A stretch of DNA of 64,000 nucleotides from positions 62,001 through 126,000 of the forward strand of contig JACQAG010000026.1 in assembly GCA_016195085.1 (NCBI GenBank), read 5' to 3'. The translations under genes were made by a program, and so were the position numbers. Below, piece after piece: positions 1 through 64,000 of this stretch. Under the pieces are notes generated by a model. It was given only the letters and a program-made list of their open reading frames with translations, searched no databases and was not told the origin of the DNA. Positions within the stretch are counted from its first letter, which is position 1; the number at the start of each line of letters is the position of its first letter. Source of the stretch: Pseudomonadota bacterium (GTDB lineage: Bacteria; Pseudomonadota; Alphaproteobacteria; SHVZ01).

Positions 1-2568
1 GCGCGGCCTGGTCAAGCGACCGCTTCGGCTCCGACTCTGGCGCCTCCCGCGCCTGCGCATGCCGCACGCTCGCCGCCGCCCAAGGCCGGGGAGGGCGGGG
101 CTCCTGCCGTACCGCCGCGGCCGCCCGCAGGCGGCGAGGCGCCAGTGGCGGCGCCGACCGTCGCCGTCACCGCGGCGACCTCGGCCGACACGCCATTGCC
201 GGTTCGCGCCGAAGCGCGTAGCGATGGCATGGCGGTCCGCATCGATTGGCCGGCGCAGGTCTCCGGTGCGGTCTTTCGGCGCGCGGGCTTTCTCTGGGCG
301 GTATTCGATCAAGCGGCAAAGGCCGACATCAAGCCGATTGCCGATGTTCCCCAGCAGCTGATCGCCGGCTTGGAGCAGGTGCCGAGCGCCAGCGGCACGG
401 CAATCCGCATGTCGATCCTGCCGGGGGTCAATCCGCGCATAGTCCGCGACGGCAATGCCTGGGTTCTGGAGCTGCGCGCCGGCGAGATCCGTCCGGATCT
501 GGCGCTGACGGCGCAAATCCAGGCGACTGGCCCGCAGACCGCCCGCGTCTTCATTCCCGCGCAAGAGCCCTCCGACGCGATCTCCATCAAGGATCCGGAG
601 GTCGGCGACGACATCGTCGTCGTGCCGATCGCCCAGCTCGGTCGGGGCATGGACGGGGATCGGGCCTACCCACAGTTCGCGCTTCTCGCCACCGCCCAAG
701 GCCTGGCGGTGGTGCCCCGCTCTGATCGAATCGCGGTCAAATCCTTGCCCGATGGCGTGACGATCAGCGATGCCGAAGGCTTGTACATGACCCCGCCGGA
801 GTCGCTCGCAGGTGCAGGCGAGGAAGGGGCTCCCGGCACCGCTCCATTGCCTGCGGGCCGCGTCTTCGACATGATCGGCTGGCGGCGCGGCGGCCCCACC
901 GACTTCCTGCCGCGCAAGCAGGCTCTGCAGAACCGCATCGCCGAAGCGACCCGCATCACCCGCGGCCAGCCGCGCCTCGAACTGGCTCAGTTCTATTTTG
1001 GCAACGGACTTGCCGCCGAAGCGATCGGCTTGTTACGGACCATCGAGGTGGAGGATCCAGACCTCTCCGCCCGCCCGAGCGTGAAGGCGCTCTACGGCGC
1101 GTGCAAGTTCGCTCTCGGGCGCCATGTGGACGCGATGAAGGATCTCTCGGATCCGGCGTTGAACGGCCGCAGCGAGATCGAGCTTTGGCGCGCGGCAACC
1201 AGCGCCGCCCTGAGCGACTGGGAAACCGCCACCCAGCAATTCACCCGCGCCGGCACCATCCCGCCGGGCTATCCCCGCAATTTCGTGACCGAGATTGCGC
1301 TGCTCGGCGCCGACTCGGCGATCCGCAACAAGGATCTCAGGGCGGCCGGCGCCTTTCTGGACGCGGTCAATGACGCCGGTCCCGGTCCGGGCGAGCAGGC
1401 GCGGGTCGACTATTTCCGGGCCCGTGTGGTCTCTGCTGCGGGCGATTATGAGACCGCGCTCGAGACCTGGACGCGCCTGGCCGAGGGGCCGGATCGCTGG
1501 GCGCGCGTGCGTTCGGCCATGACGCTCATCGATGAAGGTCTCGCCCGCGGCAAGGTCACGCGAGCGGACGCGATCCAGAAGCTCGACAGTCTGCGCTTCG
1601 GCTGGCGCGGCGACAATGTCGAGCTCGAGCTCCTCCGCCGGCTGGGAACGCTCTATCTCGAGGAAGGCGACTATCGCAATGGGCTGACCGTGCTCAAGCA
1701 GGCCGCCTCCAGCTTCCCCGAGGGGCCGACGACGAGGCAAATCACCGAGACCATGACCGGGGCTTTCAAGAAGCTGTTCCTGGACGGCGCCGCCACCGCC
1801 TTGCCGCCGCTGGTGGCGCTGGCGCTTTATGACGACTTCCGCGAGCTGACGCCGCCGGGCAACGATGGCAACGAGATGATCCGCAAGCTCGCCGACCGTC
1901 TGGTTTCGGTCGAGCTCCTCGATCGGGCCGGCGGATTGCTGGACCGCCAGGTTCGTGTCCGGCTGCAAGGCGTCGACAAGGCCCGGGTCGGCGCGCAGCT
2001 GGCGGTGATCCGGCTCTTGGACCGCAAGCCCGACGCGGCGCTGAAGGCGATCGATGACAGCGGCGCCGACGGCGTGCCGGCGGAGCTGGCGCGCGAGCGC
2101 GCGCAGCTGAAGGCGCGCGCGCTGCTCGAGCTCGAGCGGCCGGACGAGGCGCTGCGCTTGCTCGCCGCCGATGACAGCCGCGAGGCGGATTTGCTCCGCG
2201 CCGACATCACCTTCCGCTCGCAGAAGTGGAAGGAAGCGGCGCAGGTCTACGCCAGGCTGGTGGGGTCGGTCGATCCGAGTACCGCGCGCTTGGACGGGCC
2301 CATGGGCAATCTGGTGCTGAACTGGGCGATCGCGCTCTCGATGGCGAACGACCAAGCGACGCTGGCGACGGTGCGCCAGCGCTTCGCCAGCGCCATGGAG
2401 CGGGGACCCTTGCGCGAGGCCTTCGGGCTGATCACCAATCCCTCGGAAGGGGCGCTCAACGACTTCACCACGATCACGCGCCGCTTCCAGGAGCTCGATC
2501 GCTACCAGTCCTTCCTCAGCAGCTACCGCGAGCGGCTGAAGAACGAGCAGCTGAGCGCCATCAACTAG
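1..2568 (+). CDS. TPR-repeat protein, 5' end outside window
   Basis: The frame is open from base 1 with no stop, so the gene begins upstream of the window; about 855 residues are visible. The first ~50 visible residues are Ala/Pro-rich and look like a linker. Residues ~75-160 look beta-rich, reminiscent of an AMIN-like module (inference). The rest is an alpha-helical solenoid with TPR-like pairs of helices, including stretches such as ALRLLAADDSREADLLRAD. An internal ATG at 145 could be taken as a start but has no convincing ribosome site, and the coding pattern continues upstream of it. The gene converges on fliP, and the two stop codons overlap by two bases (TAG at 2566-2568). Its position beside flagellar genes suggests a motility-linked scaffold, but no specific function is recognisable. 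Confidence 0.8.
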   Translation, partial: ARPGQATASAPTLAPPAPAHAARSPPPKAGEGGAPAVPPRPPAGGEAPVAAPTVAVTAATSADTPLPVRAEARSDGMAVRIDWPAQVSGAVFRRAGFLWAVFDQAAKADIKPIADVPQQLIAGLEQVPSASGTAIRMSILPGVNPRIVRDGNAWVLELRAGEIRPDLALTAQIQATGPQTARVFIPAQEPSDAISIKDPEVGDDIVVVPIAQLGRGMDGDRAYPQFALLATAQGLAVVPRSDRIAVKSLPDGVTISDAEGLYMTPPESLAGAGEEGAPGTAPLPAGRVFDMIGWRRGGPTDFLPRKQALQNRIAEATRITRGQPRLELAQFYFGNGLAAEAIGLLRTIEVEDPDLSARPSVKALYGACKFALGRHVDAMKDLSDPALNGRSEIELWRAATSAALSDWETATQQFTRAGTIPPGYPRNFVTEIALLGADSAIRNKDLRAAGAFLDAVNDAGPGPGEQARVDYFRARVVSAAGDYETALETWTRLAEGPDRWARVRSAMTLIDEGLARGKVTRADAIQKLDSLRFGWRGDNVELELLRRLGTLYLEEGDYRNGLTVLKQAASSFPEGPTTRQITETMTGAFKKLFLDGAATALPPLVALALYDDFRELTPPGNDGNEMIRKLADRLVSVELLDRAGGLLDRQVRVRLQGVDKARVGAQLAVIRLLDRKPDAALKAIDDSGADGVPAELARERAQLKARALLELERPDEALRLLAADDSREADLLRADITFRSQKWKEAAQVYARLVGSVDPSTARLDGPMGNLVLNWAIALSMANDQATLATVRQRFASAMERGPLREAFGLITNPSEGALNDFTTITRRFQELDRYQSFLSSYRERLKNEQLSAIN

Positions 2569-3320
2569 ACCGTGCCGAAGCTGCGGACAAGCGAGCCCGC
2601 GATCAGGTACCAGCCGTCGATCAGAACGAAGAAGATGAGCTTGAACGGCAGCGAGATCAGCGCCGGCGGCAGCATCATCATGCCCATCGCCATCAGCACC
2701 GAGGCGATCACCATGTCGATGATCAGGAACGGCAGGTAGATCAGAAAGCCGATCTCGAAGGCGCGCCGGAGCTCGCTGATCATGAAGGCGGGGACCAGGG
2801 ACTGCAGCGGCGTGTTCACGCCGACCTGGTCGGGCCCGGCCTTCGCCATCTGCTGGAACAGGCTCAGGTCCTGTTCGCGCACATGGGTCATCATGAAGCT
2901 GTGGAACGGCTTCACCGTCGCCTCGAAGGCCTGCACCTCGGTGATCTGCTCGTCGATCAAGGGCGCGATGCCGTTGTTGTAGGCCTCGGTGAAGGTCGGC
3001 GTCATGATGAAGCCGGTGAGGAACAAGGCCAGGCTCACCAGCACCACGTTGGGCGGGGATTGCTGCGTGCCCAAAGCGAAGCGCAGGAACGACAGCACGA
3101 TGACGATGCGGGTGAACGAGGTGACCATGATGATGATGCTGGGTGCCAGGCTCAGCACCGTCAGCACGGCCAACACTTGGATGATGCGGCCGGTGCTGGA
3201 GCCTCCCGGACCGCCCAGATCGAGATTGAGACTTTGCGCCCAGGCGGCGCCGGCGGCGAGCGCGGCCAAGAGACCGAGCCCGAGCCCGAGGGCGGTGAGG
3301 ATGCGGGTGCGCCGGCTCAC
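2565..3320 (-). CDS. fliP: Flagellar type III export gate protein FliP
   Basis: FliP forms, with FliQ and FliR, the export gate of the flagellar type III secretion apparatus in the inner membrane. The 251-residue protein has a cleavable signal peptide (Arg-rich start, hydrophobic core, AAWAQS at ~25-30), as is typical of FliP. It then has the family's membrane segments, the conserved SFTRIVIVLSFLRFALGTQQ-like stretch and a hydrophobic C-terminus. I chose the GTG start at 3320: it overlaps the fliO stop as GTGA and has an AAGGA motif about 8 bases upstream. The same frame is open further upstream, but that extension runs over fliO and is not FliP-like. Confidence 0.95.
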   Translation of the reverse strand: MSRRTRILTALGLGLGLLAALAAGAAWAQSLNLDLGGPGGSSTGRIIQVLAVLTVLSLAPSIIIMVTSFTRIVIVLSFLRFALGTQQSPPNVVLVSLALFLTGFIMTPTFTEAYNNGIAPLIDEQITEVQAFEATVKPFHSFMMTHVREQDLSLFQQMAKAGPDQVGVNTPLQSLVPAFMISELRRAFEIGFLIYLPFLIIDMVIASVLMAMGMMMLPPALISLPFKLIFFVLIDGWYLIAGSLVRSFGTV

Positions 3321-3658
3321 GAGGATGGCTCCTTGCCCTGGCTGGCGATGGCCTGCCCGCCGGCTTGGCTCAAGCTTGCGCCGAAATCCTCGCTCGGCCG
3401 GCTGATGCCGCTCTCGACCACGATCTCGCTGGTCCCACCCAGCAGCAGCAGGTGCTCGGTCGAGTCGCGGCGGACGAGCACGAGCCGCCGGCGCGCATCG
3501 AGAGCGGCGACCTCGACGACCGCCAGCCGTCCGCTCGAGCGCGGCGCCCCCAGGCGGCCGGCAAGGCCGAAGCGGCGGACGAGCCAGGCGAGCGCGCCAA
3601 TGAGGCTCAGCACGAACACTAAGGCCGAGAAGAAGCGCAGAAAGTCGAGCGCCGACAT
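3317..3658 (-). CDS. fliO: Flagellar biosynthesis protein FliO
   Basis: The 113-residue protein has one N-terminal membrane helix (FFSALVFVLSLIGALAWLV) followed by a small beta-rich cytoplasmic domain containing VEVAALDARRRLVLVRRD. That pattern matches the FliO/MopB family: the signature 'ldarrrLvLvrrd...hLlLiGg' stretch is clear, ending in LLLLGGTSE at ~72-80. FliO helps assemble the FliP ring of the export gate. Its stop overlaps the fliP start, and it follows the small coiled-coil gene with a two-base gap, so the four minus-strand genes form one operon. Confidence 0.85.
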   Translation of the reverse strand: MSALDFLRFFSALVFVLSLIGALAWLVRRFGLAGRLGAPRSSGRLAVVEVAALDARRRLVLVRRDSTEHLLLLGGTSEIVVESGISRPSEDFGASLSQAGGQAIASQGKEPSS

Positions 3659-3660
3659 CG

Positions 3661-3969
3661 CTAGCTGCCTGAGCCCGCGCCATAGGCCCGGGCGACGCGG
3701 CGCGGGTCGGGCGCCGAGCCGGCAAGCTCAGCCTTGCGCGCCTTGAGCTCGATGCTCAGACGGTCCACCTCCTCGATCATCGCCGCCAGCTCTTGGGCGA
3801 GGGCCTTCGCCTCAGGTGCGGGCAGTCGCATGATCGCGCCGCAAAGCGCCTCGGCCGTCGCTTCGAAGTCGGCGAGGTCGACTGGGCGACCGCTGGCGAG
3901 CGCGGCGCGGGCCTGCTCGATGCGGGCCTTGGCGTCTCTCAGCTGGCGTTCCACCTCGGCGGCGGTCAT
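3661..3969 (-). CDS. Small coiled-coil protein in flagellar operon
   Basis: This 102-residue, highly charged, Ala/Glu/Arg-rich protein is predicted by eye to be almost entirely helical, with a heptad-like pattern across residues ~1-30 and ~55-88. There is no signal peptide or membrane segment. Size, helical character and location between an FlhB-like gene and fliO resemble small flagellar export chaperones of the FliT/FlgN type, but no diagnostic motif supports that name; treat it as an inference from context. It starts with ATG overlapping the stop of the upstream FlhB-like gene by four bases (ATGA), so the two are translationally coupled. Confidence 0.65.
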   Translation of the reverse strand: MTAAEVERQLRDAKARIEQARAALASGRPVDLADFEATAEALCGAIMRLPAPEAKALAQELAAMIEEVDRLSIELKARKAELAGSAPDPRRVARAYGAGSGS

Positions 3970-4292
3970 TCCAGCCGATCTTCCGGGGCGGGCTCGGCGG
4001 GGCGCAGCCGGCTATTGGCCTGGTAGACGTAGGACAGGATCTCGGCGACCGCGGTGAAGGCTTCGATCGGGATCTCGCAATCGATCTCGACCGCGGCCAG
4101 GATCTGGGCAAGGTCAGGATCCTCCCGGACCTTCACATTGTGGGCAAAGGCGATCTCGAGGATCTGCTCGGCAACCTTGCCGTAGCCGCGGGCGACCACC
4201 TTGGGGGCCGTCTCCGATCCCCAGTCGTAACCGAGCGCTATGGCGAGCTGACGCGGCTGGCGCTTGGGTGGCGGGGGCTCGGGATCAGACAC
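3966..4292 (-). CDS. Small FlhB C-terminal-domain-like protein
   Basis: The 108-residue soluble protein aligns with the cytoplasmic C-terminal part of FlhB/YscU export-switch proteins: ALGYDWG...APKVVARGYGKVAEQI corresponds to the stretch that follows the NPTH cleavage site in FlhB, and residues 45-90 match the rest of that domain. It lacks the membrane domain and the NPTH motif. Stand-alone FlhB-like proteins of this kind (FlhX/YlqH type) are known in several bacteria and can substitute for the cleaved FlhB tail. The start is GTG at 4292. It is the first gene of the minus-strand flagellar run and is divergent from flgB. Confidence 0.8.
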   Translation of the reverse strand: MSDPEPPPPKRQPRQLAIALGYDWGSETAPKVVARGYGKVAEQILEIAFAHNVKVREDPDLAQILAAVEIDCEIPIEAFTAVAEILSYVYQANSRLRPAEPAPEDRLE

Positions 4293-4380
4293 GCAAAAGA
4301 TCCGGATGCTGGGGTTCTTGAAGCACTATACCGCAAACTCTTGTGATTGGTCATGGGCGCCGTTGCCCTGCCGGCTGGCT

Positions 4381-4396
4381 TGGCACGACCTTTGCT
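4381..4396 (+). promoter_or_regulatory. Sigma-54 promoter for flgB-flgC-fliE
   Basis: TGGCACGACCTTTGCT matches the sigma-54 consensus TGGCACG-N4-TTGCW at every defined position, with the -24 GG and -12 GC at the required spacing. It lies in the divergent intergenic region and points at flgB, with a predicted start of transcription near 4407 and a leader of about 115 bases. Sigma-54 control of rod, hook and basal-body genes is well established in alphaproteobacteria such as Caulobacter. Confidence 0.9.
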
Positions 4397-4487
4397 TCAT
4401 GGGAGGGCGCGGGGGATGGTCCTCCAGGGGTCTTGGGATACGGCTTTACTGTAGATCGCAATCCCGGTAAATTTAAAATGCTTTTTA

Positions 4488-4500
4488 GGCAAACTTTGCC
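4488..4500. promoter_or_regulatory. Dyad GGCAAA-C-TTTGCC, candidate activator site
   Basis: A perfect 6-bp inverted repeat with a one-base centre lies about 80-95 bases downstream of the predicted sigma-54 start and just before the flgB ribosome site. Caulobacter FlbD binds GC-rich 'ftr' elements containing a CGGCAAA-like core near sigma-54 flagellar promoters, sometimes downstream of the start. The reverse strand here reads CCCGGCAAAG. Assignment to FlbD is inference; the dyad itself is seen directly. Confidence 0.45.
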
Positions 4501-4521
4501 GGGTTGGTCGGGAAGGGTATC

Positions 4522-4929
4522 GTGGATCTGAATAAGATTACGTTGTTTCAGCTGGCCAACAAGCGGATGGGGTATCTGAGCGAACGCCAGCGTGTGCTCT
4601 CCGAGAACGTCGCCAATGCCAACACGCCTGGCTTTGTGCCCCGGGACCTGAAGCCGATGGATTTCCGCAACATCATGCGCTCCGAGATGACCCGCCTACA
4701 GCCGGCGGTCACCAATACGGCGCATATGACCCGCGCCGCGCAGTCCGGCAGCGTCAGCGAGAAGCGCGACCGCGGCTCCGAAATCTTCGAGACTTCGCCG
4801 GACGGCAATTCGGTTTCCCTAGAGCAGCAGATGATGAAGGTGGCGGACACCCAAGCCCAGTACGGACTGACCGCCAATCTCTATCAAAAGCACCTGTCGA
4901 TGCTGCGCACCGCGATCGGCCACTCGTAG
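4522..4929 (+). CDS. flgB: Flagellar proximal rod protein FlgB
   Basis: The 135-residue protein is a flagellar rod subunit exported through the type III apparatus and assembled with FlgC, FlgF and FliE between the MS ring and the distal rod. The family's N-terminal signature is present: NVANANTPGFVPRDL (the ANTPGF rod/hook motif), with the usual helical C-terminus (QMMKVADTQAQYGLTANLY...). I chose GTG at 4522 because GGAAGGG lies about six bases upstream; an in-frame TTG at 4504 has no ribosome site. It is the first gene of flgB-flgC-fliE behind the sigma-54 promoter. Confidence 0.93.
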   Translation: MDLNKITLFQLANKRMGYLSERQRVLSENVANANTPGFVPRDLKPMDFRNIMRSEMTRLQPAVTNTAHMTRAAQSGSVSEKRDRGSEIFETSPDGNSVSLEQQMMKVADTQAQYGLTANLYQKHLSMLRTAIGHS

Positions 4930-4942
4930 AAGGCGCCGGACC

Positions 4943-5353
4943 ATGGAACTTCTCAATGCGATAAATGTGGCGGCCTCGGGCATGAAGGCTCAGAGCACGC
5001 GCCTCAGGGTGGTTTCGGAAAACCTGGCCAATGCCGATACCATGATCGGCGCGGACGGCGTCAATCCCTACCGGCGGCGCCTGGTGAACTTCAAGAACGA
5101 GCTCGATCGCGCGTCGGGCGCCAGGCTCGTCAGGGTGGGCGAGGTCGCCCTCGACCGCTCCGACTACAAGATGGAGTACAACCCCACCCATCCCAGCGCC
5201 GATCCCGATGGCTATGTGCGCATGCCGAACGTCAACTCGCTGGTCGAGATCATGGACATGCGCGAAGCCCAGCGCAGCTACGATGCGAACGTCACCATGA
5301 TCGAGAACAGCCGCTCGATGCTGCAGCGCACCGTGGATCTGCTGCGCGCTTGA
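4943..5353 (+). CDS. flgC: Flagellar basal-body rod protein FlgC
   Basis: At 136 residues this is the normal length for FlgC, a proximal rod subunit. Both family ends are recognisable: the N-terminal 'SGMKAQSTRLRVVSENLANADT' region around residues 12-33 with the NLAN motif, and the C-terminal VEIMDMREAQRSYDANVTMI helix that packs against the N-terminal helix in the rod. It begins 13 bases after flgB and is certainly cotranscribed with it. Confidence 0.95.
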   Translation: MELLNAINVAASGMKAQSTRLRVVSENLANADTMIGADGVNPYRRRLVNFKNELDRASGARLVRVGEVALDRSDYKMEYNPTHPSADPDGYVRMPNVNSLVEIMDMREAQRSYDANVTMIENSRSMLQRTVDLLRA

Positions 5354-5402
5354 GAGTAGACTGTAGGCGAGTGGCGGTTCGCGCGATCTCGGGGAGACTC
5401 CC

Positions 5403-5708
5403 ATGGTAGTCGACGTCAAGGCGCTGAGTGCGGCGATCCCGATGAAGGCCACCGGCGGCGTCGGTGCGGCCCTGGGCCACACGGCCGGAGGCAAGGATTT
5501 CGCCACCTTCGTGCGCGAGGCCGCCGAGTCCGCGATCGGCACCGGCAAGCAGGCGGAGAAGATTAGTATCGCCGGTATCGCCGGCAAGGCGGATCTCCTG
5601 GACGTGGTGCAGGCGGTCAGCAATGCCGAGACCACGCTCAGCACCGTCGTGGCAGTGCGCGACAAGCTAGTTGCCGCCTATCAGGAACTGATGCGGATGC
5701 CGGTTTAG
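5403..5708 (+). CDS. fliE: Flagellar hook-basal body complex protein FliE
   Basis: FliE (101 residues) connects the MS ring to the rod and is among the first exported components. The C-terminal half carries the family pattern, including DVVQAVSNAETTLSTVVAVR and ending VAAYQELMRMPV. The N-terminus is more variable, as usual. A GGGGAGA ribosome site lies just before the ATG. It is the last gene of the flgBC-fliE run. The fliQ-fliR-flhB genes that often follow in related bacteria are not here; instead a 223-base gap leads to a converging transporter gene. Confidence 0.92.
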   Translation: MVVDVKALSAAIPMKATGGVGAALGHTAGGKDFATFVREAAESAIGTGKQAEKISIAGIAGKADLLDVVQAVSNAETTLSTVVAVRDKLVAAYQELMRMPV

Positions 5709-5888
5709 GCTCGCTTCCCAGCTTCCCTGCGGCCCTCCGATCCCGGCCGCTCTTCGTTCACCGGACCTTAACCCAAGCCGAGCCATCCTAGGTTCGCGGT
5801 CGATGCCGCCAGAACCGGCGTCTCGGTCCCACCAGTCTCTGGACGGGAGTGAATAGGATCGCTCCCGATCGGGCGACGACTCACCGGG

Positions 5889-5904
5889 GGCGGCTCGAGC
5901 CGCC
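5889..5904. terminator. 16-bp perfect palindrome between converging genes
   Basis: GGCGGCTCGAGCCGCC is a perfect palindrome between the ends of fliE (plus) and a binding-protein gene (minus). No U-rich tract follows on either strand, so it is a weak or Rho-assisted terminator candidate rather than a classical one. The rest of 5709-5931 shows no coding pattern. Confidence 0.45.
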
Positions 5905-5931
5905 TCCGGACCAATTTCCGTCAATCCCGCC

Positions 5932-7536
5932 TCAGCGCTTCTCGACGTTCCACAGCACGATCCGGCTGCCGAGAAGCACGCCCGAGAGGTTGCTGCGATA
6001 GGCCACGGGCTGCACATACTGGCCGAGAGGCACCAGCGGCACGGATTCATAGAAGCGGGCCTGGAACCTCTCGGCGATGGCGCGGCGCGCCTCATTGGTC
6101 TCGGCATCGACGAAGGAGCGGCGGATGCGGTCGAGCTCGTCGTCGCAGGGCCAGCCGAACCAGTTCTTGCCGTCGCAGGGCGTCGCCACGAAGGAGTTGC
6201 CGACTGGGTTGGAGAGCGACATGGCAAAGCCCGTGGTGTGGAAGATGTTCCAGCCACCGCGGTTCGTCGCCGGCGAGTCCTTGATCGGGCGCCGCGAGAT
6301 GAGCGTGCTCCAGTCCATGCTCTGGGCCTCGACATTGAAGCCCACCTCCTTCAGCGTCTGCACGGTCATCTGCGAGATGGCGCCGATCACGGTTTGGTCG
6401 GTCGGGACCATCACCACCACCGGCTCGTTGGCGTAGCCGGCCTCCTTCAAGAGCTGGCGGGCCTTGTCGCGCTTGGCGCCGGCGGCGGTCCAGTCGCCGA
6501 GCCCGATCTTGGTCTCCAAGGGCGAGCCGCAAATGAAGATCGCCCAGCAAGGCTTGCGCAGGCTGGCATCGCCCACGGCCGCCGTCAGATAGGCATCCTG
6601 ATCCACGGCATACAGCAGCGCCTGGCGCACTTTCGGATTGTTGAAGGGCTGGATCAGGTGATTGGGCCGCATGATCATCTGGTAGCCCAGGGGATTGACC
6701 ACCTGGATGACCACGTTCGGATTGCCGCGCAAAGTCGCCAAGAGGTCGATGTTGGGATTCTCGAGGTAATCCACCTCGCCCGAGCCCAGCGCCTGGGCGG
6801 CGGTATTGGCATCGGGCAGGATGCGCCACTCGACCCGGTCGACCTTGACCACCTTGCCGCCGGCGAGATGCTCGGCCGGCTCCGAGCGGGGTACGTAGGC
6901 GGCGTTCTTGCGGTAGACGACCTTGCTGCCCGGAACCCACTCCTCCTTGACGAAGGCGAACGGCCCGGAGCCCACCGCCTCGGTAAAGGCCGTGTTGGGG
7001 TCGGTCAGCGCATCCTTCTCGCGCATGATGAAGGGCGGATTGATCGGTTCGGTGACGGAGGCGATCAGGGGCGCGAAGCGATCCTTCATGCGGATCTCGA
7101 ATGCGAGTGGTCCGGTGGCGACGACGTCGCTCACATGCTGGAACGGGTCTTGTCCCGCTGGCACCTTGATGCCCCACCGCTTCAGCGAGGCAACGGCGTC
7201 CTTGGCTTCGACCGGCGTTCCGTCATGCCACTTCATGCCGGGCCGGAGCTTGAAGCGGTAGACGAGCCCATCCGGGCTTGCCTCATAGCTCTCCAGCATC
7301 TGCGGGCGCGGATCCATCTTGGCATCGGGCGCCAACAGGAAGTCGTAGATCATGTAGCCGTGGTTGAGCGTGGTGCCGGCGGTGGTGAAGATCGGATCCA
7401 GCACCCGGAGATCCGCATCGGGCACGTAGCGGATGACCGAGTCCGCAAAAGCCGCCGGTGCCGCTGCCAGCGACAACGCCAAGCTCAGCACCGCCAAACT
7501 CGGAGATCGATTGCCCCGATCCTTCGTTCCACGCAT
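5932..7536 (-). CDS. Periplasmic solute-binding protein, peptide/nickel ABC family
   Basis: The 534-residue protein belongs to the family-5 solute-binding proteins (DppA/OppA/NikA type). It has a Sec signal peptide (hydrophobic core, then APAAFADS at ~26-33). The mature start VIRYVPDADLRVLDPIFTTA and the later ESYEASPDGLVYRFKLR and KWHDGTPVEAKDAVASLKRW stretches are diagnostic of the family. It would capture a peptide-like or other organic ligand in the periplasm for an ABC permease, but no permease or ATPase gene is adjacent. It follows the sulfatase gene on the same strand after 91 bases and has a GGGAGG ribosome site. The ligand is unknown. Confidence 0.9.
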   Translation of the reverse strand: MRGTKDRGNRSPSLAVLSLALSLAAAPAAFADSVIRYVPDADLRVLDPIFTTAGTTLNHGYMIYDFLLAPDAKMDPRPQMLESYEASPDGLVYRFKLRPGMKWHDGTPVEAKDAVASLKRWGIKVPAGQDPFQHVSDVVATGPLAFEIRMKDRFAPLIASVTEPINPPFIMREKDALTDPNTAFTEAVGSGPFAFVKEEWVPGSKVVYRKNAAYVPRSEPAEHLAGGKVVKVDRVEWRILPDANTAAQALGSGEVDYLENPNIDLLATLRGNPNVVIQVVNPLGYQMIMRPNHLIQPFNNPKVRQALLYAVDQDAYLTAAVGDASLRKPCWAIFICGSPLETKIGLGDWTAAGAKRDKARQLLKEAGYANEPVVVMVPTDQTVIGAISQMTVQTLKEVGFNVEAQSMDWSTLISRRPIKDSPATNRGGWNIFHTTGFAMSLSNPVGNSFVATPCDGKNWFGWPCDDELDRIRRSFVDAETNEARRAIAERFQARFYESVPLVPLGQYVQPVAYRSNLSGVLLGSRIVLWNVEKR

Positions 7537-7627
7537 GACCGCCTCCCTTATATTTTCCCGGGAAGAGTGGTCCCGTCGGTCATGGGAGGCAAGGCGGATC
7601 CTTCGCGCCAGGCGCTCCCGGCACGCT

Positions 7628-9220
7628 TCAAGCCAGTGCCGAGGGACGGGGGCTGGTCTCGGCGATCTGGATCAGTTCGCGAATGAGCCGATCCTGCATG
7701 GTTCTCAAGGGAGCCTGCGCCGACGGCTCGCCCCACAGATTGCTGAGCTCATGGGGATCCGCAACCAGATCATAGAGCTCTCCCCATGCGACTCCGTCAT
7801 AGACGGTGAGGCGATAGCGCTCCGTCAGCAAGGTCCGCGCGCGCACGCGTTTGGGAAAGCCCATATAGACCCGCTGGCCTTCCTCCTCGATGACCATCGC
7901 GTCCCGGAAGCGCTCGTCTTCGCCGCGGATCACGCGAGTGAGCGAAGCGCCGTGCATACCGTTGAATGGCGCGAGCCCGGTCCGCTCCAGGATCGTGGGC
8001 GCGATATCGATGGTACCCGCCATAGCACCCCGGCGCCTGGTCCCTCCTGGCTCGGCCGGCTCTGCCCAGATGAACGGCACGCGGATGATCGACTGATAGT
8101 GGAGCGGCCCCTTGAGCAGGAGTTGATGATCGCCCATGAAGTCGCCGTGATCGGAGGTGAATATCACCACCGTGTCCGCTGCGAGCCCAAGCGCGGTCAG
8201 GCGCGCGAGAATGCGGCCGATCGCATCGTCGATCATGGTGATCATGCCGTAGGTCAACGCGATCGCCTCGCGCGCTTCGCGTTCGCTGCAGGCAAACAAG
8301 GCCGGCGTGGTGGCCAATCGAGTGCCGGCATCGCGCTCGTCCAGGAGCCATGCCAGATGCGGCGGTGCCTGCCCTCGATCGAAATGCCAGCTCGGCGGCA
8401 GCGCCACGTCGGCGGCCCGGTACATGTCCCAGTAGCGCCCGGGTGGGGTGAATGGATGGTGCGGATCGGGAAACGAGCATTTGAGGAGGAACGGGCGGTC
8501 GGGCGTACGGGCGAATTCCTCCAGGCGCTCGATCGTCTTCAGGGCGACATAGCTCGTCGGATAGAGCGCCTCGGGAATGCGTGTGCGCCAAGCCTGCGGC
8601 ACGACGATGTCGGGCGCGGGCAAGGCGTTTTCGGCTCCGCGCAATTCCTCGGGATGGGGGTGGCGCTCGGCGAGCCATTGGGTGTAGTGCCCATCGACCT
8701 GATCGCCATGCTCGATCGCCAGATCGACCGCCTCGAAGCCGTAATAAGGCAGATCCATGTGCCGACGCGGGTCCTTGCGCCAGCGCTGGGCGAATTCCTG
8801 GTCGTAGCGGCCGGGCTCCGGCGCGCTCGCCTCATCGAGGCGCGGCGGCGGCCTCTTCAAGGCGCTGTCGCGCGCATCGGGCACCAGGGGCGGTCTCTCC
8901 CACATGTTCTGCAGATGCGACTTGCCGACCATCGCCGTGCGATACCCATCCGCGCGCAAGAGCTCGGCAAAGGTCGTGGCGCGCAAGGAGAGCGGGATGC
9001 CGTTGTGACGAACGCCGTGGGATGACGGCATCCGTCCGGTCATCAAGCTGGCGCGATTGGGCATGCAGATGGGAGTGGCGACGTAGAAGCGGTCGAAGGT
9101 GAGGCCGCGGCGCGCCAGAGCATCGATATGCGGCGTCTTGACCATTGGATTGCCATAGCAGCCGAGATGATCCGCCCGCTGCTGGTCGGTCATGATCAAG
9201 AGGAAGTTCGGTCGCCCCAT
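7628..9220 (-). CDS. Sulfatase-family hydrolase (type I, Cys-type)
   Basis: This 530-residue protein is a type I sulfatase-superfamily enzyme, predicted to hydrolyse sulfate esters (some relatives are phosphonate/phosphate monoesterases). The metal-binding N-terminus NFLLIMTDQQRADHLG supplies Asp at residue 11-12, and the activation motif C52-M-P-N-R56 fits C-x-P-x-R, in which the Cys is converted to formylglycine. GRMPSSHGVRHNG follows as usual. The distal metal site FTSDHGDFMGDH is present around residues 350-365. There is no signal peptide, so it should act in the cytosol on an imported substrate. It sits between metY and a binding-protein gene on one strand. Substrate is not determinable; choline sulfatase is possible but lacks specific support. 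Confidence 0.88.
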   Translation of the reverse strand: MGRPNFLLIMTDQQRADHLGCYGNPMVKTPHIDALARRGLTFDRFYVATPICMPNRASLMTGRMPSSHGVRHNGIPLSLRATTFAELLRADGYRTAMVGKSHLQNMWERPPLVPDARDSALKRPPPRLDEASAPEPGRYDQEFAQRWRKDPRRHMDLPYYGFEAVDLAIEHGDQVDGHYTQWLAERHPHPEELRGAENALPAPDIVVPQAWRTRIPEALYPTSYVALKTIERLEEFARTPDRPFLLKCSFPDPHHPFTPPGRYWDMYRAADVALPPSWHFDRGQAPPHLAWLLDERDAGTRLATTPALFACSEREAREAIALTYGMITMIDDAIGRILARLTALGLAADTVVIFTSDHGDFMGDHQLLLKGPLHYQSIIRVPFIWAEPAEPGGTRRRGAMAGTIDIAPTILERTGLAPFNGMHGASLTRVIRGEDERFRDAMVIEEEGQRVYMGFPKRVRARTLLTERYRLTVYDGVAWGELYDLVADPHELSNLWGEPSAQAPLRTMQDRLIRELIQIAETSPRPSALA

Positions 9221-9257
9221 CGCTCCCGGCTCGTCTGGTTACCGACGGCGCGGCCGC

Positions 9258-10553
9258 TCACGCCGCCTTGCGCACCGTGCTGGCCAAGGCATGGTCGAGG
9301 TCGCGGATAAGATCGTCGGCGGTCTCGAGGCCGATCGACAGGCGAATGACGTCGGGACCGGCGCCTGCCGCCTGCTTCTGCTCGTCCGAGAGCTGCCGGT
9401 GGGTGGTGGAGGCGGGATGGATGATGAGCGAGCGCGTGTCGCCGATATTGGCGAGATGCGAGAACAGCTCGACGGATTCGACCACCTTGATGCCCGCCTC
9501 ATAGCCGCCCTTGACCCCGAAGGTGAAGACCGAGCCGGCTCCTTTGGGCAGATATTTCTTGGCCAGCTGCTGATAGGGGCTGGATGCGAGCCCGGCATAG
9601 GAGACCCAGGCCACCTGCTGGTGTCCCTCGAGGAAGGCCGCGATCTTCTGCGCATTGGCGATGTGCCGTTCCATGCGCAAGGCCAGCGTTTCGATGCCGG
9701 TGATGGTGAGGAAGGCGTTCATCGGCGCCATGGTCGGTCCGAGATCGCGGAGCGCCATGGCGTGGCCGTAGATCGTGTAGGCGAGGTCGCCGAAGGTCTC
9801 GTAGAAGTTGAGGCCGTGATAGGCCGGCTCCGGTGTCGTCAGCGAAGGGAACTTGCCGTCCTTCCCCCAGTCGAACCGGCCGGAATCGACCACCATGCCG
9901 CCCATGGCGTTGCCATGTCCGGAGAGGAACTTGGTGGTGGAATGCACGATGAGGTCCGCACCCCATTCGAATGGCCGGCAGAGATAGGGTGTCGCCATGG
10001 TGTTGTCGACGATCAGGGGAATGCCCGCTTCCTTGGCGATCTTGCCGAGGGCCTCCAGATCGGAGATGACGCCGCCGGGGTTCGCCAGGCTTTCGCAGAA
10101 GATCGCCTTCGACTTTGGCGTGAGCGCCTTCTTGAAGCTCGCCGGGTCCTCGCTCTCCGCGAACCGGACGGTCCAGCCGAACTTGCGGAAGGTGCGGCTG
10201 AACTGGGTGACGGAGCCCCCGTAGAGGCGCCGGGAGGAGACGAACTCGTCGCCGGGTTCCATCAGCGGATAGAAGGCGAGAACCTGCGCCGAATGCCCCG
10301 ATGCGGTGGCGGTGCCGCCGCGGCCCCCCTCGAGGCTGGCGATCCGCTCCTCCAAGACCGCGGTCGTCGGATTGGTCAGCCGCGAATAGATGTAGCCGAA
10401 GGTCTGCAGGTTGAAGAGCGAAGCCGCGTGGTCGACGTCGTCGAACACATAGGCGGTGGTCTGGTAGATCGGCGTCGAACGCGCCCCGGTCGTCTTGTCG
10501 GGGGCGGCACCCGCATGCACCGCCAGGGTCTCGAAGCCGTATTTCTCGCTCAT
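9258..10553 (-). CDS. metY: O-acetylhomoserine sulfhydrylase (PLP enzyme)
   Basis: The 431-residue enzyme is a Cys/Met-metabolism PLP-dependent transferase. It is predicted to make homocysteine from O-acetylhomoserine and sulfide (direct sulfhydrylation). The PLP lysine is K208 in HSTTKFLSGHG; YSRLTNPT at ~57-63, the PLP phosphate region and VDNTMATPY at ~182-190 are also present. The length, ~430 rather than ~390 residues, and the FETLAVHAG start favour MetY over cystathionine gamma-synthase/lyase or MetZ. It lies four bases downstream of the CoA-binding protein gene and 37 bases upstream of the sulfatase gene, on the same strand. Confidence 0.92.
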   Translation of the reverse strand: MSEKYGFETLAVHAGAAPDKTTGARSTPIYQTTAYVFDDVDHAASLFNLQTFGYIYSRLTNPTTAVLEERIASLEGGRGGTATASGHSAQVLAFYPLMEPGDEFVSSRRLYGGSVTQFSRTFRKFGWTVRFAESEDPASFKKALTPKSKAIFCESLANPGGVISDLEALGKIAKEAGIPLIVDNTMATPYLCRPFEWGADLIVHSTTKFLSGHGNAMGGMVVDSGRFDWGKDGKFPSLTTPEPAYHGLNFYETFGDLAYTIYGHAMALRDLGPTMAPMNAFLTITGIETLALRMERHIANAQKIAAFLEGHQQVAWVSYAGLASSPYQQLAKKYLPKGAGSVFTFGVKGGYEAGIKVVESVELFSHLANIGDTRSLIIHPASTTHRQLSDEQKQAAGAGPDVIRLSIGLETADDLIRDLDHALASTVRKAA

Positions 10554-10557
10554 CGTG

Positions 10558-11043
10558 CTAGTCCCTCCTGCGCTTGGCGGTGATCACGCCGGAATTGATG
10601 CCGTGCCAGCCGAGCTCGCCCGACAATCGGCCATATTCGATCTTCGGACACCGGTTCATGATGACGGTCAGCCCGGCCGCCTCCGCCTTGGCCGCGGCCT
10701 CGTCGTTGCGGACCCCGAGCTGCATCCACAGCACCTTCGCCCCGATCTTGATCGCGTCATCGGCGATCGGCGGCACTGCCGCGGACGCCCGGAACACATC
10801 GACCATGTCGACCGGCACGGCGATGTCGGTGAGCTTGGCGACCGCCTTCTCGCCCAGGATCTCCTGGCCGGCGACCCCTGGATTGACCGGGATCACCCGG
10901 TATCCCTTGTCCTGCAGGTATTTCATCGCGAAGTAGCTCGGCCGGTTCCAGTTGCTGGAGGCGCCGACCATGGCGATGGTCTTCACCCGCCGGAGGATGC
11001 CGCGAATATGCGCGTCTGCGTAGCTGTCGTGATCCATCGGCAT
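10558..11043 (-). CDS. CoA-binding domain protein (YccU-like)
   Basis: The 161-residue protein is a single Rossmann-type CoA-binding domain, as in the YccU/succinyl-CoA-synthetase-alpha N-terminal family. The nucleotide loop reads KTIAMVGASSNWNRPSYFA near residues 21-39, and the later IPVNPGVAGQEILGEKA and ADDAIKIGAKVLWMQLGV stretches are conserved in the family. Its biochemical role is not well established; it may bind CoA to regulate or support metabolism. It is the first gene of the minus-strand run leading to metY. A second ATG two codons in (11037) is an equally plausible start. Confidence 0.85.
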   Translation of the reverse strand: MPMDHDSYADAHIRGILRRVKTIAMVGASSNWNRPSYFAMKYLQDKGYRVIPVNPGVAGQEILGEKAVAKLTDIAVPVDMVDVFRASAAVPPIADDAIKIGAKVLWMQLGVRNDEAAAKAEAAGLTVIMNRCPKIEYGRLSGELGWHGINSGVITAKRRRD

Positions 11044-11122
11044 TGTCGTGCTGTCTGAGGCTGGTAGGATGCGGCCCGCGCCGCACCTCGTATATATGCC
11101 GACTTGGAGAGTGGAGCCAGCG

Positions 11123-11980
11123 ATGACCGAGCGGGTCCAACCGCCGATCGCCGAGCCGCGCGGGCCCGGCCTGGCGCCCCCGCCGGGCGCCGTCGACTGC
11201 CATGCGCATGTCTTTGCCCCCGAGGGGGTGTTGCCCTATGCCGAGCGGCGCCCCTATACGCCTGCCGCCGGGGTGGACCTCGCGGCCTATACCAATATGC
11301 ACGAGGCGATTGGCATCGACCGCGGCGTGCTGGTGCATTCCAACATCTACGGTCCCGACAACCGCGTCAGCGTGGACGCCTTGGTGCGCGCGTGGCCGCG
11401 CCTGCGCGGCATCTGCCTCTTGCATCCGGATGCCTCGCGGGGCGAGCTCGCGCGGCTGGCGGGCTGCGGCATGTGCGGGCTCCGGATCAATCTCGAATTC
11501 CCGGGAGAGATGACCCAGGCCGATGTCGAGGCGATGGCGGCGCGGCTCGCGGCCGTCGGCTGGCATCTGCAGATTCTGGCAGCGGCGCCGAAGCTGGCGG
11601 AGATGGCCGATCGGCTGGCGCGCCTGCCGATCGACGTGGTCGTCGATCACATGGCGCTCATGCGTCCGGAATATGGCCTGAACGAGCCGGGCTTCGTCTC
11701 GCTCCTGCATCTGCTGGCGACCGGCAAGGTTTGGGTCAAGCTCTCCGCACCTTACTTTGCCGACAGCGGTCCGCCGTGGAAATGGGCCCACAAGGTGGCA
11801 CGGGCCCTCATCAAGGCCCGGCCCGACCGCATGCTCTGGGGCACCAACTGGCCTCACCCCCTGGCCGATCCCATTCCCGACGACGGCGCCCTCGTCGACT
11901 GGATCAATCTCGCCGCTGGCGAGGATGCCATCCGGCGGGCGATCTTCGTCGACAATCCGGTCAAGCTCTACGGGTTCTGA
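11123..11980 (+). CDS. Amidohydrolase-2 family hydrolase (PDC-lactonase-like)
   Basis: The 285-residue metal-dependent hydrolase resembles 2-pyrone-4,6-dicarboxylate lactonases and related TIM-barrel enzymes. It carries the metal motif VDCHAHVF near the N-terminus, an Arg-containing CGLRINLEF strand, VVDHMAL mid-protein, and LWGTNWPHPL near the C-terminus that includes the family Asn-Trp-Pro-His motif. The usual PDC-lactonase length is about 290-300. I chose ATG 11123, which has GGAG about seven bases upstream, over an earlier GTG at 11048. It is divergent from the CoA-binding gene and converges on the PhnD-like gene with two bases between the stops. The true substrate (lactone, aromatic ring-cleavage product) is unknown. 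Confidence 0.82.
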   Translation: MTERVQPPIAEPRGPGLAPPPGAVDCHAHVFAPEGVLPYAERRPYTPAAGVDLAAYTNMHEAIGIDRGVLVHSNIYGPDNRVSVDALVRAWPRLRGICLLHPDASRGELARLAGCGMCGLRINLEFPGEMTQADVEAMAARLAAVGWHLQILAAAPKLAEMADRLARLPIDVVVDHMALMRPEYGLNEPGFVSLLHLLATGKVWVKLSAPYFADSGPPWKWAHKVARALIKARPDRMLWGTNWPHPLADPIPDDGALVDWINLAAGEDAIRRAIFVDNPVKLYGF

Positions 11981-11982
11981 GC

Positions 11983-12789
11983 TCAGCCTAGTTCCGGATA
12001 CCCTTGCTTGATGGCAGCCTGCTCGATTCTACCGATCTCCTCATAGGCGCCCTCGGGGATGAGCTCGGCGCCGGCCAGGAGCAGGGCATCGCGGCAGTCT
12101 CGGAGCCGGTCGTCGGCGCAGGCGTTCATCAGCCCGGCGCGATAGCGCGCGAGTTGTTCGGGGTCGGCGCCGCCAGCCGTGACATAGGGCAGGCTCGGCG
12201 TCGGCGGGCCTTCGGCGACGACGCGCAGGCCAGCAACCAATTGCGGCCGGTGGCGTTTGCCGAGCGCATAGGTGACGCAGTCGATGGCGGCGAGATCGGC
12301 CCTGCGTTGCTGCACCGCCAGCAGGCTGGCGACGTGGCTGCCGCTCTCGAAGCTCCGCGCGAGGAACCGGCCACCCCGTGCGTGCGGCGCCAGCATCGCC
12401 CGCAGCACATTGTAGCCGGAATTGCTGTCGCGGCTGTTGTAGGCGGCGACCGCGCCCCTGAGATCGGCGAGCGTGCGGGCGGGATGATCCTCGCCGACGA
12501 CGACCAGGCTCCGGTGGCTGGACCCCTCGCAACCGGGAGCTGTATAACAGGGCGTGGCAATGACCGTGAGCAGACCGCGGAAGTCGTGGGTGAGCGGATA
12601 GCCGCAGGTCTGGGCCAAGCACAAATCAGGTCGGCGCCATGGTGCGCGATGGTCCGCATCTTGGCTCAATCGATCGGGAACCGGTGTCACGCCCTGCCGC
12701 CGCAAATGCCGAGCCAGGCCGCTCCACCACGCCTCGAGCGCGCCGCGAAACTCCGCTAAATCATACATGCGCAGGCTGGCGACGGACAT
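11983..12789 (-). CDS. PhnD-like solute-binding-fold protein without signal peptide
   Basis: The 268-residue protein has the PhnD/phosphonate-binding-like fold pattern: CGYPL near residue 62, TPCYTAPGCEG, then DLRGAVAAYNSRDSNSGYN and the SGSHVASLLAVQQRRADLAA-type segment that forms the ligand site in this family. I chose ATG 12789, with an AAGG motif upstream, over a longer frame to 12849. The chosen start gives no signal peptide, so the protein may be cytoplasmic, which is unusual for a transport receptor and suggests a sensor or ligand carrier (inference). It is divergent from the desaturase gene across 64 bases. Confidence 0.75.
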   Translation of the reverse strand: MSVASLRMYDLAEFRGALEAWWSGLARHLRRQGVTPVPDRLSQDADHRAPWRRPDLCLAQTCGYPLTHDFRGLLTVIATPCYTAPGCEGSSHRSLVVVGEDHPARTLADLRGAVAAYNSRDSNSGYNVLRAMLAPHARGGRFLARSFESGSHVASLLAVQQRRADLAAIDCVTYALGKRHRPQLVAGLRVVAEGPPTPSLPYVTAGGADPEQLARYRAGLMNACADDRLRDCRDALLLAGAELIPEGAYEEIGRIEQAAIKQGYPELG

Positions 12790-12837
12790 GGAGCGGCCTT
12801 GAGCGGAGGCGCAGCATTGCGCGGTTGCGGCAGTCAC

Positions 12838-12847
12838 GATAATTATC
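12838..12847. promoter_or_regulatory. Palindromic GATAATTATC, candidate shared -10 element
   Basis: A perfect 10-bp AT-rich palindrome in otherwise GC-rich DNA lies between the PhnD-like gene (minus) and the desaturase gene (plus). Read on either strand it gives GATAAT, close to the -10 consensus, so it could serve divergent promoters. On the plus strand it would place the transcript start only about four bases before the desaturase ATG at 12854. The -35 matches are weak (TTGCGC at 12817, spacer 15). Confidence 0.4.
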
Positions 12848-12853
12848 ACGGGA

Positions 12854-13783
12854 ATGGGCGAGACGCGGTTGCCTGATGCGGCTTTGCCGCTATGGCGTCG
12901 GATCGAGCTGCCGACCTGGATGGTCGCGGCAACGATCTATGGCGTCTGGGGCTTGGCCACCTGGAATCACGCGGCGTTGCCCTGGTGGCTGTTGGCCCCG
13001 GTCGGCGGCTACCTCGTTGCCTGGCACGGCTCGCTCCAGCACGAAGCCATTCACGGACATCCCACACACCGTCGCTGGCTTAACACGCTCGTCGCCTTCC
13101 CGCCGCTCGGTTTGTGGTTCCCGTTTGCGATCTATCGCGAGACGCACCTCGTCCACCACCGTGATCGCTATCTCACATGCCCGATCAATGACCCCGAGAG
13201 CTACTACGTGGACGCCGATCGCTGGGCCGGCATGGGCGGGGTGGGGCGCGGCCTGCTCAGGCTCTTGAACACCCTAGCCGGCAGGCTCGTGCTCGGACCG
13301 CCGGTGGTGGCGGTCCGCTTCTGGTGGGCCGAGCTCAAGACGATCCTCGCCGGCGACCGCCAGCGGCTGGGAACCTGGCTCCTTCATATTCTTGCCGTCG
13401 CTGCGGTGCTGGCATGGGTGACCCTCATCGCCCGGATGTCGCTCGCGCGTTATCTCATCTTGTTCGCCTATCCCGGCCTCATGCTGACGCTGCTTAGATC
13501 CTTTCACGAGCATCGAGCCGTAGCTGCTGTCGCAGAGCGCACCGGGCTCGTCGAAGCGGGGCCGGTCTTTGCGCTCCTCTACCTCAACAACAATCTGCAC
13601 GCGCTGCATCATGAGGATCCGTCGCGCCCCTGGTACGAGCTGCCGGGAGTCTATCGGCTCCGCCGCCAGGCGCTCATCGCCGGCAATGACGGCTTCGTCT
13701 TTCGGGGCTATGGCGAGGTCGCCAAGAACTACCTGTTCTGGGCCCGCGACACGCCGGTGCATCCGCCGGCGGTCATCTCCTAA
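12854..13783 (+). CDS. Membrane fatty acid desaturase
   Basis: The 309-residue integral membrane protein carries the three His clusters of di-iron desaturases: HGSLQHEAIHGH (residues ~58-69), HLVHHRD (~98-104) and LHALHHED (~250). Hydrophobic helices lie at ~22-55, ~80-95 and two near the middle. The family introduces double bonds into acyl chains or hydroxylates carotenoid-type substrates using O2 and reduced electron carrier. It converges on the mttB-like gene with overlapping stop codons (TAA 13781-13783 against the complementary TAG 13780-13782). Substrate and regiospecificity cannot be assigned. Confidence 0.88.
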   Translation: MGETRLPDAALPLWRRIELPTWMVAATIYGVWGLATWNHAALPWWLLAPVGGYLVAWHGSLQHEAIHGHPTHRRWLNTLVAFPPLGLWFPFAIYRETHLVHHRDRYLTCPINDPESYYVDADRWAGMGGVGRGLLRLLNTLAGRLVLGPPVVAVRFWWAELKTILAGDRQRLGTWLLHILAVAAVLAWVTLIARMSLARYLILFAYPGLMLTLLRSFHEHRAVAAVAERTGLVEAGPVFALLYLNNNLHALHHEDPSRPWYELPGVYRLRRQALIAGNDGFVFRGYGEVAKNYLFWARDTPVHPPAVIS

Positions 13784-15345
13784 GCCTTTGCCGCCTTGCG
13801 GCGCGCCATGTAATCCTTGAGCGCCTCGCCGATGGCGGGATCCAGGCTCGGCTGGCGATATTCGGCCAGGAGCCGCTTCCACAGCGCGTTCGCCCGCTCG
13901 AGGGCGGTGCGGCTGCCGGCCTCGCGCCAGGACTCGTAGTTGCTCCAGTCGGCGAGGATCGGGGCGTAGAACGCGGTCTCATAGCGCGCCAGCGTGTGCG
14001 CCGCACCGAAGAAATGCCCGCCGGGTCCGACCTCGCGCATGGCATCGACGGCAAGCGTCGCCTCGCTCACCTCGATCGGCTCGGCGAACGACGCCATCAT
14101 CTGCAAGAGCTCCGCATCCATCATCATCTTCTCGAAGGACGCGCAAAGACCGCCTTGCAGCCAGCCCGCTCCATGCAGCATCAGATTGGCATGACCCATG
14201 AAGGCCGCCCAAACCGACATCATGGATTCCCAAGCGGCTTGCGCGTCGGGCGTGTTGGCGGCGTTGGCGTTGCTCGACCGGTAGGGAATGCGATAGCGCC
14301 GCGCGAGCTGGCCCCCAGCGAGCGCCGCCTTGGCGTATTCCGGCGTGCCGAAGGCCGGAGCGCCGGATTTCATGTCGACGTTCGAGGTGAACCCGCCATA
14401 GAGGATGGGCGTGCCGGGGCGCACGATCTGGCTGAAGGCGATGACGGCGAGCGCCTCGGCGTTCTGCTGGGTGAGCGCGCCGGCCAAGGTCAGGGGCGCC
14501 ATGGCACCGGCGAGCGTGAAGGGTGTCACGGCGATTGCCTGGCCCGCGAGCGCCATCTCGGTCAGCCCGTCCAGCATCGGTCCGTCGACGCGGAGCGGCG
14601 AGGAGGTGTTGACCACGGTGAAGAGGCCGGGCTCCCGCTGCAGCGCATCCTTGCTTACGCCGCGACCGATCGCCAGCATCTCAATCGCATCTAGAATGCG
14701 CTGGCGTCCCAGCGCATAGGGATGCCACACCCGATCGCTCAAGGTGATGTTGGCATAGTAGCAATCGAGGTGACGCGTATCCGGCGGCAGGTCGATCGGC
14801 TCGACCGGATAGCCGCCGATGAGATGCACGATGTTGAGGCTTTGCGCCAACCGGATGAAGTTGCAGTAGTCCGGATAGTTGCCGTTGCGCCGTCCCTGAT
14901 CCAAGTCCATCGCATAGGGCGCGCTCGCCACGGTGGCGAAGTTGATGTGATTGTCGCCAAAGACGAGGCTTCGCCCGGGATCGCGCGCATGGAGCGTGAA
15001 CGATGGGGGCACCGTCTTCAGCTTCTCCAGGATGAGGCCGCGATCGAAGCGCACCCGCTTCGAGCCCTGGGTCACCTCGGCGCCGGCTGCTTTCAAGAGG
15101 GCAAGCGCTTCATCGGAGAGGAAGTCCATGCCGAGCTCCTCCAGCACCTGGAGCGAGGCGTCGTGGATGCTCTCGATGGCATCGGCGCTCAGCACTTCGA
15201 TCGGTCGATAAGGATTAACGACGGCCCGCCAGGCCGGCTGCTGAAAGCCCGAGGATCGCTCCGCGGTGCGGTCCGGCCGTCGCCGCGGCCGGTCGCGCCG
15301 TCCCGGGCCGGCCGGGGTCTCGCTGGACGGCTGATCCGCTGACAT
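13780..15345 (-). CDS. MttB-family methyltransferase, non-pyrrolysine type
   Basis: The 521-residue protein belongs to the trimethylamine methyltransferase (MttB) superfamily: ASLQVLEELGMDFLSDEAL, a central LYGGFTSNVDMKSGAPAFGTP-type region, and HGAGWLQGGLCASFEKMMMD near residue 390 are family features. The reading frame has no internal TAG, so it is not the archaeal pyrrolysine enzyme but the bacterial subgroup that includes glycine betaine methyltransferase (MtgB). Those enzymes transfer a methyl group from a quaternary amine to a corrinoid protein. No corrinoid protein or methyl acceptor gene is adjacent. The first ~40 residues are Arg/Pro-rich and not conserved. It is divergent from a flavoprotein gene across a strong dyad, which suggests shared regulation. 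The substrate, a methylated amine or betaine, is an inference. Confidence 0.85.
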   Translation of the reverse strand: MSADQPSSETPAGPGRRDRPRRRPDRTAERSSGFQQPAWRAVVNPYRPIEVLSADAIESIHDASLQVLEELGMDFLSDEALALLKAAGAEVTQGSKRVRFDRGLILEKLKTVPPSFTLHARDPGRSLVFGDNHINFATVASAPYAMDLDQGRRNGNYPDYCNFIRLAQSLNIVHLIGGYPVEPIDLPPDTRHLDCYYANITLSDRVWHPYALGRQRILDAIEMLAIGRGVSKDALQREPGLFTVVNTSSPLRVDGPMLDGLTEMALAGQAIAVTPFTLAGAMAPLTLAGALTQQNAEALAVIAFSQIVRPGTPILYGGFTSNVDMKSGAPAFGTPEYAKAALAGGQLARRYRIPYRSSNANAANTPDAQAAWESMMSVWAAFMGHANLMLHGAGWLQGGLCASFEKMMMDAELLQMMASFAEPIEVSEATLAVDAMREVGPGGHFFGAAHTLARYETAFYAPILADWSNYESWREAGSRTALERANALWKRLLAEYRQPSLDPAIGEALKDYMARRKAAKA

Positions 15346-15388
15346 GCTACCTCACGGGTTCCGTTCAGGAGAGAAAACAGGCGGCCGC

Positions 15389-15415
15389 CGGCAAGCTAGT
15401 CCGGTGCGCTTGCCG
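15389..15415. promoter_or_regulatory. Operator-like dyad between divergent mttB-like and flavoprotein genes
   Basis: CGGCAAGC and GCTTGCCG form perfect 8-bp arms separated by 11 bases, giving about 19 bp between half-site centres, typical of a dimeric regulator bound across two helical turns. It lies in the 105-base divergent region. No regulator gene is adjacent, so the binding protein is unknown. Confidence 0.55.
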
Positions 15416-15450
15416 TGTAAACGTTGTGAGGACAGGAGGGGAGTTTGAGC

Positions 15451-16812
15451 GTGGCCAAGGGGAGCGAGACGATGACGAACGCGGTGCCGAAGTCGGTCGA
15501 CTATGTCGTGGTTGGCGCCGGCATCCACGGCCTCTCCACGGCGTGGCACTTGGCCATGGAGCTCGAGGCCAAAGGCAAGGGCTCCGGAGCCGATGTCGTG
15601 GTCTTGGACAAGACCGGGGTCGGCGCGGGCGCTTCAGGCATTGCCTGCGGCTGCGTGCGCAACCTCTACATGACCGAGCCCTTGCACGCGATCCTGAGGC
15701 ACTCCGTCGACGTCTGGAGCTACGATCCCGTCGCCTTCGGCTTCCAGCAGGTGGGCTATGTGTCCGCCGGCGAGGCGAACCAGGCGGAGGACTACGAGCG
15801 GCTCGCTGCAAGCCAGAAGCGCGTCGGCTATCACTCCGAGGTGCACCATGGCAAGGATGCGAAGAAGTTCCTGCGCAACATCTGGCCCGACTTCAAGACC
15901 GACGGGATCGACGTCGTGCTGCACGAGAAGATCAGCGGCTATGCCGGCACCCGCCAGGCGGTGAGCGGGCTGGCGCAGAAGTGCAAGGACCATGGCGTGC
16001 GCATCCTTGCCGGGATCGAGGTTGAGGGCTACGACACGACCAACGGCAGGGTCTCCGCCGTGCGCACCAACAAGGGCGACATCCGCTGCGACGCGGTCAT
16101 CTGGGGCCTCGGCGCCTGGACCCCGAAGCATTGGGCCATGCTCGGCAAGGCCGACACCATCGAGGCCCGCTATGCCGACGGCGAGGCGCAGAAGAAAGAC
16201 ATGTGGACCTATTGGCGCCTGCTCGAGGGCGAGGTCTACACCCCCGACTTCACCTACCGCACCGCGGAGGACCGCGACCCGCCGGTGCTGCACGTGGAGC
16301 TCATGAACACGCCGCTCATCGACCAGATGACCGGCAAGGAGCTCTCCGACAACGTCTACATCTACTGGAAGAACGGCGCCGAGCGCATGGACCGGCCCGG
16401 CATCCAAGGCGGCACCATGCCGATCAAGATCGGACCGAAGGCGGCAACCGATCCCTATGGCCACGCCAACGATGAGTACCAGGCGGATGCATGGTTCGCG
16501 GACTACATGACCTCGGCCATGGGACAGCTCATGGGGCGTTTCCAGAAGTGCCGGCCGCACTTCCGGGAACGCCGCAATGGCGGCGTCGGCGCATTCACGC
16601 CGGACAACGTTCCGATCTTCGACTGGGTGGCGCCGAACGTCTACATGATCGCCGATTCAAACCACGGCTTTAAGATGACCGGCGTCGGCAAGCTGGTTGC
16701 GCGGATGATGGTGGGCGGCAACCGCGTATCGGAGCTCTTGCCGTTCGCCCTTGACCGGTTCCAGAAAGGTAAAACTTTCGGCAAATCCAATAGTCATTGT
16801 CCCTGGGTGTAG
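15451..16812 (+). CDS. FAD-dependent oxidoreductase, sarcosine/dimethylglycine oxidase-like (DAO family)
   Basis: The 453-residue protein has an N-terminal FAD-binding Rossmann motif (VVVGAGIHGLSTAWHLA at ~20-36), an AGASGIACGCVRNLY region, and the C-terminal GGVGAFTPDNVPIFDWV/NVYMIADSNHGFKMTGVG pattern of the D-amino-acid-oxidase/sarcosine-oxidase family. It is predicted to oxidise an N-methylated amino acid or related secondary amine. GTG 15451 is preceded at ideal distance by AGGAGGGGAG; an ATG at 15472 with GGGGAG is the alternative. It is divergent from the MttB-like gene, consistent with sequential N-demethylation of a betaine-type compound (inference). No separate subunit genes adjoin it. 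Confidence 0.85.
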   Translation: MAKGSETMTNAVPKSVDYVVVGAGIHGLSTAWHLAMELEAKGKGSGADVVVLDKTGVGAGASGIACGCVRNLYMTEPLHAILRHSVDVWSYDPVAFGFQQVGYVSAGEANQAEDYERLAASQKRVGYHSEVHHGKDAKKFLRNIWPDFKTDGIDVVLHEKISGYAGTRQAVSGLAQKCKDHGVRILAGIEVEGYDTTNGRVSAVRTNKGDIRCDAVIWGLGAWTPKHWAMLGKADTIEARYADGEAQKKDMWTYWRLLEGEVYTPDFTYRTAEDRDPPVLHVELMNTPLIDQMTGKELSDNVYIYWKNGAERMDRPGIQGGTMPIKIGPKAATDPYGHANDEYQADAWFADYMTSAMGQLMGRFQKCRPHFRERRNGGVGAFTPDNVPIFDWVAPNVYMIADSNHGFKMTGVGKLVARMMVGGNRVSELLPFALDRFQKGKTFGKSNSHCPWV

Positions 16813-16922
16813 TTCGAGAAGCCCTGGGGAGAAGATTTCAGCTGCTAAGGCGACAACCTACCTTTCGCTTTTCAATGCGGGCGACTAGAGTACCGCCAGA
16901 CTAGAACGGTGGGAGGCGGGCC

Positions 16923-17519
16923 ATGAGCGTCGGCGGAGTTTCCACGGCGAACGCATTTCAGCCCCGTGTGACCCAGGTGCCGGCAGGCCTTGGGCCGGGC
17001 GTTCCCCCGCAAGCGCAGGGACAGAACGGGGGCCAGGGCGCCAATCAAACCCAGGGTACGAACCGTACACAAGGCGCCGGTCAGAACCAGGGCACCAACC
17101 AAACCCAGGGGACCAATCGCGCGCAAGGCGCTGGCCAAACCCAGGGCACCAACCAAACCCAGGGGACCAATCGCACGCAAGGCGCTGGCCAAACCCAGGG
17201 CACCAACCAAACCCAGGGCACCAACCAAACCCAGGGCACCAACCAAACCCAGGGCACCAACCAAGCCCAGGGCACCAACCAAGCCCAGGGCACCAACCAA
17301 GCCCAGGGCACCAACCAAATCCAGGGCACCAACCAAACCCAGGGCACCAACCGCACCCAAGGCACCGGCCAGACCCAAGGTAATAATCAGACCCAAGGTG
17401 GCAACCAGGGCCAAGGGCAGACGGGCGGGCAAGGGACTCCTGGGGGCGCGCAGCAGGCGGGCCAAGGAACGCCGCCGCCCAATGGCGGGCGGGGCCAGCT
17501 CCTCAACCTACACGCCTAG
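16923..17519 (+). CDS. Low-complexity protein with 21 GTNQTQ-type hexapeptide repeats
   Basis: This 198-residue protein is not recognised. A short non-repetitive start (MSVGGVSTANAFQPRVTQ) leads to 21 consecutive hexapeptides of the form G-[TA]-[NG]-[QR]-[TA]-Q (residues 39-164), then a Gly/Gln/Pro-rich tail ending RGQLLNLHA. There is no signal peptide, membrane segment or Cys. The composition is almost wholly Gly, Thr, Asn and Gln, suggesting an extended or beta-stacked polar polymer. The frame is chosen because a GGGAGG ribosome site precedes the ATG; the repeat, being a multiple of three, also leaves other frames open. A perfect hairpin follows the stop. The conserved-looking ends outside the repeats may be a targeting signature. 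Function unknown. Confidence 0.7.
   Translation: MSVGGVSTANAFQPRVTQVPAGLGPGVPPQAQGQNGGQGANQTQGTNRTQGAGQNQGTNQTQGTNRAQGAGQTQGTNQTQGTNRTQGAGQTQGTNQTQGTNQTQGTNQTQGTNQAQGTNQAQGTNQAQGTNQIQGTNQTQGTNRTQGTGQTQGNNQTQGGNQGQGQTGGQGTPGGAQQAGQGTPPPNGGRGQLLNLHA
17037..17414 (+). repeat. 18-bp tandem repeat array, 21 units
   Basis: The array encodes one hexapeptide per 18-bp unit (most common unit GGCACCAACCAAACCCAG). Units 1-9 form three copies of a 54-bp higher-order unit (GxNQTQ, GTNR[TA]Q, GAGQ[TN]Q). Units 10-17 are nearly identical to each other, and units 18-21 diverge. The mixture of an older three-unit period and a homogenised run indicates repeated slippage or unequal exchange. Confidence 0.95.
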
Positions 17520-17536
17520 ACCACGCGCCGATGGTT

Positions 17537-17556
17537 GGCGCCGCCGAAGCGGCGCC
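17537..17556 (+). terminator. Hairpin terminator after repeat-protein gene
   Basis: GGCGCCGC-CGAA-GCGGCGCC is a perfect 8-bp stem with a stable tetraloop 18 bases after the stop codon. A short T-run (GTTTTGCC) follows about 15 bases later, so termination may be partial or Rho-assisted. Confidence 0.6.
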
Positions 17557-17650
17557 CCAGACGCTCGCGTTTTGCCCTAGCATGACGGCGCCCTTTAGCT
17601 GCGGCGTCTCAGCAGCCATCAGGCCGCGATAGACGTCGAGGCAATCCCTC

Positions 17651-17669
17651 CTCGCCGGGCGACGGCGAG
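17651..17669 (-). terminator. Hairpin downstream of the ABC operon
   Basis: CTCGCCG-GGCGA-CGGCGAG, with flanking CCCTC/GAGGG that can extend the stem with a bulge, lies about 25 bases past the end of the minus-strand ABC operon. No clear U-tract follows. Confidence 0.4.
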
Positions 17670-17691
17670 GGAGCGATCGCGCGTCTTCCGG

Positions 17692-19797
17692 TCAGTCGTC
17701 GGAAACCGGGGACGGAACCGCGCCCGCCGGCGCACCGAACACCGGCGCCATGCGGCCGAGTTCGGCCATCGGGATGTGGCAGGCGATGCGGTGGCCGGAG
17801 GGAGAGCGCTGCTCGGCCGGGCGCTCCTCCTCGCAGATCGCCCCGATCTTGCGGTGGCAGCGGGTATGGAAGGGACAGCCCTTGGGTGGGTTGAGCGCGC
17901 TCGGCAGCTCGCCCTCGAGCACGATGCGGTTCTGCCGGACGGTCGGATCGGCCACCGGCACCGCCGACAGCAAGGCCTCGGTGTAGGGATGATAGGGCGG
18001 GGAGAACACCTCCGCGGTCGTCCCGACCTCCATGATCTGGCCGAGATACATCACCACGACGCGATCGGCGAGATAGCGGACCAGCGACAGGTCGTGACTG
18101 ATGAAGAGCAGCGTGGTGCCGTGGCGCTTCTGAATGTCCATGAGCAGCTCGGTCACCGCCGCCTGCACCGAGACATCGAGCGCCGAGACCGGCTCGTCCG
18201 CCACCACCAGGAGCGGGTCGCCGGCGAAGGCGCGGGCGATGCCGACGCGCTGTTTTTGCCCGCCGGAGAGCTGCCGTGGCCGGCGCGAGGCGAAGGCGTG
18301 AGGCAGCTTCACCTGCTCGAATAGGCGGGCGACACGCGCCTCCACCTCTTTCGTATCGCGCACGCCGGCGATCTTGCGGATGACGCGGGCGATCTGGCTG
18401 CCGACCGAGAAGCTCGGATTGAGCGTCTCGTCGGGATTCTGGAACACCATCTGCAGCGAGCCGAGCTGGCCCGCCGAGCGCTTGCCGACCGGCAGCTGCG
18501 CCAGATCGATGCCGGCGAAGTCGATGGTGCCTTCGCTCGCGGTCTCAAGACCCATCAGCACCTTGGCGAAGGTCGACTTGCCGCAGCCGGACTCGCCGAC
18601 GATCGCCAGAGTCTGGCCTTGGTGCGCGCGGAAGCTGAGGGCTTCGTTGGCTTTGACCGTGCGCGAGCCGTGGCCGGAGATGAGCGCGCCGATCGAGCGG
18701 TCGCGGACGTCGTAGTGCTTGCTGAGATTGCGGATCGCCAGCACGATTTCCGCTTCCGAGGCTGGCAGCCTGCCGCCCGCGAGATTGGCGGGGCTCTCGG
18801 CTTCGAGCTCGCGCCAGCGCAGGCAGCGCACCTCGTGGCCGCTTTGGATGGGCTCGAGAGCGATCGGTTCGGCGTCGCAGCGGCCGGCGACGAACGAGTC
18901 GCAGCGAGGCCCGAAATAGCAACCCTGCGGCCGCTCCGAGGGCAAGGTCACTTGTCCGCGAATGGGAACCAGCGGCCGGGCGGTCTTGTCCGCGGTCGGC
19001 AATGGGATGCAGCCGAACAGGCCGCTCGTGTAGGGATGCCGCGGCCGCGCGAACACTTCTTCGATGGTGCCGGACTCGACGATCTGCCCGGAATACATGA
19101 CCGCCACCCGGTCGCAGACTTGCGCGATCAGCCCGAGATTGTGCGAGATGTAGAGGAGGCTGGTGCCGAAACGCTGCCGCAAGCCGGCAATGAGCTCGAC
19201 CACGCCCGCCTCGACCGTCACGTCGAGCCCGGTGGTCGGCTCGTCCAGGAGCAAGAGGGCGGGGTTCGCGAGCAGCGCCATGGCGATCACCACCCGCTGC
19301 TGTTGTCCGCCGGAGAGCTGGTGCGGGTAGGCGGCCATGATGCGGTCGGGATCGGGCAGGTTGACGTCGGCCAAGAGCTGCCTCGCCCGGGCGCGGCCCT
19401 CCGCCGGACTGGCGCCGGCGTGATAGATCGGCACCTCGGCGAGCTGCTCGCCGATCGTCATGGAGGGATTGAGAGCCGACATCGGCTCCTGATAGACCAT
19501 GGCGATGCGGGCGCCGCGGATCCGGCGCAGCTCCTCCGGCGAGAGGCTCGCCATGTCGCGGCCGTTGAACAGGATGCGTCCGCCGACGATACGCCCGGCG
19601 CGGCCGAGGTAGCTCATCACCGCATAGGCGATCGTCGATTTGCCGCAGCCCGACTCGCCGACGAGGCCCAGGCTCTCTCCCGGCCACAGCTTCAGGGACA
19701 CATTGGTTACCGCCGGCATCTCGCCGGCGCGCACGAAGTAGGAGAGCGACAGAGCGTCGAGCTCGAGCAGCGGTATTGCGGATTCGGTATCGACCAT
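17692..19797 (-). CDS. Fused two-domain ABC ATPase (DppD-DppF type)
   Basis: The 701-residue protein contains two complete peptide/nickel-type ABC ATPase domains in one chain. The first has Walker A GLVGESGCGKST, signature LSGGQQQR and Walker B LLLLDEP. The second has Walker A AIVGESGCGKST, signature LSGGQKQR and Walker B LVVADEP. Each is followed by the oligopeptide-transporter C-terminal extension with a Cys-rich CYFGPRCDSF / CPFHTRCHRK motif that can hold an Fe-S cluster in this family. It powers the adjacent permeases. ATG 19797 overlaps the permease stop by one base (TGATG). The longer open frame upstream runs across the permease gene in another frame and is rejected. Confidence 0.93.
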   Translation of the reverse strand: MVDTESAIPLLELDALSLSYFVRAGEMPAVTNVSLKLWPGESLGLVGESGCGKSTIAYAVMSYLGRAGRIVGGRILFNGRDMASLSPEELRRIRGARIAMVYQEPMSALNPSMTIGEQLAEVPIYHAGASPAEGRARARQLLADVNLPDPDRIMAAYPHQLSGGQQQRVVIAMALLANPALLLLDEPTTGLDVTVEAGVVELIAGLRQRFGTSLLYISHNLGLIAQVCDRVAVMYSGQIVESGTIEEVFARPRHPYTSGLFGCIPLPTADKTARPLVPIRGQVTLPSERPQGCYFGPRCDSFVAGRCDAEPIALEPIQSGHEVRCLRWRELEAESPANLAGGRLPASEAEIVLAIRNLSKHYDVRDRSIGALISGHGSRTVKANEALSFRAHQGQTLAIVGESGCGKSTFAKVLMGLETASEGTIDFAGIDLAQLPVGKRSAGQLGSLQMVFQNPDETLNPSFSVGSQIARVIRKIAGVRDTKEVEARVARLFEQVKLPHAFASRRPRQLSGGQKQRVGIARAFAGDPLLVVADEPVSALDVSVQAAVTELLMDIQKRHGTTLLFISHDLSLVRYLADRVVVMYLGQIMEVGTTAEVFSPPYHPYTEALLSAVPVADPTVRQNRIVLEGELPSALNPPKGCPFHTRCHRKIGAICEEERPAEQRSPSGHRIACHIPMAELGRMAPVFGAPAGAVPSPVSDD

Positions 19798-20678
19798 CAG
19801 TCTCTCAGCGAGACCTCGCGCAACCCGTCGGCCAGCAGATTGAAGCCGAGAATCAGCGAGGATATGCCGATGCAGGGAAAGATCACCATGTGCGGGAAGG
19901 CCATCGCCATCTGACGGGTCTCGTTGATCATGCCGCCCCAATCCGGAGTCGGCGGCGGCAGGCCGAGGCCGAGGAAGCCCAAAGTTCCGATGGTGATGAC
20001 GACGTAGCCGAGGCGGAGGCAGGCATCGACGATGAGCGGTCCGCGGGCATTCGGCAGGATCTCCACCAAGAGGATGTACCACAGCGCCTCGCCGCGGAGC
20101 TGCGCGGCGGATACATAGGCGCGGTTGCGCAGGTCGAGGACCAGGCCGCGCACGATCCGCATGCAGCCAGGGGCGCTGGCAAAGGTGATGGCGATGACGA
20201 TGTTGACGCCGGACGCGCCGACGGTGGCGATGATGATGATGTAGAGGACGAGCACCGGGAACGACAGGATGATGTCGCCGAGGCGCGACAACAGCTCGTC
20301 GATCCAGCCGCCGCGGTAGCCGGCGACCAGACCCATGACGATGCCGACGACATAGGCGCAGAAGGTGGCGAGCGGCGCGTAGGTCAAGACCGTGCGCGTG
20401 CCGAAGATCATGCGCGAGAGGAGGTCGCGACCGATGTGATCGGTCCCCAGCCAGAACACCCCGCCCCCCGGGGCCGGATCGCCGGGCATGGCGAAGGGGA
20501 CGAGCGTGGCGGTCGGGCTGAACGGCGCCAGCCACGGCGCCAAGACGGCGACCAGCACCCAGAAGGTGATGATGCCGGCGCCGATCATGCCGACCGGACT
20601 CTCGCTCAGCAGCGACAGCACCCGCAAGATGCGCACCGGCAGCGAACGACGTAGGGGCCGGGCCAGGGTCGCGGTCAC
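19797..20678 (-). CDS. ABC permease, DppC/OppC family
   Basis: The 293-residue inner-membrane subunit has an N-terminal helix (residues ~33-53), a periplasmic segment containing the FWLGTDHIGRDLLSRMIFGTR motif typical of DppC-type permeases, and the binding-protein-dependent transport domain. The EAA loop that contacts the ATPase lies around AAQLRGEALWYILLVEILPN. With the DppB-like subunit it forms the channel. The gene overlaps its upstream permease gene by four bases (ATGA) and its downstream ATPase gene by one, so translation is coupled. Confidence 0.93.
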   Translation of the reverse strand: MTATLARPLRRSLPVRILRVLSLLSESPVGMIGAGIITFWVLVAVLAPWLAPFSPTATLVPFAMPGDPAPGGGVFWLGTDHIGRDLLSRMIFGTRTVLTYAPLATFCAYVVGIVMGLVAGYRGGWIDELLSRLGDIILSFPVLVLYIIIIATVGASGVNIVIAITFASAPGCMRIVRGLVLDLRNRAYVSAAQLRGEALWYILLVEILPNARGPLIVDACLRLGYVVITIGTLGFLGLGLPPPTPDWGGMINETRQMAMAFPHMVIFPCIGISSLILGFNLLADGLREVSLRD

Positions 20679-21607
20679 TGGAAGCGAATCCTCGGATTGA
20701 GGAAGGTATAGCCGACATCGGCGATGGTCTGCGTCGTCACCGCGACGAAGACCGAGACCATGGCGCAGGCCTCGATGAGGTAGATGTCCTGGTTCAGCGA
20801 CGCCTCCAGCAGCGTCGCGCCGAAGCCCTTATAGGCAAAGAAGAATTCGACGACGATCACGCCCGACAAGAGCCAATTGATCTGCAGCATGATGACCGTG
20901 AACGGCGCAATCAGCGCATTGCGCAGCGCATGCCTGAGAATGACCCGCCAGTAAGGCAGGCCCTTGAGGATTGCGGTGCGGATATAGGGCGTGGTCATGA
21001 CCTCGGCCATGGAGGCCCGGGTCATGCGCGCGACATAGCCGAAATCGTAGAGCACCAGGGCCGCGACTGGCAGCACCATCTGGTTCAGCCGCCAACCCTC
21101 GGACATGGTGGACGTGCCCGGGAGCCATCCAAGCCAGAAGACGAAGGTCGCGGTCAGGAACACCGCCGAGGCGAATTCAGGAACCGAGGTGGTGACCACG
21201 CCGGCAACCGTAATCGATCTGTCGAGCTTCGAGCCCTCGCGCATGCCGGCGAGCACGCCGAGGCTCAAGGACAAGGGCACCATGACGGCGAGGACGGACC
21301 CGGCGAGGATGCCCGTATTCGCCAACCGCGGCCACAGGACTTCCGCGACCGGCACCTTGAAGCGGATGCTCGGCCCGAAATCGCCGGTCATGAAGTGGCC
21401 GAGCCAACTCAGATACCGTACGTAGAAGGGACGAAAATAGCCGTTCTGCTCCAGCCAGAGCTGGCGCTGCTCGTCATTGGTGTAGGGGCCGAGCACCTTC
21501 TGCGCGACCGTGCCGGGCGAGATTTCCATCAGGAGGAAGACGAGCACCGACACGGTGATCATGGTCAGCGCCATGAGGCCGAGGCGTCGGGTGATGAAGA
21601 TCAACAT
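20675..21607 (-). CDS. ABC permease, DppB/OppB family
   Basis: The 310-residue protein starts with the DppB-type first membrane helix (MLIFITRRLGLMALTMITVS), followed by a periplasmic loop with the GPYTNDEQRQLWLEQNG-YFRPF region that replaces the usual 'LGLDRPlyvqY' stretch, and the transport domain with LKGLPYWRVILRHALRNALI (EAA loop). It is the first membrane subunit of the cluster, about 100 bases downstream of the binding-protein gene and separated from it by a strong hairpin. Confidence 0.93.
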   Translation of the reverse strand: MLIFITRRLGLMALTMITVSVLVFLLMEISPGTVAQKVLGPYTNDEQRQLWLEQNGYFRPFYVRYLSWLGHFMTGDFGPSIRFKVPVAEVLWPRLANTGILAGSVLAVMVPLSLSLGVLAGMREGSKLDRSITVAGVVTTSVPEFASAVFLTATFVFWLGWLPGTSTMSEGWRLNQMVLPVAALVLYDFGYVARMTRASMAEVMTTPYIRTAILKGLPYWRVILRHALRNALIAPFTVIMLQINWLLSGVIVVEFFFAYKGFGATLLEASLNQDIYLIEACAMVSVFVAVTTQTIADVGYTFLNPRIRFQ

Positions 21608-21662
21608 GGCGAGAAAGCTTCTGCGCCGACGAGGCGGCAGCCGCCGGGTCGCCGGCGGCCTG

Positions 21663-21692
21663 TGAGGCCGGCGCGCATTGGCGCCGGCCTCA
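21663..21692 (-). terminator. 12-bp hairpin between binding-protein and permease genes
   Basis: TGAGGCCGGCGC-GCATTG-GCGCCGGCCTCA is a perfect 12-bp stem with a six-base loop and no U-tract. In ABC operons such structures often protect the binding-protein mRNA end or cause partial termination, so that the receptor is made in excess of the channel. Confidence 0.6.
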
Positions 21693-21707
21693 TGGCAAGA
21701 CGCGTTT

Positions 21708-23405
21708 TCAGGCCAACCACACCTTGTTCATCTGGTGGTAGTTGGTCGGATGCAGCTTGTAGTCCTTCACCCGCTCATGGGTGGAGGAGAATATCGAGCG
21801 CCACAGAGGCTGCGCGATGATCGCGTCGTTCTGCAGCGTCTTCTCGAGACCCTCCATGAGCTTGCGCCGCTCGTTGGCGTCGAGCGTGGAGCCGGCGGCG
21901 TCGAGCGCTTTGTTGAAGGCCGGGTTATCGTAGTGGGTCTCGTTCCAGGGCACGCCGGAGCGATAGGCGAGATTGAGCACCATGACCCCCAAGGGTCGGT
22001 GCGTCCAGCCGGTGAATCCGAAGTCGGTCTTGTCCCAGATCTCCCAGTACTGGGTGCTGGGGAGCACGTTGAGCTGGATGCGAATGCCGGCCGGCTTGCA
22101 GATCTCGGCAATCGCCTGGCAGGCGGCGAGCTCCCAGGGCGGTTCGCGCTTGAGGTCGATCTTGACATCGATCCCGTTGGCATAGCCGGCGTCGGCGAGC
22201 AGCTTCTTCGCCAGCGCATAATCCTGCTTCACCACCGGCAGCTTGAAATACTCCGGATGAATCGGAGCGACGTGGTGATCCTCCGCGAGAGCGCCGCGGC
22301 CGCGATAGGCGACCTCCAGCAGCTTCGGGTGATCGAGGCACGCCAAGAGCGCCTGGCGCACCCGCTTGTCGGTGAACGGCTTCTTGTCGACCTGCATGCG
22401 GGCGACCGCCGTCTGCGCGGTGATCGCCTCGTGCAGCACGACGTTGGGGATCTTCTTCACCACGTCGAGCTGCTCGACGAAGGTTTCATGGACCATGTCG
22501 ACCTGGCCCGAGGCCAACGCCGAGAGTCCCGCGGCGGGGTCGTCGCCATGATCGACGTAAGTGATGCTGTCCAGCAACGGCTCATCGCCCCAATAGCCCT
22601 GCCGCCTGGCCAGCACGATCTTTTGGCCGACCGTGTATTCCTTCAGCGAGAATGGGCCGGTGCCGATCGGGTTCTTCGACAGGTTGGCGCCCATCTCGTC
22701 GAACTTCCGATGCACGATCGCAGTCGGGTAGTTGTAGAGGTTCTCCGGGACCGCGAGCTCGGCGCGGTTCAGGTGCAGCTTGACCGTGTGCGCGTCGACC
22801 TTTTCGATCGCGCCCGGGGTCATGCTCTTCGAGATCATCTTCGCCCCTTTGGCGTCGAGCTTACCGGTGTCGGTCGCCGTGACCATGGAGTCGAACAGGC
22901 CGAGATTGGACGAGCCCACCTTCGGATCGAGCCAGCGGGTGAAGTTATGAACGACGTCGTCGGCGTTGAACTCATCGCCGTTCGACCATTTCACGCCCTG
23001 GCGCAGCTTGAAGGTCCAGGTCTTGAGGTCGGTGGATGCTTCCCACCTCTCGGCGAGGAAGGGGCGGGTGATGTTGTCCGACCCGGTGATGGCCATGTAT
23101 TCCAGCATGCCGCGCGCGACATTCGACTTCTCCGTCCAGTCGAACTTCGCCGGATCGGTCATCTCCTGGCAGCGCATCGAGCATCGCAGGTTGCCGCCCT
23201 TCTTCGGCGTCGCGGTTTGCGCGCGGGCTTCGGGAACGATGGATTGGCCCATGATCTTGCCGGCCATGGCGTAGGCGGCGGGCGCCGAGACGCCCAACAA
23301 CGTCGCCGTGCGCAAGAACTCGCGCCGGTCTATCTGTTGCTTGCGGAGCTGCTCGGCGAGCTCCGGGATATACGGATGCTGCTTCTCCCTGTCAGACTTC
23401 GACAT
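21708..23405 (-). CDS. Tat-exported solute-binding protein, peptide/nickel ABC family
   Basis: The 565-residue family-5 binding protein has an unusual export signal. A polar N-region of ~25 residues is followed by the twin-arginine motif DRREFLRTATLLG (R27-R28) and a hydrophobic stretch to about AMAGK, with ARAQ near 60-63 as a possible cleavage site, so it is exported folded by Tat. Family features include AERWEASTDLKTWTFKLRQG and VKWSNGDEFNADDVVHNFTRW. ATG 23405 has an AGGAGG site seven bases upstream. It is the receptor for the downstream permease pair and fused ATPase. Ligand unknown. Confidence 0.92.
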   Translation of the reverse strand: MSKSDREKQHPYIPELAEQLRKQQIDRREFLRTATLLGVSAPAAYAMAGKIMGQSIVPEARAQTATPKKGGNLRCSMRCQEMTDPAKFDWTEKSNVARGMLEYMAITGSDNITRPFLAERWEASTDLKTWTFKLRQGVKWSNGDEFNADDVVHNFTRWLDPKVGSSNLGLFDSMVTATDTGKLDAKGAKMISKSMTPGAIEKVDAHTVKLHLNRAELAVPENLYNYPTAIVHRKFDEMGANLSKNPIGTGPFSLKEYTVGQKIVLARRQGYWGDEPLLDSITYVDHGDDPAAGLSALASGQVDMVHETFVEQLDVVKKIPNVVLHEAITAQTAVARMQVDKKPFTDKRVRQALLACLDHPKLLEVAYRGRGALAEDHHVAPIHPEYFKLPVVKQDYALAKKLLADAGYANGIDVKIDLKREPPWELAACQAIAEICKPAGIRIQLNVLPSTQYWEIWDKTDFGFTGWTHRPLGVMVLNLAYRSGVPWNETHYDNPAFNKALDAAGSTLDANERRKLMEGLEKTLQNDAIIAQPLWRSIFSSTHERVKDYKLHPTNYHQMNKVWLA

Positions 23406-23985
23406 CGTGATCCTCCTGTTTCGTGGCGTCGGCAACCGAGCCTGCGGTCGTCAGGCCGCTCCCGTCAAAATTCCGGGTCCCCATGGCGCACCGATTTGGC
23501 GGAGCTGCCCGAGAGTTTCATCACCTCACCCTGTCGATCCGCCCGTATTCGGGCCTTATACGATTATTCATTTGTTTACTTGCGGGTAGCGAGCTTGGCA
23601 GCCAGCGCAAGTGCGCGAAAGGGAATGATCGACCCGTTGCCCGGCGACTGTCAAACGCTTTCGGCCCGCGCTTTAAGCCCGCGTCGCCTCGGCCAAGAAG
23701 ACCATGTCCGTCGCCTGTCCGGCGTCGGTTGCGGCGACGCGTTGCCTCAAGTTTGGGCGATTGGTGGGCCGAGTGGGCGGGGGTCTGCCCACTCGCGACA
23801 TCGAGCGCGTCCACGGCCATGACCGCGCGCCGCCTGTTCGAGCCGAGCGTGATCCCGTTTCCCGACCCCTGCATCGCGCGGAAGGCGTGGGACAAGGTGC
23901 TGGATCCCACGGACGGTCGGCATGTGAAGACGTGGCGCCCGACGGCGAGCACGTCTTAGAGTGGGCTCGTTCGCAGGAGGGATTG
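23406..23985. other. 580-base intergenic region, mostly without recognisable content
   Basis: This divergent gap separates the Tat-type binding protein and the ornithine cyclodeaminase-like gene. It contains an AT-rich island at about 23555-23580 with TATAAG readable on the minus strand (23555-23560) as a -10 for the binding-protein operon, but no good -35. A small GCCCG-TATT-CGGGC hairpin lies at 23541-23554. A 46-codon plus-strand frame (23819-23959) ends 26 bases before the downstream gene; it has no ribosome site and no recognisable sequence. Longer frames here are unlike known proteins. Confidence 0.5.
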
Positions 23986-24987
23986 ATGGAGCCGATCTAT
24001 ATCACTTACCTCAGCGGCCCGGATGTTGCGGCCTTGGCGCTGACCGACGATGAAATTCTGGACGCGATCGAGGGACAGCTCATCGCCCAGGGACGCGGCC
24101 AGACGGTGATCGAGCCGCGCATGCATCTGGTTCCCGACGAGTCCGTCCATGGCCATTTCAACGTATTGCGGGGAGTGGTGAAGCCCCTGGGCTACGCCGG
24201 GGTGAAGATCGTCGGGGACTACGTCGACAACTACAAGCATGGGCTGCCTTCGGAGATGGCGCTCTTGAACCTATTCGACCCGATGACGGGCATGCCGAAG
24301 GCGGTCGTCGACGCCACATGGATCACCGACATGCGCACCGGCGCCGTCACCGCACTCGGTGCCAATCACCTCGCGCGCAAGAGCGCGCGCGTGTTGGGAC
24401 ATATCGGCGCGCGCGGCACCGCCTATTGGAATGTGCGTCTGATGGACAAGTTGTTCGACTTCGCCGAAATCCGCGTCCATTCGCGCCGTCCGGAGAGCCG
24501 GACCGCCTTTGCCGAGCGATTGTCGCGGGATCTCGGCAAGACGGTGATCGCCACCGAGGACTGGCGGAGCTGCGTCGAAGGCGCCGACATCGTGGTCGAG
24601 GCCTCGCGTCTGAACGAGCCCGCGCCCTTGCTCAAGACCGCGTGGATCAAGAAGGGGGCCTGCGTGATGCCCTACGGCACGATGAGCGCCGTCGAGCTCA
24701 GCTTGACCGACATCATGGACAAGCTGGTGGTCGACGATTGGGGGCAGGTCGGCTCCGGGCCGTTCGGCGCCTTGCGCGCCCATGTCGATGCCGGGAAGCT
24801 CAGCCGCGAGACGCTCCACGCCGAACTCTGCCAAATCGTCTGCGGCGACAAGCCCGGGCGGGAGCGCGACGACGAGACGATTCTTTTCTGGCATCGCGGC
24901 CTGAGCCTGAGCGACATCGCGCTCGGCGCGGCGATGCTGGAGAAGGCGAAAAGGCTCGGCATCGGCCAGACGCTGCGCTACGCCTGA
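23986..24987 (+). CDS. Ornithine cyclodeaminase / mu-crystallin family protein
   Basis: The 333-residue protein belongs to the NAD(P)-dependent ornithine cyclodeaminase/mu-crystallin superfamily. Family features are the N-terminal DDEILDAIEGQLIAQGRG helix, HGHFNVLRGVV and AGVKIVGDYVDNYKHGLPS region, and the Rossmann section ending in the SSRLNEP-like segment ASRLNEPAPLL. The dinucleotide loop reads GHIGARGTAYW rather than the usual GxGxQA, which marks a divergent subfamily. Members interconvert cyclic imines/amino acids or reduce ketimines; the exact reaction is unknown. ATG 23986 is preceded by a good AGGAGG site, so a longer upstream frame is rejected. Stop is followed by a weak hairpin at 24987-25002. 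Confidence 0.85.
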   Translation: MEPIYITYLSGPDVAALALTDDEILDAIEGQLIAQGRGQTVIEPRMHLVPDESVHGHFNVLRGVVKPLGYAGVKIVGDYVDNYKHGLPSEMALLNLFDPMTGMPKAVVDATWITDMRTGAVTALGANHLARKSARVLGHIGARGTAYWNVRLMDKLFDFAEIRVHSRRPESRTAFAERLSRDLGKTVIATEDWRSCVEGADIVVEASRLNEPAPLLKTAWIKKGACVMPYGTMSAVELSLTDIMDKLVVDDWGQVGSGPFGALRAHVDAGKLSRETLHAELCQIVCGDKPGRERDDETILFWHRGLSLSDIALGAAMLEKAKRLGIGQTLRYA

Positions 24988-25219
24988 GCCGCGCCCGCGG
25001 CTTGAGCGGTTGCGCGCTTCGCGCATGGCTCGCATGCGGCCCTTGGCCGTGATCACGTTGCCGTGAACCCTTGCGACGTCACCCAAGCGACCCAGATAAG
25101 CCTCACGAACAACGGCTCGGCTGACACCGCTCCTGGTGCGGCTGGTCCGCCGAGACGGCGGATGGGTCGATCCCACGCAGGATCGGCGGCTACGCAACGT
25201 GACATGAGGAAGGATTGCC

Positions 25220-25999
25220 GTGCTTCATCTAACGACGCTGCTGGAAGTGCCTGCGCTCCGAAGAACCGGGGTGCATTCGAGTTTGTGGGCCCTGGTCTTG
25301 TTCGGTGCCGCCCTGCTCATGGCCGGTGGTGCTGGAGCCGGCGAGATCGACCGCAATCTCGGTTCGATCGCTCCTTTCGAGGATCGGGCCGGCCTGGCCA
25401 AGGCGCTGGCCTCGGCGGTGAGCGACGAGGCGATCTGCCTCGGTGTCGCCAAGCAGGGGAACAACGTCGAGCTTTCGCGCAACAGGCGCACCGCCGAGCC
25501 GCAGACCGGAATCATTTTCCCCACACTGGTCGATAGTACGACGCCTGGACGCCTGCGCATCGAGCTCGAGTCACTGACCCATGCCGGCTTAATCGAGCTG
25601 GCGACGGTCGAAGGGTTCGAGACCTATCGGTTGACCGAGCGGGGCCATCAGGCCTACGACCTCGGACGGCGGGACTTCTGTCTGCGCGGCGTCGAGCTGG
25701 CCGGCATCGTCGAGGTGTCCGACCGCCGGCCAGAGGCCGATGGCGGCGTCCGCGGCGCTGCCCTCCAGTTGGCGGAGCTTGCAGGAGATGGCGGCAATGA
25801 GGCGCAGCATGAGTCGCAACGCCAAGCCTATGTCGTCTATCGCTATCGTGTCGTCGCGCCGACCGGCTGGGCCCGGAACGCCGGCTTGAAGCGCATCTAT
25901 CCGGTGCTGAAGAACCTGGACGGCGGCACGGCCGTGGCGCTCATCCGGGAATCGAAGGACGGGTGGAGTCTCGTTGAGACGGTTCCTGTCGCCGGGTGA
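25220..25999 (+). CDS. Exported protein of unknown function with winged-helix-like segment
   Basis: The 259-residue protein begins with a signal peptide (hydrophobic LWALVLFGAALLMAGGAGAG, cleavage near residue 40). The mature part includes RIELESLTHAGLIELATVEG followed by YRLTERGHQAY, which reads like the recognition helix and wing of a winged-helix domain, yet the protein appears exported. The C-terminal ~70 residues are beta-rich (QAYVVYRYRVVAPTGW...). The GTG start at 25220 has AGGAAGG upstream. It converges on the PhyH-family gene with one base between the stop codons. I do not recognise the family. Confidence 0.65.
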   Translation: MLHLTTLLEVPALRRTGVHSSLWALVLFGAALLMAGGAGAGEIDRNLGSIAPFEDRAGLAKALASAVSDEAICLGVAKQGNNVELSRNRRTAEPQTGIIFPTLVDSTTPGRLRIELESLTHAGLIELATVEGFETYRLTERGHQAYDLGRRDFCLRGVELAGIVEVSDRRPEADGGVRGAALQLAELAGDGGNEAQHESQRQAYVVYRYRVVAPTGWARNAGLKRIYPVLKNLDGGTAVALIRESKDGWSLVETVPVAG

Positions 26000-26000
26000 G

Positions 26001-26879
26001 CTAGCCCGCATACCAAGTGTCGTCGCTGTAGAACGGGCCGGGGTTTTCCCGGAGCTTCTCGTACTTGCAGAGCTGGGGCTCGGTTCCGAGCGGGGTGGAG
26101 ACGCCGTTGCGGAATGCCCACTCGCCGCGATCGCTGTTCTCGGCCTTGACGTAGCTGGAAAGAGCGAAGGCGCGGTCAAGGTCCGAGCGGTTCGGCTCCG
26201 AGCCATGCACGGTGAGCAGGCTCCAAAGCGCGAGATCGCCCGGCTCCAGCTCGAGATCGACGATGCTTGCCGGGGCGAGCCCGGCCTGGCGCAGCTCCTG
26301 GACCTGGGTCTCGCCCTTCATCAGCGGGCCGTCATCCGAAAGGCCCAAATAGCCACTGAGATGGCTCCGCGGGATGACGCGGAGGCAGCCATTCTCCCGC
26401 GTGGCCGGGTCGATCGCGAGTCCCGTCGTCACATAGGAGCTCATGAGGTCGCGAAATGCGTCCTTGCGCTCTCGGAACCGCATGTCCTGGTGGAAGCGAA
26501 ACCCGGTGAGCCCGGCGCCCGGCGGCTTCCAGTGAAACTGCTGGGCGACCTGCTTGATGTCGCGGCCGAGCAGCGGCGAGAGGATTTCATAGTAGCGTGG
26601 GTCGCGGCGGAGCGCCTCGAAATACGGGCTGATCCAGGAGAACCAATGGGCCTGCAGGACATAGCGCTTGCCGGCGAAGGACTCCGGCAGGATCTCGAAC
26701 AGCAGGTTGCGGTCGCGGTAGGTGGTGTGGTGCTTCAGGCCTTCGCGGTAGATCCGCCTGGTTTCGGCTTGCACGTCACGCATTCGCGCCGTGGTGAAGA
26801 AACCGCGCACCACGGCGTAGCCCGTCTCCCAATAGTGGTCGACGTAATCGCGGCTCTCATGCGCGACCGCGAGAGCCAT
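26001..26879 (-). CDS. Phytanoyl-CoA dioxygenase (PhyH) family oxygenase
   Basis: The 292-residue protein is an Fe(II)/2-oxoglutarate-dependent oxygenase of the PhyH family. The metal triad is visible as H130-x-D132 in FRFHQDMRF and the distal His225 in LLTVHGSEPNRS, where the following Arg231 likely binds 2-oxoglutarate. Relatives hydroxylate small molecules such as ectoine or acyl-CoA derivatives. The gene starts 25 bases downstream of a binding-protein gene on the same strand, suggesting that it modifies the imported ligand (inference). Substrate unknown. Confidence 0.87.
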   Translation of the reverse strand: MALAVAHESRDYVDHYWETGYAVVRGFFTTARMRDVQAETRRIYREGLKHHTTYRDRNLLFEILPESFAGKRYVLQAHWFSWISPYFEALRRDPRYYEILSPLLGRDIKQVAQQFHWKPPGAGLTGFRFHQDMRFRERKDAFRDLMSSYVTTGLAIDPATRENGCLRVIPRSHLSGYLGLSDDGPLMKGETQVQELRQAGLAPASIVDLELEPGDLALWSLLTVHGSEPNRSDLDRAFALSSYVKAENSDRGEWAFRNGVSTPLGTEPQLCKYEKLRENPGPFYSDDTWYAG

Positions 26880-26904
26880 GGCTCACGCTTCCGCAGCCAA
26901 ACGA

Positions 26905-28497
26905 CTATTCGCGCCACACATTGTCGTAGCTCTCGTAGGGTCCGAGGCCGGTGGAAATGACATTGTGAAAGCGCTTGTTGACGAAGTTCGGCCATTGCAT
27001 TTCGAGCATCCAGCCGACCGGAGCATCATCGACCAGGATGCGCTGCACCTCTGAATAGAGCTTCTGCTGCTCGCTTTCCGATAGCGCCACGGCGGCCTTG
27101 GCGAAAAGCTCGTCGACCCGCGGATTGGCGTAGCCGCCGATATTGGTCGAGGGAATGCCCTTGCGGATATTGGTCGAGATATAGGCCCGTGCCACTCCCA
27201 AGGCCGGGTCGGCAAACTGGCTGAGATAGTTCCAGGTGAGCTCGTATTCGTAGTTGGTGGTGCGCTGGACCCAGGTCGGCGTATCCACGGGCTCGATATC
27301 GAGCTGGATGCCGACGCGGCCCAGCGTTTGCCGGCTGTACTCCGCCAGCCGGTTCCAGACCTCGCCATAGGGGAGCGGCATGGCCTTGACGTGGACGCGC
27401 ACGCCGTCGGCCCCCGGCTTCAGGCCCATCTCGTCGAGAAGGGCGGCCGCCTTCTTCGGGTCGTAGGCGTATTTGGGCAGCGATGGATCGAAGAACCGCG
27501 TGGTGCTGGCGATCGGTCCGCTGGCGATCTTGCCCATGCCGAAGAACAGCTTGTCGCGGATGAAGTCGCGATCGAGCCCGTACAGGAGCGCCTGACGGAA
27601 GCGCTTGTCGTTGAGCGGCGGGTTGCGGACGTTGAGGTCGAGCCACATGATCGGCGACAGGAACTCATAGCCCTTGGTGGTCATCGAGAGATGCGGCAAT
27701 TGCGCCAGCCGCGCCACGTCATAGGGCTCGACCGCATCGAATTGCGATTGGTCGACCTGGCCGGACTCCAAGGCCAAGGCACGGCTGGCGGCGTCCGGCA
27801 GGAAGCGGAAATAGATCTCATCGAGATAGGGCAGCCCCGGCTTCCAGTAGAGCTCATTGCGCACGAAATGGATGTAGGAGCCGCGCACCCATTCCTTGAG
27901 CTTGAACGGCCCGGTACCGACGGGGTTGGCATTGGCGGGGTTCTGCCGGTAGTCGGTGCCTTCGTAGAGGTGCTTCGGCACCATCGGCGCGCTCGACACC
28001 TCGAAGGCGTGCAGGAAGGGCGCGAAGGGCTCCTTCAGGTGATAGACGACGGTGTTGGCATCAGGCGTCTCGACCGAGGCCACGCGCTGGAAATTGCCGC
28101 GCGCGCGGGCATGCACCTCCATCAGGAACACCTGGGTCGAAAAGACGACATCGGCCGAGGTGAAGGGCTTGCCGTCGTTCCACTTGACGTTTTCTTCGAG
28201 CTTGAAGGTGTACGTGAGGCCATCGGGCGAGATCGACCAGGATTTCGCCAGCGACGGCATCGGCTTCAAATCGAAGTCGAAGGTGAGCAGACCCTGAAAG
28301 ATCTTGCCCCCGGTGACCAGTACCGGCACGAACTGGCTCAAGGGCAGCATCAACATCGGCGGCTCGGGCTGCAGGAGAATGGTCATGGCGCCACCGCGCT
28401 TCGGCTGCTGCGCCTGGGTTTCCACGGCCGGCAACGAGAACAGGCACGCCAGGGCCACGACGGCACCGGTCAGGAACCGGCCTCGAGCACGCAACAT
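26905..28497 (-). CDS. Periplasmic solute-binding protein, peptide/nickel ABC family (orphan)
   Basis: The 530-residue family-5 binding protein has a Sec signal peptide (RFLTGAVVALACLFSLPAV, cleavage near QAQQ at ~30). Family signatures include LAKSWSISPDGLTYTFKLEE and VKWNDGKPFTSADVVFSTQVF, then NPVGTGPFKLKEWVRG. A GGGAGGAAA site precedes the ATG. No permease or ATPase genes adjoin it, so it must share a transporter encoded elsewhere or act as a receptor. The gene is followed by the PhyH oxygenase and preceded by a cyclophilin gene on the same strand. Confidence 0.9.
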   Translation of the reverse strand: MLRARGRFLTGAVVALACLFSLPAVETQAQQPKRGGAMTILLQPEPPMLMLPLSQFVPVLVTGGKIFQGLLTFDFDLKPMPSLAKSWSISPDGLTYTFKLEENVKWNDGKPFTSADVVFSTQVFLMEVHARARGNFQRVASVETPDANTVVYHLKEPFAPFLHAFEVSSAPMVPKHLYEGTDYRQNPANANPVGTGPFKLKEWVRGSYIHFVRNELYWKPGLPYLDEIYFRFLPDAASRALALESGQVDQSQFDAVEPYDVARLAQLPHLSMTTKGYEFLSPIMWLDLNVRNPPLNDKRFRQALLYGLDRDFIRDKLFFGMGKIASGPIASTTRFFDPSLPKYAYDPKKAAALLDEMGLKPGADGVRVHVKAMPLPYGEVWNRLAEYSRQTLGRVGIQLDIEPVDTPTWVQRTTNYEYELTWNYLSQFADPALGVARAYISTNIRKGIPSTNIGGYANPRVDELFAKAAVALSESEQQKLYSEVQRILVDDAPVGWMLEMQWPNFVNKRFHNVISTGLGPYESYDNVWRE

Positions 28498-28541
28498 GGT
28501 TTCCTCCCTCGGTCGATGGCAACGGGCCGATGAACCCGACG

Positions 28542-29105
28542 CTAGGGCTGATCGGCAGCGAGCGACATCTTCACGATCTTGTCGGGACTGGCGACGGTTC
28601 CGTTGCGGTTTCGGTCGCCCTTCTTGATCTTGTCGACGAACTCCATCCCCTCGATCACCCGGCCCCAGGCGGTGTACTGGCCGTCGAGAAACTTCGCGTC
28701 GGCAAAGCAGATGAAGAATTGGCTGTCGGCGCTGTCGGGCGATTGCGCGCGTGCCATCGACACCGTGCCGCGCACATGCGGGGTCTTGTTGAACTCCGCG
28801 GGAATCTTCGTTCCGGAGCCGCCGGTGCCGTCGCCACGGGGATCGCCGGTCTGCGCCATGAAACCCTCGATCACCCGGTGAAACACCAGGCCGTCGTAGA
28901 ACCCGGACTTCACCAGGGCCTTGATCCGCGCCACATGCTGCGGGGCGTTTTCGGGTAGGGTCTCGATCACCACGCGACCATCCTTGAGGTCGAGATAGAT
29001 GAGATTGGCCTTATCGGCGGCCTCGACCGAGGCGGTGGAGGCGAGCATGGCGGCCAGCAACAGCGCGAGCGTAGTCCCTTTGAGGCGCATGACGAGGCAT
29101 TCCAT
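28542..29105 (-). CDS. Exported cyclophilin-type peptidyl-prolyl isomerase
   Basis: The 187-residue protein has a signal peptide (LALLLAAMLASTASVEAA) followed by a compact cyclophilin domain: FYDGLVFHRVIEGFMAQTGD (with the catalytic Arg in FHRV), RGTVSMARAQSPDSADSQFFI and TAWGRVIEGMEFVDKI. It should catalyse cis-trans proline isomerisation in the periplasm and help envelope proteins fold. ATG 29105 has AAGGA just upstream; the internal ATG at 29090 lacks a ribosome site. It lies between typA and an orphan binding-protein gene. Confidence 0.93.
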   Translation of the reverse strand: MECLVMRLKGTTLALLLAAMLASTASVEAADKANLIYLDLKDGRVVIETLPENAPQHVARIKALVKSGFYDGLVFHRVIEGFMAQTGDPRGDGTGGSGTKIPAEFNKTPHVRGTVSMARAQSPDSADSQFFICFADAKFLDGQYTAWGRVIEGMEFVDKIKKGDRNRNGTVASPDKIVKMSLAADQP

Positions 29106-29158
29106 CCTTAAGATGCGGGCGATTGTGGTAGCAGATCGCCGCCTCGGAGGGAACGACC

Positions 29159-30982
29159 TCAGCTCGCTTCGGCCCGGCGGGCCTCGCGCTTGCGGTCATT
29201 GGGATCCATGATGCGTTTCCTCAGCCGGATCGATTTGGGCGTCACCTCGACCAGCTCGTCGTCCTGGATATAGGCGATCGCCTCCTCCAGCGGCAGCTTG
29301 CGCGCCGGCGTCAGCAGCACGTTGTCGTCCTTGCCGGCGGCGCGGATATTGGTCAGCTTCTTGGCTCTGAGCGCGTTCACGTCCAGATCCTGGCTCTTGG
29401 CGTGCTCGCCGATGATCATTCCCTGGTAGACGCGGGCACCCGGCTCGATGAACATGAAGCCGCGATCCTCCAGGTTCCACAGGGCGTAGGCGACCGCCTC
29501 GCCTTCGGCATGGGCGATCAGCACCCCCTGCCGGCGCCCCGCGATCGGGCCGCGATAGGCGGCATAGCCGTGAAACAGCCGGTTCATGACCCCGGTGCCG
29601 CGGGTATCGGTCAGGAATTGGCCGTGATAGCCGATGAGCCCGCGCGACGGGCAGTGGAACACCATGCGGGTCTTGCCGGTGCCGGCCGGCCGCATGTCCC
29701 GAAGCTCGCCCCGGCGCTCGGAGAGCTTCTCGACCACGATCCCGGTGTAGGGGTCGTCGACGTCGATCACCACCTCCTCGATCGGCTCCAGCCGCTCGCC
29801 GGTGCCGGGGTCGGTCTTGAACAGGACGCGGGGGCGGCTGATCGACACCTCGAAGCCTTCGCGCCGCATGGTCTCGATCAGCACGCCCAGCTGCAGCTCG
29901 CCGCGGCCCGCCACCTCGAATGCGTCCTTGTCCTCGGTCTCGCTGACCCGGATCGCCACATTGCCTTCGGACTCGCGCATGAGACGCTCGCGAATGACCC
30001 GGCTCGTGACCTTGTCGCCCTCTTGGCCGGCGATCGGGGAGTCGTTCACCGAAAAGGTCATGGCCAGGGTCGGTGGATCGACCGGGTTGGCCTGGATCGG
30101 CTGGCTCACCTCCGGATCGCAGAGCGTGTCGGCGACCGTCGTCCGGCTCAAGCCAGCGACCGCAATGATGTCGCCGGCCTCCGCCTGATCCAAGGGAATG
30201 CGCTCCAGCCCGCGGAAGGCCAAGAGCTTCGAGACGCGGGCTTGCTCCACCAGCTTGCCTTCGCGGTCGATCGCCTTGATCGACATGTTCGGCTTCGCCA
30301 CGCCGCTGAAGATGCGTCCGGTGAGCACGCGGCCGAGATAGGGGTCGTATTCGAGGGTGGTGGCCAGCATGGTGAATGCCCCCGAGACGTCGCCCGACGG
30401 TGGCGGCACGTGGCTCACGACCAGATTGAAAAGCGGGGTCAAGCTCTCGCGCGGGCCCTCGGGAAGCTCGGCCGCCCAGCCGTCGCGCCCGGAGGCGAAG
30501 AGGGTGGGGAAGTCGAGCTGGTCGTCGTTGGCGCCGAGCGCGGTGAAGAGGTCGAAGATTTCGTCATGCACTTCATGCGCGCGCGCATCGGAGCGATCGA
30601 CCTTGTTGACCACGACAATGGGCCGCAAGCCCAGCTGGAGCGCCTTGCCGGTCACGAATTTGGTCTGCGGCAGCACGCCTTCGGCGGCATCGACCAATAT
30701 CAGCACACCGTCCACCATGCTGAGGATGCGCTCGACCTCGCCGCCAAAATCTACGTGGCCGGGGGTATCCACGATATTGATGCGCGTGCCCTGCCAGAGC
30801 ACCGAGGTGCATTTGGCGAGGATGGTGATGCCGCGCTCGCGCTCGAGTTCGTTGCGGTCCATCGCCCGCTCGGCCACCTGTTGGTTGGCGCGGAAGGTGC
30901 CGCTTTGGCGCAGCAGCGCGTCGACGAGCGTCGTCTTGCCGTGGTCGACATGGGCGATGATCGCGATATTGCGGAGCTGCAT
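29159..30982 (-). CDS. typA: Translational GTPase TypA/BipA
   Basis: The 607-residue ribosome-associated GTPase has the expected order: G1 [15 protein letters not shown] (residues ~10-24), switch region [13 protein letters not shown]3 [17 protein letters not shown]4 NKVDRSDAR, then EF-G-like beta-barrel domains and the BipA-specific C-terminal domain. Typical TypA is 605-615 residues, so it is complete. It is involved in ribosome assembly and stress or low-temperature growth. An AGGA motif precedes the ATG. Confidence 0.97.
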
Positions 30983-31158
30983 GCAATTCCTAGGATCTAA
31001 GACGAGGCTGAGAGGAGCCGCGGCCGGCGGCCTTCACGGCTGCGGTCGTCGCCTTGAGCTTGCCACGAAGGGAAACCCCGGGCGGTCCCTTACCAGCCCC
31101 GTCTCGGCTGGGCAAGAGATGCGCACGAACGGCTCGATAGTCAATAACTAGCTGATAA

Positions 31159-32421
31159 TCAGCTGGCGGCCTCGTCGTCCAGGCTGAAGGCCGCGCCGTC
31201 CTTGATCACCTTGTCCATCTTGGTATCGGTGAGGTTGGTATCGAGCAGGTTGGCCTTGGTCAGATTCGCTCCCGACAGGTCGGCGTGGCTCAGATTGGCG
31301 AAGCGGAGATTGGCACCGGTGAGATTGGCCTTGGCCAGCTTGACCCCGGTCAGGTTGGCGGGCCAGCGCCGCCCCGTGGGCTTGCCGTGGCCGTCCTTGA
31401 GGTCGACCGCACCGACGATGGCTCCTACGAGGTTGCACCCGGTCATGTCGGCATCGGCGAGATTGACCCCATCCAGCGTGGCCCCGCTGAAGTCCGTTTC
31501 CTTGAGCGAGGTGCCCGAAAGGTCGGACATGACCAGGAGTGACTTCGACAGCTTGGCGCCGTCGAGGATCGAGCCATGCAAATCGGCGCCCGAAAGGTTG
31601 ACCTCCGACAGGTCGATATAGCTCAAATCCGCCTTGACCAGGGTGGCGCGGGAGCCGCGCCTGCCGTCGGTGCGGATCCAGTCGTAGTGATTGGCCAGCA
31701 CCTCGCGGATGTCGGGGGGCAGCGAATCCTCGCTGCGGACGATGTTGGCGCCGGTCATGTCGGCCTGGGAGAGGTCGACGCCTTCGAGCTTGGCACCGTT
31801 GAGGTCCGCATGCTTGAGAACCGCATTGGCGATGACTGCGCCGGCGAGATTGGCCCCCTTGAGCGAGGCCCCGGTCAAATCGGCATCGACCAGGACCACC
31901 CCTTTCAGATTGGCTCCCGCCAGGTTGGCACCCCTGAGATTGCAGCCGGTGAGGTTGGCGCCGGAGAGATTGGCGCCCGACAGGTTGCAGTCGCTCAGCT
32001 CGGAATGTGCCATGTCGGCGCCATCGGGGTTCGCGATGCGGAACTTCGCCGCCTCGTCGGCGCTGTCCGGTCCGGCGGAGAAGAGCGTCCCGCCGCGGAA
32101 ATCAGCGCCTTTGAGCGAGGAGCCGGTGAAATTGACCTCCCGCAGCCGCGAGCCGCGCATATCGGCATTGTCGAGCTTGGCCTTGCGGATCGCCGCGCCC
32201 TCGAGATTGACGCAGAAGAGGTCGGCGTTCTCGAGGTTGGCGCTATCCAGTACGGCGCGATGCAGATTGGCCCCGGACAGCTTCGCCTGGCGCAGGTTCA
32301 TGCCGGCAAAGGTCACGCCCGCCAGATTCCGTAGGGAGAGATCCGCCCTCACGCCGCCTTGTTTGCGCTTCAGCCAGAGGTCGTGGCGATTGATTGCCTC
32401 GAGTATTTCACGCGGCGTCAT
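31159..32421 (-). CDS. Pentapeptide-repeat protein
   Basis: The 420-residue protein is made mostly of A-[DN]-L-x-x pentapeptides that fold as a right-handed quadrilateral beta-helix. Two repeat tracts (residues ~25-235 and ~270-400) are separated by a non-repetitive linker containing SEDSLPPDIREVLANHYDWI. The first ~20 residues form a helix (ILEAINRHDLWLKRK). No enzyme domain, signal peptide or membrane helix is seen. The same helix-plus-pentapeptide design occurs in PilZ-independent scaffold proteins, but no function can be assigned. Upstream, a TATACT sequence suggests a -10, but the -35 is unclear. A short AT-rich dyad overlaps the stop codon. Confidence 0.9.
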   Translation of the reverse strand: MTPREILEAINRHDLWLKRKQGGVRADLSLRNLAGVTFAGMNLRQAKLSGANLHRAVLDSANLENADLFCVNLEGAAIRKAKLDNADMRGSRLREVNFTGSSLKGADFRGGTLFSAGPDSADEAAKFRIANPDGADMAHSELSDCNLSGANLSGANLTGCNLRGANLAGANLKGVVLVDADLTGASLKGANLAGAVIANAVLKHADLNGAKLEGVDLSQADMTGANIVRSEDSLPPDIREVLANHYDWIRTDGRRGSRATLVKADLSYIDLSEVNLSGADLHGSILDGAKLSKSLLVMSDLSGTSLKETDFSGATLDGVNLADADMTGCNLVGAIVGAVDLKDGHGKPTGRRWPANLTGVKLAKANLTGANLRFANLSHADLSGANLTKANLLDTNLTDTKMDKVIKDGAAFSLDDEAAS

Positions 32422-32719
32422 GGCTTGACTTGTCGATGTTGCCCGATAAGCGGCGGCTACGGACGCCTACGCTCCCCAGTACCGCAAGTATACCTGCGGT
32501 TGCCTGCCAAACGCGCATGTTTTTTGGGCGAGTTAATGACCTGTCCTTCCGCCGTCTCAACCCGTGAGGGACCCTAACGGCAGGCGGTTACCTCGGGCTT
32601 GACCGGCATCCGAGGGCTGATCCGGGCCGGCCCTCGGCCTTGTCTCTAGCGCTGCCGGCCTCTACCTATGGCTCCACCGCTCGCTTTCTCTCGACCTCTT
32701 GCATCAATCGGGCTCCGCC

Positions 32720-33646
32720 ATGACGACGCGCCTTTACACGCATCCGGCCTGCATCGAGCACAATCCCGGCCGCATGCACCCCGAACGGCCGGCCCGGCTG
32801 CAAGCGATCCTGGCGGCCTTGGACGCGCCGCCTTTCGCCCGGCTGGCGCGCCGGGAGGCGCCGCTTGGCACGGTCGAGCAGATCGCCCGCAATCATCCCG
32901 AACCGTTCGTGCGCGCGGCGCTGGCGGCCGTGCCGAAAAGCGGGCTCGTCGATCTCGGCGACGAGGTTCTGTTGTCGCCCGGCTCCGGCGAGGCGGCGCT
33001 GCGGGCGGTGGGTGCCGTTTGCGCGGCGATCGACGCCGTCATCGCGGGCGAGGCGAGCAACGCCTTTTGTGCGGTGCGGCCGCCGGGCCACCACGCCGAG
33101 CCGCTGGGGCCGATGGGATTCTGCCTCTTCAACAACGTCGCCATCGGCGCCCAGCATGCCCGCGCCGTGCACGGGCTCGAACGCGTGGCCGTGGTCGACT
33201 TCGATGTCCACCACGGCAATGGCACCCAAGCCGCCTTCGAGCGCGACCCGAACCTCTTCTATGCCTCGACCCATGAATGGCCGCTCTATCCGGGCACGGG
33301 TGCCGCCAGCGAGCGCGGTGTCGGCAATATCTGGAACGCGCCCTTGGCGCCGGGCTCGGGATCTCAGGAGTTTCGCGCTGCCTTCAGCGAGCGCATTCTG
33401 CCGGCTCTTCAAGCCTTTGGTCCCGAGCTGATTCTGATTTCGGCCGGCTTCGATGCCCATGCCGACGATCCCCTGGCCTCGCTCCGGCTGCGGGAGGAGG
33501 ACTACGCCTGGGTCACCCATGAGCTTTGCCGCCTCGCCGCGGCGACCGCCTCCGGCCGCGTCGTCTCGGCCCTGGAGGGCGGCTACGACCTCGAGGCCTT
33601 GGCGGCCTCCACGGCCGCCCATGTCGAGGCCTTGATGGCGCATTGA
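32720..33646 (+). CDS. Histone-deacetylase-family zinc amidohydrolase
   Basis: The 308-residue protein belongs to the arginase-fold HDAC/acetylpolyamine amidohydrolase superfamily. Visible active-site elements are RPPGHHAEPLG (His124-His125), VVDFDVHHGNGTQ (zinc ligands Asp162 and His164) and SAGFDAHADDPLA (third ligand Asp). In bacteria such enzymes deacetylate polyamines, acetoin-related compounds or lysines. I chose ATG 32720, where similarity begins (YTHPACIEHNPGRMHPERP); a TTG at 32699 is also in frame. The gene is followed by xseB-ispA, a linkage seen in many alphaproteobacteria. Confidence 0.92.
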   Translation: MTTRLYTHPACIEHNPGRMHPERPARLQAILAALDAPPFARLARREAPLGTVEQIARNHPEPFVRAALAAVPKSGLVDLGDEVLLSPGSGEAALRAVGAVCAAIDAVIAGEASNAFCAVRPPGHHAEPLGPMGFCLFNNVAIGAQHARAVHGLERVAVVDFDVHHGNGTQAAFERDPNLFYASTHEWPLYPGTGAASERGVGNIWNAPLAPGSGSQEFRAAFSERILPALQAFGPELILISAGFDAHADDPLASLRLREEDYAWVTHELCRLAAATASGRVVSALEGGYDLEALAASTAAHVEALMAH

Positions 33647-33677
33647 CCGGCAATCACCCCGGGCCGCCCTTGTAACC

Positions 33678-33706
33678 TTGTTTCGCGCTCCGCGCCTGCC
33701 TATAAC
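33678..33706 (+). promoter_or_regulatory. Sigma-70-type promoter for xseB
   Basis: TTGTTT (33678-33683), a 17-base spacer and TATAAC (33701-33706) form a good housekeeping promoter. The predicted transcript start is near 33712-33714, at the A of the xseB ATG, so the mRNA may be leaderless or nearly so. This fits the absence of a ribosome site before xseB. Confidence 0.6.
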
Positions 33707-33713
33707 AGCGCCC

Positions 33714-33965
33714 ATGGCCGCCCCCGCGATCCCCGCCGACATCCAGAAGCTGAGCTTCGAGGACGCGCTCGCCGAGCTGGAGCAGATCGTCAAGCGGCTG
33801 GAGGAGGGCAAGGCCAAGCTGGACGAAGCCATCGTCTCCTACGAGCGCGGCGCCCTCTTGAAGCTCCATTGCGAGAAGAAGCTCAGGGAAGCGCAGATGA
33901 AGGTCGAGCAGATCACCCTGGGCGCGGATGGCAGTGTGGGCGTGAAACCGCTGGATCAGGGCTGA
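33714..33965 (+). CDS. xseB: Exodeoxyribonuclease VII small subunit
   Basis: The 83-residue helical protein has the XseB signature: LSFEDALAELEQIVKRLEEGK followed by LDEAIVSYERGALLKLHCEKKL. With XseA it forms exonuclease VII, which degrades single-stranded DNA. The ATG at 33714 is chosen from the family alignment and the promoter position; an upstream in-frame start adds unrelated residues. It is 12 bases upstream of ispA. Confidence 0.93.
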   Translation: MAAPAIPADIQKLSFEDALAELEQIVKRLEEGKAKLDEAIVSYERGALLKLHCEKKLREAQMKVEQITLGADGSVGVKPLDQG

Positions 33966-33976
33966 ACCGCCGACCC

Positions 33977-34864
33977 ATGGCTTCTCTGCAGACAGCGATG
34001 GCCGAAGCCAAGGAAGCGGTCGAAGCGGCGATGGACCGGCTGTTGCCGCCGGTCATCGGTCCCGAGGCGATCCTGCATGAAGCCACGCGCTACGCCACCT
34101 TGGGCGGCGGCAAGCGCTTGCGGCCGCTCTTGGTCATGCATTCGGCCGGGCTGTTCGGCGTGGCCGAGAGCTGCAAGCACCGGACGGCGGCGGCGGTGGA
34201 GTTCCTGCACTGCTACTCGCTCATCCATGACGACCTGCCGGCCATGGACAACAGCGATCTCCGCCACGGCCGGGCGACGGTCCACAAGAAATTCGATGAG
34301 GCGACCGCGATCCTCGCCGGCGACGGGCTGCTGACCATGGCCTTTGAGGTGCTGAGCCATCCCGATACCCATTCCGACCCGTTGGTGCGCTCCGAGCTGG
34401 TGCGCGAGCTGGCCGAGGCGGCGGGTCCCAGAGGCATGGTCGGCGGGCAGATGCTCGACCTCTTGGCCGAGCACCAGACCTTCGACATCCCGGCGATCAC
34501 CAGGCTGCAGCGCATGAAGACCGGTGCCATCTTCCAATTCGCCTGTATCGCCGGGGCAATCCTGGGCAAGGCCGCGGGGCCGCTGCGCCAGGCGCTCGCC
34601 GCCTATGCCCAGAGCCTGGGCTTGGCGTTTCAGATTGCCGACGACCTCTTGGACGCCGAGGGCAGCGCCGCCGAGCTCGGCAAGCCCACCGGCCAGGATG
34701 CCACCGCCGGCAAGGCGACCTTCGTGTCGATCCTCGGTGTGGAGCGGGCGCGCGCCCAAGCCCGTCTCTTGGCCGACCAGGCGATCGAGCATCTGCAGCC
34801 CTTTGCCGAGAAGGCGGACACGCTCCGCGCGGTTGCCCGCTTCGTCGTCGAGCGCCGCGCCTGA
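33977..34864 (+). CDS. ispA: Polyprenyl synthase, farnesyl diphosphate synthase type
   Basis: The 295-residue enzyme condenses isopentenyl and allylic diphosphates to make farnesyl diphosphate. GGGKRLRPLL, the first Asp-rich motif LIHDDLPAMD and the second motif FQIADDLLD are present. After the first motif the usual DDDDLRRG-type run reads DNSDLRHG, so two of the extra aspartates are replaced by Asn and Ser; the core DDxxxxD is intact. Its stop (TGA) directly abuts the TTG start of tlyA. In many relatives dxs lies between these genes; here it does not. Confidence 0.93.
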   Translation: MASLQTAMAEAKEAVEAAMDRLLPPVIGPEAILHEATRYATLGGGKRLRPLLVMHSAGLFGVAESCKHRTAAAVEFLHCYSLIHDDLPAMDNSDLRHGRATVHKKFDEATAILAGDGLLTMAFEVLSHPDTHSDPLVRSELVRELAEAAGPRGMVGGQMLDLLAEHQTFDIPAITRLQRMKTGAIFQFACIAGAILGKAAGPLRQALAAYAQSLGLAFQIADDLLDAEGSAAELGKPTGQDATAGKATFVSILGVERARAQARLLADQAIEHLQPFAEKADTLRAVARFVVERRA

Positions 34865-35608
34865 TTGCCCAAGCTCCGCCTGGACGAGCTCCTGGTCGAG
34901 CGCGGCCTGGCTGAGAACCGCACCCGCGCCCAAGCGCTGATCCTGGCGGGACTCGTCTTCGACCGCGCCGGACACCGCCTGGACAAGCCCGGCCGCGCCC
35001 TTGCCGAAGATGCCGAGATCGAGGTCCGCGGCAAGGATCACCCCTGGGTCTCGCGCGGCGGCGTCAAGCTTGCCCACGGCCTCGAGCATTTCTGCATCGA
35101 GCCCATGGGCCTGGTCGCCCTCGACATTGGCGCATCGACCGGCGGCTTCACCGACGTGCTGCTGACCCATGGAGCCGCCAAGGTCTATGCGATCGATGTC
35201 GGGCGCGGCCAGCTCGCCTGGAAGCTGCGCGGAGACAAGCGGGTCGTCGTGCGCGAGCGCATCAATGCCCGCAACTTGACGCGCGAGCACGTGCCGGAGC
35301 CCGTGGACCTTGTCGTCTGCGATGCGAGCTTCATCTCGCTCGAAATCGTGCTGCCCGCAGCACTGGCGCTGACGCGGCCCCAAGCGAAGCTGGTGGCGCT
35401 GATCAAGCCGCAATTCGAGGTGGGACCGGAGAATGTCGGCAAGGGCGGGGTGGTGCGCGACCCGGCGCTGCATGAGGCGGTCTGTCGCCGCATCGCCGAC
35501 TGGCTCGGCCGGCAGCCGGGTTGGCGGGTTCTGGGCGTGAGCGAGAGCCCGATCCTCGGGCCCGAGGGCAACCGGGAATTTCTGATCGCGGCCGAGCGGG
35601 CCGCTTAG
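34865..35608 (+). CDS. tlyA: TlyA-family rRNA 2'-O-methyltransferase
   Basis: The 247-residue protein has an N-terminal S4 RNA-binding domain (LRLDELLVERGLAENRTRAQ) and an FtsJ-like methyltransferase domain with the SAM loop ALDIGASTGGFTDVLL. VSRGGVKLAHGLEHF and the C-terminal LIKPQFEVGPENVGKGGVVR motif identify the TlyA family, which methylates 16S/23S rRNA riboses. The start is TTG immediately after the ispA stop, so translation is likely coupled. The gene converges on sppA with overlapping stop codons. Confidence 0.92.
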   Translation: MPKLRLDELLVERGLAENRTRAQALILAGLVFDRAGHRLDKPGRALAEDAEIEVRGKDHPWVSRGGVKLAHGLEHFCIEPMGLVALDIGASTGGFTDVLLTHGAAKVYAIDVGRGQLAWKLRGDKRVVVRERINARNLTREHVPEPVDLVVCDASFISLEIVLPAALALTRPQAKLVALIKPQFEVGPENVGKGGVVRDPALHEAVCRRIADWLGRQPGWRVLGVSESPILGPEGNREFLIAAERAA

Positions 35609-37368
35609 GGCAAGGCGAGCGGTGGCATGGCGAGGCCGGCGCCGCCGGCCTTCGTCAGCAGGTGCCGGAGCCAGCCGAGCAAGGCTCGATCGGCGGCAAG
35701 CGGGAGGCGCAAGGATTCCTGCAGATCGGCGTCGAGCAGCGCATCGACGATGTCCCACAGCCGCCGCGGCCGCGGGAACTCCTCGACAGTGATCGGCGCA
35801 TCGGCAGCGAGCCCGGCCGCCTCGCGCGCGAGGCTGAGCGCGGCCCGGTAGCCGCCATAGCCGTCGATCAGCCCGAGCGCCTTCGCATCCTCTCCGGTCC
35901 ATACCCGACCACGGGCGGAGGCGTCGATCTGCTCCGCCGAGAGCCCGCGCGCAGCCGCGACCTTGCCGGTGAAATCCTTGTAGATGCGATCGAGCTGGGC
36001 TTCCAGGCGAGCCCGCTCCGCCTCGGTGAAGGCGCGGGTGGCGCTCCACATGCCGACATGGGCGCCGGCCTCCACGGAGTCGACGGCCACGCCCAGATCG
36101 CGCATGAAGTCGCTCGCCACGAACTTGCCGCCGAACACGCCGATGGAGCCGGTGAGCGTGCCGGGCTCAGCCAGAATGCGGGTGGCGCCCATGGCGACGA
36201 AATAGCCGCCGGACGCGGCGACGTCGCCGAGGCTGGCGATCACCGGCTTCTTCTGCCGCGCCGCCTCGACTTCGTGCCAGACCGTGTCGGAGCCGACATA
36301 GGAGCCGCCGGGGCTGTCGATGCGGAGCACGATGGCGCGCACGTCGGAGTCCGCGGCAGCTGCCGCAATGGCGCGCGCCACCGCGTCGGCGCGCATCTGA
36401 CGCCCGAACACCGCCGTCTCGCCGCTGCCGGGCGCGCGCACGATCGTGCCGCGGCCGTGGATGACGGCGATCGTCGGTCCGCGTTCGTGTGGTCGCCCGG
36501 CGCGCTTCAGGTAGCGCTCCAGCGTCATCAGCTCCGCCCCCGGGCCGGCGCGCTTGCGGGCTTCCGCCGTCGCTTCGCCGCGATAGCCCAAATGGTCAAC
36601 GAGCTTCGCCCCCAGCGCCTCGTCGGCTCCCAAGGGGGCGCGATCGATCAGCCCGCGCACCGCCGGCTCGCCGAGGCCCCGCGCGCCGGCGATGTCGCGG
36701 CTGAGTTGCTTGAACCAGCCATCGACCAACGTCTGCAAGTTCTGCCGGACGGGCGCGCTCATGGCCTCCGCCGTGAAGGTCTCGACCGCGCCCTTGTACT
36801 CATAGCGGCCGCCGAACTCCGCGTGCACGCCCAGCCGGTCGAGCGCGCCCTTGAGGAAGAATGACTGGAGCGCCACGCCGGTGAGGCCGAGATCGCCCGA
36901 GGGCTGCAGCCAGATGTCGTGGGCGGCACTGGCGATGTAGTAGGGCGCGCTCGGCTCTTCATAGGTGTCGGCATAGGCCAGCACGAACTTGCCGGCATTC
37001 TGGAACCGGCCGACCGCATCCCTCAGCTCCTGCGCTTCGCCCATGCCGGCGCTGGCTCCGCTCACATCGAGAAAGAGGCCTGCCACCCGGTCGTCCTGCT
37101 CGGCTCGCTCGAGGGCTTCCACTATGTCTTCGAGGCTGAGCTGGCGGAGCGGCAGGAAGCGCGACAAGCTGCCCACATCCTCCGATCCCAGTGCTGCATC
37201 GGGGCGCATCGAGAGGACCATGCGGCTCGGCAGGCGATTGTCGCCGACGGTGGAGACCCAGAGATAAAGCAGGCCGGCGGCGGCACCGAGGCAGACGACG
37301 ACGGCGCCGACAAAGGCGAACAACAGCACCATGAGTCGCCTGAGGAAACGGCCGAGCAATCTCAACAT
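35605..37368 (-). CDS. sppA: Signal peptide peptidase SppA, 67-kDa type
   Basis: The 587-residue membrane-anchored serine protease degrades cleaved signal peptides. An N-terminal membrane helix (~12-38) precedes two peptidase S49 repeats. The catalytic dyad is visible: Lys192 in RYEYKGAVETFT in the first repeat and Ser386 in GDVAASGGYF in the second, as in E. coli SppA (K209/S409). RIDSPGGSYVGSD and GTLTGSIGVFGGK are also conserved. AGGAGC lies a dozen bases before the ATG. The stop (TAA) overlaps that of tlyA. Confidence 0.94.
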   Translation of the reverse strand: MLRLLGRFLRRLMVLLFAFVGAVVVCLGAAAGLLYLWVSTVGDNRLPSRMVLSMRPDAALGSEDVGSLSRFLPLRQLSLEDIVEALERAEQDDRVAGLFLDVSGASAGMGEAQELRDAVGRFQNAGKFVLAYADTYEEPSAPYYIASAAHDIWLQPSGDLGLTGVALQSFFLKGALDRLGVHAEFGGRYEYKGAVETFTAEAMSAPVRQNLQTLVDGWFKQLSRDIAGARGLGEPAVRGLIDRAPLGADEALGAKLVDHLGYRGEATAEARKRAGPGAELMTLERYLKRAGRPHERGPTIAVIHGRGTIVRAPGSGETAVFGRQMRADAVARAIAAAAADSDVRAIVLRIDSPGGSYVGSDTVWHEVEAARQKKPVIASLGDVAASGGYFVAMGATRILAEPGTLTGSIGVFGGKFVASDFMRDLGVAVDSVEAGAHVGMWSATRAFTEAERARLEAQLDRIYKDFTGKVAAARGLSAEQIDASARGRVWTGEDAKALGLIDGYGGYRAALSLAREAAGLAADAPITVEEFPRPRRLWDIVDALLDADLQESLRLPLAADRALLGWLRHLLTKAGGAGLAMPPLALP

Positions 37369-37419
37369 CCCTGATTGCTCCTGGGGGGAGTTGCGGTGGT
37401 ACCCGGAGCACCGACAGCG

Positions 37420-38418
37420 CTATTCATGGGCAAGAGCCGCCGGGCTCCGATCCCCGAACCATTGCACGACATGACGAAACACCTCGCTCATCCCCTCCGG
37501 CGGGCGCTGGCCCGGCAGGTCGAGGGAGTGGTTCGAGCCGTAGCGCCGCTCGACGGTCGGATTGCGTCCGGCGGCCAGGAGGCCGGCGTGCAGCACCTCT
37601 GAAGACTCGAGCGGCACTGCCGTATCCTCGGTCCCGTAGGCGAGATATATGCCGGCTCGGCTCGCCTGCAACTCCTCCAAGCTCGAGACCGCGAGAAAGG
37701 ACGACCAGCGTCGATAAGGATGTCCCCAAGCCCAGCGATCGACCGCATCGGGATCCCCGGAGATCTTATTAGCCTCGGCAAGAACCTCTGCCGCTCCTGC
37801 CTCGCCGCGCCGCCGGCGCGCCTCGAGGAGGAGGTCGAAGAGCTGGCTCGGCCCGGACCCGGCGAGGAGGGCGATGCCGGTGATCGCCGGATCGAGCCGT
37901 GACAAATGCGCGGCGGCCACGGCCCCCTCCGAATGGCCGATGACCAGCGTCTGCGTCGAATCCACGCCCGGCATCGCACGGGCCGCGGCGAGCGCCGCTG
38001 CCAGCGCCGCCGTCCATCGCTCCAGCGTGTGCTCGCGCAGGAATTCTGGTCCGCAGCCGACGGCGGTGCCGCCCCGCGGCGTCGGATCGAAGGCCACGGC
38101 ACCCGGCTTCTCGACCACGAGAACGCGCAGACGATCGGCGACCACAGCGAGCAGCGGACCTTGGTAGCCTGCCGTCACGCGACCCTCGGGAGTGCGACGG
38201 AAGGAGGGCGCGCAACCGGAGCCCGGCACGAAGAGGACAAGGGGCCGCGCCGGACCGCTCGCTTCCGACAGGTAGAAGACGATGGCGCGGCCGAGCGCGT
38301 CCGTCGTTTCGAATTGTCGGAAGCGTGTGCCGGCAACGAGATCGCCGGCGGAAGCCGGCGCCGGCAGCAGCCACAAGCCGGCGGCAAGAAGGAGAGGGAC
38401 GGCCGGCCTCAGCCGCAT
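37420..38418 (-). CDS. Exported alpha/beta-hydrolase
   Basis: The 332-residue protein has a signal peptide ([22 protein letters not shown]) and an alpha/beta-hydrolase domain: oxyanion strand [10 protein letters not shown], nucleophile elbow [12 protein letters not shown] with Ser163, an acid in YGTEDTAVP and His in GSNHSLDLP. This is a complete triad for an esterase, lipase or peptidase of unknown substrate. ATG 38418 lies inside the end of aroC (10-base overlap). It is the last gene of a dnaJ-fabI-aroC run on the minus strand. Confidence 0.82.
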
Positions 38419-39479
38419 TGCGCCCGCTGGCGCATGAGATGGTCGGCCAAGACGATCGCCAGCATCGCCTCGCCGACCGGGACGGCGCGAATGCCCACGC
38501 AGGGATCGTGCCTGCCCTTGGTGCTGATCTCGGTGTCGCACCCTTGGATGTCGACGGTGCGCCTGGGCGTCAGGATCGAGCTCGTCGGCTTGACGGCAAA
38601 GCGCACGACGATGTCCTGGCCGGAGGAGATGCCGCCCAAGATGCCGCCGGCATTGTTGGAGAGAAACGCCACATGGCGACCGCGCATCCGCATCTCATCG
38701 GCGTTCTCCTCGCCGGTGAGCTCGGCCGCTGCCATGCCGGCACCGATCTCCACGCCCTTGACCGCGTTGATGCTCATCATCGCTTTGGCGAGATCGGCAT
38801 CGAGCTTGTCGTAGATCGGATCGCCGAGGCCGGCCGGCACGCCCGAGGCGATGACCTCGACCACCGCGCCCACCGACGATCCGGCCTTGCGCACCTCCTC
38901 GAGATAGCCCTGCCAGCGCTGTGCGGCGACCATGTCGGGGCACCAGAAGGGATTGCGCTGGGTCTCCTCCCAGTCCCAGCGCCCGCGATCCACCGGATCC
39001 TTGCCGATTTGGATGAGCGCGCCGCGGATCGAGACCCCGTCGCCCAGGACCTTGCGGGCGATGGCGCCGGCCGCCACCCGCATCGCCGTCTCCCTGGCCG
39101 AGGCCCGCCCGCCGCCGCGATAGTCTCTGACGCCGTATTTCTTCCAATAGGTGTAGTCGGCGTGGCCGGGGCGGAACTTGTCCTTGATGTCGCCGTAGTC
39201 CTTCGAGCGCTGGTCCTCGTTCTCGATGAGGAGGCTGATCGGCGTGCCCGAGGTCAGCCCTTCGAACACGCCTGAGAGGATCCGCACCCGGTCGAGCTCG
39301 CGGCGCTGGCTGGTAAAGCGCGACTGACCCGGCCGCCGCCTGTCGAGATAAACCTGGATATCCGCCTCGGCGAGCGGGAGTCGGGGCGGCACGCCGTCGA
39401 CCACGCAGCCGAGGGACGGGCCGTGGCTTTCGCCCCAGGTGGTGAAGCGGAAGGCTTGGCCGAAGCTGTTGCCTGCCAT
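38409..39479 (-). CDS. aroC: Chorismate synthase
   Basis: The 356-residue enzyme catalyses the last shikimate-pathway step, EPSP to chorismate, using reduced FMN. Family signatures are the N-terminal [22 protein letters not shown] region, [18 protein letters not shown] and the [20 protein letters not shown] motif around residue 130. The C-terminal [17 protein letters not shown] is also typical. It follows fabI after one base, so the two are cotranscribed. Confidence 0.97.
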
Positions 39480-39480
39480 G

Positions 39481-40293
39481 TCACACGACGGCGATGTCGG
39501 GCGCGTCCACCGCCTTCATGCCGACCACGTGATAGCCGCAGTCGACGTGGTGGATCTCGCCGGTGACGCCCGAGGAGAGGTCGCTCAGGAAATAGAGGCC
39601 AGCGCCGCCCACATCCTCGATGGTGACGTTGCGCTTCAAGGGTGCGTTGTATTGGTTCCATTTGAGGATATAGGGAAAATCGCCGATCCCCGAGGACGCA
39701 AGGGTCCTGATCGGGCCGGCGGAAATCGCATTGACGCGAATGTTCTGGCCGCCGAGATCGACGGCAAGGTATCGCACGCTCGCTTCCAGCGCCGCCTTGG
39801 CGACGCCCATCAGATTGTAGTGCGGCATCACCCGCTCGGCGCCGAAATAGGAGAGCGTCAACAGGCTACCGCCCGCAGTCATCAAGGGCGCGGCGCGGCG
39901 GCACATCTCGGTGAAGGAATAGCAGGAGATATCGAGGCTCCGCGCAAAGTTTTCCCGCTTGGTATCGACATAGCGGCCCTTGAGCTCGCTCGGATCGGCA
40001 AAGCCGATGGCGTGGACGGCGAAGTCGAGCCGTCCCCAGCGCTTGGCGATTTCAGCGTACAGCGCATCGAGGCTCGCTTCGTTGGTGACGTCGCAATCTT
40101 TGACGAAGTCGCTATTGAGCCTCTCCGCGAGCGGCTTGACGCGCTTGCCGTACGCATCGCCCTGATGGGTGAAGGCGAGCTCCGCACCTTGACCGTGCAC
40201 GGCCTTGGCGATGCCCCAGGCGAGCGAACGGTCATTGGCCACACCCATGATCAGGCCGCGCTTGCCCGTCATCAATCCATTCGGAGATGCCAT
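39481..40293 (-). CDS. fabI: Enoyl-[acyl-carrier-protein] reductase (NADH)
   Basis: The 270-residue SDR-fold enzyme catalyses the last reduction of the fatty-acid elongation cycle. [17 protein letters not shown] (cofactor loop), [19 protein letters not shown] with Tyr149, Tyr159 and Lys166 (equivalent to E. coli Y146, Y156 and K163), and [13 protein letters not shown] are diagnostic. ATG 40293 is preceded by GAGG at good distance; a longer frame to 40332 is rejected. It is immediately upstream of aroC, a linkage common in alphaproteobacteria. Confidence 0.96.
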
Positions 40294-40421
40294 TCCATCC
40301 TCATTCGGTGCCGGGCGACGGTGAGTGGCCAAGACCTGCGCGCAAGGTTGCAGAGGGAGCAGGGGGCAGCATCCTACACGACCGGCCCTTGAGCCGGCAA
40401 AACCTTGCCACTACTGGGCTG

Positions 40422-41369
40422 CTACTGATCCAATCCCGCCCGCTTGCGCGGCTCGTAGGCTCGCGGCTTCCAGCGCTCGAGGAATTTCTCCAGCTCCGGA
40501 TCGGAGGGCTCGGGGACCATCAGCTTGAGGTGGACATACTGGTCGCCGACGAGGCTGCCCTTGGCATCGCTGAAACCCTTGCCCTTGAGGCGGAGCATGG
40601 TTCCGCCATTCGAGCCCTTGGGGATGCGCAGGGTGACCTTGCCCGAGAGCGTGGGCACGGTGACGGCGGCTCCCAGCACCGCTTCCGCCAAGCTCACCGG
40701 CAGGTGCAAGTGGAGGTCCTTGCCCTTGCGCTCGAACAGCGGGTGCGGCTCGACCGCAATGTCGATGAAGGCGTCGCCCGGCTCGCCGCCGGCGATGCCG
40801 GCGCGGCCCTGGCCCTTGAGACGCATTTGCTGGCCGTCTTCGGTGCCGGCCGGGACCACCAGCTCGACGGTCTTGCCGTCGGGCAGCGCCACCCGTTTCT
40901 TCACTCCGCGCGCGGCCTCCAGGAAGGCGATGGTGAGCGGCACCTTGACATCGGCGCCCCGCTGCGGCTGGGCGCTGTCGGTCCCACCCCGGCCAAACGG
41001 GCCGCCCTTGCGTTCGCCGCGGCGGCCGCGGGTGGCCGTGCGGATGAATTCCTCGAACAGATCCTCGGTCTCGACCCCGCCGGCGGCGGATTCGAACGGG
41101 GCGCGGCCGCGGCCGGCGCGCGAGCGCCAGAAGCCGCCGCGCTGCTCGGCTCCTGAGGCATCGATCTCGCCACGGTCGAACCGGCCGCGCTTTCCTGGAT
41201 CCGAAAGCAGATCATAAGCGGCCGTTATATCTTTGAATTGCCGTTCGATTTCCGGTTTTCCCGGATTCAGGTCAGGGTGCATCTTCTTGGCCAGTCGCCG
41301 ATAGGCGGATTTGATCTCGTCCTGGCTAGAGCTGCGCGTCAGTCCAAGTACCTGATAGGGGTCGCGCAT
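40422..41369 (-). CDS. CbpA-type DnaJ co-chaperone
   Basis: The 315-residue protein has an N-terminal J domain with the HPD motif (residues 31-33 in KKMHPDLNPG), a Gly/Arg-rich linker to ~145, and the two DnaJ C-terminal beta domains (VKVPLTIAFLEAARGVKKRV and GDQYVHLKLMVPEPSD). There is no zinc-finger domain, so it is the CbpA/DjlA-like class that stimulates DnaK and can bind DNA or curved substrates. I chose ATG 41369, where the J domain begins; an ATG seven codons earlier is possible. A TTGCATGCAA palindrome lies upstream at 41411-41420. Confidence 0.9.
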   Translation of the reverse strand: MRDPYQVLGLTRSSSQDEIKSAYRRLAKKMHPDLNPGKPEIERQFKDITAAYDLLSDPGKRGRFDRGEIDASGAEQRGGFWRSRAGRGRAPFESAAGGVETEDLFEEFIRTATRGRRGERKGGPFGRGGTDSAQPQRGADVKVPLTIAFLEAARGVKKRVALPDGKTVELVVPAGTEDGQQMRLKGQGRAGIAGGEPGDAFIDIAVEPHPLFERKGKDLHLHLPVSLAEAVLGAAVTVPTLSGKVTLRIPKGSNGGTMLRLKGKGFSDAKGSLVGDQYVHLKLMVPEPSDPELEKFLERWKPRAYEPRKRAGLDQ

Positions 41370-41540
41370 GCTCACGCCCCGGCCTCCCATTGCCGCTCAA
41401 CCGTCATTTTTTGCATGCAATTCATGTGCCTCGGCAGATTTCGGCGCCTTTCATCATAGCCTGATTGACCTGCGCCCGGGTGTGCTTTTGGCAACGAGGG
41501 GCGGGGACAACAGCGCCGGGGGCGCCGCCACATGCAACGA

Positions 41541-41567
41541 GGCCCGCGGGGATCGCCCCCGCGGGCC
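41541..41567 (-). terminator. 11-bp GC hairpin after lipoprotein gene
   Basis: GGCCCGCGGGG-ATCGC-CCCCGCGGGCC is a perfect 11-bp stem about 25 bases past the lipoprotein stop on the minus strand. It is followed by only a few T residues, so termination may be partial. Confidence 0.6.
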
Positions 41568-41592
41568 CGCGCCGAAGGGCACTCTGAAGAGG

Positions 41593-42060
41593 TTATTGCT
41601 CGACGATTTTCCAGGTGCCGTCAGGCTGCCGGCATGCCGTGCCGAAGCCCTGCTCGGTCTTGCCGCCGACGGTGATGGTTTGCTGGAACTCACGACAATA
41701 GGCGCCGGCGGTGGAGGTGCCTTCGCGGGTCGCGACATAAGACCCGGAATGCCCGTTCGTCGGATTCGACCAGACGATCTTCTCGCCGATTGGCGAGGAT
41801 TGGGCGCGCAAACGCGCCTGCTCGGCGCGCTGCCGATCCGCCTCGTCCATGCTCTTGCCGACTTCGCTGCCGATCAAGGCGCCGACCAGCACGCCAAGCC
41901 CGGTCATCGCCAGCTTGCCGGAGCCATGGCCGAACTGCGAGCCGAGAAGCCCACCGGCGGCCGCGCCGCCAAGGCCGCCGACTGTCTGCTTGGTGCCTGC
42001 ATCCTGGCAGGCAGCTAGCGCCAGCGCGACCGCCGCAACAGCGACAATTCTCGTCTTCAT
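41593..42060 (-). CDS. 17-kDa-antigen-like lipoprotein with glycine-zipper domain
   Basis: The 155-residue protein has a lipoprotein signal with lipobox LALAAC, acylated at Cys18, then a glycine-zipper membrane-interacting segment (GGLGGAAAGGLLGSQFG ... GVLVGALIGSEVG). Its C-terminal domain (YCREFQQTITVGGKTEQGFG / ACRQPDGTWKI) matches the rickettsial 17-kDa surface antigen/RT0821-Lpp0805 family. It should sit in the outer membrane. GGGGAAGA precedes the ATG. Upstream TTGCCA-15-TATAAG (42160-42134, minus) is a plausible promoter. It is divergent from pdxH. Confidence 0.9.
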   Translation of the reverse strand: MKTRIVAVAAVALALAACQDAGTKQTVGGLGGAAAGGLLGSQFGHGSGKLAMTGLGVLVGALIGSEVGKSMDEADRQRAEQARLRAQSSPIGEKIVWSNPTNGHSGSYVATREGTSTAGAYCREFQQTITVGGKTEQGFGTACRQPDGTWKIVEQ

Positions 42061-42215
42061 GGCATTCTTCCCCTGTGTCCCGTCCTGTGGCCACGGTGCT
42101 GGCCGCATGGCCTGCATCCTGGCGCCGCTAAGCCTTATATATTGCTCTCGATCATGGCAATAAAGGGGCACCTGAGGGGCACGAGCAGGTAACTCTATCG
42201 GCTGGTTGGAAGGCG

Positions 42216-42818
42216 ATGACGACGATTAAGATCGACAGCGAAATTATTGATCCCATTCAACAGTTCCAAGACTGGCTGAAGCAGGCGGAGGCATCGGAGC
42301 CGAACGACCCGACGGCGCTCGCCCTGGCGACGGCCGATGCCGAGGGGCGCCCCTCGGTGCGCATGGTCCTGCTCAAGGGAGTCGATGAGCGCGGATTCGT
42401 GTTCTTCACCAACTATGAGAGCCGGAAGGGACGCGAGCTGTTGGCCAACCCCAACGCCGCCATGCTCTTCCACTGGAAGTCGCTCCGCCGCCAGGTCCGC
42501 ATCGAGGGAAATGTGGCGCCGGTGGATGCGGCCGAGGCAGACGCCTATTTCGCCACGAGAGCCAAAGCGAGCCAGATCGGCGCCTGGGCGTCCTTGCAAT
42601 CGCGGCCGCTGGAGAGCCGATTTCATCTGGAAAAGCGCGTCGCCGAGTACACGGCAAAATACGCCATCAGCAGGGTCCCGCGGCCGCCTTACTGGTCGGG
42701 CTTCCGCCTGACCCCGGTACGGATCGAGTTCTGGCAGGATGGTGCCTTCCGGCTGCACGACCGGCTCGTCTTCTCCCGGGCGGGCGAGGACTGGACAACG
42801 GAGAAGTTGTTCCCGTGA
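42216..42818 (+). CDS. pdxH: Pyridoxamine 5'-phosphate oxidase
   Basis: The 200-residue FMN enzyme oxidises pyridoxine or pyridoxamine 5'-phosphate to PLP. Conserved elements are [34 protein letters not shown] residues ~25-55, [32 protein letters not shown] and the C-terminal [14 protein letters not shown]. The length is normal. GGAAGG lies just before the ATG. The product supplies PLP for the many PLP enzymes encoded nearby. The stop overlaps the next start (GTGA). Confidence 0.95.
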
Positions 42819-43762
42819 TCACCGGCTCGCAGCCGAGAATGGCCGAGGCCTTGGCAACGGTGCCCGGCAGCGCCGCGGCCGGGCGGCTGGTGCGCCTGGC
42901 GAGCTATGCCTCGCTCTTCGCGGCGCTCACCTTCATCGCCGTCAAATTCGCCGCCTGGCTCGCCACCGGCTCGGTCGCCGTGCTGTCGAGCCTGGTCGAT
43001 TCCCTGCTCGACGTGCTGGGCTCGCTCATCACCTATTTCGCCGTGCGCCACGCGCTGGTGCCGGCCGATCCCGAGCACCGGTTCGGGCACGGCAAGGCCG
43101 AGCCGCTCGCCGCCTTGGCGCTGGGCGCCTTCATCGCCGGCTCGGCGGTGCTGATCGTGCTCGAATCGGTCCTGCGTTTCCTCGATCCGCGGCCGGTGCA
43201 GAACGAGCTCGTCGGCATTGCCGTCATGGTCTTCACCATCCTCGGCACCTTGGCCCTGGTCGGCTTTCAAGGCTACGTCGTGCGGCGCACCCGGTCGATG
43301 GCGATCCGTGCCGACTCGCTGCACTACAGCGGCGATCTCATGCTGAATGGCGGCGTGTTGGTGTCCCTGGCGCTATCCAGATGGCTCGGCTGGAACAGCA
43401 TCGATCCGGTCTTCGCCGTCACCATCGCCCTCTACATGCTGTGGAACGCGCGGGCGGTCGGCATCGATGCCTTCCACATGCTGATGGACCGGGAGCTGCC
43501 GGATGCCGACCGCGAGCGCATCAAGGCGATCGTGCTCGGTCATCCGGACGTGAGCGCCCTCCACGAGCTGCGAAGCCGCTCCTCGGGTCCGAATTCATTC
43601 ATCCAGCTGCATGTCGAGATGGACGGCGCCATCACGCTGGAGCGGGCCCATGTGATCGCCGACGAGGTCGAAGCGGCGATCCTGGCCGCTTTCCCCTTGG
43701 CGGAAGTGATCATCCATCAGGATCCGGCCGGCAGCAACGAGCCGCATCGCCGCGTCCTCTGA
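42815..43762 (+). CDS. Cation diffusion facilitator (FieF-like) efflux protein
   Basis: The 315-residue protein has about six membrane helices and a cytoplasmic C-terminal domain. The transport-site motifs are DSLLDVLGS in the second helix (two Asp) and [12 protein letters not shown] in the fifth (His and Asp), as in FieF/YiiP zinc/iron exporters. [15 protein letters not shown] follows the second helix as usual. The start is GTG, overlapping the pdxH stop; an ATG at 42839 is possible. The metal cannot be assigned from sequence. Confidence 0.93.
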
Positions 43763-43781
43763 GAGCGGCACGCCCGATCCG

Positions 43782-45314
43782 ATGAGCGAAGGCGAGCAAG
43801 GGCGGATCGTCGATCGGCTCGTCCGCAGCCTGGAGGCAGACGGCGAGGCGGTCGAGCGCATCGCCACCCATGGCGCCATGGTGCTCCTGGTCGGCGATCG
43901 CGCCTACAAGATCAAGCGCGCGGTCAAGTACCCCTATATGGACTTTTCCACCCTGGCACTCCGCGAAGGGGCGTGCCGGGCCGAGCTCCTGGTCAACCGG
44001 CGGACGGCCCCTCTGCTCTACCTCGATGTGGTGGCCATCGTCCAAGACAAGGACGGCAGGGTCCGAATAGGAACCTCGGAAGCGGGGGAGGTCGTCGAAT
44101 GGGCGGTGCTCATGCGCCGCTTCGACCAACAATGCCTGTTCGATCGTCTCGCCGCCTCCGGCGGCCTCGATGACGCCCGGATCGGCGACCTTGCCGCCGG
44201 CATCGCCATATTTCACCGCGAGGCGACGCCGATGCGCGCGGCCGGCGGCGCGGACGAGATGGGCCGAGTCATCCTCGGCAACCGCGACCGGCTTTGGGAG
44301 CACGAGGGCGTCTTTCTTCGATCGCGCGTGCAGGCGATGACCACGCGGGCGCTGGCGCTCCTGGAGCATCGCCGCTCTCTCATCGAGACCCGTCGGGCCG
44401 CCGGCTTCGTCCGCCACTGCCATGGGGATCTGCATCTGGGCAATGTGGCGCTCATCGAAGCCAAGCCCGTGCTCTTCGATGCCATCGAGTTCAACCCGTC
44501 GCTCGCCGAGATCGACGTCTTCTACGACCTCGGCTTCATGCTCATGGACCTCGAGCATCGCGGACACCGCGACTTCGCCAACCAGCTGCTCTGCCGCTAC
44601 CTGGAGATGACCGAGGACTATGACGGGTTGGCGCTGCTGCCCGTCTTCCTCTCTGTCCGCGCGGCGGTGCGTGCCCATGTCGGCGCCGCGGCAGCCACCT
44701 TCGACAAGGACGCGGCCGGAGCCCAGCGGCGGCGCCAGGAGGCCCAACGCTATCTTGGCCTGGCGGAGACCTACCTCGATCCGGCACCGGCCCGCCTCGT
44801 TGCCGTCGCCGGTGTCTCCGGTACCGGCAAGTCGAGCGTGGCCCGCGCGCTGGCCCCCGGTTTGGGTCCGTCTCCCGGCGCGGTGGTGCTGCGCTCCGAT
44901 GTCGTCCGCAAGCGCATGTTCGGCGTCGATCCGACCCAACGCCTGCCCCAGTCGGGCTATGCGCGGGGTGTGAGCGACCGGGTCTTCGGCTCGATCGCAG
45001 AGGCCGCCGAACGCATTCTCGCCGCCGGACATGCCGCCATCGCCGATGCGGTCTATGGCGAGGACCGCCATCGCCGGGCGATCGCTGCGGCGGCGAGCAA
45101 GACGGGAGCGCCGTTCGCCGGACTCTGGTTCGCGGCACCGCAAGCACTTCTCGAGCACCGCATTCGGGTGCGCCAGGGCGATGTCTCCGATGCTGACGTC
45201 CAGGTGCTGCGCTCGCAGCTTGCCCATGTCGCTCCACCCAAGGATTGGAGCCACATCGACGCCTCGGGCTCGCTGGCCGAGGTCGTGGCGAGAGCCGCCG
45301 GGGCAGTTGCATGA
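43782..45314 (+). CDS. Two-domain protein: aminoglycoside-phosphotransferase-like kinase plus P-loop kinase
   Basis: The 510-residue protein joins two kinase folds. Residues ~1-330 resemble COG2187 phosphotransferases: KIKRAVKYPYMDFSTL carries the ATP-binding Lys, CHGDLHLGN (214-220) the catalytic Asp, and LFDAIEFNP a metal Asp at 233. Residues ~338-505 are a P-loop NTPase of the AAA/zeta-kinase type with Walker A GVSGTGKSS (344-352) and LRSDVVRKRMFGV. Such fusions are widespread but their substrate is unknown. The stop overlaps the tupB start (ATGA), coupling it to a tungstate transporter pair. Confidence 0.88.
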   Translation: MSEGEQGRIVDRLVRSLEADGEAVERIATHGAMVLLVGDRAYKIKRAVKYPYMDFSTLALREGACRAELLVNRRTAPLLYLDVVAIVQDKDGRVRIGTSEAGEVVEWAVLMRRFDQQCLFDRLAASGGLDDARIGDLAAGIAIFHREATPMRAAGGADEMGRVILGNRDRLWEHEGVFLRSRVQAMTTRALALLEHRRSLIETRRAAGFVRHCHGDLHLGNVALIEAKPVLFDAIEFNPSLAEIDVFYDLGFMLMDLEHRGHRDFANQLLCRYLEMTEDYDGLALLPVFLSVRAAVRAHVGAAAATFDKDAAGAQRRRQEAQRYLGLAETYLDPAPARLVAVAGVSGTGKSSVARALAPGLGPSPGAVVLRSDVVRKRMFGVDPTQRLPQSGYARGVSDRVFGSIAEAAERILAAGHAAIADAVYGEDRHRRAIAAAASKTGAPFAGLWFAAPQALLEHRIRVRQGDVSDADVQVLRSQLAHVAPPKDWSHIDASGSLAEVVARAAGAVA

Positions 45315-46009
45315 CGGACATCGCCGATGCCGTCGCCATCGCCTTCCAGCTCATCCTCGGCCTCGATGGCGCGCTATTTCGGATCGTTTCGCTGTCGCTT
45401 TCGATCAGTCTCTCGGCCGTCGCCATCGCCGGCGCCATCGGACTTCCGGTGGGTGCGGCGCTTTCCGTGTTCGACTTTCCGGGGCGGCGTGCGGCGATCG
45501 TCGTCGTCAATGGCTTCCTCGGCCTGCCGCCCGTCGTCGTCGGCCTGTTCGTCTACCTCATGCTCTCGCGCTCGGGGCCTCTTGGTGTTCTGGGGCTCCT
45601 GTTCCCGCCGGCCGCGATGATCGTGGCGCAGACGATCCTGGTGGCGCCGATCGTGATCGCCCTCGTGCACCGCGCGGTGGCGGAAGCATGGGCAACCTAT
45701 GGCGACACCTTGCTGGTTGATGGCGCATCGAAGCTGAGGGCGCTTTCAGAGCTGCTCGCCATCGCCCGGTCCGGGGTGGTCACGGCAGTCCTCGCGGGCT
45801 TCGGGCGCGCCATCGCCGAGGTTGGCGCCATCATCATCGTCGGCGGCAATATCGCAGGTGCGACGCGCACCATGACCACGGCAATCGCGCTGGAGACGAG
45901 CAAAGGCAACTTGCCACTGGCGCTCGGACTGGGGATCATCCTCATCACGCTCTCGGTCGCGGTCAGCGCCGTTGCCTTCGTCATCTCTCGCAGAGGAATC
46001 AATCGATGA
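45311..46009 (+). CDS. tupB: Tungstate/molybdate-type ABC permease TupB
   Basis: The 232-residue permease has five to six membrane helices and the TupB/CysT-like transport domain: GLPPVVVGLFVYLMLSRSGPLG and the EAA loop GFGRAIAEVGAIIIVGGN followed by TRTMTTAIALETSKGNLPLAL, characteristic of tungstate-family permeases. ATG 45311 overlaps the preceding stop by four bases. The binding protein follows with another ATGA-type overlap. No ATPase gene (tupC) is adjacent. Confidence 0.9.
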   Translation: MTDIADAVAIAFQLILGLDGALFRIVSLSLSISLSAVAIAGAIGLPVGAALSVFDFPGRRAAIVVVNGFLGLPPVVVGLFVYLMLSRSGPLGVLGLLFPPAAMIVAQTILVAPIVIALVHRAVAEAWATYGDTLLVDGASKLRALSELLAIARSGVVTAVLAGFGRAIAEVGAIIIVGGNIAGATRTMTTAIALETSKGNLPLALGLGIILITLSVAVSAVAFVISRRGINR

Positions 46010-46848
46010 GCACCCTTCGCCGTCTCGCTCTCCTCATCATCGCCGTTTGCGGCGGATGGCTTGCCGCCGGCATCGCCCAGGCCGCCGATGGCACCTTCAT
46101 CACCGTCGCCTCGACCACGTCGACCGAGCAATCCGGGCTGTTCGAGCATCTGCTCCCGGCCTACACGGCGAAGTCGGGGGTGGCGGTGCGGGTCGTCGCC
46201 GTCGGCACCGGACAGGCGCTCAAGATCGGCGAGCGCGGCGATTGCGACGTGGTCTTCGTGCATGACAAGCCATCGGAGCTGGAGTTCGTCGCCAACGGGT
46301 TCGGCATCGACCGCCGGGAGGTCATGTACAACGACTTCGTGCTCATCGGCCCGAAGAGCGATCCGGCGAAGGTGGTCGGTGGTCGCGACATCGTCGCCGC
46401 CTTCCGCAAGATCGCCGCGGCAAAGGCGGTCTTCGTATCGCGTGGCGACGACAGCGGCACCGATAAGGCCGAGAAGCGGCTTTGGCAGGACGCGGGGATC
46501 GACATCAAGCCGGCCTCCGGCGCCTGGTACAAGGACACCGGCTCGGGCATGGGGCCGACCCTCAACACGGCGGCCGCCATGGACGGCTATACCTTGTCCG
46601 ACCGCGGCACCTGGCTCAGCTTTCAGAACCGCCGCGATCTCACGATCGTCGTCGAGGGCGACGCGCGGCTCTTCAACCAATATGGCGTCATGCTGGTGAA
46701 TCCCGCCCGGCATCCGAGCGTGAAGCGGGATCTCGGCCTGCAGTTCATGGATTGGCTGGTGTCCGCCGAGGGGCAATCGACGATCGCCGCCTACAAGATC
46801 AACGACGAGCAGCTGTTCTTTCCGAACTATCGGCGCCTGGGATCGTGA
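46006..46848 (+). CDS. tupA: Tungstate-binding protein TupA
   Basis: The 280-residue protein has a signal peptide (LALLIIAVCGGWLAAGIAQA, cleavage before ADG) and the TupA ligand motif VASTTSTEQSGLFEHLLPAY. Later AVGTGQALKIGERGDCDVVFVHD, FVSRGDDSGTDKAEKRLW and WYKDTGSGMGPTLNTAAAMD are all diagnostic of the tungstate-binding family. It would deliver tungstate to TupB for tungsten- or molybdenum-cofactor enzymes. Tightly coupled to tupB. Confidence 0.93.
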   Translation: MSTLRRLALLIIAVCGGWLAAGIAQAADGTFITVASTTSTEQSGLFEHLLPAYTAKSGVAVRVVAVGTGQALKIGERGDCDVVFVHDKPSELEFVANGFGIDRREVMYNDFVLIGPKSDPAKVVGGRDIVAAFRKIAAAKAVFVSRGDDSGTDKAEKRLWQDAGIDIKPASGAWYKDTGSGMGPTLNTAAAMDGYTLSDRGTWLSFQNRRDLTIVVEGDARLFNQYGVMLVNPARHPSVKRDLGLQFMDWLVSAEGQSTIAAYKINDEQLFFPNYRRLGS

Positions 46849-46868
46849 GCCCCTAGGGGATCCGCGCC

Positions 46869-47606
46869 ATGACCGGGCCGAAGACGGTGATCATCACCGG
46901 TGCCAGCCGCGGCATCGGGCACGCAACGGTGAGGCTCTTCGCCGAGCGCGGCTGGCGCCTGATCACCTGCAGCCGCGAGGAGGTGCCGCCCGAATGCTTG
47001 CGCGATCCCAAGCACGCGCATCACGTCCCGACCGACCTCGCCGATGCCGACAGCGTCAATGCCTTCATCCTCGAAGCCATGGGCGTGCTGGATGGCGGGC
47101 CCTTGCATGCGCTGGTCAACAATGCCGGCTGGTCGCCGAAGACGCCGTTTAAGGAACGCCTGGGCTGCCTCAACGGCGATCTCGACGCCTGGCGCCAGGT
47201 TTTCGAGCTCAATTTCTTCGCGCCGTTGAAGCTCGCCCGCGGCTTCGCCCCTTCCTTGCACAAGGGGAAGGGGGCGATCGTCAACATCACCTCGATCGCC
47301 GGCCACGCCGTGCATCCCTTCGCCGGCTCCGCCTATTCCACCTCGAAGGCGGCGCTGTCGGCATTGACCCGGGAGATGGCCGCCGAGTTCGCAGCCCTCG
47401 GTGTCCGCGTGAACGCGGTGGCGCCGGGGGAGATCGAGACGGCGATGCTGTCGCCCGATACCGACGTCCTCATCCCGCGCATTCCGCTCAACCGGCTGGG
47501 CCAGCCGGAAGACGTGGCCCGGGCCATCCACTATCTGGCGGGCGAGGACTCGACCTATGTCACCGGCACGGAGATCTACGTGACCGGTGGCCAGCATCTA
47601 TTCTGA
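46869..47606 (+). CDS. Short-chain dehydrogenase/reductase
   Basis: The 245-residue classical SDR has the cofactor loop TGASRGIG (10-17), NNAG (84-87), and the catalytic residues Ser142, Tyr156 and Lys160 in AYSTSKAAL. The C-terminal VTGTEIYVTGGQHLF resembles FabG-like NAD(P) enzymes. The substrate is unknown. It starts 20 bases after tupA and may be in that operon. Its stop is six bases from the convergent regulator gene's stop. Confidence 0.9.
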   Translation: MTGPKTVIITGASRGIGHATVRLFAERGWRLITCSREEVPPECLRDPKHAHHVPTDLADADSVNAFILEAMGVLDGGPLHALVNNAGWSPKTPFKERLGCLNGDLDAWRQVFELNFFAPLKLARGFAPSLHKGKGAIVNITSIAGHAVHPFAGSAYSTSKAALSALTREMAAEFAALGVRVNAVAPGEIETAMLSPDTDVLIPRIPLNRLGQPEDVARAIHYLAGEDSTYVTGTEIYVTGGQHLF

Positions 47607-47612
47607 GCGGCG

Positions 47613-48185
47613 CTAGACCGCCGCGGTTGCCCCGGCTTCTTGCTGCAGACGCCGGACCAGCGTCCGGCACCAGGCGAGGCGTTCATCCGCATGGCGGATC
47701 TCGAGATCGAGCCAATCGGCGAGCGCGCCGGGCTCGGCGGCCTGGCTCATGCGGAGATCGATGAGCCGCGCCTGCTCACGCTCATGCACCTCGACCAGGC
47801 GGTCGGCTTCGACGAGCTGCTGGGCCGGCTCGAGCAGATAGAGGAAGCGCAGCTTCAAGGCGACGATGAGCTTGCTGAGCTCGTTCGCCTGGGCGCGGAT
47901 GCCGGCGGTCAAGAGCTTCATCAGGCTGGCGCGGCCGGCATCGGTCAGGCGCAGGAGGGGATTGTCGGCGATCCCGGTGCCGTCGACCGGCTCGATCAGA
48001 CCTTCGACCCTGAGCAGCTCCAAGGATGGGCCCAAAAGCTCGAGGGAAGGGCCGACGATGCGCTGCACGAAGTGACGGACCGAGGCGGCGAGATCGGCAT
48101 AGTGCCGCGGCTCTTGGGCGAGCTCGCCCAGAGCGCAGAGGCGGATCGCCTCGGTCGGCACCAGAGAATTGTCGCGATAGACCAC
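47613..48185 (-). CDS. PadR-like transcriptional regulator
   Basis: The 190-residue protein has an N-terminal winged-helix pattern (AIRLCALGELAQEPRHYADL ... LLRVEGLIEP ... LLRLTDAGRASLMKLL) and a helical C-terminal domain (LRFLYLLEPAQQLVEADRLVEVH ... RHADERLAWCRTLVRRL) like the dimerisation part of PadR/Vir-activator proteins. These repressors usually sense phenolic or other small molecules. Residues ~48-58 contain a short internal duplication (GPSLELLGPSLELL). The start is GTG. Its target is unknown; the sox genes lie upstream on the same strand. Confidence 0.7.
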   Translation of the reverse strand: MVYRDNSLVPTEAIRLCALGELAQEPRHYADLAASVRHFVQRIVGPSLELLGPSLELLRVEGLIEPVDGTGIADNPLLRLTDAGRASLMKLLTAGIRAQANELSKLIVALKLRFLYLLEPAQQLVEADRLVEVHEREQARLIDLRMSQAAEPGALADWLDLEIRHADERLAWCRTLVRRLQQEAGATAAV

Positions 48186-48289
48186 CCGAGTGCACCCTCG
48201 CCCATATTAAGAACCGCTCGCAACTCGACCCTACCGCAGGCGGCCGCCGCTGTCACGCTCCGTACCACGCCTGCCGAACGCCTTCGCGC

Positions 48290-48883
48290 TCAGGGCGTGA
48301 CCACCCGCACCCCGAACTCGCGACCGGCATCCAGGAGCCAGGCCCAGAGATAGGGCGCGAAGCTGCGGCCGACATGCACCTCATAGGCCTGGCCCGTCGG
48401 TCCGACGGGGCGGAGGATCACCGTGGCGCGGCCGAGGCTGGTCTGGGCGCAGCGTCCGGGTCCCAGCACGGAGGCTCCGAGATCGAGTGGCGTGCCCTTG
48501 GCGAGCACCCGGCGCGCCGCCGACCCTTCCAGGCGAATGACGGCGCGCGCATCGCTCACATCGATGGCGCCGGCATGGAGGCCGGCACAGGCGGCATTGA
48601 GGCGCTCGACCAATCCGGCTTCTTGGCCGGGCGGCGTCACCAGCATCCATTCCTCCGGGCCGAGCCAAAGCACATCGATGCCGGCAGCGCCCGCGACCGT
48701 GTTGGGGAGGATCGGCGGCGCCACGCCGAGCACGCTTTGGGCGGCGGCGAGGAAGCCCTGATCGGCGCCATCGCCGCGGAGGATGACCTGCCCCGGGAAC
48801 CGGCGCTCGGCCAGGATCAGGCCTGCCGGATCGGCGCCGCCGGGTTTCGCCAGATTCTGGAGCGGGGTTTCCGGCTCAACCAT
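48290..48883 (-). CDS. soxG: Sarcosine oxidase gamma subunit
   Basis: The 197-residue protein matches the gamma subunit of heterotetrameric sarcosine oxidase: DVLWLGPEEWMLVTPPGQE, AIDVSDARAVIRLEG, VLAKGTPLDLGASVLGPGRC and the C-terminal YEVHVGRSFAPYLWAWLLDA are typical. ATG 48883, preceded by GAAGGAAAG, is preferred to an ATG at 48904; it overlaps the soxA stop by eight bases. It is the last gene of soxBDAG. Confidence 0.92.
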   Translation of the reverse strand: MVEPETPLQNLAKPGGADPAGLILAERRFPGQVILRGDGADQGFLAAAQSVLGVAPPILPNTVAGAAGIDVLWLGPEEWMLVTPPGQEAGLVERLNAACAGLHAGAIDVSDARAVIRLEGSAARRVLAKGTPLDLGASVLGPGRCAQTSLGRATVILRPVGPTGQAYEVHVGRSFAPYLWAWLLDAGREFGVRVVTP

Positions 48884-51869
48884 CCCGGCGCTTTCCTTCG
48901 ACATCGTAGAAGACCGGGCTGGTGATCTCGGCGGCCACCACGCGCCCATCCATCAGCGGCACGAACACGGTCGAACCCAGCCTCGCCCGCCCACCCTTGA
49001 TGAGGGCCATGGCGATCGAGCGGCCGAGCGTGGCGCTCCGGTAGCTCGAGCTCACATGGCCGATCATCGGCACGGGTCGTTCCGTGCCGGGCGGCCGATC
49101 GACGATCTGAGCCCCTTCCGGCAGATATTCCTTGGCATCGGCGGTGGTGAGACCGACGAGCTGCTTGCGGCCGGGATCGCGCATGAGCGGGCGGGCGAGC
49201 GAGCGCTTGCCGATGAAGTCCTTCTTCTTGCTCAGCATGGCTTCGAGGCCGAGGTCGATGGGTGTGACCGAACCGTCGGTCTCGTGCCCGACGACGATGA
49301 AGCCCTTCTCGGCTCGGAGCACGTGCAAGGCCTCGGTGCCATAGGGCGTGATGCCGTCAGCGGCGCCGGCGGCGAGCAAGGCTTCCCACAGGGCGCGGCC
49401 GTGACGGGCGGGGACGTTGATCTCGAAGGAGAGATCGCCGGTGAAGCTGACCCGGAACACGCGCGCCGGAATGCCGGCCACCCTGCCGGATCGCCACTGC
49501 ATGAAGGCGAAGGCGCCGGCGGAAATATCGAAGTCGACAAGGCCGGCCAGCACGTCGCGCGCCTTCGGGCCGACCAGTGCTGCTACCGCCCATTGCTCGG
49601 TGACCGAGGTCAGGTGCACGCGCAGTGTTGGCCACTCGCATTGGCGCCACTCTTCGAGCCAATGCAGGATCGGCGCAGCGCCGCCGGTGGTAGTGGTCAT
49701 GTGGAACTGGTCGGGGCCGATGCGCGCGGTGACACCGTCGTCGCGCACCATGCCGTCCTCGCCCAGCATCAAGCCGTAGCGGCAGCGCCCGACGGCGAGG
49801 CTCTTGAAGTCGTTGCAGTAGACCCGGTCCAGGAACTCCGCCGCATCGGGCCCGCGCGCGTCGATCTTGCCGAGGGTCGAGGCATCAAAGAGGCCGACGC
49901 CATTTCGCGCCGCCAGGACCTCGCGGTCGACCGCCCTTTGCATGTCCTCGCCTGGCTTCGGATAGAAGCGCGCGCGGCGCCACTGGCCGACCGGCTCGAA
50001 GACCGCGCCGGTCGCCGCCTGCCAGGAATCCATCGGCGTCACCCGGAGCGGATCGGCGAGCGCGCCGACGTTGCGCCCGGCCATTGTGCCGAAGCTGACC
50101 GGCATGTAAGGCGGGCGGAAGGTGGTGGTGCCGATCGCCGGGATGGCGGCGCCCAAGGCTTCCGACAACACCGAGAGCGCCAGCACATTGCTAGTCTTGC
50201 CCTGGTCCGGCCCCATGCCGAGGGTGGTGTAGCGCTTCACATGCTCGACCGATCGGTAGCCCTCGCTCGTCGCCAGCTTGAGATCGGCGTCGGTCACATC
50301 GTTGTGCAGATCGATGAAGCGCTTGCCGCCCTTGCCCGCTTGCCGGGGCATGACCCAGAGATGGCGCGCCGGCGACGATGCAGGCTCATCTGACCTGGGC
50401 AAGGGCGGGATGCCGCCTTCGGCGTAGCCGGCAGCGCGCGCCGCCTCGGCCCCGGCCTTGGCGCCTTGGGCCAGGCAGTCGCCGAGCGACAAGGTGCCGG
50501 CGGCGGCACCGGCGGAGCGTTCCGCTTGGGCAGAGCGGTCCGGCACGAAGGCCGCCAGCGCCGGATCGAAGCGGGTCTTGCCGCCGGACTGCGAGTAGAG
50601 ATGCACCGTCGGATTCCAGCCGCCGGAGACGGCCAAGAGGTCGCAGTCCAATTGTCTGCGATCGGTGGTGACACCATCGCCGGCCTCGGTGAGGCGCGCC
50701 ACTTCCAGCGAGCGGAGGCGCCGCCCGCCCTCGGTCTGGATGACGGCATAGCCGGCCAGCAGCGGGATGCTTTGCTTCAGCACCGCGACGGCAGAGGCAC
50801 CTTGCGGCTCGGGCCGTGTGTCGACCACGGCTGCGACCTCCACACCGGCGCCGGCGAGATCCAAGGCGGTCAGGTAGGCATCGTCATTGTTGGTGAAGAT
50901 CACCGCCCGGTTCCCGGGCCTGACGGCGAAGCGGTTGACATAGGTGCGCGCCGCCGATGCCAGGAGGATGCCGGGGCGGTCGTTGTCGGCGAAGGCCAGC
51001 GGCCGCTCGATGGCGCCGGTAGCGAGCACTACCTGCTTCGCCCTGACCCGCCACAGGCGCTCGCGCGGGTGGCCATTCTCCTGGCCTTCCTCGAGACGCT
51101 CGGCGATGGTGAGGAAGTTGTGATCGTAGTAACCGACCACGGTCGCCCGCGCGAGGCGGGTGACGTTGGCGTGGCGGTCGAGCGCGTCGGTTGCCGCCGT
51201 GACCCAGTCCTGGGCCGGCTTGCCGTCGAGGCTGGCCTGCGTGCCCAAGAGCTGGCCGCCCGGCTCGGTGTGCTCGTCGGCAATCAGCACGCGAGCGCCG
51301 CTGGCTGCGGCGGCGAGTGCCGCCGCCAGACCCGCCGGCCCGGCACCGGCCACCAGCACGTCGCAATGCTCGTTCACCTTCTCGTAGCGGTCGGGGTCCG
51401 GGCCATCGGGCGCGCGGCCGAGACCGGCGGCGCGGCGGATGAACCACTCGTATTTCTTCCAGCGGCTGGGCGGGCCAAGGAAGGTCTTGTAGTAGAAGCC
51501 GGCTGGGAATAGCGGCGACAGGTGATCGCTGACGCGGCCCAGATCGATGCGAACCGACGGCCAGCAATTCTGGCTCGCCGCCACCAGCCCGTCGGTGAGC
51601 TCGACGAGGGTCGCGCGCTGATTGGGCGTGCTGCGTCGGCCGAGGCCGAGCTGGAGGAGCGCATTCGGCTCCTCGGCGCCGGCGCTGAAGATGCCCCGCG
51701 GCCGGTGATACTTGAAGCTGCGGCCGACGAGATGGATGCCGTTGGCAAGCAGCGCCGAGGCCAAGCTGTCGCCGGGGTGGCCCTCATAGGCAGTGCCGTC
51801 GAAGATGAAGCGGCAGCCGCGGCTGCGGTCGATGCGACCCCCGGTGGCGAGGCGATAGGGCTGCCTCAT
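48876..51869 (-). CDS. soxA: Sarcosine oxidase alpha subunit
   Basis: The 997-residue subunit of heterotetrameric sarcosine oxidase has an N-terminal ferredoxin-like domain (GDSLASALLANGIHLVGRSFKYHRPRG lies in residues ~33-60), a dinucleotide-binding domain with VAGAGPAGLAAALAA around 170, and C-terminal T-protein-like folate domains (~610-990) containing MDSWQAATGAVFEPVGQWRR and GPDAAEFLDRVYCND. The complex oxidises sarcosine to glycine, transferring the one-carbon unit to tetrahydrofolate and making H2O2. It overlaps soxD by four bases and soxG by eight. Confidence 0.96.
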   Translation of the reverse strand: MRQPYRLATGGRIDRSRGCRFIFDGTAYEGHPGDSLASALLANGIHLVGRSFKYHRPRGIFSAGAEEPNALLQLGLGRRSTPNQRATLVELTDGLVAASQNCWPSVRIDLGRVSDHLSPLFPAGFYYKTFLGPPSRWKKYEWFIRRAAGLGRAPDGPDPDRYEKVNEHCDVLVAGAGPAGLAAALAAAASGARVLIADEHTEPGGQLLGTQASLDGKPAQDWVTAATDALDRHANVTRLARATVVGYYDHNFLTIAERLEEGQENGHPRERLWRVRAKQVVLATGAIERPLAFADNDRPGILLASAARTYVNRFAVRPGNRAVIFTNNDDAYLTALDLAGAGVEVAAVVDTRPEPQGASAVAVLKQSIPLLAGYAVIQTEGGRRLRSLEVARLTEAGDGVTTDRRQLDCDLLAVSGGWNPTVHLYSQSGGKTRFDPALAAFVPDRSAQAERSAGAAAGTLSLGDCLAQGAKAGAEAARAAGYAEGGIPPLPRSDEPASSPARHLWVMPRQAGKGGKRFIDLHNDVTDADLKLATSEGYRSVEHVKRYTTLGMGPDQGKTSNVLALSVLSEALGAAIPAIGTTTFRPPYMPVSFGTMAGRNVGALADPLRVTPMDSWQAATGAVFEPVGQWRRARFYPKPGEDMQRAVDREVLAARNGVGLFDASTLGKIDARGPDAAEFLDRVYCNDFKSLAVGRCRYGLMLGEDGMVRDDGVTARIGPDQFHMTTTTGGAAPILHWLEEWRQCEWPTLRVHLTSVTEQWAVAALVGPKARDVLAGLVDFDISAGAFAFMQWRSGRVAGIPARVFRVSFTGDLSFEINVPARHGRALWEALLAAGAADGITPYGTEALHVLRAEKGFIVVGHETDGSVTPIDLGLEAMLSKKKDFIGKRSLARPLMRDPGRKQLVGLTTADAKEYLPEGAQIVDRPPGTERPVPMIGHVSSSYRSATLGRSIAMALIKGGRARLGSTVFVPLMDGRVVAAEITSPVFYDVEGKRRDG

Positions 51870-52153
51870 GGCGCTTTGGTCGCTAGCTCAGGCGGCGCCG
51901 GCTCGCCCATGCGATAGACCCGGAGAATGCGGTGGGTGACCGTATCGCGGGCGACGTTGAACCAGCGCCGGCACCCTTGCACATGGCACCAGCGCTCGAG
52001 CTGCAAACCCTTCGGGTTCTTGCGCATGAAGAGGTAGTCGGCCCATTCCGCGTCGGCGACGCTGGGATCGGGCCGGTGGATATGCGCCTCGCCGCCGCAG
52101 CGGAACTCCGACTCCGCCCGCTCGCCGCACCAGGGGCAGGAGATCAGCAGCAT
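51866..52153 (-). CDS. soxD: Sarcosine oxidase delta subunit
   Basis: The 95-residue zinc-binding subunit has CPWCGERAESEFRCGGEAHI, with its CxxC and third Cys, and ERWCHVQGCRRWFNVARDT, the second metal-ligand cluster. This is the normal length and signature. The ATG at 52153 lies 13 bases after soxB and the 3' end overlaps the soxA start (ATGA). Confidence 0.94.
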   Translation of the reverse strand: MLLISCPWCGERAESEFRCGGEAHIHRPDPSVADAEWADYLFMRKNPKGLQLERWCHVQGCRRWFNVARDTVTHRILRVYRMGEPAPPELATKAP

Positions 52154-52166
52154 CGTGCCGGATCCA

Positions 52167-53426
52167 TCAATGCGCCACCGCTGCGGCGCCATGCTCGTCG
52201 ATGAGCTGGCCCGACGTGAAGCGTGAGAGAGCAAAGGGTTCGTTGAGCTTGTGCGGGCGATCCTGGGCGATGGTGTGGGCGAGCACCCAGCCGGAGCCCG
52301 GCGTCGCCTTGAAGCCCCCGGTGCCCCAGCCGCAATTGAGGTAGAGGCCGTCGATCGGCGTCTTCGAGATGATTGGGCTCGCATCGGGGCAAATGTCGAC
52401 GATGCCGCCCCAGCTCCGCATCAGCTTCAGGCGCGAGAAGATCGGAAACAGCTCGATCGCGGCGGCGACCGAGTCTTCGATGATGGGAATGCTGCCGCGC
52501 TGGGCGTAGCTGTTGAAGCTGTCGATGCCGGCGCCCAGCACCAGCTCGCCCTTGTCGGATTGGCTCACATAGACGTGCACCGTCCCCGACATGACGACCG
52601 TATCGAGGATCGGCTTGATCGGCTCGGAGACGAAGGCCTGCAGGGGATGGCTCTCGATCGGCAGCCGGAGTCCCGCCATTGCGGCCAGCACGCTCGAATG
52701 CCCGGCCGTAACCAGGGCGATCTTGGGAGCCTTGATGAGCCCCCGCGAGGTCTCGACGCCGACGACCTTGGCGCCGTCGCGCAGGATGCCGGTCACTTCG
52801 CAGTTCTGGATGATGTCGACGCCGCGCGCGTCGGCACCGCGGGCATAGCCCCAGGCAACCGCGTCGTGGCGGGCGACACCGCCCCTGGGCTGCAGCCCCG
52901 CGCCCAGCACCGGATAGCGCACGTCTTGCGCGCAGTTGAGGATGGGGCAGAACTCCTTGAGTTGGCGCAGGTTCAGGAGCTCGGCATCGATGCCGTTCAG
53001 CTTGTTGGCATGGGCGCGGCGCGACAGCTCGTGCAGGTCGTGCTGGCTGTGCGCCAGCGCCAGCAAGCCGCGTTGGCTGAACATCACGTTGAAGTTCAGA
53101 TCGTCGGTAAGCCGCTCCCAGAGCTTGAGCGAATGCTCGTAGAGAAAGGCGCTCTCGTCCCAGAGATAGTTCGAGCGCACCACGGTGGTGTTGCGTCCGG
53201 TGTTGCCGCCGCCGATCCAGCCCTTCTCCAGCACCGCCACGTCGGTGATGCCGTGCTCCTTGGCGAGGTAGTAGGCCGTGGCCAGGCCATGGCCGCCGCC
53301 GCCGACGATGATCGCCTTGTATTCGGGCTTCGGCTCCGGGCTGCGCCAGGCCTCCTGCCAGCCCTCGCCGAAGCCCAAGGCATTCCGAGCGAGGCTGAGG
53401 ATCGAATAGCGGGATTTGAGGGACAC
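52167..53426 (-). CDS. soxB: Sarcosine oxidase beta subunit
   Basis: The 419-residue catalytic flavoprotein subunit has an FAD-binding loop [15 protein letters not shown] (42-56), [20 protein letters not shown] and the [14 protein letters not shown] segment. His187 in the last is the likely site of covalent FMN attachment, as in the Corynebacterium beta subunit. The C-terminal [19 protein letters not shown] is typical. The start is GTG with a weak ribosome site. First gene of soxBDAG; an inverted-repeat element lies in its upstream region. Confidence 0.95.
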
Positions 53427-53461
53427 GAGCGACGTTCTGAGTAGTCTCTACTTGGGCGGGT

Positions 53462-53574
53462 GCTTCCCCTCACTCCGGCCCTCTCCCCATGGGAGAGGGG
53501 GCATGAAGCGCAGGCGATCGTAACCTCTCCCGTGGGGAGAGGTCGCGAGCGGCAGCGAGCGGGTGAGGGGAAGC
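53462..53574. repeat. Intergenic palindromic repeat element, ~113 bp
   Basis: Perfect 12-bp outer arms (GCTTCCCCTCAC / GTGAGGGGAAGC) enclose two inner hairpins, CCCTCTCCC-CAT-GGGAGAGGG (53479-53499) and CCTCTCCC-GTG-GGGAGAGG (53524-53542). The architecture and the CTCTCCC/GGGGAG core resemble the dispersed REP/MITE-like elements common between genes in alphaproteobacterial genomes. It lies between the aminotransferase 3' end and soxB. Confidence 0.85.
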
Positions 53575-53598
53575 CTATCCATCAGTACGGTGTCTTAG

Positions 53599-54990
53599 CT
53601 ACGCTACCGACCTGAGCTTCTCGGCGTCCACCATCGCCGCGGTGTCGTCGAGGGCACGGCCGAAGCGGGCCAGCATCTCGTCGATCTCCGCCTCGGTGAT
53701 GACCAAGGGTGGGGTGAAGGCGATGTTGTCGACCATCGCTCTGACGATGAGCCCATGGGCTTCGCAGCGCTTGGCGAGATAGCTGCCCACACCCTTCTTC
53801 GGATCGAAGCCATCCTTCGTCCGCTTGTCCTTGACCAGCTCGATGGCGGCGACGAGGCCGACGCCGCGCACCTCGCCCACCAGCGGGTGGTCGGCGAACT
53901 TGCGCAGTCCCTGCTGCATCTTGGGCGCGATCCGGCGCACGTGATCGATGATGTTTCGCTCCTCATAGATCTTCAGCGTCTCCAGGCCGACCGCGGCGGC
54001 GACGGGATGGCCGGAATAGGTGTAGCCATGGGCGAAGACGCCGATCTTGTCGGAGTTCCGCTTGAGCGCATCGTAGACCCGCTCGTCGATCATGACCGCC
54101 GACATCGGCAGGTAGGAGGCGGTCAGCGCCTTCGCCAAGGTGATCATGTTCGGCTTCAGCGCGTAGGTCTGGCTGCCGAACATGTTGCCGGTGCGCCCGA
54201 AGCCGCAGATGACCTCATCCGCGATGAACAGAAGATCGTACTTCTCGATCACCTTCTGGATCTTCTCGAAATAAGTCGCAGGCGGCGTGATCACCCCGCC
54301 GGCACCCATCACCGGCTCGGCGATGAAGGCGGCGCAGGTGTCCGGGCCCTCGGCCAGGATCAGCTTCTCCAGATTCTCCGCCATGCGGGTGGCGAAGGCC
54401 TCCTCGCTTTCGCCCGGCTGGCCGTAGCGATAGTGGTGCGGGCAATCCGTGTGAATGATGTTGGCGATCGGCAGGTCGAAGTCGCGGTGGTTGTTGGGCA
54501 GTCCCGTCAGGCTCGCCGAGGCGACGGTGACACCGTGATAACCGCGGAGCCGGCTGATGATCTTCTTCTTCTTATGCCGGCCGAGCGCGTTGTTGAAGTA
54601 CCAGACCATCTTGACGACGGTGTCGTTGGCTTCCGAGCCGGAATTGGCGAAGAACACCTTCGACATCGGCACCGGCGCCATCGACAAGAGCTTCTCGGCG
54701 AGATCGATCGAGACGTCGTGCTGCTTGTGCGCGAAGGAGTGGTAGTAGGGGAGCTTCTGCAGCTGCTTGTAGGCGGCGTCGGCCAGGCGCTTCTCGCTGA
54801 AGCCGAGCGAGGCGCACCACAGCCCGGCCATCGCCTCGATATACTCCTTGCCGGCGTCGTCATAGACCTTGACGCCATTGCCCCGGGTGATGATCAGCGG
54901 TCCTTCCTGCTCATGCTTGAGGAGGTTGGTGTAGGGATGCAGATATGTCGCGATATCGCGCGCGGCGGGCGAGTTTGGACGCACGGTCAT
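53599..54990 (-). CDS. Class III (omega) aminotransferase
   Basis: The 463-residue PLP enzyme has the class III layout: AGLWCASLGFSE (56-67), SGSEANDTVVKMVWYFNN (117-134), RGYHGVTVASASLTG (149-163), the cofactor Asp258 in LLFIADEVICGFGRTG, and the PLP-binding Lys287 in ITLAKALTASYLP. It resembles the pyruvate-dependent omega-aminotransferases that act on taurine, beta-alanine, putrescine or aromatic amines. Substrate not assignable. It lies just upstream of the sox operon on the same strand, separated by the palindromic element. Confidence 0.93.
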   Translation of the reverse strand: MTVRPNSPAARDIATYLHPYTNLLKHEQEGPLIITRGNGVKVYDDAGKEYIEAMAGLWCASLGFSEKRLADAAYKQLQKLPYYHSFAHKQHDVSIDLAEKLLSMAPVPMSKVFFANSGSEANDTVVKMVWYFNNALGRHKKKKIISRLRGYHGVTVASASLTGLPNNHRDFDLPIANIIHTDCPHHYRYGQPGESEEAFATRMAENLEKLILAEGPDTCAAFIAEPVMGAGGVITPPATYFEKIQKVIEKYDLLFIADEVICGFGRTGNMFGSQTYALKPNMITLAKALTASYLPMSAVMIDERVYDALKRNSDKIGVFAHGYTYSGHPVAAAVGLETLKIYEERNIIDHVRRIAPKMQQGLRKFADHPLVGEVRGVGLVAAIELVKDKRTKDGFDPKKGVGSYLAKRCEAHGLIVRAMVDNIAFTPPLVITEAEIDEMLARFGRALDDTAAMVDAEKLRSVA

Positions 54991-55067
54991 GGGGAACTCC
55001 GGGGAATGGATCTGGGCGCCAGCATAAGGGGCCCGGCTGCCGGTTGAAAGGGGTCGAACACCGGCGT

Positions 55068-56318
55068 TCAGGCGTATCGCCGCTTGGCTTCGAGGGCAAG
55101 GCCGAGGCCGATCGCCCCGAAGCGGTCGCCCTCCACCACCTCGGCCCCCGGCACCCGCGCCTCGATCGCCTGGCGTACCGTCGGAACCAAGGTCGATCCG
55201 CCGGTGAGGAAGAGACGCTCGACCCGCCCGGCCGGGACGCCCGCCTGGGCGAGGCAGTCGTCGATCGCCCGGGCGATCTGGCGGGTCGGCTCGGCGATCG
55301 CGTACTCCAGTATCCCGCGATCGACCGGGACGCCGAGAGCGGGCTCGAGGAGGTCCATGTCGATCCGGGTCTCTGGATCATGCGACAGCTCGATCTTCGC
55401 TTCTTCCGCCGCAAAAGCGAGGGCGTGGCCCAGGCGTTCGCGCAGCACGCGCAGCAGGCGTTCGAACAGGTGGGGCTCCGTCGCCTGCGCCCGCAAATCG
55501 CGGACTGCCGCCAGTATGTCGGCCCGGTAGAGGAAATTGATCTTGGCCCAGGTGGCGAGGTCGTGGAACAGGAAGACCGGTGCGGGCAATCCCGTTCGCG
55601 CCATCGGCGAGCCGTAGCCGAGCGCCGGCATGATCGCCTCCAGGCTCAAGAGCCGGTCGAAATCCGTGCCGCCGACGCGCACGCCGTGATTGGCGAGCAC
55701 GTCATCGGCCCGCTCGGCCCGGCGGCTCCGATCCGGCCCGAGCCGCACCAAGGAGAAGTCCGAGGTGCCGCCGCCGATATCGGCGATGAGCGCCAATACC
55801 TCGCGCTCGAGGTTCTGCTCGTAGTGCAGTGCGGCGCCGATCGGCTCGAGCTGGAACGACACGTGGCGGAAGCCCGACGCATGGGCGATCTCCGCCAGGG
55901 TCGCCTCGGCCCGCCGGTCGGCGGCGGCATCGCCATCGACGAAGTGGACCGGCCGCCCATGCACGACCGCCTCCAGCGGCCGGCCCGCGGCCGCTTCGGC
56001 TTGCGCCTTGAGATGGGATACGACCAGGCCGATGACCTCGGTGAACTTGACCCGACGGCGGCGGAGCTGGGTTTCCTCTTTGATGAGCTCGGTGCCGAGC
56101 ACGGATTTGAGCGATCGCAGCAGCCTGCCTTCGAGGCCGTCGGCATAGGACGCGATCGCCTTTCGGCCATAGTCGGGCGCACGCCCCTCGAAATGGAAGA
56201 AGATGGCGGTCGGCAGCGTCGTCTCCGTGCCTTCGAGCGGCGCCAGCCGGACGCCGTTTCCGTGGCCAAGACCGATGGTGGAATTGGAGGTGCCGAAATC
56301 GAGGCCGCAATAGCTCAT
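55068..56318 (-). CDS. Hsp70-family protein (YegD-like)
   Basis: The 416-residue protein is an actin/Hsp70-fold ATPase without the DnaK substrate-binding domain. CGLDFGTSNSTIGL is the phosphate-1 loop, VLALIADIGGGTSDFSLVRL the phosphate-2 loop, and LFLTGGSTLVPTVRQAIEARV the adenosine motif. Length and the VVHGRPVHFVDGD region match the YegD group of stand-alone Hsp70 relatives, whose role is unclear. It is the first minus-strand gene left of the 331-base divergent region before the second ABC operon. Confidence 0.9.
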   Translation of the reverse strand: MSYCGLDFGTSNSTIGLGHGNGVRLAPLEGTETTLPTAIFFHFEGRAPDYGRKAIASYADGLEGRLLRSLKSVLGTELIKEETQLRRRRVKFTEVIGLVVSHLKAQAEAAAGRPLEAVVHGRPVHFVDGDAAADRRAEATLAEIAHASGFRHVSFQLEPIGAALHYEQNLEREVLALIADIGGGTSDFSLVRLGPDRSRRAERADDVLANHGVRVGGTDFDRLLSLEAIMPALGYGSPMARTGLPAPVFLFHDLATWAKINFLYRADILAAVRDLRAQATEPHLFERLLRVLRERLGHALAFAAEEAKIELSHDPETRIDMDLLEPALGVPVDRGILEYAIAEPTRQIARAIDDCLAQAGVPAGRVERLFLTGGSTLVPTVRQAIEARVPGAEVVEGDRFGAIGLGLALEAKRRYA

Positions 56319-56649
56319 GGGTGCGTGATCTCATTCGTGGGCGGGCCGTGGAAGCTGCAGCGACACGGATGCATTTGCTAGCTGTCAAATAAATCTGCTA
56401 GCATCGCCTCGTCGGCAGGATGACTGCCGTTCGAGCCTCCCATCACCGATGATCTCTGGTTCCGCCGCTCAAGCGCGCGTGATCGTTTGGGCGACTGCCG
56501 TCCACGGCGAGCCAATTGACTGATGGCCGGGGGCGGTCTATCAACCGAACACCGAAGACGGGCGGGTTAACCGCCTTGGTGCCGCAGGGAAACCATAGGT
56601 CCCGCACGGCCGAGACCGGCTTGGCCAGAGCGGGAAGGGGAGACGGTTG
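56319..56649. promoter_or_regulatory. Divergent regulatory region before the second ABC operon
   Basis: No gene is visible. A promoter candidate for the rightward operon is TTGCTA (56375-56380), 18-base spacer, TAGCAT (56399-56404), with a start near 56411 and a leader of about 240 bases. Two GCTAGC palindromes (56377-56382 and 56397-56402) lie exactly 20 bp apart over the promoter, and ATTTG-N8-CAAAT (56373-56390) overlaps the -35. A hairpin CGGCAG-GATGA-CTGCCG (56413-56429) falls at the transcript start, and GACTGCCGT recurs at 56493. Confidence 0.55.
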
Positions 56650-58236
56650 ATGAAATCCTACGCGCTCGCCGCGAGCCTCGCTTTGTCCGTGGTTGCGACT
56701 TCCGCCGACGCCAAGACTCTCCGCTATTCCACCAATGCGGATCTCCTGGGCCTAGACCCGGCGATCAACAATGAGGGCCCGTCCAATGCGATGAAGGGCA
56801 ACCTCTATTCGAGCCTGGTTCATCGCAATTTCGATCTGAGCCTGTCGCCGGACCTGGCGACCGAATGGTCACAGCTCAATCCAGAGACCCTGCGGTTGAA
56901 GCTCAGGCCCAATGTCAAATTTCACGACGGCTCGCCCGTAACGGCCGATGACGTGATCTTCTCCCTCGCCCGCTTCAAGGCCGAGCAGTCGGAGATGAAG
57001 AGCTACGTCGCCACGGTCAAGGAGATCCGCAAGATCGACGATCTCGCCATTGAGTTGGTGACTGAAGGTCCCGATCCGGTGCTCCTCCAGCAGCTGCCAT
57101 CGTTCTACATCATGCCGAAGGCGTGGTCGGAGAAAAACAATACCACCCAAGTGGTGCGCGGCACCTCAGCCCCGACCTTCATCAACTTCAATGAGAACGG
57201 CAGCGGCCCCTACAAGCTGGTCGAGCGCGTCGCCGACAACCGCACCGTCCTGGTCGTCAACGAGAACTGGTGGGGCGGCGCCGCCAAGCGCGGCAATGTC
57301 GACCGCGCCGAGTTCCGCCCCATTGCCAACGCCGCCACCCGGGTCGCCGCGCTGCTCTCGGGCGAGATCGATCTGATGTATCCCGTCCCCTCTCAGGATA
57401 TCCAGCGCATCAACCAGACGCCCGGCGCCAAGGTGCTGGAAGGCCCGGAGCTGAGGACCGTTTTCTTCGGCTTCGACCAGTTCCGCGACGAGCTCCTGGA
57501 CATGAAGGGAACGGGCAAGAACCCGTTCAAGGACAAGCGGGTGCGCGAGGCCTTCTACAAGGCGATCGACATCCAGGCGATCTATCGGGTGGTCATGCGC
57601 AACGGCTCCCGGCCGACGGGCTCGATGGTGGCGCCTGGGGTTCAGGGATTTTCCGCCGAGGTCGACAAGCGTCCGCCCTTCGATCTCGAGGCCTCGAAGA
57701 AGCTCCTGGCCGAAGCCGGCTACCCCAGCGGTTTCCCGGTGCAGCTCGATTGCCCCAATGACCGCTATACCAATGACGAGGCGATCTGCCAGGCGGCCGT
57801 GCCGATGCTGGCACGGGCCGGCATCACCGTGAAGCTGAACGCCCAGACCCGCAGCCTGCATTTCGACAAGATCGGCGAGAAGGACGGATTCAACACCAGC
57901 TTCTACATGCTGGGTTGGACACCGGGCACCTTCGATGTGCACAACGCCCTCGTCAATCTCATGACCCGGAGCAAGTATCCGGCGTGGGGCATCAACAACG
58001 ATGGGCGGTATTCGAATCCTCGGGTCGAGGAGCTGACGCTCAAGGCAGAGACCGAGATGGATCCGAAGAAGCGCCTCGCCGAGCTCGAAGAGGCGCAGAT
58101 GATCCACAAGAACGACTACGGCCATATTCCCCTCCACCAGCAGACTCTGGCCTGGGGCGTGCGGGACACCATTGCCGACAACGTCAAGCCGCGGCCACAG
58201 AACGACGTCGACCTGACTCAGATCTCCATGAAGTAG
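56650..58236 (+). CDS. Periplasmic solute-binding protein, peptide/nickel ABC family
   Basis: The 528-residue family-5 binding protein has a short Sec signal (YALAASLALSVVATSADA, cleavage before KTLRY). Its mature start LRYSTNADLLGLDPAINNEG and the LRLKLRPNVKFHDGSPVTADDVIFSLARF stretch, shared with DppA-type proteins, are diagnostic. ATG 56650 has GGGGAGA seven bases upstream. A strong terminator-like hairpin follows the stop, before the permease genes. The operon continues with two permeases, two ATPases, a sugar-type kinase and an amidase. Ligand unknown. Confidence 0.93.
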   Translation: MKSYALAASLALSVVATSADAKTLRYSTNADLLGLDPAINNEGPSNAMKGNLYSSLVHRNFDLSLSPDLATEWSQLNPETLRLKLRPNVKFHDGSPVTADDVIFSLARFKAEQSEMKSYVATVKEIRKIDDLAIELVTEGPDPVLLQQLPSFYIMPKAWSEKNNTTQVVRGTSAPTFINFNENGSGPYKLVERVADNRTVLVVNENWWGGAAKRGNVDRAEFRPIANAATRVAALLSGEIDLMYPVPSQDIQRINQTPGAKVLEGPELRTVFFGFDQFRDELLDMKGTGKNPFKDKRVREAFYKAIDIQAIYRVVMRNGSRPTGSMVAPGVQGFSAEVDKRPPFDLEASKKLLAEAGYPSGFPVQLDCPNDRYTNDEAICQAAVPMLARAGITVKLNAQTRSLHFDKIGEKDGFNTSFYMLGWTPGTFDVHNALVNLMTRSKYPAWGINNDGRYSNPRVEELTLKAETEMDPKKRLAELEEAQMIHKNDYGHIPLHQQTLAWGVRDTIADNVKPRPQNDVDLTQISMK

Positions 58237-58270
58237 GTGCTGGCTGCGGTTGAGCCTCGCCTCATGCGCG

Positions 58271-58312
58271 GTCACGGCCCGGACCCTGCTGTTTCGGGCC
58301 GTGACTATTTTG
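58271..58312 (+). terminator. Terminator-like hairpin between binding-protein and permease genes
   Basis: GTCACGGCCCG (58271-58281) and CGGGCCGTGAC (58295-58305) form an 11-bp perfect stem with a 13-base loop, followed by TATTTTGT. This is the best intrinsic-terminator-like structure in the window. Because the permease gene begins 20 bases later on the same strand, it probably acts as an attenuator that raises binding protein over channel. Confidence 0.75.
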
Positions 58313-58331
58313 TCCGGGTGAGGGTTTACTG

Positions 58332-59315
58332 ATGCTCGCCTTCATCATCCGCCGGCTGCTGCAGTCGACCTTGGTGATGCTGGCGGTGGCGTTCGTCGCC
58401 TTCGCGCTCTTTACCTACATGGGCGATCCGGTGAACAGCATGGTCGCCCCGGATGCGACCCTCGAGGAGCGTCAGCGGCTGCGTCATCTGCTCGGGCTCG
58501 ACCAGCCCTTCTACGTGCAGTTCCTGGTCTTCCTCGGCAACGAGCTCACCGGCAATTTCGGCAATTCCTTCCGCATCGGCGCTCCCGTCGCCTCGATCAT
58601 CGCCGAGCGCCTGCCGGCGACCCTCGAGCTGGTGTTCGTGGCGGCCATGTTCGCGCTCTTCGTCGGCGTGCCATGCGGCGTCTACACCGGCTTGCATCGC
58701 CATGGCGCGGTGAGCCGGGTCATGCTGACCCTGTCGCTGGTCGGCGTCTCGCTGCCGACCTTCCTCATCGGGATCTTGCTCATCCTCTTCTTCTCCGTGT
58801 TCCTGGGCTGGTTGCCCTCCTTCGGACGGGGACAGGTGGTGTCTCTCGGCTGGTGGAGCACGGGCTTCCTCACCAAGAGCGGGCTCAGATCGCTGATCCT
58901 GCCCAGCATCACCCTCGGTCTGTTCCAGACGACCTTGTTCATGCGGCTGGTGCGCGCCGAGATGCTGGAGGTGCTGCGAACGGACTACATCAAGTTCGCG
59001 CGCGCCCGCGGCCTCTCCGACCGGGCGGTGAATTTCGGCCACGCGCTCAAGAACACGCTGGTGCCGGTCATCACCATCGCCGGCCTGCAGATCGGCGGCC
59101 TCATCGCCTTCGCCATCATCACCGAGACGGTGTTCCAGTGGCCGGGCATGGGCCTCTTGTTCATTAGCGCGATCCAGTTCGTCGACGTGCCGGTGATGAG
59201 CAGCTACCTGGTGCTGGTCGCGCTGTTCTTCGTCATCATCAATCTCGTCGTCGATCTCCTATATTACGTCGTCGATCCGCGCCTGCGCATCGACCGCCCG
59301 GCGACGGCGCATTGA
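58332..59315 (+). CDS. ABC permease, DppB/OppB family
   Basis: The 327-residue subunit begins with the DppB-type helix MLAFIIRRLLQSTLVMLAVA, has LGLDQPFYVQFLVFLGNELTG in the periplasmic loop (the family 'LGLD-P-y-q-y' motif), and the EAA loop DYIKFARARGLSDRAVNFG. It forms the translocation channel with the DppC-like partner. GAGGG lies eight bases upstream of the ATG. A dispersed palindromic repeat separates it from the next permease gene. Confidence 0.95.
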   Translation: MLAFIIRRLLQSTLVMLAVAFVAFALFTYMGDPVNSMVAPDATLEERQRLRHLLGLDQPFYVQFLVFLGNELTGNFGNSFRIGAPVASIIAERLPATLELVFVAAMFALFVGVPCGVYTGLHRHGAVSRVMLTLSLVGVSLPTFLIGILLILFFSVFLGWLPSFGRGQVVSLGWWSTGFLTKSGLRSLILPSITLGLFQTTLFMRLVRAEMLEVLRTDYIKFARARGLSDRAVNFGHALKNTLVPVITIAGLQIGGLIAFAIITETVFQWPGMGLLFISAIQFVDVPVMSSYLVLVALFFVIINLVVDLLYYVVDPRLRIDRPATAH

Positions 59316-59347
59316 TGGCTGCGAAGCACCACCGTCGATCTCTCCTT

Positions 59348-59434
59348 CGTCATGCCCGGACTCGTTCCGGGCATCCACGTCTTCCTCTCTGTAGCGAAGC
59401 CGCGTGGATGGCCGGGTCAAGCCCGGCCATGACG
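59348..59434. repeat. Palindromic repeat element inside the ABC operon, ~87 bp
   Basis: Outer arms CGTCATG (59348-59354) and CATGACG (59428-59434) enclose CATCCACG (59372-59379) / CGTGGATG (59403-59410) and GC-rich CCCGG/CCGGG hairpins. The core ATGGCCGGGTCAAGCCCGGCCATGACG is characteristic of short dispersed elements in many alphaproteobacteria (written here in two parts: ATGGCCGGGTCAAG and CCCGGCCATGACG). It lies between the two permease genes and is probably transcribed as an mRNA stem-loop. Confidence 0.85.
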
Positions 59435-59463
59435 ATTGAAGAGACGCTAAAGTAGCCGACGCG

Positions 59464-60402
59464 ATGACCGGTCTCGCAGCGCACCGAATTCGCGACGGGC
59501 TGGGTCGGTTCCTCGACTCGGACTTCATCTACAGCTTCCGGCGCTCGCCCGCGGTCGTCGTGGCCTTCGCCGTCACCGTCGTCTTCATGCTGAGCGCGTT
59601 GTTCGCGCCCTGGATCGTGCCGCACAATACCTACGAGGTGATGACCCTCAATCTCTCCGATGCGTTTTTGCCGCCGTCATGGATCGAGGGCGGCAAGTTT
59701 GCCTATCTCTTCGGCACCGACGATCAGGGCCGGGACGTATTCTCCACGATCATCCTCGGCATGCGCGTCTCCTTGCTCGTGGGTTTCCTCGCGGTGCTGT
59801 TCGCCATGACGCTCGGCATCAGCCTCGGCCTCATCGCCGGTTATGTCGGCGGCACCTTGGATGCCGTCATCATGCGCGTGGCCGACGTGCAGCTGAGCTT
59901 CCCGGCGATCCTGATCGTGCTCCTGATCGACGGCGTGGCGCGGGGCTTGTTGCCGCGCGACATGCACGACCGGGTCGTCGTCTATGTGATCGTGCTGGCC
60001 ATCGGCTTGACCGGCTGGGTGCAGTTCGCCCGCACCGTGCGCGGCTCGACGCTGGTGGAAAAGAACAAGGAATATGTCCAGTCCGCGCGTCTCATCGGCC
60101 TGCATCCCGGGCTCATCCTGTTCCGCCACGTGCTGCCCAACGTCATGGGACCGGTGCTGGTGATCGCCACCCTCAATCTGGCGCTGGCCATCCTCCAGGA
60201 ATCGACGTTGAGCTTCCTCGGCGTCGGCGTGCCGCCGACCGAGCCCTCCCTCGGCACGCTGATCAGCGTCGGCAACAACTTCCTGTTCTCGGGCGAGTGG
60301 TGGATGGCGATCTTCCCCGGGGTGTTCCTGGTGGTGCTCGTGCTCTCGGTCAACTTTTTGGGCGATTGGCTGCGTGACGCCCTCAACCCGAAGCTCCGCT
60401 GA
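59464..60402 (+). CDS. ABC permease, DppC/OppC family
   Basis: The 312-residue subunit has the DppC hallmarks: an N-terminal helix (VVAFAVTVVFMLSALFAPWI), the periplasmic LFGTDDQGRDVFSTIILGMR motif, and the EAA loop SARLIGLHPGLILFRHVLPN. ESTLSFLGVGVPPTEPSLG near residue 250 is also family-typical. The stop overlaps the ATPase start by one base (TGATG). Confidence 0.95.
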   Translation: MTGLAAHRIRDGLGRFLDSDFIYSFRRSPAVVVAFAVTVVFMLSALFAPWIVPHNTYEVMTLNLSDAFLPPSWIEGGKFAYLFGTDDQGRDVFSTIILGMRVSLLVGFLAVLFAMTLGISLGLIAGYVGGTLDAVIMRVADVQLSFPAILIVLLIDGVARGLLPRDMHDRVVVYVIVLAIGLTGWVQFARTVRGSTLVEKNKEYVQSARLIGLHPGLILFRHVLPNVMGPVLVIATLNLALAILQESTLSFLGVGVPPTEPSLGTLISVGNNFLFSGEWWMAIFPGVFLVVLVLSVNFLGDWLRDALNPKLR

Positions 60403-61406
60403 TGGCGGACGCGCTGCTCACGGTGGAGAATCTCAGGGTTGAGTTCCCGACCCGTCGCGGCACCTTGGTCGCCGTCGACGACGTCTCCTTCTCCATCGGC
60501 ACCGGCGAGGTGCTGGGCGTGGTCGGCGAATCCGGAGCCGGCAAGTCGCTGACCGGCAACGCCATCATCGGGCTCTTGGAGCCGCCCGGGCGGATCGCCG
60601 GCGGCCGCATCCTGCTCGATGGCGAACGCATCGACAATCTGCCCCAGGAGAAGCTCCGTCGCATCCGCGGACGCAAGATCGGCGCGGTATTCCAGGACCC
60701 GCTCACCAGCCTGAACCCGCTCTATTCCATCGGCCGGCAGCTGGTGGAGACGATCCAGACCCACTCCGAGCTGTCGCCGCAAGCCGCAAGGGGCCGCGCG
60801 ATCGAGCTCCTGGCGGAGGTCGGTATCCCCGCACCGGAGCGGCGGATCGACCAATATCCCCACCAATTCTCCGGCGGCATGCGCCAACGCGTCGTGATCG
60901 CGCTGGCGCTCTCGGCCAATCCACGTCTGGTCATCGCGGACGAGCCGACGACGGCGCTCGATGTGTCGATCCAGGCGCAGATCATCCAGCTCCTGAAGCG
61001 CCTCGGCCGTGAGCACGGCACCGCGATCATGCTGATCACCCACGACATGGGCGTGATCGCCGAGACCGCCGACCGGGTGGCGGTCATGTATGCCGGCCGC
61101 ATCGCCGAGATCGGACCGGTGCGCTCCGTGATCAAGGAGGCGCAGCACCCCTACACGGTCGGCCTCATGGGCTCGATTCCGATGGTGGGCGCCGATCGCG
61201 ACAAACTGGCGCAGATCGACGGTTCGATGCCGCGCTTGACCCAGATCCCGCCGGGCTGCGCCTTCAACCCGCGCTGCCCGCATGCCTTCGAGCGCTGCCG
61301 ACGGGAGCGCCCGGAGCTGCTGCCGGCCGGCCGCTCCGATGCGGCGTGCTGGCTGCACGCCGAAGGTTCTCGGGCCGGCCAGCAGAAGGCGAGCGTCCAT
61401 GGCTGA
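60402..61406 (+). CDS. ABC ATPase, DppD/OppD family
   Basis: The 334-residue nucleotide-binding subunit has Walker A GVVGESGAGKSLTGN, signature FSGGMRQRVVIA and Walker B LVIADEPTTALD, with the DppD-type C-terminal extension containing CAFNPRCPHAFERC (Fe-S cluster-type cysteines). It pairs with the next ATPase. The gene overlaps the permease stop by one base and the next start by eight. Confidence 0.95.
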   Translation: MADALLTVENLRVEFPTRRGTLVAVDDVSFSIGTGEVLGVVGESGAGKSLTGNAIIGLLEPPGRIAGGRILLDGERIDNLPQEKLRRIRGRKIGAVFQDPLTSLNPLYSIGRQLVETIQTHSELSPQAARGRAIELLAEVGIPAPERRIDQYPHQFSGGMRQRVVIALALSANPRLVIADEPTTALDVSIQAQIIQLLKRLGREHGTAIMLITHDMGVIAETADRVAVMYAGRIAEIGPVRSVIKEAQHPYTVGLMGSIPMVGADRDKLAQIDGSMPRLTQIPPGCAFNPRCPHAFERCRRERPELLPAGRSDAACWLHAEGSRAGQQKASVHG

Positions 61407-62463
61407 GGGCATGGCCGTCGCCGGGGGCGAGCATCCCTTGGTGCGGGTGTCCAACCTCGCGCGCTATTTCGACGTCTCGCCGCCCTTCCTCAACAGGCTG
61501 CTCGAGGGCCAAAGGCGCGCCTCGCTGAGAGCCGTGGACGGCATCGATTTCGAGATTCGCAAAGGCGAGACCTTCGCCTTGGTCGGCGAATCCGGCTGCG
61601 GCAAGTCGACCGTGGCAAGGCTGGTGGTCGGCCTCTACCGGCCGAGCCGCGGCATCATCGAGTTCGAGGGCGTGGATTTCGCCGGGCTCACCACGCGGGC
61701 GCAGCAGGCAAAGCTCAGGCGCCGGCTGCAGATGGTGTTCCAGGACCCCTTTGCCTCGCTCAATCCGCGCTGGCGCGTGGCCGAGATCATCGCCGAGCCG
61801 ATCCGCGCCTTCCGCCTGATCGAGGGCAACGAGAGGATCATGGCGCGGGTGGCGGAGCTCTTGCGGCAAGTGGGATTGACGCCGGCGGATGGCGAGAAGT
61901 ATCCCCACGAGTTCTCCGGCGGCCAGCGCCAGCGCATCTCCATCGCCCGCGCGCTCGCCTCCAATCCCGAGTTCCTCGTCTGCGACGAACCGACCTCGGC
62001 GCTCGACGTCTCGGTGCAGGCGCAGATCCTGAATCTTATGAAGCAGCTGCAACGGCAGCTGAAGCTGACTTATCTGTTCATCAGCCACAATCTGGCGGTC
62101 GTCTACCACATGGCCGATCGGGTCGGTGTCATGTATCTCGGCCGGCTGGTCGAGGTGGCGCCGGCGCGCACGCTGTTCTCGACCCCGCGGCATCCCTATA
62201 CGCGCATGCTCCTGGACACCATTCCCGACCTCGCCATGACTGGCCGGCAACGCACCCCGGTCGGCGGCGAGGTGCCGAACCCGATCGCGCCTCCCTCGGG
62301 CTGCGCCTTCCATCCGCGCTGTCCCTTCGCCAATGACCGTTGCCGCCACGAGCGTCCGGAGCCGCATGCGAGCGCCGAAGGTTCGCTGGTGGCGTGCCAC
62401 GGCGTGGAGGAGGGGAGGGTGACGTTCGGTGCCCCGATCGCGCCGCCTTCCGGGGGGGCTTGA
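61399..62463 (+). CDS. ABC ATPase, DppF/OppF family
   Basis: The 354-residue protein has Walker A ALVGESGCGKSTVAR, signature FSGGQRQRISIA, Walker B LVCDEPTSALD and the C-terminal CAFHPRCPFANDRC motif. An extra segment (DVSPPFLNRLLEGQRRASLR) between the first strand and Walker A is the usual DppF/OppF insert. ATG 61399 lies within the end of the DppD-like gene. In the first ABC cluster of this window the equivalent two ATPases are fused. Confidence 0.95.
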   Translation: MAEGMAVAGGEHPLVRVSNLARYFDVSPPFLNRLLEGQRRASLRAVDGIDFEIRKGETFALVGESGCGKSTVARLVVGLYRPSRGIIEFEGVDFAGLTTRAQQAKLRRRLQMVFQDPFASLNPRWRVAEIIAEPIRAFRLIEGNERIMARVAELLRQVGLTPADGEKYPHEFSGGQRQRISIARALASNPEFLVCDEPTSALDVSVQAQILNLMKQLQRQLKLTYLFISHNLAVVYHMADRVGVMYLGRLVEVAPARTLFSTPRHPYTRMLLDTIPDLAMTGRQRTPVGGEVPNPIAPPSGCAFHPRCPFANDRCRHERPEPHASAEGSLVACHGVEEGRVTFGAPIAPPSGGA

Positions 62464-62479
62464 GCCTGGAGGACGCGCA

Positions 62480-63406
62480 ATGACCGTTCTCGTCTTTGGC
62501 TCGGTCAACATGGATCTGTTCGTCGACCTCGAGCGGTTGCCGCGCCCGGGCGAGACGGTGGTGACGGCGAGCTACCGCACCCAGCCGGGCGGCAAGGGCG
62601 CCAACCAGGCGGTTGCGGCCTGCCGATCGGGGGCGCGGGTGCGCCTCTACGGCATGGTCGGCGAGGACGGCTTCGGCCAGACCCTGCTTGCGGGTCTCGG
62701 CAAGGAAGGCGTCGATGTCTCCGGCGTCGGGCGCGCGCCGCAGCCGACCGGTGTCGCCTTCATCGCCGTCGACGGCAAGGGCGAGAACATGATCTTCGGG
62801 GCGATCGGCGCCAATCTCGAAGCCAAGGCCGATCAGGTGCCGGACTATCTGCTCGGGCGCGACCTGATCGTGGTCTTGCAGATGGAGGTCTCGCCGGCGG
62901 AGAACGTCATCCTCGCGCGCCGCGCTCGCGCCCGCGGCGCTCGGGTGCTGCACAACCATGCCCCCGCGCTGCCGTTGCCGGAGGGGCTGCTGGATGCCAC
63001 CGACATCCTCGTCGTCAATGAGCATGAGGCGGCAGCGCTGGCGCAGTTCCAGGGCTGGGCCGAACGCGAGCCCCGGCTGGTGGCGGCGCGGCTCACGCGC
63101 GAGCGCGGGCTGACTGCGATCGTCACCCTCGGCGAGACGGGAGCGATTGCGACGACCGCGCGCGGCATTGCGGCGGTGCCATCGCTTGCCGTTGAGGTCG
63201 TCGACACGGTGGGTGCCGGGGATGCGTTCGTCGGAGTGCTTGCCGCCTCGCTCGACGCCGGCGCCGATTTGCACGAGGCCCTGCGCTCCGCCTCGGTCGC
63301 GGGCGCGCTCGCCTGCGAGAAGCACGGCGCGCAGACCGGCCTGCCGAGGCGCGCGGAGATCGAGCGGCGGCTGCCGGAGCTGGGGCCTATCGAGGCGCTG
63401 GCCTAG
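62480..63406 (+). CDS. Ribokinase-like PfkB-family sugar kinase
   Basis: The 308-residue kinase has the ribokinase pattern: FGSVNMDLFVDLERLPRPGE with the sugar-binding Asn-Met-Asp, PGGKGANQAVAACRSGA (37-53), and the catalytic loop DTVGAGDAF with Asp248. These features favour ribokinase (ribose to ribose 5-phosphate), but related nucleoside or sugar kinases share them. It begins 17 bases after the ATPase gene and is followed after three bases by an amidase gene, so it probably acts on a product of the imported compound. Confidence 0.88.
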   Translation: MTVLVFGSVNMDLFVDLERLPRPGETVVTASYRTQPGGKGANQAVAACRSGARVRLYGMVGEDGFGQTLLAGLGKEGVDVSGVGRAPQPTGVAFIAVDGKGENMIFGAIGANLEAKADQVPDYLLGRDLIVVLQMEVSPAENVILARRARARGARVLHNHAPALPLPEGLLDATDILVVNEHEAAALAQFQGWAEREPRLVAARLTRERGLTAIVTLGETGAIATTARGIAAVPSLAVEVVDTVGAGDAFVGVLAASLDAGADLHEALRSASVAGALACEKHGAQTGLPRRAEIERRLPELGPIEALA

Positions 63407-63409
63407 CCT

Positions 63410-64000
63410 ATGCCGGCCCTGACGGATCTCACCATTGCCGAGGCAGGGCGCCGGATCGCCCGCGGCGTGCTCTCGCCGGTCGATCTCGTCTCCGCCCAGC
63501 TCGAGCGGATCGAAGCCGTGGATGGCAGGCTGCACAGCTTCATTCGGCTCCTGGCGAAGGATGCGTTGCGGGAAGCGCGGCGCGCGGAGCGAACGATTCG
63601 TGCCGGCGGATATCTCGGGCCGCTGCACGGCATACCCGTCGGCCTCAAGGACGTGATCGAGACGAAGGGTGTGGCGACGACGGCGCAATCGAAGATCCAC
63701 GAGCAGCATGTTCCCGCCGCCGACGCGACGGTCGTCAGGCGCCTGCGTGCCGCCGGCGCGATCATTCTCGGAAAATTGACCACCCATGAGTTCGCCATCG
63801 GCGGGCCGTCCTTCGATCTGCCCTGGCCGCCGGCGCGCAATCCGTGGAACCTCGACCGCTTCACCGGCGGCTCCTCCTCCGGCTCCGGTGCAGCCGTTGC
63901 TGCCGGGCTGGTGAGCGGAGCGCTCGGCACCGATACCGGCGGCTCGATCCGCACGCCCGCGGCATTTTGCGGCATTGCTGGGCTGAAGCCGAGCTACGGC
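63410..64000 (+). CDS. Amidase-signature-family hydrolase, 3' end outside window
   Basis: The first 197 residues are visible and the frame is open at the right edge. The amidase-signature catalytic elements are present: Lys80 in GLKDVIETKG, the cis-Ser around residue 155 in FTGGSSSGSG, and the nucleophile Ser179 in GTDTGGSIRTPAAFCG. Family enzymes hydrolyse amides such as indoleacetamide, glutamyl-tRNA-like or other small amides; the substrate is unknown. It is the last visible gene of the SBP-permease-ATPase-kinase operon. Confidence 0.92.
   Translation, partial: MPALTDLTIAEAGRRIARGVLSPVDLVSAQLERIEAVDGRLHSFIRLLAKDALREARRAERTIRAGGYLGPLHGIPVGLKDVIETKGVATTAQSKIHEQHVPAADATVVRRLRAAGAIILGKLTTHEFAIGGPSFDLPWPPARNPWNLDRFTGGSSSGSGAAVAAGLVSGALGTDTGGSIRTPAAFCGIAGLKPSYG

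Follow-up and report, generated by a model that had tools for sequence, protein, structure and literature searches.

A hexapeptide-repeat gene likely to belong to an apparently undescribed family of short alphaproteobacterial proteins linked to flagellated genomes

An open reading frame (ORF) of 198 amino acids at 16923–17519 on the plus strand of the window (the whole stretch of 64,000 nucleotides analysed) is likely to encode a repeat-expanded protein from an alphaproteobacterial family that appears to be undescribed. Its members are short and disordered, share ends of the type M-x-[IV] ... RG[S/Q]-φ-φ-[DN]-φ-x-[VA] and appear to be tied to the flagellum. The family was absent from the literature searched, and the term undescribed also rests on Pfam and NCBIfam. 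The hexapeptide array inside the protein appears to be lineage-specific filler, with the conserved functional part lying elsewhere, because the repeat is missing from relatives whose ends are the same.

The gene can be read as a series of elements on the plus strand. A strong ribosome site, the Shine-Dalgarno sequence GGAGG at 16912–16916, stands 6 nt ahead of the ATG, and the start and end originally given for the ORF are borne out. The N-terminal end (MSVGGVSTANAFQPRV, 16923–16970) begins MSV and is thus of the M-x-[IV] type seen in most family members. An 18-bp minisatellite at 17037–17414 encodes the hexapeptides, and a degenerate G/Q/P-rich spacer (17415–17489) leads into the C-terminal tail RGQLLNLHA (17490–17516), which fits the family signature in full and runs with its stop codon to 17519. 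The body is of low complexity, with a Q/G/T/N composition and no known domain; the protein (P0001) matched no Pfam or PHROG family, and its NCBIfam matches to Ser-rich or cell-wall proteins were weak, far under the cut-offs.

From this tail we wrote the C-terminal pattern R-G-x-φ-φ-[ND]-φ-x-[AV]-stop, with the reversed pattern as a control. Composed after the window sequence was known, the pattern matched about 110 times across 385 genomes of alphaproteobacteria, some three times as often as the control, and the free position after RG was Ser in 52 of 95 valid matches. Besides the window protein it brought up 74 alphaproteobacterial proteins, short (typically 60–140 aa) and of low complexity, whose bodies differ and whose ends are alike—bearing out, for the C-terminus, the original prediction of conserved-looking ends, and confirming that the search it had proposed, by the ends irrespective of repeats, was the right test. 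Nine residues make a short signature for a family whose members are otherwise unalignable; as they were retrieved through this tail, only features outside the pattern count as independent evidence. With the window gene counted, Ser follows RG in 45 of the 75 family sequences, P or G precedes RG in 57, and an M-x-[IV] N-terminus occurs in 59, against 36 of 221 (16%) in the background; after removal of similar members, the last of these figures was 42/57 against the same 36/221. Some relatives resemble short forms of the window protein, among them L249 (MAISGIGSG...GGQGTGQGGSQATQQAGNQG...PPPPPAGSGRGQLLDIAA), which has a similarly G/Q/T-rich body and a similar spacer. A tail profile scored the window protein at 23.4; among 710 ORF ends from the window and from loci retrieved from its genome (G000), the runner-up reached −2.6. 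The score is partly circular, pattern matches having supplied the profile. Among 2483 long ORFs the full tail occurred in none, two pattern-retrieved flagellins aside. A scan of ten family members against Pfam and NCBIfam matched no family, and four members searched in plasmids returned no named example. A second pattern match in the window genome (C45, L241) looks like chance.

Matches to the pattern were linked to flagellated genomes, occurring in 69 of 222 FlgI-positive genomes (31%) versus 11 of 163 FlgI-negative ones (6.7%; p = 2e-9, with genomes treated as independent and kinship ignored). The reversed pattern showed no FlgI bias (18/222 versus 12/163, or 7–8%), and the excess is confined to FlgI-positive genomes, the FlgI-negative rate being equal to that of the control; the FlgI and control match lists were transcribed by hand. 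Upstream regions gave a second signal. With a CtrA box defined as TTAAN7TTAA, at most one mismatch, within 250 bp upstream, about half of the relatives carried one—36 of 73 members, against 7–16 for other spacings and 6.4 in shuffled sequences—and perfect boxes preceded 11 members, against 0–2 for other spacings. After removal of similar members the count was 28/57, against 6–11. The enrichment is specific to the 7-base spacing, and the box is not universal in the family; CtrA is known to activate flagellar genes in a number of alphaproteobacteria (for example, PMC6180460). Sigma-54 and sigma-28 promoters were not enriched upstream of the relatives, and the genes around them form no common flagellar neighbourhood, with response regulators, DUF2336, NUDIX and SecA present. 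Recurrent immediate neighbours across loci L202–L260 were DUF2336 (5/105) and response regulators (6/105).

The tail itself supplied a third signal. FliK ORFs end in [φ/R/A][DN]-φ-x-[VAI] at 27 of 30 loci (for example, GLDIRI and GVDVSI), whereas a tail of this type occurs in about 0.3% of other long ORFs; the window genome's own FliK (C54) ends GGVDVSV, and the last five residues of the window protein, LNLHA, fit the FliK tail φ-[DN]-φ-x-[VIA]. The FlgI-biased matches, the CtrA boxes upstream and the FliK-type tail together indicate that the small-protein family is tied to the flagellum. Besides FliK, the window genome encodes FlhA, FliF, FliG, FliN and FlgE. FlgI was not found in it, pointing to a gap or a loss and most simply to an assembly gap. 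In the flagellar cluster of the same genome we also noted a 788-aa ORF (L288:15205–17571, minus strand) that adjoins an FlhF-like gene (an SRP54-type GTPase) and has no Pfam match.

As the best explanation as a whole we tentatively favour, with a confidence somewhat short of probable, a repeat-expanded member of a flagella-linked family whose FliK-like tail docks on the export gate. The protein would be disordered, with two functional ends joined by filler; the hexapeptide array would act as a disordered spacer, with constraint on the ends to either side of it, and slippage or unequal exchange would have lengthened it by duplicating the 18-bp unit. The FliK-like C-terminal tail would dock on the flagellar type III export apparatus at its cytosolic face (the FlhA/FlhB C-domains), and the extreme N-terminus, which is non-polar, would serve as an export signal; the protein would then be an early export substrate or else a competitor or modulator of the FliK-driven export switch. 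The specific step in which the tail engages the gate is one we hold a little more loosely, as a plausible possibility; the FlhB gate-recognition motif F-x-x-x-φ occurred in the family no more often than in shuffled sequences (16 versus 16.1). Also weighing against the reading are the shortness of the shared tail, the failure to find FlgI in the window genome, and the lack at the window gene of a CtrA box, of flagellar neighbours and of an orthologue with the repeat. We infer further that the window gene is expressed, that its product is exported and meets a binding partner, and that it has continued in a function of the same kind.

A flagella-linked family member might instead be cytosolic and regulatory, its tail docking on a flagellar chaperone or on a C-ring or pole protein and its disordered body acting as a tether or spacer, with no export. 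Solitary genes with CtrA boxes do resemble regulators or accessory parts, and two flagellins (L231 and L261) bear the same tail, flagellin C-termini being chaperone-binding sites. Yet among large proteins this tail is commonest in FliK, the flagellar hook-length control protein and a secreted substrate, and we saw no sign of a specific cytosolic partner; we regard the cytosolic role, both in its docking and in its tethering aspect, as unlikely.

We consider it decidedly improbable that the tail match is coincidental and that the window gene is a real, lineage-specific low-complexity ORF unrelated to the family. Such a coincidence would accord with a pattern written with the window sequence already in view, with its chance-rate occurrence in FlgI-negative genomes, and with several features of the gene itself: the 250 bp upstream hold no CtrA box (the best candidate has three mismatches), flagellar genes are not adjacent to it, and we found no orthologue carrying the repeat. 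The scarcity of orthologues follows from sampling, as the order to which the window genome (4.8 Mb, 96% complete) belongs holds only seven sampled genomes. Against coincidence stand the match to the full nine-residue pattern, the fitting M-x-V start, the existence in L249 of a relative with a comparable body, the other flagellar genes of the window genome and the absence of the tail from long ORFs, bar the two flagellins picked by the pattern.

The 18-bp array is the strongest tandem array in the window, placed by Tandem Repeats Finder at 17033–17377 with 19.2 copies, 0% indels and a score of 375. At the protein level, the 21 in-register hexapeptides of the original prediction are confirmed, with a consensus of GTNQTQ; they are encoded by 13 distinct DNA units, and the exact consensus occurs in only six of the 21. 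Gly1 and Gln6 are invariant, while Thr2 and Thr5 are often replaced by A, G, N or I, so that the predicted recurrence of Thr at every third residue holds only for the consensus. Relatives of the full protein were found in none of the sets searched—its own genome, genus and family, species-level genome contigs, plasmids and PDB sequences. A search with an ends-only chimera returned nothing convincing. GxNQxQ repeats do occur, scattered across bacteria in unrelated proteins, and the hexapeptide composition is therefore convergent. Elsewhere in the window, a 15/30-bp tandem array lies at 31907–31987; its consensus hints at pentapeptide repeats.

That the repeat is itself the function—as a beta-solenoid, an amyloid-like surface fibre or an ice- or water-binding array—is very improbable. 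The regularity of the hexapeptide and the Thr residues in the second and fifth consensus positions speak for it, and AlphaFold2, run on the single sequence, does draw strands through the array. Its confidence, however, was low (mean pLDDT 61, pTM 0.44) and was matched by a control, a spurious frame read antisense through the array and drawn as helices at a pLDDT of 60.6; the program is known to predict confident but unrealistic beta-solenoids for repeats (PMC11795689). A Foldseek search of the model against the PDB gave no significant match (best E 5.3), no Sec signal was apparent by eye, and the relatives carry no such repeat. The surface-fibre and ice-binding roles proposed at the outset accordingly receive no support.

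The frame of the array ORF needed testing because the 18-bp unit is open in several frames, and two further long ORFs overlap the array. Synonymous changes among the repeat units exceeded expectation in frame +0 (0.43 observed versus 0.29 expected), and the third positions of the predicted frame take most of the distinct substitutions, unlike those of the APTKPR and LGLVGA frames. Taken alone, this substitution test leaves one antisense frame with the same third position, and the choice is settled by the ribosome site together with the ends. Given that ribosome site, the frame-consistent substitutions and the family-type ends, the ORF is very probably a real gene, as first proposed. The remaining explanation, a non-coding or decaying minisatellite that is open by chance, could appeal to the three long ORFs across the array and to a unit free of stops in several frames, but it is very improbable in view of the third-position and synonymous excess, the ribosome site and family-type ends that lie outside the array. 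The downstream hairpin that had been taken as a further mark of a gene is present as a perfect, GC-rich stem (GGCGCCGCCGAAGCGGCGCC, 17537–17556, plus strand), but is not terminator-like: it lacks a T-run, a terminator scan found nothing, and the region folds only modestly better than shuffled sequences (z −1.76). The 5' neighbour of the gene is a FAD-dependent oxidoreductase (Pfam DAO), and its 3' neighbours, on the opposite strand, are ORFs that read by eye as parts of a peptide ABC transporter.

More broadly, and more doubtfully, alphaproteobacteria may hold widespread, unannotated small disordered proteins, often under CtrA control, that bear the tail of the FliK export switch without its switch domain. 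Such proteins would tune the flagellar type III export gate or ride it, and the variable body of each, in this case a minisatellite, would act as a length-adjustable spacer. If so, the last nine residues, the M-x-[IV] start and often a CtrA box would pick out flagellar accessory proteins of alphaproteobacteria whose unalignable bodies hide them from domain libraries. The role of the last five residues of FliK would become testable beyond Salmonella, and the repeat protein would clearly exemplify how duplication in a minisatellite can lengthen a disordered linker held between two constrained ends.

Several known systems share features with the window protein or its family. Polar-residue beta-solenoids and antifreeze repeats are likewise built on a short, regular repeat rich in Thr, Gly, Asn and Gln, but there is no sequence or fold match to them and the window protein's relatives are repeat-free. 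YjfB-type putative motility proteins (PF14070) are, like the family, short, solitary and motility-linked, and we take them to have a G-x-x-φ-[DN] type of end resembling the family tail; the PF14070 model matched neither the window protein nor any of the ten members scanned, and those ten match no curated family. Flagellins (PF00669/PF00700) provide two proteins with a C-terminal tail of the same type, both retrieved by the pattern—L231:6513–7340, ending RGGLVNLFA, and L261:6540–7382, ending RGAVLNLFA—although flagellins are helical filament subunits and the small proteins have no flagellin domain. FliK (PF02120) differs in its size of about 500–700 aa and its folded Flg_hook switch domain, a domain lacking in the window protein (no Pfam match) and in the ten members scanned. 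Nevertheless, alphaproteobacterial FliK proteins (L291–L320) have a near-uniform [φ/R/A][DN][IVLM]x[VIA] end after a disordered G/Q/N-rich stretch. What FliK has in common with the window protein is a last-five tail, φ-[DN]-[IV]-x-[VIA] in FliK, placed after such a stretch; some FliK N-termini are of the family's M-x-[IV] type (MSVNAVTTQ..., MSVNTVND...), and FliK, found only in flagellar genomes, is tied to them as the small-protein family is.
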